DNA of 32,288 nucleotides from Bacteroidota bacterium (lineage in GTDB: Bacteria; Bacteroidota; Bacteroidia; Chitinophagales; UBA2359). The stretch spans positions 8,136 through 40,423 of the forward strand of contig JAHDBT010000001.1 in assembly GCA_020630215.1 (NCBI GenBank), written 5' to 3'. Below the pieces are notes generated by a model. It was not told the DNA's origin. It worked only from the letters and a program-made list of their open reading frames with translations, and did no database searches. Positions 1 through 32,288 of the stretch are shown here, piece after piece. Position 1 is the stretch's first letter. Each line of letters begins with the position of its first letter. Made by a program: the position numbers and the translations under genes.

Positions 1-2
1 GT

Positions 3-3000
3 AGTGGCAACGATTCGGCTCCTGACGGTACTGCTGTACCAACTGGTTTAACTTCAACAGTTACTATTCCTGATAATGCATTAGCTGCTAACATCTACTT
101 TGATGATTTAGCATTAGACTATGATTATGCTCAAATTCCATTAAGCGCAACTTCTCAAGGTGACCATAATGGTTATACAATTACAGGTCCTGGTGGCGTT
201 GTTATCGTATCTGTTAATGATGAAACAGATATTGACGGTAATACAGGAAGTGGTGCAGATAATCACTTTGTAAACGATATTGAAATTATTGTTGGTGGTC
301 AATTATCTGATGCTGTTGAAGCTTCTTATGCTGCTGCTGCTGCTGCTGCTGGTTTTGAAGGTACAGCTACAGAATACTTCTTTAGCTTATTTGAAGAATG
401 TGAAGCAGTTGAGTTTGTTTATGACTTAGAAACAAATGCTGCTGGTTCTGAAATTAATATCGAAATTGTACAAGTTGCTCGTGCGGTTGATACGCAAGGT
501 GACTTCGCTATATTCTTACACGAAACAGGTACAGACATTACTGATTGGGCATTAACTTTTGATGCAGAACCTTTCGATGATGCTGGTAACTATAGTTCAA
601 CTTACGGTTACTACTCTTTCTGTACAACTAACGCTGATTTAGGTATCGACTTAGCTGCTTATGATGAAGTAACGGTAATGTTTACTACGCAAAGCTGTGA
701 TGCTACTAATGATGATGATATGATTTGCGAAAACTACCACGAAGAAGTAGTTATCGTATTAGAAAGCTTAGACGCTACTTTAGCTCCTTTATCTGCTCCG
801 CATTGTGCAGGTGATGGTAACTTAGACTTAGAAGCTTTATATGAAGAAGGTGTAACTACGCAAGGTGGTACATGGTCTGTTGATAATGGTACTTTAGATG
901 GTAACTACTTAGTAGTTGCTAGCATTGATTTTGCTGGTGCAACTTCTGTTGATGTAGAGGTTACTTATTGGGTAGGTGAAGGTAGCTTATGCGACCCAAC
1001 ATCTCAAACAATGATGGTTACGATATACAGCGGTGATGTTGCTGTTCTTGATTTCCCAGAAACAGTTTGTGCTGGTGCAACTTATCCTCTTGTTGCTGCT
1101 GGTGATATAACAGGTACTTTACCTCATACTGATAATGGTGACGGAACAGTTACTATTGATGCAGACGCTTCTGGTTTATATACTATTATCCACACGGTAC
1201 CTGGTACAACTTGTTCTTACGACCAAGAAGTATTAGTTGCTGATGCAAACGATTTAACAACTAATGATGGTATGGTATGTAGCAATACAACTGTTAACTT
1301 AACAGATTTTGTAAGCAGCCAAGGTGGTACATTTAGTGGTCCTGCTGGTAGTATTGTAGGTAACTCTTTCTTCCCTAACACGGGAGGTTTAGTTAGCCCA
1401 GTAACCATTACTTATACTATTGATGGTGCTTGTGGTGGTACTGCTACTTTCGAATTAACAATTATTGATGGTGCAGACGCTCAGTTTGACCTTCCTGGTT
1501 CTGTTTGTCCTGGTGAAACAATTGACTTAGCAGGATACTTAGTTCCTAATTCTACTCCAGGTGGTGTATTTGCTGCTGCTGCTCCTCACGAAGGAACAAT
1601 TAGTGGTAATACTTTCACTGCTCCTATGGAGGAAAATATCAACGTAACAATTACTTACACAGTAGGTAGTGGCGATTGTGAAGACGTATTCTCTCAAGTA
1701 ATTACGGTTACTAGTTTAGCAGAAGCTGCTTCTGTAGGTACTGCTTTTGTATGTCAATCTGAAGATGATTTCTCTATCGACTTAACAGAATATATTGACG
1801 AAGGTATTGCTTTCGATCCTAATGATAATACTGGTGGTTACTTCACTTTAGGTGCTATCCGTCCATTCATCTCTGAGATTGAATATGATGGTTCTAACGA
1901 CCAAGAATTTGTAGAAATTACTGCTCCTGTAGGTACAGACCTTTCTTGCTACGCATTATTCTTCTATGATCGTACAGATGAGTCTGATTTAAGTGGTGCA
2001 GGTAATACGCCAATTGATGGCGGTGTAGGTGCTGGTAAATCAAGTGGTAGAGTATACGGTGTTATTCCTTTAGAAGGTATCGTGGGTACTACTCAAGATG
2101 ATCCTAATATCGGTAACGTTGTTGCTGCTCAAGATTATCAATATACTGATCCATGGCAAGGTGGTGTAGAAGGTATCGACATCATCGCTGAAGGTCCTGA
2201 TGGTATTATGACGGATGCTACAGGTCAAGGTTATGCGGCTATCGCATTTGACCCAACTTGGGACATCTTAGAAGGTGCTGCAGGTATTGCTTTAGTTAAC
2301 ATTTGCCAAGCAGAAGATATTGATGGAAACAATGTAACTGCTACTGGTGGTAGCTATAACGATGTAGATTGGGATCAATACGATTACAATCACAACGATG
2401 CAGTTGTTCAATTTATCGGTTACGGTATTGCTGACAATACTAACTTAGGTATTTTCTCTAGCTGTGATGGTCCTGCTGCTGGTATGGTATCAATTGATAT
2501 TAACGTAGTTGACCAAGACGAAGAAGACCGTTCATTACAATTCACTAACGGATGTTGGGTTGTTCCAAACATTGATGATGCAGAATTAGACTACCAAGAT
2601 GGTGGTGATTATGATAACGATGCTTTCGATTCTGACGCAGTAGGTCAAGATAGTGGCCACGATGGTAACGCTGGTGTAATTAACTGGGGTCTTACCGAAG
2701 AAGGTGGAGACGAATTCTACTACGATTACATCGCTCCTGATGGTGACATCTTAGACTTAGACCGTTTATGCTGGTCTTTATTTGCTGTTAACCAAATTCA
2801 AGGCGATTCTTACGAAGATAATCCTTTAGAGGAAGCTGGTGTTGATAATGAAAATGCAGATCCTGATGGTCTTGATGAAGGTTTAGTTAAGTTTAACTGT
2901 ACTAATCCTACTTATACAGTACCGTTCGGTTACCAAACTGTAAACGCATGTGGTTCTTCTGCTGCTGCTCCATTTAGCTTAGTTGTATTAATGGACATCG

Positions 3001-6000
3001 AAGAAGATTGGCACGCACCAAAAGAGCCTATTTGTAGCTCTGAAGCTCCTTTCAGCTTAACAGACTTAATTAACGACGAAGTACACTATATCCAACCGTA
3101 CCACTACGAAGGTTCTTTCGATGTAACGCACACGGAAACATTTACGGAAAATGTTAAACCACCTGCAATTACAGAAATACACTACCGTTGGTACGAGTAC
3201 AATGAAGACGCTTCTGACGATCACTGTATCTTATACAACTATGTAGATGACAATGAAACGCCATTTAACAACGAAGACGATGCTTACGAACAAGCTTGGA
3301 TTTGTGAAGGTGTTGAAATCTCAGCTCCTATCGGTACAGATTTATCTTGCTACCAATTAGTTGTATATAGCAACCACGTTGATGCTGACTCTTTAAGCTG
3401 TTCTAACGCTTTAGCGCACGACGTAGCTTGGATTAATGAAGATGGTGAATTAGTAGAACAAGATGTTACTAATGACGTATTCATTGATTTATACGGTTCT
3501 GTTAATGATGATGACTTTGGTGCTGCAATTCCTGATGGTCACTTAATGTATGTTCCTACTTGGGAATATTACGAATGGCAAACTGCTTCAGAAATTGACG
3601 GTTACCCATACTACGATGGTATTAACCCTGCTCAAGACGATAACGAAGGTTGGTACGCAGTATCTAACCAACCAGCAACTACTGGTATTTATGTAGATGT
3701 TGATGGTGACTTCCGTTTCGATCCAGACATTGATGCTGGTCCTTTTGCTCCTAATACTTTCCCATGGGATCGTGATGATGATTGCTTTACTGGTGTTGAT
3801 GAAAACACAACTGCTGGTTCTCGTTGGTTCCCAATATTAAACCTTCCTGATACGATTGGTGGTATTGGTCTGATTAACAAATGTAACGGTGAGAAAATTG
3901 ACTTCTTAAGCTGGGGTGGCAAATTATGTGTAGAGTCTGAAGAAGACTTCTCTGAAGCTGGTCCATTTGAGCAGTTAACATCTAACCCAATTGATACTAC
4001 GCAAAATAGCTTAATTGGTGACTTACGTTCTATCCAATTAATGAGCTGTTCTGAATTACCTGGCTTCCCAACTGATTGTGCAGCTTGTGGTGATGACGGT
4101 ACTGTTTGGGCATTAGTATACAATGGTGGTAACGTTTCTGTTCCTGCTTGTGATTACGAATTTGGTGGTAACGATGAAATCTTCGATTTCAGTAACTCTA
4201 TCGGTCATTACAACTGTTACTTAGACACAGACTACTTCGTACCTGCTCCTTTAGATGCATTTGACTTAGACTTAACTTCTTTATTACAAAATAATACAAC
4301 TGGCTTAGACGCTAATGGTTATACTTATACAGGTATCTTACCTAATAATGCAATCATTACAAGTCATACAGTAGAAGTTGAAATTGGTACTGGTAATAGC
4401 GGCGATTTCCAAGTGTATACTTTCTTAATCAATGCTGATAACTGTGGTAATGCTTGGGACGAAAACGATAATACAACCTTAGATTGTGGTTCTGATAACT
4501 ACTGTATCGCTGGGGAGTATATCGACTTAGGCTTATCTGCTGATGATAACAACGGTGGTGACCAAGATGTAGGTGATGACGGTCTTTACGAAGAAACATT
4601 TGGTGATGGTAATGGTGAAAACACACCAGACAACGATTGTTACATCGGTGAGTGTACTTCTGAAGGTAAAACAGTTTATAATGTAAGCAACTTATCTGCT
4701 TATATTTATGGTGGTGAAGTAACAGAAAATGATCCTTCTCCTCCTTGTGGCGGTGCAGCTTCTGATACTTGTCAAGCTTTAGTTAAAACACCAGAAACAT
4801 ATACTGTTACGATGACCGTAACTATCGACTATATGCAATGTGTACCTACGGGTAACTTCCATACATCTTTAGATGCTCAAACTCCTGCTCCATTATTTGG
4901 TGCTAACTTAACGGATGGTCCTATTACAATGAACACTACTGATTGGGATGACCCTTGGTGGCAAATGGACCCATCTGGTTTAGCTGATATTGATATTGAC
5001 GTAACTTACGATGTTACGAACTATCACCCAATTGAAGCAGATGATGCTACAGATGATTTAGCTTGTTTAGATGATGATAACGATAACATTAGAAGCCAAG
5101 AAATTGAAATTGTAAGTGGTAACACAACCGTTGATGTTTCTGGAATTCCTGCTGCAGTTTGTGCTGGCGAAAATGTTGCATTACCTGGTGGTGCTACTTG
5201 GTCTGGTACAGGTGTTACTGGTAGCAACTTTATGATGGGTATGCCTGGCGATTACACAATTAACTACACAACTGGTGGTTCTTGTGCAGCTTCTGGATCT
5301 GTTACTATTACTGTAAATGCTAACGATGTTGCGCCTACTGGCATTCCTGCCAATGTTGCTTGTGGTGCCTCTGTTGATTTACCAGCAGATGCTACATGGA
5401 CAGGTACTGGTGTAACTGGTTCTACATTTAGTTCTACTACTCCTGGTGCTTATTCATTAGATTATACTACTACAGGAACTTGCGCTACTTCAGGTACGGT
5501 AAGTATTACTGTTGATGGAGCTACTCCATTAGACACTTCTGGTATCCCAGGTTCTATTGATTGTGGTGGTTCTGCTACTTTAACAGCAGGTGCTACATGG
5601 TCTGGCAACGGTGTAACTGGTGATACATTCAGTTCTACAACGCCTGGTTCATATGTATTAAACTATGTAGCTGATGGTCCTTGTGGCGATACTGGTTCTG
5701 TAACTATCATCGTTAATGCAGGTGATGTATTAGACACTTCTGGTATCCCAGATTCTATTGATTGTGGTGGTTCTGCTACTTTAACAGCAGGTGCTACATG
5801 GACAGGTTCTGGTGTAACTGGTGATACATTCAGTTCTACAACGCCTGGTTCATACGTATTAAACTATGTAGCTGATGGTCCTTGTGGTGACACCGGTTCT
5901 GTAACTATTATCGTTAATGGTGGTACAACAATTGACGTTTCTGGTATCCCAGGTTCTATTGATTGTGGTGGTTCTGCTACTTTAACAGCAGGTGCTACAT

Positions 6001-9000
6001 GGACAGGTGACGGTGTAAGTGGTCTTACATTCACTTCTACAACGCCTGGTTTATACAACCTTTCTTATGTTGGTGATGGTCCTTGTGGCGATACTGGTTC
6101 TGTAAGTATCTTAGTAAATGACGGTCCTGATTACGATACTTCTGGCGTACCTGCTAGTGTATGTGTTGGCGAATCAGTTACTTTACCTACAGGTGCTTCT
6201 TGGTCTGGTAATGGTGTAAATGGTGGAACGTTTAGCGCATCAAGTGCTGGTTCTTACTCAATTGATTATGCTGCTGATGGCCCTTGTGGTGAAACAGGTT
6301 CTGTAACTATTAACGTATCAGATAATGCGACACTTGATACTTCTAGTATTCCTGATAGTGCATGTGCTGGTGAAACAGTAGGTTTACCTGGTGGTGCTTC
6401 TTGGTCTGGTGACGGTGTTGCTGGTTCATTATTCTCTAACACTGCTCCTGGTTCTTACACATTAACTTGGACTATTGGTGGAGAATGTGGCGGTACTGGT
6501 ACACACACAATTACGGTTGTAGCTGGGGATGTAGTTGATGTTACACCTTTCCCTATTGTTATTGATTGTGGCGAAACAATTACTTTACCTAGTGGTGCTA
6601 CTTGGACAGGTAACGGTGTAAGTGGTAATACCTTTAGTTCTACAACTCCAGGTAATTACTCATTAAGCTATACCACTACAGGTGGATGTTCTAGTTCTGG
6701 TACTGTAAGTGTTACTGTTAATGCTCCAACTCCATTCAATCCTGGTGGTTCTATTCCTGCTAGTGCATGTGTTGGCGAATCAGTTCCTTTACCTGCAGGT
6801 GCTACTTGGTCTGGTAATGGTGTAACTGGAAACACATTTGTTGGTGCAAGTGCTGGTTCTTATACCTTAAGCTACGATACTGGTGGTGCATGTGCACAAA
6901 CTGGTTCTGTAATAATTAATGTAGCTGCAAATGGTACTATTGATGTAAGTGGTATTCCTGACAACGTATGTGCTGGTGAAACAGTAGGTTTACCTGGCGG
7001 TGCTACATGGTCTGGCAACGGCGTAAGCGGTTCGTTATTCTCTTCTAATACTGCTGGTTCTTATACTTTAACTTGGACAATTGCTGGTGCTTGTGGTGGT
7101 ACAGGTACAGTAACAATTGGTGTTACTGCTACTGATACTATCGACACTAATAGCATTGCTTCTTCTGTTGCTTGTGGTGGTTCTATAACCTTACCTTCAG
7201 CTAACTGGACAGGTAACGGTGTAACTGGAAATACATTTAGTTCTACAACTCCTGGGTTCTATAACTTAAACTATACAACTACAGGTGCATGTCCTATTTC
7301 TGGTACTGTTGGTATTAATGTTACTGCTCCTACACCATACAATCCTACTGTAGCTTCTGTAGCTTGTGTTGGTGAAACAGTTTCTTTACCTGCAGGTGCT
7401 ACTTGGTCTGGTAACGGTGTAAGTGGTAATAACTTTGTTGGTGCAACACCTGGTGTTTATACTATAAATTACGATACAGGTGGTGATTGTGCACAAACTG
7501 GCACAAGAACTATTACTGTACAAGATAGTACTGATATTAACTTAGCTGGTATTCCTGCTAGTGTTTGTTCATTCAACCCAATTACTTTACCTACTGCTAA
7601 CTGGTCTGGTACTGGTGTAAGTGGTACTGTATTTATTCCGCCAGGTCCTGGTAGCTACACGCTTAGCTATGATACTGGTGGTGATTGTGGAACTAGTGGT
7701 TCTGTAACTATTCAAGTTATTGCTCCTATTTCTGTGAACAATAATGCAACTGATTCTTCTAATGACGGTTTCTACTCAGTTACTTTAGATATGACTGGTG
7801 GTACGAACTCTTATACTGTAAACGGTAACCCAGTTTCTGGTGTACAATATGTTACAGATGTACCTTGTGGATCTCCATATACCTTTATTGTAGGTAGTGG
7901 TGGCTTATGTAACGACGTAACAGTAACAGGTAACTTTACTTGTGCTCCTCCTGCTTGTATTGCTGAAGCTGGTAACTTAAACGTTAACTTACCTGGTTCT
8001 GGTGAATTGTTCTGTACTACTATTGGTATTCAAATGACTACTAGCGGTAACAACACTAGTGCAAACACTATCTTTGCATTATCTGACCCAGACACTGGTA
8101 ATGTTGAATACTTAAACGAAGGTGGTTTCTTTACTGCTGTTCCTGGTGGTACTTATAACGCTTGGGTTGTTAATACTTGTGGTCCTTTAGGGGAAGTTCC
8201 TGGTAATGCAGGTGCTATCGCTTCATTAGCTGGCTCTGACGAAGGGTTTGATGTAGACGGTCCTATTATGATTCAAGTTGCTCCTGAGTTAACACTTGAC
8301 CTAATCGCATTCTGTGATGATAGTGCAGGTGGTTACTTAATTCAAGCTGAAGTTGCTGGTGGTGCTCCTGCTATTACAGGATTTGGTTCTTACTCCTTAA
8401 ACTTCCCATTCTTTAGCGGTACTTTAACTGGTACGCCTCCATTAACTGCTGTAATTTCTGACGTAAGCGGAATGCCATTCCCAGGCGGTGTTACTATTGC
8501 AGTAAGTGTTGATAGTGATGGTAGTTTATGTGAAGTAACTGAAACAGTTGTTGTACCTACTACAGCTTGTGGTATTGACGGAGAAATGGATGATGAGCTT
8601 ACTTTAGCTGATACGCCAATTACATTTGAAGTAACAGACAATGATGACGGTATGGACATCCAAATTACTGGATTTACACAACCTCAAAACGGTACGGTTA
8701 CCTTAAACCCTGATGGCACATTCACTTATGTTCCTAATACTGGCTTCTTCGGTGAAGACCAATTCGTTTACGAAATTACAGATGCTATTGGACAAAGCAT
8801 TACAGTTCCTGTAATTGTATTTGTACAAGAGCCAGATGTAACAGTTATCGAAGACTTATCTGTTGTTGATTATGTAGATTGTTCTGGTTCTGGTTCTACA
8901 GGTACTTATACTTTAGTAGTTACCATTAACGGTGGTGTTGCTCCTTATACTATCTCTAGCCCTGTTTACAACGATGTATTGAATGAAGCTGGTTCTATCC

Positions 9001-9650
9001 AAGTTATCATTCCTGATGGTAACCCATACTTACTCGCAGTAACAGATGCAGCGCAAACAACTATTGAAGTTGGACAAGATGACGTAGCTTGTACGAAAGT
9101 ATCAGTTGAATTATTAACATTCGACGGTTCTGTAGAAACTGACGGTGACTTATTGAAGTGGGTTTCTGCTTCTGAGTTAAACAACAGTCACTACATCTTA
9201 GAACACTCTACTGATGGTGATAACTACAACGTAATCGACGTAGCAGAAGGTGCTGGTACAACTTCTACTGTATCTAACTACAGCTTCTTAAACAAAGACG
9301 CTGAAGCAGGTATTAACTACTACCGATTATTTGCTGTTGATTTTGATGGTACAACCGTTTACCACGGTACAGTTACCTTAGTAAGAGGAGAGTCTGGTTT
9401 AGGATTTGTTAATATCTATCCTGTTCCTGCATCTACAGTTGTAAATGTAACTTACTCTTCTATTAAAACTACAGCAGTTGCATTTGAAATATACAACGTA
9501 GCAGGTAAGTTAATTGATACAGCTACTGTTGACGCGAACCAAGGTGCAAACCAAACTTCGTTCAACGTTAGCACTTATCCTGTAGGTACTTACTTCATCT
9601 CTATCAACGATGGAGACAGCGTAAGCACTACTCGTTTCGTAGTAGAATAA
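3..9650 (+). CDS. Giant T9SS-secreted multi-domain surface protein (5' partial)
   Basis: The frame is open from the left edge, so the true start lies outside the window; the first ATG, at 678, is internal. 3,215 residues are visible. Order (numbered from the first visible codon): acidic Asp/Gly/Thr-rich beta modules, each with a conserved Cys; two lamin-tail-like stretches near 623-765 and 1050-1305, both with EFVEI/GVEIS and APVGTDLSCY-type motifs; 13 Ig-like repeats at about 1710-2578; a cadherin-like/tandem-95 module near 2860-2943 (NGTVTLNPDGTFTY); a Fn3-like module; and a T9SS type A sorting domain starting about 3139 (YPVPAS, ending in RFVVE). By family knowledge the tail directs export through the outer membrane and surface anchoring by PorU, which is encoded further along. 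Strong preference for GGT, GCT and TTA codons suggests high expression. Adhesin or matrix protein is the likely role (inference); no enzymatic domain is seen in the visible part. Confidence 0.93.
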   Translation, partial: SGNDSAPDGTAVPTGLTSTVTIPDNALAANIYFDDLALDYDYAQIPLSATSQGDHNGYTITGPGGVVIVSVNDETDIDGNTGSGADNHFVNDIEIIVGGQLSDAVEASYAAAAAAAGFEGTATEYFFSLFEECEAVEFVYDLETNAAGSEINIEIVQVARAVDTQGDFAIFLHETGTDITDWALTFDAEPFDDAGNYSSTYGYYSFCTTNADLGIDLAAYDEVTVMFTTQSCDATNDDDMICENYHEEVVIVLESLDATLAPLSAPHCAGDGNLDLEALYEEGVTTQGGTWSVDNGTLDGNYLVVASIDFAGATSVDVEVTYWVGEGSLCDPTSQTMMVTIYSGDVAVLDFPETVCAGATYPLVAAGDITGTLPHTDNGDGTVTIDADASGLYTIIHTVPGTTCSYDQEVLVADANDLTTNDGMVCSNTTVNLTDFVSSQGGTFSGPAGSIVGNSFFPNTGGLVSPVTITYTIDGACGGTATFELTIIDGADAQFDLPGSVCPGETIDLAGYLVPNSTPGGVFAAAAPHEGTISGNTFTAPMEENINVTITYTVGSGDCEDVFSQVITVTSLAEAASVGTAFVCQSEDDFSIDLTEYIDEGIAFDPNDNTGGYFTLGAIRPFISEIEYDGSNDQEFVEITAPVGTDLSCYALFFYDRTDESDLSGAGNTPIDGGVGAGKSSGRVYGVIPLEGIVGTTQDDPNIGNVVAAQDYQYTDPWQGGVEGIDIIAEGPDGIMTDATGQGYAAIAFDPTWDILEGAAGIALVNICQAEDIDGNNVTATGGSYNDVDWDQYDYNHNDAVVQFIGYGIADNTNLGIFSSCDGPAAGMVSIDINVVDQDEEDRSLQFTNGCWVVPNIDDAELDYQDGGDYDNDAFDSDAVGQDSGHDGNAGVINWGLTEEGGDEFYYDYIAPDGDILDLDRLCWSLFAVNQIQGDSYEDNPLEEAGVDNENADPDGLDEGLVKFNCTNPTYTVPFGYQTVNACGSSAAAPFSLVVLMDIEEDWHAPKEPICSSEAPFSLTDLINDEVHYIQPYHYEGSFDVTHTETFTENVKPPAITEIHYRWYEYNEDASDDHCILYNYVDDNETPFNNEDDAYEQAWICEGVEISAPIGTDLSCYQLVVYSNHVDADSLSCSNALAHDVAWINEDGELVEQDVTNDVFIDLYGSVNDDDFGAAIPDGHLMYVPTWEYYEWQTASEIDGYPYYDGINPAQDDNEGWYAVSNQPATTGIYVDVDGDFRFDPDIDAGPFAPNTFPWDRDDDCFTGVDENTTAGSRWFPILNLPDTIGGIGLINKCNGEKIDFLSWGGKLCVESEEDFSEAGPFEQLTSNPIDTTQNSLIGDLRSIQLMSCSELPGFPTDCAACGDDGTVWALVYNGGNVSVPACDYEFGGNDEIFDFSNSIGHYNCYLDTDYFVPAPLDAFDLDLTSLLQNNTTGLDANGYTYTGILPNNAIITSHTVEVEIGTGNSGDFQVYTFLINADNCGNAWDENDNTTLDCGSDNYCIAGEYIDLGLSADDNNGGDQDVGDDGLYEETFGDGNGENTPDNDCYIGECTSEGKTVYNVSNLSAYIYGGEVTENDPSPPCGGAASDTCQALVKTPETYTVTMTVTIDYMQCVPTGNFHTSLDAQTPAPLFGANLTDGPITMNTTDWDDPWWQMDPSGLADIDIDVTYDVTNYHPIEADDATDDLACLDDDNDNIRSQEIEIVSGNTTVDVSGIPAAVCAGENVALPGGATWSGTGVTGSNFMMGMPGDYTINYTTGGSCAASGSVTITVNANDVAPTGIPANVACGASVDLPADATWTGTGVTGSTFSSTTPGAYSLDYTTTGTCATSGTVSITVDGATPLDTSGIPGSIDCGGSATLTAGATWSGNGVTGDTFSSTTPGSYVLNYVADGPCGDTGSVTIIVNAGDVLDTSGIPDSIDCGGSATLTAGATWTGSGVTGDTFSSTTPGSYVLNYVADGPCGDTGSVTIIVNGGTTIDVSGIPGSIDCGGSATLTAGATWTGDGVSGLTFTSTTPGLYNLSYVGDGPCGDTGSVSILVNDGPDYDTSGVPASVCVGESVTLPTGASWSGNGVNGGTFSASSAGSYSIDYAADGPCGETGSVTINVSDNATLDTSSIPDSACAGETVGLPGGASWSGDGVAGSLFSNTAPGSYTLTWTIGGECGGTGTHTITVVAGDVVDVTPFPIVIDCGETITLPSGATWTGNGVSGNTFSSTTPGNYSLSYTTTGGCSSSGTVSVTVNAPTPFNPGGSIPASACVGESVPLPAGATWSGNGVTGNTFVGASAGSYTLSYDTGGACAQTGSVIINVAANGTIDVSGIPDNVCAGETVGLPGGATWSGNGVSGSLFSSNTAGSYTLTWTIAGACGGTGTVTIGVTATDTIDTNSIASSVACGGSITLPSANWTGNGVTGNTFSSTTPGFYNLNYTTTGACPISGTVGINVTAPTPYNPTVASVACVGETVSLPAGATWSGNGVSGNNFVGATPGVYTINYDTGGDCAQTGTRTITVQDSTDINLAGIPASVCSFNPITLPTANWSGTGVSGTVFIPPGPGSYTLSYDTGGDCGTSGSVTIQVIAPISVNNNATDSSNDGFYSVTLDMTGGTNSYTVNGNPVSGVQYVTDVPCGSPYTFIVGSGGLCNDVTVTGNFTCAPPACIAEAGNLNVNLPGSGELFCTTIGIQMTTSGNNTSANTIFALSDPDTGNVEYLNEGGFFTAVPGGTYNAWVVNTCGPLGEVPGNAGAIASLAGSDEGFDVDGPIMIQVAPELTLDLIAFCDDSAGGYLIQAEVAGGAPAITGFGSYSLNFPFFSGTLTGTPPLTAVISDVSGMPFPGGVTIAVSVDSDGSLCEVTETVVVPTTACGIDGEMDDELTLADTPITFEVTDNDDGMDIQITGFTQPQNGTVTLNPDGTFTYVPNTGFFGEDQFVYEITDAIGQSITVPVIVFVQEPDVTVIEDLSVVDYVDCSGSGSTGTYTLVVTINGGVAPYTISSPVYNDVLNEAGSIQVIIPDGNPYLLAVTDAAQTTIEVGQDDVACTKVSVELLTFDGSVETDGDLLKWVSASELNNSHYILEHSTDGDNYNVIDVAEGAGTTSTVSNYSFLNKDAEAGINYYRLFAVDFDGTTVYHGTVTLVRGESGLGFVNIYPVPASTVVNVTYSSIKTTAVAFEIYNVAGKLIDTATVDANQGANQTSFNVSTYPVGTYFISINDGDSVSTTRFVVE
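330..350 (+). repeat. (GCT)7 trinucleotide tract coding poly-Ala
   Basis: Seven consecutive GCT codons encode seven alanines inside the giant surface protein. Copy-number change would alter length without shifting frame. This is a candidate length-variable site; no variation can be shown from one sequence. Confidence 0.6.
5130..7736 (+). repeat. 13 tandem Ig-like repeats, about 201 bp each
   Basis: Units begin at 5130, 5328, 5529, 5730, 5931, 6132, 6333, 6534, 6735, 6939, 7140, 7338 and 7536, so spacing is 198, 201 or 204 bp and always a multiple of three. Each unit reads roughly xDxSGIP...C-G-E/G-x3-LP-GATWSGNGVTGxxF...PGxYxLxY...C...GSVTI. Each has two Cys about 40-45 residues apart and one Trp, which fits an Ig-like beta-sandwich with one disulfide (inference). 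Units 3 and 4 (5529 and 5730) differ at only about 20 of 201 bases by eye, which points to recent duplication or gene conversion. Confidence 0.93.
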
Positions 9651-9671
9651 GAATAATTATAAATAGATAGT

Positions 9672-9691
9672 AACTCCGATTTTTCGGAGTT
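9672..9691 (+). terminator. Short hairpin just after the giant gene
   Basis: An 8-bp stem (AACTCCGA / TCGGAGTT) with a TTTT loop starts 22 bp after the stop codon. The following bases are only partly T-rich, so it may be a weak terminator or an mRNA 3'-end stabiliser ahead of the stronger one downstream. Confidence 0.5.
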
Positions 9692-9743
9692 GCTTTCTAC
9701 TATTAATTATCCTTCATTTCGAATGAAATTAAAAGCTAAAAAC

Positions 9744-9786
9744 AAAGCCCGCAAAACAGTAAAATGTTTTGCGGGCTTTTTATTTT
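9744..9786 (+). terminator. Strong intrinsic terminator after the giant gene
   Basis: A 15-bp GC-centred stem (AAAGCCCGCAAAACA paired with TGTTTTGCGGGCTTT) is followed by T-rich sequence. A-rich sequence upstream could let it work in both directions. The rest of 9787-10091 holds no convincing gene, only A/T-rich spacer and a likely tRNA promoter. Confidence 0.85.
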
Positions 9787-9944
9787 TAAATGATAAATGA
9801 TAAGAGAAAAGGGAAAAAGGATAAATAAATCAGACCAGTATGTGCGATTGTTTTTTCATTTCACTTCACTGAGCATAGTTGAATGCTGAATAGCAACGAT
9901 AAAAAAATAAATGAAGCATCGAAAGGAACAAAGTTGCCAAATAA

Positions 9945-9976
9945 TTGGTTGGATATAAACAGAATTGTTAAATTTG
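9945..9976 (+). promoter_or_regulatory. Putative Bacteroidota-type promoter upstream of tRNA-Pro
   Basis: TTG at 9945-9947 and TAAATTTG at 9969-9976 are separated by 21 bases and fit the TTTG / TAnnTTTG consensus. It lies about 115 bp before tRNA-Pro, which implies a 5' leader to be processed. Confidence 0.4.
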
Positions 9977-10091
9977 CAAACTGTTTTGAATTAGGGTATA
10001 AAGTGTCTTTATAGAATGCGTGAGGTAGCTGTCTTTTACAGGCATTTAACAATAAAACTATATAGCCATTCAAATAGTTTAATAATCATTT

Positions 10092-10165
10092 CGGGATGTA
10101 GCTCAGTCCGGTAGAGTACTCGTCTGGGGGGCGAGGGGTCGCTGGTTCAAGTCCAGTCATCCCGA
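10092..10165 (+). tRNA. tRNA-Pro (anticodon GGG)
   Basis: A full cloverleaf can be folded. The acceptor CGGGATG pairs with CATCCCG, the anticodon stem is CTCGT/GCGAG with loop CTGGGGG (anticodon GGG, reads CCC/CCU), and the T-arm is CTGG-TTCAAGT-CCAG. The C1-G72 pair is typical of bacterial tRNA-Pro. The discriminator is A and CCA is not encoded. Confidence 0.96.
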
Positions 10166-10171
10166 CAAAAG

Positions 10172-10220
10172 AAAGCCTTGATAAGCAGTTTTTGAAACTG
10201 TTTTGTCAAGGCTTTTTATT
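10172..10220 (+). terminator. Intrinsic terminator of tRNA-Pro
   Basis: The stem AAAGCCTTGA / TCAAGGCTTT encloses a second hairpin CAGTTT-TTG-AAACTG and is followed by a T-run. It sits 7 bp after the tRNA. The interval 10221-10359 shows no gene. Confidence 0.85.
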
Positions 10221-10359
10221 ATTTAATGTGAACTAGCAATTAAAGTATGAAAAAAATACTTCACTGGTCATTGAGTGTAGTCTAAATGTGAGGCGAACGG
10301 GCTTAAAGATAATGAAAAACGGTGTTTCCTCTAGTTTCCGTTATTTAAGATTGTTTTGT

Positions 10360-11376
10360 TTACTCCAAAACCCCCAAAACCAATTTCCCCATTTTCTCCC
10401 CGCTAAACAAGCGTAAAAAAGTAGCATGGAAATTTTCGATGCCCTCATAAATATCTTCCTTGCTTTTTAGTTTACCTTGCATGGCCCACAATCCCATTTG
10501 CTGTGCTGCTTCTTTGTAACGTGGGGCATAATCTAATACAACCATGCCTTCCATCCTAGCTCTATTTACTAGCAACGACAAATAATTACTAGGTCCTTTA
10601 ATAGCCGTAGTATTATTGTACTGCGAAATAGCTCCACAAATAACAATGCGTGCATGTCGGTTAATGCGAGTTAGGGCAGCATCTAAAATGGCACCACCTA
10701 CATTGTCAAAATAAACATCTACGCCATCAGGACAAGTATTTTTAATCGCTTTGTGTATAGAAGTGTTGGTATCCTTGTAATCAATAGCTGCATCAAAACC
10801 CAATTCTTCTACTAGGTATGTACACTTGGTAGCACCGCCAGCAATACCTACTACACGGCAGCCCTTAATTTTAGCAATTTGCCCTACTACACTACCAACA
10901 GCCCCTGCTGCACCCGATACTAAAACCGTTTCCCCTTCCTTAATTTTACCAACTTCTAAAATCCCAAAATACGCCGTCATGCCAGGCATCCCGAAAGTGC
11001 CAATATAAGCGGGTAGGGGAGCTAATTTAGGGTCAACGGTATAATAACCTTTACCATCGCTTAAACTGTATTGTTGCACACCGCCCCAGCCAGTTACATA
11101 ATCGCCTACCTTAAATTTAGGGTGATTATTAGCTGCAATAACTTGTCCTACAGTTCCTGCACGCATCACCTCGCCAATAGCCACAGGCGGTATGTACGAA
11201 CGCACATCATTCATCCATCCCCGCATAGCAGGATCGAGCGAGATATAATGCTGCTGCACCAATATTTGCCCCTCACCAACAGTTGGAATTTCAGGGGTTG
11301 CTAAGGTCCAAGTCCCTTCATCGGGAAGCCCAACGGGACGTTTACTCAATACGTATCTTTTATTAACAGATGCCAT
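10360..11376 (-). CDS. NADP-dependent zinc-free MDR oxidoreductase (LTB4DH/CurA-like)
   Basis: 338 residues, full length for the zinc-independent medium-chain dehydrogenase/reductase group that includes leukotriene B4 dehydrogenase, prostaglandin reductase and the E. coli YncB/CurA type. These reduce the C=C bond of alpha,beta-unsaturated ketones or aldehydes with NADPH. The N-terminal GroES-like half has the YISLDPAMRGWM motif typical of the group. The Rossmann half has VSGAAGAVGSVVGQIAK near residues 150-170 and the characteristic VDVYFDNVGG around 215-228. No catalytic zinc ligands are seen. There is no signal peptide, so it is cytoplasmic. It stands alone, and its substrate cannot be told from sequence; detoxification of reactive carbonyls is a guess. 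Confidence 0.92.
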   Translation of the reverse strand: MASVNKRYVLSKRPVGLPDEGTWTLATPEIPTVGEGQILVQQHYISLDPAMRGWMNDVRSYIPPVAIGEVMRAGTVGQVIAANNHPKFKVGDYVTGWGGVQQYSLSDGKGYYTVDPKLAPLPAYIGTFGMPGMTAYFGILEVGKIKEGETVLVSGAAGAVGSVVGQIAKIKGCRVVGIAGGATKCTYLVEELGFDAAIDYKDTNTSIHKAIKNTCPDGVDVYFDNVGGAILDAALTRINRHARIVICGAISQYNNTTAIKGPSNYLSLLVNRARMEGMVVLDYAPRYKEAAQQMGLWAMQGKLKSKEDIYEGIENFHATFLRLFSGEKMGKLVLGVLE

Positions 11377-11492
11377 GTTTTTGTTTTAAATAAATAGAAA
11401 ATGTTACTATGGATCAGCGATTAATTTACCTGCCGCCCTGTAGAGAAAATTCATGAATTTTCTCTACTAATAAATCATCAGTAAAAAAAATG

Positions 11493-11589
11493 AAAAATCA
11501 TATTTCAAGAATCAAAAATCAAACCTCTCCAGTCAGCAGAAAAAGAATCAAAAATCATATTTCAAGAATCAAACCTCTCCAGTCAGCAG
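11493..11589. repeat. Two direct copies of a 40-47 bp spacer sequence
   Basis: Copy 1 (11493-11539) and copy 2 (11550-11589) are identical except for 7 extra bases (AAAAATC) in copy 1. Both are built from AATCAAAAATCAA-type words that recur at 17951-17965 and 18181-18220. The 11377-11640 spacer has no gene. It is probably a slipped-strand or recombinational duplication. Confidence 0.8.
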
Positions 11590-11640
11590 GAAAAAATCAA
11601 AAATCCAAACCCAGGAATGAAAAAGCAACTGATAAATCAA

Positions 11641-13095
11641 TTATTTCATCATTTGCATAAGTTTTCGTTTCAACCAAGCTTTTTCGGTAATAGATTTTGT
11701 ATGTTTTAATTTTTCTTGTAAAGCTACTATTTTTTTATCGGCTAGGTCTAGTTCTTTACTAAGATTAAACAATTGTTTTACAATCGATACCATATTATCG
11801 TAATAAACATAACGTTTGGTTAGTACTTCCTTTTTACGCTTTAAAAAAACACTAAAACTTTGAATATACAAGTCTAACTGATCCTCGTAATCAAAATTAT
11901 CGGCGTAGGTAATATACAATTCATAGTAGGTTTTTAAAATTAATCCTTTAGTAGCCAGTAGCAGCAAAACTTCGGTAAAGTGTGTTTGTTGCAGCAGTTC
12001 GAGCGAGCGTTTAAATTTTCCTTGCTGAAAACGAATCGTTGCCATATTAAAGTTAAAAGAGTTGCTATCCATTTTTGATTTAAACTGCACTAAAAATTGT
12101 ACGGCCCATTCTAGTTCGCTTAGTAGGTTAGCAGTTGCGATAATATTTTTACAGGTAGCGGGAGGTAACACATCTTTATCTAAAATAAGTTCCTCGTTAA
12201 TTTCAATTTGGTAAATACTGAGCAATTCACGGGCATATAAATTATATTTTTCTTTTATTCCGCTATTCATTTGTTTAATGCAAAAATTACGAGCGAGCAT
12301 AAACATATTTTGTACTTCGGCTAAGGCAAAATCGTGGCAGTGTTTGGTGAGCAATTTTTTAAGTGCCTTAAAACTGTCTTCGTGTTCTAGGCTTAGGCGG
12401 GTGCGTACACCATGATAATAAATTTGTATGGCAGGTTCGTTTTGGTAAATGCTACAGCTTGCTTCTTGCAAAACTACATCAATCATTCTAATATCGTAGC
12501 TATGACTTTTAAAACCCTGGTAGTTAAGTACCTTGCTGTAATACTTTAATTTATTGCACAAAAAATAAGTATCTAAATGATTGTTTACCGCCTGTAAATT
12601 AGGTTCCTGATTACGCTGTCCTTCATCTTCAATTACCTGATGTTTTTCTAAATTAAGCAGCAGTTGATAATGGTAATAATCTGCTGCTTCGAGCAATTTA
12701 TTTTGAATGACTTTTTCTGCTCGGTCTATATTTTGTTGCCAATAGGAGAGGAGCCCATGTTGCTGATAAGCATGTGCCAAATCAATTTGTTGTTGTATAG
12801 GACTCGTCTGTAGGTTTTCCATCTGCCAAAAAAGCTCCAACAGTTTTACCAATTCGCTCATCAAATTTCCTATCCTTTTTTCCGAAAAAGCAGCATTCGG
12901 ATAAAGCTTTTGAAATAGCTTAAATTTATCAACACGCTTAGGAGAAAAATCAGGCGCAGCTTTTCGTAGTAATTGATAAAGTTCAATAATACTAGAATTG
13001 GTATTGAAGTACGGCGAGTGTACAAACTTCTTAAAAAGTTTGAGTTCATGTGTACTGCATTGTTTTAGTAATCGAATAAGTTTGCTTTGATGCAT
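11641..13095 (-). CDS. Conserved Bacteroidota helical protein of unknown function
   Basis: 484 residues, no signal peptide or membrane segment, strongly charged and apparently all alpha-helical. The N-terminal 90 residues hold the pattern LxxLLxxCSxHELKxFxKFVHSPYFN ... FSPKRVDKFKLFQKLYP ... FSEKRIGNLMSELVKLLELF. I associate this arrangement with a paralogous group of large helical proteins in Saprospiria-type genomes (family knowledge, not checked). The remainder looks like degenerate helical-hairpin (TPR-like) repeats with frequent YY/LL pairs, and the C-terminus is Lys-rich. It is likely a cytoplasmic scaffold (inference). It is monocistronic, with the oxidoreductase 264 bp downstream on the same strand. 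Confidence 0.8.
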   Translation of the reverse strand: MHQSKLIRLLKQCSTHELKLFKKFVHSPYFNTNSSIIELYQLLRKAAPDFSPKRVDKFKLFQKLYPNAAFSEKRIGNLMSELVKLLELFWQMENLQTSPIQQQIDLAHAYQQHGLLSYWQQNIDRAEKVIQNKLLEAADYYHYQLLLNLEKHQVIEDEGQRNQEPNLQAVNNHLDTYFLCNKLKYYSKVLNYQGFKSHSYDIRMIDVVLQEASCSIYQNEPAIQIYYHGVRTRLSLEHEDSFKALKKLLTKHCHDFALAEVQNMFMLARNFCIKQMNSGIKEKYNLYARELLSIYQIEINEELILDKDVLPPATCKNIIATANLLSELEWAVQFLVQFKSKMDSNSFNFNMATIRFQQGKFKRSLELLQQTHFTEVLLLLATKGLILKTYYELYITYADNFDYEDQLDLYIQSFSVFLKRKKEVLTKRYVYYDNMVSIVKQLFNLSKELDLADKKIVALQEKLKHTKSITEKAWLKRKLMQMMK

Positions 13096-13270
13096 AGTTT
13101 GGGGCTAGTGAAAATGAAAATAAACGCTTAAATATACAAAAAAATGGCGAGAGATACTTATTGATTATTGACTTTTATTTTTCGCTGATAATTAAATTGA
13201 TATAGGAATAAGAAGGGGGAATGGGTTTTTAAAATTCGTACTTATTGCAGGATAAAAGCAACTTCCTGTC

Positions 13271-13302
13271 TTTGTAATAAGTTCGGAAATAAAGCATCTT
13301 TG
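13271..13302 (+). promoter_or_regulatory. Putative promoter of the LRR protein gene
   Basis: TTTG (13271-13274), 20 bases, then CATCTTTG (13295-13302), one mismatch from TAnnTTTG. It lies about 65 bp before the start codon. The rest of 13096-13368 shows no gene. Confidence 0.4.
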
Positions 13303-13368
13303 TAAGGACAAAACAAAAAATACTTCTGAAAAAACCAATCTGCTTAAAACATCCCAAAATAGTTTAAT

Positions 13369-16300
13369 ATGAAAATGCAAAAGAATAAAGACTTAAATAA
13401 ATTAATTGTTTGGCTAAGTGTTTTGCTATTGTTGTTAGTCCTCAATACTAACCGTGTGCAAGCTCAATGCAGCAACAGTATTGCTTATAACGATTCAATA
13501 ACACTTGTTAATTTATTTAATGCCAATGCTGGAAATAGTTGGTCTGTAAATGATGGCTGGTTATCTAGCCCTGTTGCCGAATGGTATGGAGTGAGTTTAA
13601 TAACATTAGGGGATAGTTGTTATGTAGATAGCCTAGTACTTAAAGATAATAACTTAACAGGAAATATACTAGACCTTGCCTTGCCCAATCTTACGGTTTT
13701 AGATTTATCCTATAACCTTTTATTGGGCGAAATTCCTGATTTTAGCGGCATTCCCAATGCCATAGTTGTAGATATAAACCGCAACGATTTTACAGGAACG
13801 ATTCCTGACTTTAGCAATATTCCTAATGTAGAAATTTTGCATTTAGAAGGAAACGATCTTGCAGGAACGATTCCTGATTTTAGCAATATTGCAAACCTAA
13901 GAGAATTACACCTACAAGCAAACGACCTTACAGGAACGATTCCCGATTTTAGCAATATTCCTAATGTAACAACGCTGTATTTAGACGATAATGAGCTAAC
14001 GGGTTCGGTGCCTGACTTTAGCAATATAGCACAAGTAAACTGGCTTAATTTAGCTGCCAACCAATTAACAGGAACCATCCCTGATTTTAGCAACATTCCT
14101 AATGTTTGGTGGCTATATTTAAGAGATAATCAACTAAGCGGAACCATCCCCGACTTTTCCAATATGCCTATCGTAGAAGGACTTTATTTGCAGCGAAACA
14201 ACTTAACTGGTACTATTCCTAATTTTACTAGCGTACCCATACTATCCGATTTAGCGTTGAATCAAAATCAAATCTCAGGCGAAATTCCCAACTTTGACAA
14301 TATGCCTGTCCTAAGCTATTTGTTTATGCATGGCAATGACCTAACGGGTCCCGTCCCTGATTTTAACAATTGCCCTAAAATTATATCTTTTTGGGCCTAC
14401 GATAATCAGTTAACAGGTAGCATTCCTAATTTTCAGATGGATACGATTCGTTCTGTATGGCTGTTTAACAATGAACTAAGTGGGCAAGTACCCGATTTTA
14501 GTGGGATGCCAAGCCTCGAAAGTTTGCAAATTCACGATAACAATTTAACAGGTATACTACCCAATTTTACCAACCTACCTGTTTTAGAAGTTTTAATTGT
14601 TAGCGACAATAATTTAACAAGTACGCTACCCAATTTTACCAACCTACCAGCTTTAGAGGTTTTAATAGTTTGCGAGAATAATTTTTTTGGAACCGTGCCC
14701 AATCTCTTAGGGTGTCCAGCACTATATGTTGCAGATACACTCCAAGTTGACCTTTCTTGTATAAAGAGTGCAAAGGTGCAAGGAAAAATATTTTACGACG
14801 AAAATAACAATTGTACGTATGAACAATCGGAAACAACCGTACCAAATGGATTGATTGTGATTAACGAAGGGGACGATTATGGCTTTGTAGATTATAAGGG
14901 CGATTTTACGCTAGGACTAGATACGGGTACTTATATGATTACTTATGTACCTGGCAATTATATTTGGACACAAGATTGTTTGCCCGAACTAGAGAGCTAT
15001 ATAATAGAAATTGATGCCGAAACCTTTGAAGCAGAAGACACGATTTTTAATATTGATTTTGCCAATGCTTCTTTAGTAGATTGCCCCTTAATGAAAGTAG
15101 ATGTAGCAACAGCCTTACAGCGGATATGTTCTACCAATCTGTATACCGTACAATATTGCAATGAGGGGTCGGTAGTGGCAAATGATGCTTATCTTGAGCT
15201 TGTTTTTGGACAAAATATATTTGTGCTAGATGTAACCTTACCTTATACCCAAACCGATAGTATTTATACCTTTAATTTAGGAAACGTAGGAGCTGGCGAA
15301 TGCAACAATTTTATCATTACCGATTCTATTGCCTGCGATGCACCTCTAGGAAGTGCTGCTTGTGTAACCGCAAATATTTATCCGCAAACTATTTGTAATA
15401 CGCCTAACCCTACTTGGGATGGTGCCGACTTAAAGGTAACAGGTTATTGCCTAGGAAGTACCGTGAAATTTGAAATTGAAAACCTAGGGGCAGATATGCA
15501 AACCCCTACACAATACCGCATGTACGAAGACGATGTTTTAGTAACTGTTGATGATATTGAATTCTTAGCTGGTCAAAAGGAAGAACTCTTTCTTCCTACC
15601 AATGGCAATGGCATTGCTTACCGCCTAGTAGCCGAACAAACAGAAGGGCATCCTTACCAAACAGAAGCACAGTCGGTTATTGAGTTATGTGGTTTGTCGC
15701 CTTTTTCACTTGGGTTTGTTACCTCGCAAGGGCTATCAGACGAAGCGCCTTTTATGGATATAAGCTGCGTAGAAATTTTAGGACCGTACGACCCCAATGA
15801 TAAAATTGCTACACCCAAAGGAATTGGACCCAATCACTTTATAAAAGTTGGAGAACCATTAGATTATAAAATTCGTTTCCAAAATACAGGCAATGATACC
15901 GCTTTTCAGGTAATACTAGTAGATACGCTTGATACCGAACATTTAGATATTACCTCGCTAAGAGTACTCAATAGTAGTCATCCTTATGAGTTAACAATAG
16001 CAGATGCCAGCGTATTAATTTTTACTTTCGATAATATTTTACTGCCCGATAGCACTACAAACGAAGCCGCAAGTCATGGTTTTGTTAAATATTATATCGA
16101 GCAGCAAGCAAACAATGTAGTTAATACTGTAATTAACAATGCCGCCAGTATTTATTTTGATTACAACCAAGCCATTGTAACACCTACTGCCTTTAATACA
16201 CTATGGAATCCGCACTATCCTACAAGTGCTAGCATACCGCATGATCCTATCTATAATGTACCGCACAATCCTACCCTAGCAGAAAGCCCTACTGTGCCAC

Positions 16301-16683
16301 ACAATCCTACACTTTGGGAAGACACTGATGTGCCAATACTTATAGGCGGGCAATTAGTATCAGGTGTTGAACAATCAGTAGATGAAAATGCGCTAGGAGA
16401 AACGCTCCTAGGAAAAACAATAGTAAGCGCAAATATCAGTACTTATCCAAATCCAGCAACAGATAAAGTTTGTATAAGCATTGATGACTTGGCTTGGGAA
16501 ATGAACAAACAGATGTTAAGCATAGTATTTTTTGATATGCTAGGACAACAAGTACTAGCAAAAGAAAACCTGCACCAGCAAACTTATTTGGAAGTGAGCC
16601 ATTTAAGCAGTGGTATTTACATTTACAAAGTTCAAGCAGCAGGAAACCTAATAAGTAGTGGCAAAATAAGCTTGCAAAAATAA
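13369..16683 (+). CDS. Secreted leucine-rich-repeat protein with T9SS tail
   Basis: 1,104 residues. A signal peptide covers about 1-33 (hydrophobic core WLSVLLLLLVL, cleavage near VQAQ). Residues 96-461 form 16 LRRs of the 23-residue type LTGTIPDFSNxPxVxxLxLxxN, which resembles plant-type LRRs. Next is a SdrD/CNA-B-like module near 470-540 (GKIFYDENNNCTYE). A T9SS-associated DUF7619-type module sits around 800-940 (LGPYDPNDK, GEPLDYKIRFQNTGNDTA). A Pro/His-rich linker contains repeated PHNPTL. The type A sorting domain begins near Y1026 (YPNPATDK) and ends SGKISLQK. Such proteins are expected at the cell surface after PorU processing; binding of a protein or glycan ligand is plausible but unproven. 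The ATG at 13369 is chosen because it gives an intact signal peptide; the ATG two codons later is an equal alternative. Confidence 0.93.
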   Translation: MKMQKNKDLNKLIVWLSVLLLLLVLNTNRVQAQCSNSIAYNDSITLVNLFNANAGNSWSVNDGWLSSPVAEWYGVSLITLGDSCYVDSLVLKDNNLTGNILDLALPNLTVLDLSYNLLLGEIPDFSGIPNAIVVDINRNDFTGTIPDFSNIPNVEILHLEGNDLAGTIPDFSNIANLRELHLQANDLTGTIPDFSNIPNVTTLYLDDNELTGSVPDFSNIAQVNWLNLAANQLTGTIPDFSNIPNVWWLYLRDNQLSGTIPDFSNMPIVEGLYLQRNNLTGTIPNFTSVPILSDLALNQNQISGEIPNFDNMPVLSYLFMHGNDLTGPVPDFNNCPKIISFWAYDNQLTGSIPNFQMDTIRSVWLFNNELSGQVPDFSGMPSLESLQIHDNNLTGILPNFTNLPVLEVLIVSDNNLTSTLPNFTNLPALEVLIVCENNFFGTVPNLLGCPALYVADTLQVDLSCIKSAKVQGKIFYDENNNCTYEQSETTVPNGLIVINEGDDYGFVDYKGDFTLGLDTGTYMITYVPGNYIWTQDCLPELESYIIEIDAETFEAEDTIFNIDFANASLVDCPLMKVDVATALQRICSTNLYTVQYCNEGSVVANDAYLELVFGQNIFVLDVTLPYTQTDSIYTFNLGNVGAGECNNFIITDSIACDAPLGSAACVTANIYPQTICNTPNPTWDGADLKVTGYCLGSTVKFEIENLGADMQTPTQYRMYEDDVLVTVDDIEFLAGQKEELFLPTNGNGIAYRLVAEQTEGHPYQTEAQSVIELCGLSPFSLGFVTSQGLSDEAPFMDISCVEILGPYDPNDKIATPKGIGPNHFIKVGEPLDYKIRFQNTGNDTAFQVILVDTLDTEHLDITSLRVLNSSHPYELTIADASVLIFTFDNILLPDSTTNEAASHGFVKYYIEQQANNVVNTVINNAASIYFDYNQAIVTPTAFNTLWNPHYPTSASIPHDPIYNVPHNPTLAESPTVPHNPTLWEDTDVPILIGGQLVSGVEQSVDENALGETLLGKTIVSANISTYPNPATDKVCISIDDLAWEMNKQMLSIVFFDMLGQQVLAKENLHQQTYLEVSHLSSGIYIYKVQAAGNLISSGKISLQK
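13654..14751 (+). repeat. 16 LRR units, 69-bp period
   Basis: Units are 23 residues (one has 22). In the first half the DNA is close to identical between units: the word caggaacgattcctga recurs at 13793, 13862 and 13931, exactly 69 bp apart. The second half has diverged. This gradient suggests recent unit duplication at the 5' side. Confidence 0.88.
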
Positions 16684-16692
16684 ACAAGGCAC

Positions 16693-16728
16693 TTTTTTTC
16701 AAAAAAAAACATCTTTTTTGAAAAAAAA
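16693..16728 (+). terminator. Long A/T hairpin after the LRR gene
   Basis: A perfect 14-bp stem (TTTTTTTCAAAAAA paired with TTTTTTGAAAAAAA) with a 7-base loop starts 10 bp after the stop codon. It has only one G-C pair, so termination efficiency is uncertain. Confidence 0.5.
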
Positions 16729-16729
16729 C

Positions 16730-16761
16730 TTGCTTTATTGATTTGCTTTGTTGTATATTTG
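16730..16761 (+). promoter_or_regulatory. Putative promoter ahead of tRNA-Leu
   Basis: TTG at 16730-16732 and a perfect TATATTTG at 16754-16761 are separated by 21 bases. It faces tRNA-Leu about 160 bp downstream. No gene lies between. Confidence 0.45.
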
Positions 16762-16920
16762 CGACCCGATTGGTTCTTTACCATACAAGCAAAAAAAGTT
16801 AAGTGTTTAAAACACATTAAATCTATTTAGTAATAACTGTTTTAAGTCCACCTTTTTTGCGTGAAATATGTTCTTGAAGCACGACGTAAAATACAAAAGA
16901 ATATAAATTTAATACCGTTT

Positions 16921-17006
16921 GCCCGGGTGGTGGAACTGGTAGACACGCAGGACTTAAAATCCTGTGGCTTTTACGAGCCGTGCGGGTTCGATTCCCGCCC
17001 CGGGCA
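16921..17006 (+). tRNA. tRNA-Leu (anticodon UAA)
   Basis: The acceptor GCCCGGG pairs with CCCGGGC, the anticodon stem is CAGGA/TCCTG with loop CTTAAAA (anticodon TAA), there is a long variable arm as expected of class II tRNA-Leu, and the T-arm is GCGGG-TTCGATT-CCCGC. The discriminator is A and CCA is not encoded. It reads UUA, the leading Leu codon in the neighbouring genes. Confidence 0.97.
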
Positions 17007-17025
17007 CGCACTAAATATAATTTGT

Positions 17026-17057
17026 TTTGTTTTTTTTAATTAGTTATCGTATTTTTG
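17026..17057 (+). promoter_or_regulatory. Promoter of tRNA-Gly
   Basis: TTTG (17026-17029), exactly 20 bases, then TATTTTTG (17050-17057) is a full match to the Bacteroidota consensus, 32 bp before tRNA-Gly. This is the best promoter match noticed in the window. Confidence 0.65.
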
Positions 17058-17089
17058 CGGTAGTAGTAAACATAAACACTACAAATTAA

Positions 17090-17165
17090 GCAGAAGTAGC
17101 TCAGCTGGTAGAGCACAACCTTGCCAAGGTTGGGGTCGCGAGTTCGAATCTCGTCTTCTGCTCCA
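17090..17165 (+). tRNA. tRNA-Gly (anticodon GCC), CCA encoded
   Basis: The acceptor GCAGAAG pairs with CTTCTGC, the anticodon stem is CAACC/GGTTG with loop TTGCCAA (anticodon GCC), and the T-arm is GCGAG-TTCGAAT-CTCGT. The discriminator U at 17162 is followed by a genomic CCA (17163-17165), unlike the other two tRNAs here. It is 83 bp after tRNA-Leu. Confidence 0.97.
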
Positions 17166-17168
17166 TTT

Positions 17169-17223
17169 AGGTGTTTTAATCCTCTATTTTTTTTTAAGAT
17201 AGAGCGATGATTGAAAAACACCT
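17169..17223 (+). other. Long two-part stem-loop right after tRNA-Gly
   Basis: The outer stem AGGTGTTTT..AATC pairs with GATT..AAAACACCT, and the inner stem CTCTAT pairs with ATAGAG around a T-rich loop. It starts 3 bp after the tRNA CCA end. It may guide 3' processing or act as a first terminator (inference). Confidence 0.55.
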
Positions 17224-17257
17224 CGTTAATTTATCTTCTAACTCTACTTGCATTAAA

Positions 17258-17292
17258 AACCCTCAAGGCTAACGCATTGAGGGTTTTTTTTT
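17258..17292 (+). terminator. Intrinsic terminator of the tRNA transcript
   Basis: The stem AACCCTCAA / TTGAGGGTT with a 10-base loop is followed by a run of T. It separates the tRNAs from the membrane-protein gene that starts 25 bp later. Confidence 0.85.
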
Positions 17293-17317
17293 ACCCAGCA
17301 GCCAAACCAAACGCCAT

Positions 17318-17926
17318 ATGCAAGCTATCGCCCTACTACTATCGTATATTTTTCATCCTATATTTATCCCTTTTTACGCTACCTTCTTCTTGGTATGGTG
17401 CAATCCGTACATGTTTGGGCAAATACCTTCTTACGATAGCGTTTTTGTATTGCGAACCGTTTTGCTGTATTCTATCTTTTTTCCCTTATTCACCGTTTTT
17501 TTAATGAAACGCCTCGATTTTATTAGCGACTATGAAGTGCAAGATAAAAGAGAAAGGGTATTGGTATACATGATTACCTCTTCCTATTTTTTATGGACTT
17601 TTTTTGTGATGTGGCGAGAAGGTTTTAGGGAAGAAATTACGGATGTAATGCTAGGCGCAACCATCGCGCTAACCCTAGGATTTGTTATTACCACCATCTC
17701 CGAAAAAGTAAGCGCACACACCATTGGTATGGGCGGCTTATTTGCCGTTGTTTTATTTGCGACCAACATTGCCCGAAAAGATATTACCTCCGTTATATTC
17801 GCCACTATCATCCTAGCCGGACTTATTGGCACTTGCCGCCTTTTACTGAATGCCCATACTCCCCGAGAAGTATACAACGGCTACATGATTGGCTTTTTGT
17901 GTATGGCCTTGGCTTTGTTGTTTTAA
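17318..17926 (+). CDS. Polytopic membrane protein, distantly PAP2-like
   Basis: 202 residues with six or seven hydrophobic segments (about 3-27, 41-62, 80-98, 107-126, 135-150, 155-172 and 186-202). Near the C-terminus S132-A-H134 and R174-x5-H180-x3-E184 sit where PAP2 phosphatases have their PSGH and SRxxxxxHxxxD motifs. K77-R-E-R is near where the KxxxxxxRP motif would fall, but RP is absent. It may therefore be a divergent PAP2-superfamily inner-membrane protein acting on an isoprenoid or lipid phosphate, or an inactive relative. The assignment rests on motif spacing alone. No promoter box was identified between the terminator and the ATG, and no terminator was found after it. Confidence 0.75.
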   Translation: MQAIALLLSYIFHPIFIPFYATFFLVWCNPYMFGQIPSYDSVFVLRTVLLYSIFFPLFTVFLMKRLDFISDYEVQDKRERVLVYMITSSYFLWTFFVMWREGFREEITDVMLGATIALTLGFVITTISEKVSAHTIGMGGLFAVVLFATNIARKDITSVIFATIILAGLIGTCRLLLNAHTPREVYNGYMIGFLCMALALLF

Positions 17927-18004
17927 TTGGGTAGTAGCGTCAGCAAGGAAAGAATCAAAAATCAAGCTTTTTAAATGAGCAATAATCAAAATTTCAAATG
18001 ATAC

Positions 18005-18174
18005 GGGTCGCACCTACAGTGCTAGGTTATTGGATACTTTTTTTCTATAAACAGGTTGTACCTACGGCACAAAAGTCAAAAATTAAATTCCCAATAATAA
18101 TGAATCACCAAATCGTAAATTCCGAAATCTCGTAGAGATGACCGACATTGTAGCCCTGGAATTTATTCCATGGG
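18005..18174. repeat. REP-like fragments in the spacer
   Basis: Two related 18-mers around CACCTAC (18005-18022 and 18053-18070; about 12 of 18 match) are followed by a hairpin CCCTGGAAT-TT-ATTCCATGGG at 18154-18174. Sequences of this kind recur between genes in Bacteroidota (recollection, not checked). The interval 17927-18169 has no gene. Confidence 0.45.
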
Positions 18175-18850
18175 AAAATCAACAATCAACAATCAAAAAT
18201 CAAGAACCACATATCAAAAATCTCCCCCCCCTAAATGCGTTAATTGCAATATTCCATTACTAGGGCCGTACTGCTATTACTGTGGTGAAAAAGTAGTGTG
18301 AAAAAACGACTAGTGAAATGAAAAAAATAAACTCCACCAAGATGTGCGATTGTTTTTTTCAAGGTATGAACGAACGGTTTTTACGCAGTAAAATAAATAT
18401 CCTTTTGGATATTTAAGTGTAGAGAACCGCTTGCGGATAAAATAAGCACAGTAATAGCGCGCTATTACGAGCATTTGCAACGCCGCATTGGAAAAAAGAA
18501 TAATCAAAGTGGTGGAGTTTATTTTTTCTCATTCACCTATACGATTAAGCATATTTTTGGGCAAGTCTTTAGTTTTGTAACCAACATCGACTCTAAAGTA
18601 TTTAAAACCTTTCAGTACTTATTTTTTTAACCAGGGCGATTAACACAAGCTCATATCGCAGGTGTGTGTAAGCCTTTGTGAAACCCATTCAGCTTTTTGT
18701 ATTGGCCAATATTTTGTTTTTCCTGTTCCTCAACGATTTTGATTTGTTTAGGTCGCCAGCTAAATGGTTTTTTGGTTCTCCAGAACGGATGCTTAAAGCA
18801 GAAACTATTGGAAAAGTGTATGAAATATTATCAATCTGTTTTTATTGCCT
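18170..18850 (+). pseudogene. DUF3667 family gene, broken by an insertion and further lesions
   Basis: Before the insertion the frame gives a Cys cluster C-V-N-C...YCYYCGEKVV (18236-18298), the zinc-ribbon-like start of DUF3667 proteins. After it, the frame continues with YTIKHIFGQVFSFVTNID, then TFQYLFF-stop-PGRLTQAHIAG, then in another frame VKPIQLFVLANILFFLF, the family's PG / KP / hydrophobic-segment pattern. Lesions: TGA at 18299, a 224-bp element at 18313-18536, TAA at 18628, a frameshift near 18670-18678, and loss of the 3' end, which runs into the gldJ terminator. The ATG at 18170 lies inside a hairpin and may not be the original start. DUF3667 proteins are small membrane proteins of unknown role. 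It should be non-functional. Confidence 0.8.
18313..18536. mobile_element. 224-bp MITE-like element with terminal inverted repeats
   Basis: The left end begins GTGAAATGAAAAAAATAAAC and the right end, reverse-complemented, begins GTGAATGAGAAAAAATAAAC; both continue CTCCACCA, giving imperfect terminal repeats of about 27 bp. CTA occurs on both sides (18310-18312 and 18537-18539). Removing the element plus one CTA joins GAC TAT ACG ATT AAG in frame with the DUF3667 sequence on both sides. Inside are a hairpin AAATATCC-TTTT-GGATATTT (18395-18414), nested in a longer imperfect stem from about 18374 to 18434, and a perfect palindrome GTAATAGCGCGCTATTAC (18451-18468). It has no coding capacity, so it would need a transposase supplied elsewhere. 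Source family unassigned. Confidence 0.75.
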
Positions 18851-18856
18851 CTATGC

Positions 18857-18902
18857 AAAAAAAAATCCCCAACGATACCAAAAATGTACCGTTGGGGATT
18901 TG
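18857..18902 (-). terminator. Intrinsic terminator of gldJ
   Basis: Read on the minus strand, the stem AATCCCCAACGGTAC pairs with its near-complement and is followed by nine T. It ends about 55 bp after the gldJ stop. Confidence 0.88.
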
Positions 18903-18958
18903 TTAGTTGAGAGCAGCTCATGATATATAGCTTGCTCGACTAGAAGCTTACTAAAAGC

Positions 18959-20449
18959 TTAAAACTGATTTTTGTTTTTACGTTTGCCTTTACGTTTCGT
19001 TTCTACTTTTTTACCATCAGGGCTACCTACACGAATCATCGCACAACGGAAACCTAAAGAAGCAGATGCTTGATCCTCATCTTTATAACGACGAGTACCT
19101 GGCGATAAGTAGTAAGCTAAATCTTGCCAAGAACCACCTTTAAATACGCGCGCTTTGTCGCTAATTAAAGTTGTTTTATCCGATTCGTATTCCGACATTG
19201 ACATTTCATCACCATCACGGTAGTTAATTACGTTGGCTTTACGGAAGTTAGTACGTTGACCAATTTCGTCTTCTTCTAACTCACGGTATTGAATTCTACC
19301 TAAACTATCTTTAGGAGCCACATTACCTTCTTCGTCTTTCACCATTGTTTTAAATACGTTACCACGATAAGGATTAAAGTCTTCCGAATCTTGTGTTGTC
19401 ATCGGACGATATACGTCTAATGCCCACTCGCTAACGTTACCTGCCATGTTGTACAAACCAAAATCGTTAGGTGCGTAAGTGCCTACAGGTGCAGTAACCT
19501 CTGCATTATCGTTTAAGTTACCTGCAATACCCATATAATCACCACGTCCTCTTTTGTAGTTGGCCATCATATCACCATGCCATTTACCATGTTCTTGCTG
19601 ACGTAAGCTTGCGCCTTTCCAAGGATAAATTTTACGGTCGGTAAAACGTTCCTCGTCGTCTCCTTCGCTAACAATAGCTAAAGCGGCATATTCCCATTCT
19701 GCTTCCGTAGGTAGGCGGTAATCAGGTAATAAAATACCGTCATCAAAACGCACTCTACGAGTCGCTTCGCCATTAGGGTCTAAGTTTTTCATACCGTTTT
19801 TCTCTACGGCTTCATACTGACCTAATAAGTAAGCTTCTGTGTTAAAGTGTTCTCCACCGTATTGGTTAGGGTCTAATTCAATAACGCCTTCTTTTACTAG
19901 GGTCATTTCATTTACCCTATCCGAACGCCAGCGACAAAACTCGTTTGCTTGTAGCCAGTTAATTCCTACTACTGGATAATCGTTGTAGGCAGGGTGACGG
20001 AAGTAATACTGTACAAAAGGCTCATTGTAAGCCAACTCTTCTAGCCATACCAAAGTATCAGGTAAAGCTTTACGTCCTAATTCAGGATAAGTTTCGCCAA
20101 AAATACGGTCTAACCAAAAAAGGTACTCTCGGTATTGTACGTTCGTTACCTCTGTTTCGTCCATATAAAAGGAAGAAACGGTTACACGTCGAGGTACGTT
20201 ATTAAATTCGTACATTACATCTTGTTCGGTATTACCCATTACAAAAGTTCCCCCTGGAATTAATACCAAGTTAGGCCCTGCTTCTTGTTCTTTTTTCTCA
20301 GCTACCTCAAAACCTCCCCATTCAGGGTCGTTATAGTTCCAGCCTGTAGAAGAAGAAACCTCTCCTTTATTTTTTTTATTACATGATGCAAACGATAGCA
20401 CTAAAGCAAATAGCATCAGCATCCATGAATGTTTTACCAAGTTTTTCAT
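18959..20449 (-). CDS. gldJ: Gliding motility / T9SS lipoprotein GldJ
   Basis: 496 residues. A lipoprotein signal has lipobox FASC with Cys23, predicting an outer-membrane lipoprotein facing the periplasm. Residues about 60-480 are a formylglycine-generating-enzyme-like (FGE/SUMF1) fold: LVLIPGGTFVMGN, YMDETEVTNVQYREYL, YPVVGINWLQANEFCRWR, RLPTEAEWEYAALA, GLYNMAGNVSEWALDVYRP, VFKGGSW and GTRRY...SLGFRCA. The long insertion with RGRGDYMGIAGNLNDNAEVT matches GldJ better than its paralogue GldK. In Flavobacterium, GldJ is needed for gliding and for stability of other T9SS/Gld proteins, and its gene lies next to porU and porV. Here a porP/sprF gene and then porU follow, which supports the call. 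The basic C-terminus (KRKGKRKNKNQ) is notable. Confidence 0.92.
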   Translation of the reverse strand: MKNLVKHSWMLMLFALVLSFASCNKKNKGEVSSSTGWNYNDPEWGGFEVAEKKEQEAGPNLVLIPGGTFVMGNTEQDVMYEFNNVPRRVTVSSFYMDETEVTNVQYREYLFWLDRIFGETYPELGRKALPDTLVWLEELAYNEPFVQYYFRHPAYNDYPVVGINWLQANEFCRWRSDRVNEMTLVKEGVIELDPNQYGGEHFNTEAYLLGQYEAVEKNGMKNLDPNGEATRRVRFDDGILLPDYRLPTEAEWEYAALAIVSEGDDEERFTDRKIYPWKGASLRQQEHGKWHGDMMANYKRGRGDYMGIAGNLNDNAEVTAPVGTYAPNDFGLYNMAGNVSEWALDVYRPMTTQDSEDFNPYRGNVFKTMVKDEEGNVAPKDSLGRIQYRELEEDEIGQRTNFRKANVINYRDGDEMSMSEYESDKTTLISDKARVFKGGSWQDLAYYLSPGTRRYKDEDQASASLGFRCAMIRVGSPDGKKVETKRKGKRKNKNQF

Positions 20450-20579
20450 CCTAGTCGAAATTTATTTGGATTTTATTAAAAATATAATGTGTTCCACGTT
20501 CTGCCTAGTAGGTATTAAACAGTACACCAAATTGGCGGCAGGGGTGTGAGGATGGTTTTCTGTCTGTGTTTAAAAGCGG

Positions 20580-20616
20580 TATATTGATAGGTTAATGTCA
20601 ATGAAGTATCAATATA
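20580..20616. promoter_or_regulatory. Operator-like inverted repeat between porP/sprF and gldJ
   Basis: Perfect 10-bp arms TATATTGATA / TATCAATATA are separated by 17 bases, about 130 bp upstream of gldJ. A second imperfect inverted repeat lies at 20756-20786 (arms CTTCGT...ACGAAG). Either could be a protein site or an RNA hairpin in the leader. The 447-bp gap 20450-20896 holds no gene. Confidence 0.4.
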
Positions 20617-20709
20617 TTTTAGGTTTTTAAGGTTGGCAACGTTTCTTACATAAAGCTCGTTATTAGTTTGTATTGATTAACAGTTTGCCTAGCTGTTTTA
20701 AAAGGCTTA

Positions 20710-20717
20710 CAAATATA
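20710..20717 (-). promoter_or_regulatory. Possible -7 element for gldJ
   Basis: The minus strand reads TATATTTG, a full TAnnTTTG match, about 260 bp before the gldJ start. No good TTTG is seen at the expected distance upstream, so the call is weak. If it is real, the gldJ leader is long and contains the 20580 inverted repeat. Confidence 0.3.
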
Positions 20718-20896
20718 GTTATTTTTTTGTAGCTAATAAAACCATTCGAGGATTGCTTCGTTTAATTTGAAAAATAAATTACGAAGGTTGCAACTCAAAG
20801 AGCAGCCTTATGACATCGATTTATTATAAAACATCGAAAGTTGCAAATAGCCTAATGTGGTACAATAAACGCAAACGGTTTTCTATATGTTATATA

Positions 20897-21910
20897 TTAC
20901 TGTCTAAAAATTTCTGGACATTCGGCTTCTTTACTGCGTCGTCGTTTTTTGCTTGCCCACTTGGTATTGCCCCAATCAATAATTAACGACAATTCGTGCG
21001 TGCCTGCATTGGTATTAATGGCGGCTACGTTAAAATCGTAACTGTAGCCTACCTTTACAATGCCTGCTTTTACGCCCAACAATAGTATTAACGCATCCGA
21101 GTTGCTTATAGTATGTCGATACCACATCCCCCCATAAATAAATCCTTTGCCTAAATAAACGCCTGCATTGGTTTGAAAAAATTGCCCTTGATTAATAAAC
21201 AATAAATTAGGGCTAACATAGAATTTGGTTTTGCCCAAAATCTGGGGTCCCATATAAAAAACCTTGCCTAAATGAAAACTGCTACGTACAGCTAATCTAT
21301 TACTAGGATCGTTATCGCTGGTAAAGGATAAGTTGGGTTGGGTAATATGTTTAAAGGAGGCTCCAATATAAAAATTAGGCGTATAGGCCATCAATCCTAA
21401 GCCTAAATCTAGGCGGTGTAAATTGGTGCGTAAAGGCAGTTCTTCTTCTGTAGCAATACTAGCTTCGCCCGAAAGCGGATCTATCATATCGCCAAAAACC
21501 AACGAATTCCAATTTAACGATTGTTGCAAATAACTTACTTGTGTACCAATTTTTAGTAAAAGCTTATCCGTAAATCGTAATTGGTAAGCATATAGCACAC
21601 TAGCATTATAGTTATTGTACAGCCCGCCGCCAGTAACATCTCCTAAAAGAGATATGCCAATGCTGCTGTTGTATTTGCTAAAATGCTGATCGTAAGATGC
21701 CCCCAAGGTTAGGTAGGCATTGCCAAACGATGCATACTGATGACGGTAGTTCATTACTACACGAGGTTCGTTAGCAAAACCAATCATTGCGGGGTTTAAA
21801 TGGGCAGGCGCAGCATAAAATTGACTAAATTCTGCATCCTGCGACCAACCTTTTTGTACGGAAACGCTACTTATTAGAACAAGCAATATGATTAAACTCC
21901 TTAAATTCAT
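20897..21910 (-). CDS. Type IX secretion membrane protein, PorP/SprF family
   Basis: 337 residues. A signal peptide covers about 1-24 (cleavage near GWSQ), followed directly by the family hallmark QDAEFSQFYAAPAHLNPAMIG and then NYRHQYASFG. The remainder shows alternating beta strands of an outer-membrane barrel (LLGDVTGGGLYNNYNASVLYAYQL, FYIGASFKHITQPN, YGGMWYRH, VKVGYSYDFNVA). Length is typical. PorP is a core T9SS component in Porphyromonas; SprF paralogues each help export a particular large adhesin. Which role applies cannot be told, so no symbol is given. It is 447 bp upstream of gldJ on the same strand and divergent from porU. No terminator was found after it, so read-through towards gldJ is possible. 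Confidence 0.92.
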   Translation of the reverse strand: MNLRSLIILLVLISSVSVQKGWSQDAEFSQFYAAPAHLNPAMIGFANEPRVVMNYRHQYASFGNAYLTLGASYDQHFSKYNSSIGISLLGDVTGGGLYNNYNASVLYAYQLRFTDKLLLKIGTQVSYLQQSLNWNSLVFGDMIDPLSGEASIATEEELPLRTNLHRLDLGLGLMAYTPNFYIGASFKHITQPNLSFTSDNDPSNRLAVRSSFHLGKVFYMGPQILGKTKFYVSPNLLFINQGQFFQTNAGVYLGKGFIYGGMWYRHTISNSDALILLLGVKAGIVKVGYSYDFNVAAINTNAGTHELSLIIDWGNTKWASKKRRRSKEAECPEIFRQ

Positions 21911-22028
21911 GCAAACAAAATTGTTATATGATTAAAAGTTTTTAGCTAAACTTTTCAAGGATAGAAATATTTTGGTAAAACAAATCCTTAAAAAATCCCT
22001 AAAAGTGTAAACTATTTAAAATGGCACT

Positions 22029-22053
22029 TTTCATTTTTCCTCATTCACTTAAC
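22029..22053 (-). repeat. Element-end motif upstream of porU
   Basis: The minus strand reads GTTAAGTGAATGAG then an A-rich stretch, the same 14 bases as at 26743-26756 and close to the right end of the 18313-18536 element (GTGAATGAGAAAAAA). No partner end is obvious nearby, so it may be a solo remnant. The rest of 21911-22339 contains no gene. Confidence 0.5.
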
Positions 22054-22134
22054 GCTTTCAAACAGTATAGCGTAGCATAGCCGTATAAATACCATGTACG
22101 ATGACCCTCTGCTAGGAAAAAGTGTTGAAACTAA

Positions 22135-22162
22135 TTGACAAATGCCTTTAAAACTATCTTTT
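22135..22162 (+). promoter_or_regulatory. Possible porU promoter
   Basis: TTG (22135-22137), 17 bases, then TATCTTTT (22155-22162), one base short of TAnnTTTG. It is about 180 bp before the porU ATG. This is the best candidate in the divergent intergenic region, but not strong. Confidence 0.3.
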
Positions 22163-22339
22163 TTTGAGTGTGGTACCCACTAAACTATTTAACTTGTCGG
22201 TTATAAAACACCTTACAACAGACAAAATTAGTAAGTTTTTGCGGTTTCTTCTTGATTCTGCTATTCTCTTGTAAATATTTTCTCTTATTATTGGCGTTAG
22301 ATTATTGTTTAACAAAAGCCTGATAAAATACGAGCCATC

Positions 22340-25300
22340 ATGAATAAAACATTTTTTTTTACAAAGATGCTGTCCTTGTTATTACTTTTAAGCGGTATTT
22401 GTAGCATTGCTATAGCACAAACAAGTATAAGCCTTAACGAGCAATTAACATGGCAAGCAACCGAAAAAGTAATTACCATTACTCCTAATAAGCAAGTAAA
22501 AACATTGAGTTTTACTTCGGCCTCCTTTGAGTATCCTACTCACTTTTTGCCAGTTTATGCTAAAAAAGTAAAACTTAATAATGATGGCAAGTTAAAAGTG
22601 AAATTGCTAAACCCAATTTACGAATTAGTAGACTTACCCAATGACTTAGAAATAAACGATTTTATTAAGAACGATATTGCTATAGATGCACAGATAGCTT
22701 ATGAAAAAAAACATCCTTTTGCCATAATCGAGTTTATTCCCATTAGGTTAAATCCGAATACACAACAATACGAAAAATTAATTCAATTTGATTTGTTGGT
22801 CGAGACAAATGCTACTAATTCGGCAAAACCTAAAGGTAATCGCAGCTACACCAAAACTTCGGTGCTTAACCAAGGTAACTTTTATAAATTTAAAGTTAAC
22901 CAAACAGGAATACACAAAATAGAAGCCGCCTTTTTAGAAGCACTAGGTATTAGTGAAGAAGTAGATATTAATAAAACACGCATTTACGGAAATGGCGGCG
23001 GCATGTTGCCTGAACTAGCAGGCGCAGATAAATACGACGACCTAGTAGAAAACCCAGTAGAAATACACGACCAAAACAACAATGGCGTTTTTGATGGCGA
23101 TGACTATATTTTATTTTATGCACAAAGCCCCGACCATTGGCGATACAACAGCGATAGCCTATACTACGAACATAGCAAACACTTGTACGATACCCACAAT
23201 CATTATTTCTTAAATTTTGATATGGGGACCAGCAAACGAATTGCCAACCAAGGTAATGCATCAGGGGCAACAATTACGGTAAATAGTTTTGACGATTATG
23301 CTTTTCACGAAGCAGAGTTAAAGAGTTTAAGCAAAACAGGACGTGTTTGGTATGGCGAAGAGTTTAACGCTATTTTATCGCAAGATTTTAGCTTTAGTTT
23401 TCCTAACCTCGACACCAATACGCCCGTTACTATTGCATCGAGGGTGGCCGCCCGTTCTATTTCTGGACCCGATTCTAGTAACCCAAGTAGCTTTGAGGTA
23501 AGTATTAACGGAAACCTAGAACAAATCCATAACCTAGCATCTGTTGAGGTTGGCTATGAGAATAGGTATGCTACTGCTTCTTTTGAAATGGACAATGCAA
23601 CTATTAATAGTGATAATTTAAACGTTAATTTTACTTATAGACGCAACAACTCTTCGGCTATAGGTTGGCTTGATTATGTTGCCATTCAATGTCGTAGAAA
23701 CTTAATTTTTACAGGCAGCCAAATGACTTTTAGAGATATTGAATCGGTTGGGGAAGGACAAGTTGCCGAGTTTGAAATTGGGAATGCCAACAATATACAA
23801 ATTTGGGAAGTAAGCAATATTGGCGATGTGAAAAAAGTAAACTTAAACGCTGGTAAATTTACCGCTAACACGAGTAGCTTGCAAGAATATATAGCCTTTA
23901 ATGGCGATGAGTTTTTTAGCCCCGAAGCAGTTGGGATAATAGTGAACCAAAACCTACACGAAGAAGAATATCCCGATATGATTATTGTAACAATACCTGA
24001 TTTTTTAACCCCTGCAGAAGAACTAGCAGACCTACACAGAGAACTAGACGATTTGGAAGTAAAAGTGGTTACGGTAGAACAAATATACAATGAGTTTTCT
24101 TCGGGTAATCAAGATATTTCGGCAATTAGAGATTATGTGAAAATGTACTACGACCGTGCTGGTATGGATACCGAAAAAGCACCTCAATATTTGTTGTTAT
24201 TAGGGGATGCTTCTTATGATTATAAGCATATTGATAAAAACATATCTAACCAAAATATTGTGCCAGGCTTCGAAAGTTATGCTTCTATCAATACCCTATC
24301 CAGTTATTGTTCGGATGATTATTTTGCTGTGTTGGATGATACGGAAGGAGAGGCTATGGATACCAAAGAACAGTTTTTAGATGTAGGGATTGGGCGTATT
24401 CCTGCCAAAACATCCGAAGAAGCACAAATTGTAGTAGATAAAATTAAGCACTATGTCTCTAACGAAACGCTAGGCGAATGGCGCAATCAAATTACCTTTA
24501 TTGCCGACGATGAAGATGGTAACACGCATTTTAACGATGCCGAATCGCATTCGGGCTATTTAAGAAACAACTATGAAGAATACAATATTGATAAGATTTA
24601 TTTAGATGCCTACCAGCAAGTTTCTACCGCTGGAGGTAGCCGTTATCCTGATGTTAACCAATCTATTAACGAAAAAATATTTGCAGGTACTTTTGTCATG
24701 AACTATGTAGGACATGGTGGCGAAAATGGATGGGCAGAAGAACGTATCCTTAATACAACCGATATTTACAAATGGAATAATAGAGATCAACTCCCGCTAT
24801 TCATTACTGCTACTTGCAGCTTTAGCCGATATGATAATCCTGAAAAAACATCGGCTGGAGAAGAATTGCTTTTATATGAGAATGGAGGAGCGATTGCTTT
24901 AATGACGACGGTAAGGCTTGTTTATTCAAACGCAAATAAAGACATGAACAGTGCGTTTCTTAACCATTTATTTAATCCTGTAAATGGAGAGATTCCTGCA
25001 TTGGGTGAAATTGCTCGTTTGGCTAAAAATGAGGTCGATAACACCTCGGATGCGGTTAACAATCGTAAGTTTACCCTGCTAGGCGACCCTGCCTTACGCC
25101 TTAACTACCCCAAATACGATATCGTAGCAACAACCATTAACCAACAAGATATTTCGGGCTTGCCCGATACGATTAAAGCATTGAGTAAGGTGAAGGTTAC
25201 TGGCGAAGTACGTCGAAACGGCAGTAAAATGAATGACTTTAATGGCGCAGTTTATCCAACTGTTTTTGATAAAATGGTGAATGTAAAAACACTCCAAAAT

Positions 25301-26191
25301 GACGGTGGAAGCAATCCAGGGAATTTTGATTTGCTGAAAAATGTAGTGTTTAAAGGACAAGCAACCGTAACCAATGGCAGTTTTGAGTTCTCGTTTATTG
25401 TGCCGAAAGATATTTCTTACCAGTTTGGACAAGGGCGCATTAGCTTTTATGCCGAAAATGGAACCATTGATGCCAACGGATTTACCGAAAACCTAGTAAT
25501 AGGCGGCATTGCCGAAAATGTAGCAGCCGACGACGAAGGCCCTAAAGTAGATATTTACATGAATGATGATAAGTTTGTGTTTGGAGGAATGACAGATGCC
25601 GATCCTGTTTTAGTGATTCAGCTTTATGACGAAAGTGGCATTAATACAGTAGGTAATGGCATTGGACACGATATAACGAGTGTGATAGACGAAGAAAATA
25701 ATAATTTGTATGTGCTTAACCAATATTATAAAGCTACCCTCGATAGTTACCAGGAAGGGGAAGTGCGCTATCCTTTAAGCGATTTAGAACCAGGCTTACA
25801 TACTATTTCTGCCAAAGCTTGGGATGTACATAATAACTCTGGTACAGGATACACCGAATTTATCGTTGCAGAATCGGCAGATATTGCCCTAGACAATGTG
25901 CTTAATTACCCCAATCCTTTTACCGATAATACCGCCTTTTGGTTTGAGCACAATCGCCCAGGAGATGAACTATTGGTAACGGTGCGTATTATGGCTTTAT
26001 CTGGCAAAGTAATAAAAACCCTACAAGAACGCCTCGTATCGGATGGTTTTAGAGTAGACAATATTACTTGGGATGGATTAGATGAGTTTGGTGATAAAAT
26101 TGGACGAGGTACTTATATTTATCAAGTAACAGTGCAAGATTCTGCTAATAACACCGCTAAAGCAATACAAAAATTAGTGGTGTTAAAGTAA
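22340..26191 (+). CDS. porU: Type IX secretion system sortase PorU (C25 peptidase family)
   Basis: 1,283 residues, usual PorU size. A signal peptide covers about 1-26 (LLLLLSGICSIAIAQ). A beta-rich N-terminal part is followed by a gingipain-type caspase-like C25 domain at about 540-915. It starts at YPDMIIVTIPDF and includes YLLLLGDASYDYK, the SDDYFAVLDD stretch and GIGRIPA. The catalytic dyad is visible as His792 in NYVGHGG and Cys826 in TATCSF, and the domain ends LLGDPALRLNYP. The last ~100 residues (from NYPNPFTDN near 1189) are a CTD-like fold with FlgD-like WDGLDEFGDKIGRGTY, which PorU is known to retain. PorU removes the C-terminal signals of T9SS cargo and links the proteins to A-LPS, so the 3-9650 and 13369-16683 products are candidate substrates. 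porV, its usual shuttle partner next to porU in Flavobacterium, is not in this window. Confidence 0.95.
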   Translation: MNKTFFFTKMLSLLLLLSGICSIAIAQTSISLNEQLTWQATEKVITITPNKQVKTLSFTSASFEYPTHFLPVYAKKVKLNNDGKLKVKLLNPIYELVDLPNDLEINDFIKNDIAIDAQIAYEKKHPFAIIEFIPIRLNPNTQQYEKLIQFDLLVETNATNSAKPKGNRSYTKTSVLNQGNFYKFKVNQTGIHKIEAAFLEALGISEEVDINKTRIYGNGGGMLPELAGADKYDDLVENPVEIHDQNNNGVFDGDDYILFYAQSPDHWRYNSDSLYYEHSKHLYDTHNHYFLNFDMGTSKRIANQGNASGATITVNSFDDYAFHEAELKSLSKTGRVWYGEEFNAILSQDFSFSFPNLDTNTPVTIASRVAARSISGPDSSNPSSFEVSINGNLEQIHNLASVEVGYENRYATASFEMDNATINSDNLNVNFTYRRNNSSAIGWLDYVAIQCRRNLIFTGSQMTFRDIESVGEGQVAEFEIGNANNIQIWEVSNIGDVKKVNLNAGKFTANTSSLQEYIAFNGDEFFSPEAVGIIVNQNLHEEEYPDMIIVTIPDFLTPAEELADLHRELDDLEVKVVTVEQIYNEFSSGNQDISAIRDYVKMYYDRAGMDTEKAPQYLLLLGDASYDYKHIDKNISNQNIVPGFESYASINTLSSYCSDDYFAVLDDTEGEAMDTKEQFLDVGIGRIPAKTSEEAQIVVDKIKHYVSNETLGEWRNQITFIADDEDGNTHFNDAESHSGYLRNNYEEYNIDKIYLDAYQQVSTAGGSRYPDVNQSINEKIFAGTFVMNYVGHGGENGWAEERILNTTDIYKWNNRDQLPLFITATCSFSRYDNPEKTSAGEELLLYENGGAIALMTTVRLVYSNANKDMNSAFLNHLFNPVNGEIPALGEIARLAKNEVDNTSDAVNNRKFTLLGDPALRLNYPKYDIVATTINQQDISGLPDTIKALSKVKVTGEVRRNGSKMNDFNGAVYPTVFDKMVNVKTLQNDGGSNPGNFDLLKNVVFKGQATVTNGSFEFSFIVPKDISYQFGQGRISFYAENGTIDANGFTENLVIGGIAENVAADDEGPKVDIYMNDDKFVFGGMTDADPVLVIQLYDESGINTVGNGIGHDITSVIDEENNNLYVLNQYYKATLDSYQEGEVRYPLSDLEPGLHTISAKAWDVHNNSGTGYTEFIVAESADIALDNVLNYPNPFTDNTAFWFEHNRPGDELLVTVRIMALSGKVIKTLQERLVSDGFRVDNITWDGLDEFGDKIGRGTYIYQVTVQDSANNTAKAIQKLVVLK

Positions 26192-26230
26192 GGGGAGAAA
26201 TTAAAAACACACTTTTACTTTCCGTAAAAT

Positions 26231-26274
26231 AAAGCCCGATGTTTATACAATTATTGTAAACATTGGGCTTTTTA
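26231..26274 (+). terminator. Intrinsic terminator of porU
   Basis: The stem AAAGCCCGATGTTTA pairs with TAAACATTGGGCTTT around a short loop, then TTTTA. It starts 39 bp after the stop codon. Confidence 0.88.
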
Positions 26275-26344
26275 CTGGTAAAAATTTATTTGAAGGGACT
26301 ATAAAATTGCTATAGAAATGGCTGCACATTAGCAACAAAACACT

Positions 26345-26352
26345 TATCTTTG
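26345..26352 (+). promoter_or_regulatory. Possible -7 element of the small lipoprotein gene
   Basis: TATCTTTG is a perfect TAnnTTTG, 38 bp before the ATG at 26390 and after the porU terminator. No clear TTTG lies 19-21 bases upstream. Confidence 0.4.
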
Positions 26353-26389
26353 AGCAAGCAAATAACCAACAATTAAACAAACCATTAAC

Positions 26390-26743
26390 ATGAAAAAAGT
26401 ATTATGGGGAATAGCAATACTTGCGTGCTTATCGGGATGTGCGGATAATAGCAGTAGCCAAAAGGAAGGTAGTGCCAAAGCGGTAAATACCAACAAAACA
26501 CAAGCTACTGTTAAAGAAACCATTTCCTCTAAAAGCATTACTGCAATGCCAACGCCAACGCCAGCTAAATCTAAAACGTCAACATCAACTCCTCCTCCTA
26601 ATGCCAACAAAGCAGCAAAAGAGGTAGACTTTAAACAACTAGAACAAGTTAGCAATGAAGCGCATAAAGGCATCGAAAATCTTCAAAAACAAAAACGAGC
26701 TGTAGAAAAAACGGTAGACGAACTTTTAAAAGAGTTTGAGTAG
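26390..26743 (+). CDS. Small predicted lipoprotein, function unknown
   Basis: 117 residues. The signal MKKVLWGIAILACLSGC has lipobox LSGC, making Cys17 the lipidated residue. Residues 18-80 are low-complexity Ser/Thr/Pro/Lys (TPTPAKSKTSTSTPPP), likely a flexible tether. The C-terminal 40 residues (KEVDFKQLEQVSN...NLQKQKRAVEKTVDELLKEFE) look like one amphipathic helix or coiled coil, as in small Lpp-like or complex-stabilising lipoproteins. I recognise no family. It has its own promoter candidate and lies between terminator-bounded porU and another small exported protein. Confidence 0.75.
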   Translation: MKKVLWGIAILACLSGCADNSSSQKEGSAKAVNTNKTQATVKETISSKSITAMPTPTPAKSKTSTSTPPPNANKAAKEVDFKQLEQVSNEAHKGIENLQKQKRAVEKTVDELLKEFE

Positions 26744-26768
26744 TTAAGTGAATGAGAAAAAATAAACT
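26743..26768 (+). repeat. Element-end motif after the lipoprotein gene
   Basis: GTTAAGTGAATGAG begins at the last base of the lipoprotein stop codon and continues into AAAAAATAAAC, matching the terminal repeat of the 18313-18536 element for about 21 bases. The partner at 22040-22053 is inverted. A weak right arm may lie at 26841-26862 (ACTTGTTATTATTTTT). The 26744-26876 spacer has no gene and no clear terminator. Confidence 0.5.
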
Positions 26769-26876
26769 TGTTTAAATAAACAGGAAAAAAATAACGACGC
26801 TATCTGTAACGTTTTGTTGCTGTTAAGTCTAATAACTACACGCACTTGTTATTATTTTTCCATAAAAAAAAACAAA

Positions 26877-27563
26877 ATGAAATCAATTAATTTAATTGCA
26901 AGCATAGGGCTTTGCAGCCTCCTTTTACTAGTGGGCACTGGCAATCACCTTGCCGCACAAAATGACCATGCCAAGCAAGTAAAACCGAATGCCCAAACGA
27001 GTATTCAAAAAACAGCCAAAAAAATAAAAAGCCCAAGTAAAAACGCAAATGCCAAAATACGTAAAGCAGAGAACAAAGCATTAAACGAAAAAAATGTAGT
27101 ATGGAAGAAACGTATGATTGAAGAGCGCAAAAAAAACTTTCCTGATAAGCCTAGTAAAAGTAAAGTTTATATTGATGAAAAAGGGAATCCTAGTGGTTTG
27201 AAACGTGCAAGCAAACCTAACAAAGGAAAAGGAAATGCTTATGGACGTAATAAGGCAGGAAAAGAAGGACGTGATTTTGGACAGCAAAGAGCCTTACAAG
27301 CTCGGGAAATAGCTAAAAGAACGGTAAACCAGTCGGAAAGTACAATTACCGAAAGCCAAAAAAGCGTTATCAGTGCCAATCAAAAAATTAAAAATGCTCG
27401 TGCTAAATTTGAAGTGCAAAAGAAAAGTGGCAAATACACAAAAGAACAAATTACCGCTAAAGAAGCAAAACTAAATGCTGCCGAAAAGCAAGTGCAGCAA
27501 TTAGAACGAAGCATTAAAAAAGAGCAACAAAATCTTAGTAAATATAAATCGGTAGTGGATTAA
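26877..27563 (+). CDS. Secreted basic coiled-coil protein, function unknown
   Basis: 228 residues from the ATG at 26877. An upstream in-frame ATG at 26814 is rejected because it puts 21 polar residues ahead of a good signal peptide (MKSINLIASIGLCSLLLLVGTGNHLAAQ). The mature protein is very Lys/Asn/Gln-rich. It has a basic central part (KRMIEERKKNFPDKPSKSKV, then SKPNKGKGNAYGRNKAGKEG) and a C-terminal helical region about 150-228 with heptad-like spacing (NAAEKQVQQLERSIKKEQQN), suggesting an antiparallel or dimeric coiled coil. No family is recognised. A periplasmic or surface polyanion-binding role would suit the charge, but this is speculation. Confidence 0.75.
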   Translation: MKSINLIASIGLCSLLLLVGTGNHLAAQNDHAKQVKPNAQTSIQKTAKKIKSPSKNANAKIRKAENKALNEKNVVWKKRMIEERKKNFPDKPSKSKVYIDEKGNPSGLKRASKPNKGKGNAYGRNKAGKEGRDFGQQRALQAREIAKRTVNQSESTITESQKSVISANQKIKNARAKFEVQKKSGKYTKEQITAKEAKLNAAEKQVQQLERSIKKEQQNLSKYKSVVD

Positions 27564-27586
27564 TTTTTTGTTCCCAATACCAATGT

Positions 27587-27633
27587 AAAAAAGCCTGATA
27601 GTTTGCTCTTTATAAGCACTATCGGGCTTTTTT
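27587..27633 (+). terminator. Intrinsic terminator after the coiled-coil protein gene
   Basis: The stem AAAAAAGCCTGATAGT pairs with ACTATCGGGCTTTTTT, 24 bp after the stop. The same stem core reappears at 28618. Confidence 0.9.
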
Positions 27634-27699
27634 AATGGAGTGCGTAATTGCAATATTAAAAAAATTAAACCCTGCACAACTTTTGCTATCTAAGGTATA

Positions 27700-27843
27700 G
27701 TGAGAAAATAAATTTACAAGTTTTTACAAAGAGGTTTTCTAATAGACAAGGGGCAAATAGGAGTAAGAGCAGCGCTATTGCGAGTATTTGGAACGCAGGA
27801 TATTAGGAAATATCGAAGTGGAAAATGTAATTTATTTTTGTAC
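27700..27843. mobile_element. Short inverted-repeat element of the 18313 family
   Basis: The left end GTGAGAAAATAAATTTAC and the right end (reverse complement GTACAAAAATAAATTAC) are imperfect inverted repeats. The interior at 27768-27796 carries the family core GCGCTATTGCGAGTATTTG, also present at 18455-18483 and, inverted, at 29739-29767. Length is 144 bp, non-coding. It fills most of the 318-bp gap 27564-27881. No target duplication is evident. Confidence 0.55.
27833..27840 (+). promoter_or_regulatory. -7 element inside the right end of the repeat element
   Basis: TATTTTTG is a perfect TAnnTTTG, 42 bp ahead of the ATG at 27882, and lies within the terminal repeat of the 27700-27843 element. 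No TTTG is found at the ideal distance, so activity is uncertain. Confidence 0.4.
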
Positions 27844-27881
27844 GATGCCTAAATAGCAGTTATTTCATTAAACATATAACC

Positions 27882-28583
27882 ATGAATACCAACAATTGGA
27901 TATTTTTAGCCTTTGCTCTATTTGCTCTCGCATTTACAAGCTGTACCGATCCAGAACCGTCTGACTCGGTAGACCAAGACCGCATTTACACCAATTACGA
28001 GTTGGAATACAATGCAAATGATGATGTAACAACCGTTAAAGTAACCTTTCATTTTGGAGAAGGACTTACTGGCACCATGTTGAGTTTAGAAGGAGGTAGC
28101 GAAGTGAATTTTAATGGAACAGATTTATTAAAAGATAGTGAGCCTATTACCAACCGTACCATTTACACCGCCGAATTTTCTGGTTTTGTAGATGAAGGTA
28201 CGTTTAAATGGACAGATACCGAAGGCAACATTTACACCAATATGGTAAGCACCAAAGGCATTGACTACCCAGCCGATTTAACCGCCCTTAACCGCAGCGA
28301 AACCTACGAGTTTTTCTGGCAAGGAGAGGTGCTGGAAGAAAACGAAACGGTAACCCTTACCATTAATGGCGAACAAGAATTTGACCTACAAGTTTTTTTC
28401 CAAACAACTGCTGGTTCTGATAAATTGATGCTTTTTAAATCACAACTAGAAAACCTAGACGCAGGGGAAGGCCGCCTAAAAATGGAACGCAAAAACGAAA
28501 TAGATGCTACTGATGTAACCTCGGCAGGCGGACGTATGCTAACCAAATACATCCCCAAACATAAAACCATTGATTTGAATTAA
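27882..28583 (+). CDS. Predicted lipoprotein, function unknown
   Basis: 233 residues. The signal MNTNNWIFLAFALFALAFTSC has lipobox FTSC, making Cys21 the lipidated residue, followed by an Asp/Glu-rich linker (TDPEPSDSVDQD). The remainder is predicted beta-rich (LEYNANDDVTTVKVTFHFGEG, YTAEFSGFVDEGTFKWTDTEGN, ETVTLTINGEQEFDLQVFF), like a one- or two-domain beta-sandwich, and ends with a short basic tail. I recognise no family. It is monocistronic, bounded by an upstream repeat element and a downstream terminator. Confidence 0.8.
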   Translation: MNTNNWIFLAFALFALAFTSCTDPEPSDSVDQDRIYTNYELEYNANDDVTTVKVTFHFGEGLTGTMLSLEGGSEVNFNGTDLLKDSEPITNRTIYTAEFSGFVDEGTFKWTDTEGNIYTNMVSTKGIDYPADLTALNRSETYEFFWQGEVLEENETVTLTINGEQEFDLQVFFQTTAGSDKLMLFKSQLENLDAGEGRLKMERKNEIDATDVTSAGGRMLTKYIPKHKTIDLN

Positions 28584-28617
28584 TCAAGGTGCAATACCGT
28601 AAAAAATCAATTTCTTC

Positions 28618-28656
28618 CAAAGCCTGATAGTTGTTAAAACTATCGGGCTTTTTTGG
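28618..28656 (+). terminator. Intrinsic terminator of the 27882 lipoprotein gene
   Basis: The stem AAAGCCTGATAGTT pairs with AACTATCGGGCTTT around a short loop and is followed by T. Its stem is nearly the same as the 27587-27633 terminator. Confidence 0.9.
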
Positions 28657-28800
28657 TTTTATTTAATAGAAGAATGAACTTTTAGCACCAAAATTAGGTA
28701 CTATATTTTACAGCAGCAATGGGGAAACAAAAGGAGGCATCCCAATAATACTTCCTAGAGAAAATTCGACCTGTTTATCGAAACGGTTTGCATTTTTTAG

Positions 28801-28934
28801 GCACAAGCCAAGAGGCGTGAAACCCAAACGGCTCAAGCGAGAAGCTTGACCCTGCGTTCATTTTTTTAAAAAATGAACGCCTGTTCCAGCCTCCCGGCTG
28901 GAGCATAACGGGCTTCAAGCCTCCCGGCTTGTGT
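28801..28934. repeat. 134-bp imperfect palindrome with nested hairpins
   Basis: The arms are mirror copies: GCACAAGCC...GAGGC...TGAA...CCC on the left matches the reverse complement of the right arm (ACACAAGCCGGGAGGCTTGA). The centre is a 27-base near-perfect palindrome (GCGTTCATTTTTT / AAAAAATGAACGC). Smaller hairpins sit inside each arm (TCAAGC-GAGA-GCTTGA; CCAGCC-TCCC-GGCTGG; AAGCC-TCCC-GGCTT). Weaker pairing may extend to about 28760-28972 (GAAAATTCGAC / GTCGAAAATTC). It fills most of the 410-bp gap 28584-28993, which has no gene. Confidence 0.75.
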
Positions 28935-28993
28935 CAAAATTTTTAGCGTTTATATGATCAAGTCGAAAATTCATAACTAAAAAAAGAAACAAC

Positions 28994-29629
28994 ATGTCCA
29001 TTTTCCACCACGAACAAATTTACCGCAGCACCGAATTAATGCAGCAAATTAAAACCTTTAAGGTAACAATTGGTGGTGCAGGCGCACTAGGCGCAAACAT
29101 TTGCGAAAACCTAGCTCGTGCAGGTTTCGCCAACCTATGCATTATTGATTTTGACCGAGTAGAAGACCGCAACCTAAGCACACAACCTTATTTTAAGGCA
29201 GATATTGGCGCACTAAAAGCCCGTACCATCGCCACCCATTTATACCGTGCCATTGGCGTGCGGGTACAAGCAGAAACGCAACGTTTAACCGCCCAAAACG
29301 CCCACAAACTCCTAAAAGGGAGCAACCTAGTAATTGATGCTTTTGATAACAGCGTAGGACGAAAGGATATTAAAGATTGGGCAGCCCAACAAAAAGCCCC
29401 TTGCCTACATGCTGGCCTCGCTGCCGATTATTCCGAAGTAATTTGGAACGAGCAATACCGGGTGCCTTCGCCTACTAACGACGATGTGTGCGACTACCCA
29501 CTAGCACGCAACCTAGTAATGCTAACCGTTGCCCTAACCTGCGAAGTAGCCATTAATTTTGTAGCCAATAAAGCTAAAAACAGCTATACGATTACTTTGG
29601 CAGATTTGAAGATTAGTGAGTATGTTTAG
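28994..29629 (+). CDS. E1-like ThiF/MoeB-fold adenylation protein
   Basis: 211 residues, short for the family (usually 240-380). It has N-terminal EQIYRS (Arg11), the nucleotide-binding loop G28-A-G30-A-L-G33, IIDFD (Asp52, Asp54), N60-L-S-T-Q64, Lys75 and the VIDAFDN motif. These are the ATP-site landmarks of ThiF/MoeB/HesA proteins, which adenylate the C-terminus of a ubiquitin-like partner or a small peptide. The usual NLxRQ arginine is Thr63. The zinc-binding CxxC pairs and the usual catalytic Cys region are absent. No thiamine, molybdopterin or ubiquitin-like gene is adjacent. A standalone cytoplasmic E1-like enzyme with an unknown partner, or a non-catalytic relative, are both possible; tRNA modification (TcdA-type) is less likely given the length. 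Confidence 0.88.
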   Translation: MSIFHHEQIYRSTELMQQIKTFKVTIGGAGALGANICENLARAGFANLCIIDFDRVEDRNLSTQPYFKADIGALKARTIATHLYRAIGVRVQAETQRLTAQNAHKLLKGSNLVIDAFDNSVGRKDIKDWAAQQKAPCLHAGLAADYSEVIWNEQYRVPSPTNDDVCDYPLARNLVMLTVALTCEVAINFVANKAKNSYTITLADLKISEYV

Positions 29630-29633
29630 CGAT

Positions 29634-29670
29634 AGACTTACTTTTTTTCAAAAAAATAGTAAGTCTTTCC
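29634..29670 (+). terminator. Intrinsic terminator of the ThiF-like gene
   Basis: The stem AGACTTACT / AGTAAGTCT, extendable by T/A pairing across the loop, starts 4 bp after the stop and is followed by TTCC. The T-run after the stem is weak. Confidence 0.7.
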
Positions 29671-29683
29671 TTCAATTACTTTT

Positions 29684-29844
29684 AGTAACGCATAAATAAT
29701 AACTCCGCCATTTCTACTTGATTTTTTGCACTTATCTTGCGTTGCAAATACTCGCAATAGCGCTGCTATTGCTGCGTTTTGCGCCTTGTTTAAGCACAAA
29801 ATCTCTGCGTACAAATTGTCGGACTTATTTTTTAAGCGTTACTT
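29684..29844. mobile_element. 161-bp inverted-repeat element of the 18313 family
   Basis: The left end AGTAACGCATAAATAATAA and the right end (reverse complement AGTAACGCTTAAAAAATAA) both continue with sTCCGmC. Pairing continues inward through GATTTT...GC to a central palindrome GCAATAG-CGCTG-CTATTGC, so the whole element can fold as one hairpin. The reverse strand carries the family core GCGCTATTGCGAGTATTTG at 29739-29767. The inner TIR word AATAA-CTCCGCC resembles ATAAACTCCACC of the 18313 copy. Non-coding; it fills much of the 382-bp gap 29630-30011. Confidence 0.65.
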
Positions 29845-29876
29845 AGCATAGTTTGGACTTCCCAACAAAAAACAAA

Positions 29877-29909
29877 AATGGCACTTGACGTAAAAAATCA
29901 AGTGCCATT
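29877..29909 (-). terminator. Intrinsic terminator of the S9 peptidase gene
   Basis: A 12-bp stem AATGGCACTTGA / TCAAGTGCCATT; on the minus strand it is followed by TTGTTTTTTGTT. It lies about 100 bp after the peptidase stop. Confidence 0.8.
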
Positions 29910-29956
29910 AATTTGATAGCATTCGTAAAAAAAATAAAAACGCCAGCATATAAAAA

Positions 29957-30006
29957 CTGACTGCTGACAGAGAGCGTCAGCGAACGATCTGACCGCTGAC
30001 CGCTGA
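29957..30006. repeat. CTGAC-rich short repeat patch
   Basis: Several copies of CTGAC/GCTGAC lie in 50 bp, with a hairpin GCTGAC-AGAGAGC-GTCAGC at 29963-29981, just before the 3' end of the peptidase gene. It may be an intergenic repeat remnant. Confidence 0.35.
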
Positions 30007-30011
30007 AACTG

Positions 30012-31874
30012 CTACTTCAAATAGGTATCTAAAAACGCCAAAATGCGGCTATTTGCTTCTATTTCATTTTCCTTTTTTGTCCAGCCGTGGCCTTCGTCTT
30101 CAAACAATACATATTCTACAGGAATACCATTGGCTTTTACGCCTTCCACAATCTCATCCGATTCTACTTTTAGCACCCTAGGGTCGTTGGCTCCTTGTAG
30201 CACCATGAGGGGTTTGGTAATTTTATTGGTATGAAATAAGGGGGAAATGCTGCGTAAATACTCCAAGTCTTTTTCTGGATGTCCCATGCGGGCGTGTAGG
30301 GCTTTGCTGTAGGCTTTCCACCAAGGAGGGGTTTGGCTGAGAGTGCGTACCCAGTTGGCAACACCAAAAATATCAACGCCTAGTTTAAAGGCATCGGGTC
30401 TAAAGGTGAGGGCTGCTAGGGTCATATAGCCGCCATAGGAACCGCCCATAATGCCCACTCGGGTCATATCAATAAAGCCACAATCGTTTAGGAAATTTTT
30501 GCCATACACACAATCATCCAAATCGTGATTACCGTGTTTGCGTTCGTCTAGTTTAAAAAAGGTTTTGCCGTAGCCGCTGCTGCCCCTATTGTTTACCGCC
30601 AATATTGCATAACCTTGGTTAACCAAGCATTGTATCATGGGGTTATAAAATTGTCGGCTTTGCCCTCCTGGTCCACCATGTATCCATAACATAGCAGGTA
30701 CTTTATTATCAGGACTAGCCACTTTAGGCTTATAAAAAATAGCTGGAATTTCCAATCCATCAAAAGAAGGGTAACGTACTACGGTTGCTTCTACTAAATC
30801 GTTGGCATCAATTGCTGAATTTAATCCTTCAAGTATTAATTTTGATTCTTGGGTTTCAAAATTGTACAGATACATATTTCTAGGATGACGGGAACTGCTT
30901 GTATAATACACCATCCATTTATCACTTTTAGAAAAGTGTACGGATACAATATTGCCATTGTCGGGCGGCGTAATTTTAATTGCTGTTTTAGTATCGAAAT
31001 CTAAAATTTTATTGACTGTTTTACCATCCCAATTAATGTTATAGCTAAGATATTTAAAACTATGCGATGGTTCAGCGTAATCTATACCCCAAGGTTCTGT
31101 TACTACCTTTTCTCTAGTTCCGTTTTCAATATGCAATCTTTCCAAATAATGAAATTCACTTCCCTGATTGCTTAAGTAATAATAGTAGGTATCATCATTA
31201 GAAAAAGCTACCGTATGATAAGCAATGTCTTCGTCCCTTTCCTCGGGCGATAATTGAATCATTTTTTGCGTTTGCGTATCCCATAAATATTGGTCATGGT
31301 CTTCCCTTGTACGCATTTTGGTCATGGCGATGTATCGCTTATTACAAGACACTAAAAAGTCGTTGTATTCGCCTTCCTCGTTTTGAAAAAGTAATTTGGG
31401 AGTGAGGGTTTCAAAATCCATCTCGTACAAATCGGTGTAGTAGGGATTGCGCTGATTAGAGCCGTAGAAAAAACTTTTGCGATCAAAAGCACGTCCCATA
31501 AAAACACAACGGGCTTTATCAAAGGGCGTTAAATCTTTAATGGTTTTATCGGCATCGTTAAATTGTGCGTAGATGTGAAACAATTCATTGCCGCCTACAT
31601 CTCCTTCAAAAAGCAAGTGGTTTTCTTTTCCAAAATAACCCCTGCTATAAATCGCTTTATCTTTAGAGTGTGATAATTGGGTAATTTCGCCACTTTCAAT
31701 ATCCAGTTCGTGTACATTGTAAATACCCGATAAGTTGGTGTTAAATTGCACCTTTTTTTCATCGTGCGAAAAAGAACCACCCCACATTGCTACACTTTTG
31801 CTAAACTGCTCAATGGTGTACTTTTTGGGTGGATTGGATTTCTCGTCTTCTATAATTACTGTTTGATTTTCCAT
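30012..31874 (-). CDS. S9 family serine peptidase (prolyl oligopeptidase-like)
   Basis: 620 residues. The N-terminal ~370 residues form the beta-propeller typical of S9 enzymes (repeats such as VQFNTNLSGIYNVHELD and YLSNQGSEFHYLERL). The C-terminal alpha/beta-hydrolase domain at about 385-620 has WIHGGPGG (oxyanion region), nucleophile Ser479 in GGSYGGY, Asp564 in GANDPRV and His596 in DEGHGW, a complete catalytic triad. Length and motifs fit acylaminoacyl-peptidase/dipeptidyl-peptidase relatives, which cleave short peptides. There is no signal peptide at the chosen start (MENQTVIIEDEK), so it is predicted to be cytoplasmic, unlike many secreted Bacteroidota S9 enzymes. It is monocistronic, with its own promoter and terminator candidates. 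Confidence 0.94.
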   Translation of the reverse strand: MENQTVIIEDEKSNPPKKYTIEQFSKSVAMWGGSFSHDEKKVQFNTNLSGIYNVHELDIESGEITQLSHSKDKAIYSRGYFGKENHLLFEGDVGGNELFHIYAQFNDADKTIKDLTPFDKARCVFMGRAFDRKSFFYGSNQRNPYYTDLYEMDFETLTPKLLFQNEEGEYNDFLVSCNKRYIAMTKMRTREDHDQYLWDTQTQKMIQLSPEERDEDIAYHTVAFSNDDTYYYYLSNQGSEFHYLERLHIENGTREKVVTEPWGIDYAEPSHSFKYLSYNINWDGKTVNKILDFDTKTAIKITPPDNGNIVSVHFSKSDKWMVYYTSSSRHPRNMYLYNFETQESKLILEGLNSAIDANDLVEATVVRYPSFDGLEIPAIFYKPKVASPDNKVPAMLWIHGGPGGQSRQFYNPMIQCLVNQGYAILAVNNRGSSGYGKTFFKLDERKHGNHDLDDCVYGKNFLNDCGFIDMTRVGIMGGSYGGYMTLAALTFRPDAFKLGVDIFGVANWVRTLSQTPPWWKAYSKALHARMGHPEKDLEYLRSISPLFHTNKITKPLMVLQGANDPRVLKVESDEIVEGVKANGIPVEYVLFEDEGHGWTKKENEIEANSRILAFLDTYLK

Positions 31875-31905
31875 TTTAGGTTTTTTAGATTTTTGGTTTG
31901 GGCTG

Positions 31906-31935
31906 TAAAATTAGCTAATTTATGAGAGGAATCAA
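31906..31935 (-). promoter_or_regulatory. Putative promoter of the S9 peptidase gene
   Basis: On the minus strand TTG (31935-31933), 19 bases, then TAATTTTA (31913-31906), one base short of TAnnTTTG. It is about 32 bp before the ATG. Confidence 0.4.
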
Positions 31936-32020
31936 TAGTATTAAACATCATAAGTTTATAAAACATTCCCTTTTGGGGTATAATGGACTTTTGTAGAAGG
32001 TAGAACGTAGTCAATCGCAA

Positions 32021-32060
32021 AAAAAAAAACCTCCTATAAGCCAAAGCCTAAAGGAGGTTG
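32021..32060 (-). terminator. Intrinsic terminator of aceA
   Basis: The stem AACCTCCT / AGGAGGTT, with partial inner pairing GGC/GCC, is followed on the minus strand by a run of 10 or more T. It lies about 100 bp after the aceA stop. The interval 32061-32160 shows no gene. Confidence 0.85.
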
Positions 32061-32160
32061 TTTTTTGAACACTGCTATGTTGCGTCATTAATTTGAGGGC
32101 TAAACCATTAACAATTTAACCATGCTGCGATAGCAGCAAAAACAATACAACAATTTATAT

Positions 32161-32288
32161 TTACCCATGAAATTGTTCTTCTTCTGTAGAACCTGTTAAG
32201 GCAGTAGTAGAAGTTTTTCCAGAGGTAATAATATTTTGAATGGTATCGAAATAGCCTGCACCAACAAATGCTTGGTGTTTTACTGCTT
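32161..32288 (-). CDS. aceA: Isocitrate lyase, C-terminal end (5' part outside window)
   Basis: The minus strand encodes 41 complete codons and a TAA stop (32163-32161). It contains [14 protein letters not shown] and, near the end, [12 protein letters not shown]. These are the C-terminal signatures of isocitrate lyase (compare KHQxxVGTGYFD in the family), the glyoxylate-shunt enzyme that splits isocitrate into succinate and glyoxylate in the cytoplasm. The active site lies in the missing part. Its neighbour, malate synthase, cannot be assessed. Confidence 0.88.

Follow-up and report, generated by a model that had tools for sequence, protein, structure and literature searches.

The window, the whole 32,288-nt stretch analysed here from the genome of a Bacteroidota bacterium, carries the two parts of a DUF3667 pseudogene separated by a short noncoding element (Table 1). 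Type IX secretion genes are present in the window as well, and a strong hairpin at 18864-18900, between the pseudogene and a GldK-like gene, is probably a terminator for convergent genes. The element between the pseudogene parts has the features of a MITE: terminal inverted repeats of 27 nt that are 85% complementary, a target-site duplication, multiple copies with common ends, and a lack of coding capacity, with no ORF of at least 100 aa overlapping positions 18313-18536. Folded as a single DNA strand, the 230-nt stretch with the MITE reaches -42.1 kcal/mol, compared to -20.8 ± 3.3 kcal/mol for shuffled sequences (z = -6.6).

Table 1. Features of the MITE, its host pseudogene and the other core-bearing elements in the window.
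Feature	Position	Strand	Details
MITE, family 1 (GTGAAA...TTTCAC-type ends)	18313..18536	+	224 nt, noncoding; 98% identity to copy L002
CTA, left member of 3-bp target duplication	18310..18312	+	From sequence; equal 3-bp flanks in 49/57 copies
CTA, right member of 3-bp target duplication	18537..18539	+	From sequence; 49/57 copies
Left terminal inverted repeat	18313..18339	+	Inner part covaries with right repeat among subfamilies
Right terminal inverted repeat	18510..18536	-	Complementarity to left repeat; covariation of subfamilies
Conserved hairpin core of window MITE	18434..18491	+	Covariance model R1, 41.6 bits, E 9e-9; 5' arm broken by second module
Second hairpin module (TATGAACGAACGG...CCGCTTGCGG)	18365..18436	+	Stands in place of part of the 5' arm of the core; boundaries by eye
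DUF3667 pseudogene, N-terminal Cys-cluster part	18236..18312	+	TGA at 18299; 56% identity to residues 12-36 of G005 homologue
DUF3667 pseudogene, second part	18540..18773	+	PF12412 at 18589-18699; lacks the C-terminus, has one frameshift and TAA at 18628
Decayed core-bearing element (GGTATAG...CGATGCC ends)	27694..27849	+	Flanks TAA/TAA; core 27742-27804, 32.7 bits, E 3e-6
Core-bearing element, end family 2 (GTAACG...CGTTAC)	29685..29842	-	Flanks TTA/TTA; core 29731-29793 on minus strand, 69.6 bits, E 9e-17

Sibling copies were sought in the draft assembly of the same genome, which comprises 7.4 Mb in 767 contigs and from which short repeats are missing. BLAST with the 224-nt element gave 73 matches, and a pattern for the left end matched 115 times, versus 4 times with the reversed control. 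All 57 full-length copies that were cut from fetched loci start with GTGAAA and end with TTCAC; their lengths range from 144 to 291 nt and are mostly 154-155, 224 and 229 nt. The 3-bp flanks are identical in 49 of them (TTA in 31, TAA in 16, CTA and TAG in one each). Because TTA or TAA is found on both sides of 47/57 copies, the duplication expected of PIF/Harbinger or IS5-type elements, the CTA at the window MITE is a rare form of the TTA/TAA preference. Two copies with unequal flanks (L007 and L008) carry an extra GGGATG on the left end, and their flanks counted from there are TTA/TTA, while at L032 two copies stand in tandem with one TTA in common. The first-pass annotation had delimited a 224-bp element with inverted ends of about 27 bp, had taken CTA on either side as its target duplication and had suggested a search for further genomic copies with the same ends and 3-bp duplications; the 57 copies with the same terminal bases, and the 49 with equal flanks, agree with it on each of these points.

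The 155-nt subtype is highly abundant and uniform, and at least 20 contigs among those examined break off within it, some 50 nt from the left end. Since the assembly breaks at this uniform subtype, its real copy number is higher than the number counted. Contig ends in G000, e.g., L102, L103 and L112, are assembly breaks of this kind. Between the window MITE and L002 there are four base differences, each of them within the core, and at those four the window MITE is identical to L009/L010. It is a mosaic of an L002-type left part and an L009/L010-type core with no private changes. The lack of private mutation in comparison with L002 and L009/L010 indicates a young copy and supports the recent mobility that had been proposed.

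Removing positions 18313-18536 together with one CTA in silico joins the Cys-cluster part of the host gene to the part matching PF12412. After masking of its stops and by-eye bridging of the frameshift, the joined frame used as query scored 49.8 bits against PF12412 (Pfam cut-off 27), and the raw DNA to the right of the MITE alone was also above the cut-off (34.7 bits, 18589-18699). Aligned with an intact DUF3667 homologue of another genus, the joined frame showed 43% identity over 99 residues with an ungapped junction, and the earlier proposal that the deletion restores a DUF3667 frame thus holds. The TGA at 18299, the TAA at 18628 and a single frameshift (near homologue residue 82) were all recovered as annotated. 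However, homology is limited to residues 12-115 of the 275-residue intact homologue, and since the C-terminal half of about 160 residues is missing, the claim that only point lesions remain is incorrect.

The order of events at this locus was also considered. Intact DUF3667 homologues sit elsewhere in the genomes of relatives and span the junction position without a gap. A check of the orthologous locus found a PAP2 neighbour in 18 of 19 relatives (all of other genera) with no DUF3667 or GldK gene within 1.5 kb, and synteny is not kept. The first-pass proposal that the DUF3667 gene lost its function through the insertion, with the other lesions arising later, would fit the young copy, the intact duplication and the ungapped joined frame, but we consider it rather unlikely: the gene has two stops, a frameshift and a lost C-terminal half, yet the element is without private change, and a recent hit on an old pseudogene fits at least equally well. 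The lesions carry no date relative to the insertion, which leaves the phrase "followed by gene decay" unsupported.

Viewed as a single insertion, the MITE is an ordinary event. The more interesting part is a conserved hairpin core, which the first-pass annotation overlooked. The element boundaries, the duplication and the recent mobility given in that annotation stand. The core is a 62-nt hairpin at the centre of the 150-155-nt copies. A comparison of 20 distinct own-genome versions showed two-sided changes at six pairs, and 29 covarying cells were counted versus 9.7 in shuffled alignments and 0-2 with slid structures as control, a count that across mobile copies includes common ancestry many times over. 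A covariance model of the core, built solely from the GTGAA copies of this genome, identified at least 147 cores in it.

In the window MITE, the 5' arm of the core is interrupted by a second hairpin module. In sibling copies this module occupies three different positions within the core, and elements from another genus in the same family have it too. On inspection, its stem shows compensating differences. The module is embedded in the core, its position varying, in the window MITE (18365-18436) and at L045, L047, L048 and L358.

The core is not tied to one set of ends. Three core-bearing elements lie within the window, each with different inverted ends, and in the whole genome at least six different inverted ends surround the one core: GTGAAA, GTAACG...CGTTAC, GGGATGG...CCATCCC, AGTAGTTGG...CCGACTACT, GGCATAG/GGCAAAT and GTGGTTTGTC...GACAGACCAC. 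GGAACG is probably a further end family with the core. For the element at 29685-29842, sibling cores in the genome number in the tens. The AGTAGTTGG...CCGACTACT family has 2-bp TA flanks, and the flanks of the other end families are mostly TTA/TAA. Locus L355 is chimeric, with a GGGATGG left end, a GTGAA-type right end and TTA/TTA flanks, and the change-over lies in or near the core. Typical MITEs have conserved ends and variable interiors; the core-bearing MITEs reverse this pattern, with a conserved interior and varying ends.

The core also occurs in another phylum. A BLAST search of plasmids with the 224-nt element gave a Cupriavidus match that is confined to the core, which forms there the centre of a palindrome with the ends AGTCCACTGAATC...GATTCAGTGGACT. 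Other matches were from Mitsuaria, Comamonas, Variovorax, Martelella and more Cupriavidus plasmids. When the own-genome core model was applied to nine Burkholderiales plasmid loci, which had been found through BLAST rather than through the model and were absent from its training, eight scored 30.9-56.3 bits (E 1e-5 to 6e-13). At the ninth (L179), the match was confined to the ends of a Cupriavidus element. In the cross-phylum alignment, 12 pairs covary (85 cells versus 25.5 shuffled), and because this alignment was fitted to the covariance model and leans toward structure, the covariation is support rather than proof. The unpaired A, A, GA and AAC of the core are kept in 27-28 of 28 sequences of the same alignment.

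A degenerate core pattern was found in at least 119 stretches of genome contigs, mostly from Comamonadaceae and other Burkholderiales, with a few in Gammaproteobacteria and Desulfovibrionaceae bins. As these stretches were selected by the core, they inform on its context only and cannot test conservation. Recognizable inverted ends surround the core in 63 of the 70 pattern-selected stretches with enough flank, and the kinds of ends include TCA/TTA-flanked GAGGCTGAGAG.. and GAAGGTGTGAATG.., as well as GGCAACGCTGAATAAG.., GGGACCCTCTGCACGAATC.. and CTAGTGTGGTG.. types. Within the Bacteroidota, 4 of 395 sampled genomes gave a core match, which indicates a patchy distribution. Another Bacteroidota genome (G200) has nine core copies in palindromes with TACGAATTACATTTATAATTAACGG-like ends (L302, L305, L307, L309, L311, L313). 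At BLAST sensitivity, E. coli genomes had no match to the core, and viral and phage collections had no match to the core or the element.

PIF/Harbinger elements prefer TTA/TAA and are kin to IS5. A 3-bp target duplication is described for PIF/Harbinger (PMC2213677). The TTA/TAA duplication therefore points to an IS5/PIF-Harbinger-like DDE transposase that would act in trans. The domains PF01609 (DDE_Tnp_1), PF13359 (DDE_Tnp_4) and PF13586 (DDE_Tnp_1_2) were not found in the draft genome, and since repeats are missing from this assembly, their absence is weak evidence. Among Burkholderiales loci, a search for matching long end pairs around an ORF gave one weak pair (L261) with no recognizable transposase inside, on visual inspection of the ORFs. 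The hairpin shape also suggested single-strand transposition as in IS200/IS605, which was rejected in view of the true 3-bp duplications.

We favour, with some confidence, the reading that a recent MITE lies in a DUF3667 pseudogene and belongs to a group defined by a functional hairpin of about 62 nt, whose ends are exchangeable and which is moved in trans. On insertion the MITE duplicated 3 bp, here CTA instead of the usual TTA/TAA, in a DUF3667 gene whose present form is a pseudogene, with an IS5/PIF-Harbinger-type transposase presumably acting in trans on the MITE ends. Different end families may follow different transposases through change of ends. Recombination within the core would permit the exchange of ends and halves, as suggested by the window mosaic of L002 and L009/L010 parts and by the chimeric L355. 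The core may be retained because its folded form, either RNA or single-stranded DNA, benefits the element; most likely it would serve as a binding structure for a factor from the host or encoded by the element, either in the course of movement or within read-through transcripts. Judged from sequence comparison, the core would thus act as a functional nucleic-acid module to which different ends can be joined. The broader proposal of a cross-phylum MITE superfamily, with the folded core as functional heart (a bound or processed RNA or single-stranded DNA) and ends that are swapped to switch transposases, is put forward more tentatively, and we are slightly inclined to doubt it.

The main alternative is an ordinary bacterial MITE in which the core was inherited from one ancestral element, the ends diverged or recombined, and the hairpin is kept without function by a mutation bias, namely hairpin-templated correction of imperfect palindromes. 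Templated correction does occur in long palindromes, many copies are recent, and covariation is found over the entire element and not in the core alone (51 pairs, 15 two-sided). Such correction should, however, erase mismatches, yet the unpaired A, GA and AAC and a bulged A recur in different end families and in both phyla, and the core stays similar while the ends differ. Because random palindrome correction would remove these kept mismatches, selection on the folded form is favoured and we regard the functionless hairpin as doubtful. Alternatively, the core could be a separate small mobile or structured element, such as a palindromic repeat that depends on another enzyme for its movement, which entered unrelated MITEs again and again. 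This reading could explain one core with many ends, and the second module does clearly lie at different core points in siblings, but it is very improbable, since in the copies examined the core is central in the palindrome and continuous with the outer stem at a nearly constant element length of about 154-163 nt, and none has its own target duplication or lies within one arm.

Returning to the functional core with exchangeable ends, several known systems are similar in part. The bcr1 element of Bacillus cereus is a mobile repeat whose secondary structure is conserved and covaries; it is restricted to the B. cereus group and has one end set. Compared by description rather than by sequence, the elements found here resemble it in mobility and in conserved covarying structure but have several end families. 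Tourist-like PIF/Harbinger MITEs and bacterial IS5-family elements share the TTA/TAA 3-bp duplication and short ends starting with G, whereas here the draft genome has no matching transposase. Bacterial MITE families such as NEMIS, RUP, bcr1, ERIC and Nezha are likewise 70-300 nt long, noncoding and present in high copy number, with inverted ends and a foldable whole element (PMC3733652). They are described by their ends, whereas the elements of this genome have one core in common across at least six end families, and this core is also found in another phylum. REP/REPIN sequences with RAYT transposases are similar as high-copy palindromes in non-coding DNA (PMC3733652, PMC3116915). The elements described here do not belong to that class of 20-40 nt tagged palindromes, as they are about 150-290 nt long with long inverted ends and true 3-bp duplications.

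A core with exchangeable ends is not ordinary. No covariance model of Rfam 15 matched the element or related copies, and the core is described in no paper found among the open-licence literature searched, a scope that leaves out most subscription journals. Because the transposase recognizes the ends of a MITE, classification is built on them. Were a group to hold on to its interior while its ends vary, that interior would have to serve a purpose, a possibility seldom raised for bacterial MITEs. The core is in addition a searchable marker, as the model links Bacteroidota and Burkholderiales elements that an end-based classification would separate. It also lends itself to a direct test, as mutations can target the conserved unpaired bases or the compensated stems independently.
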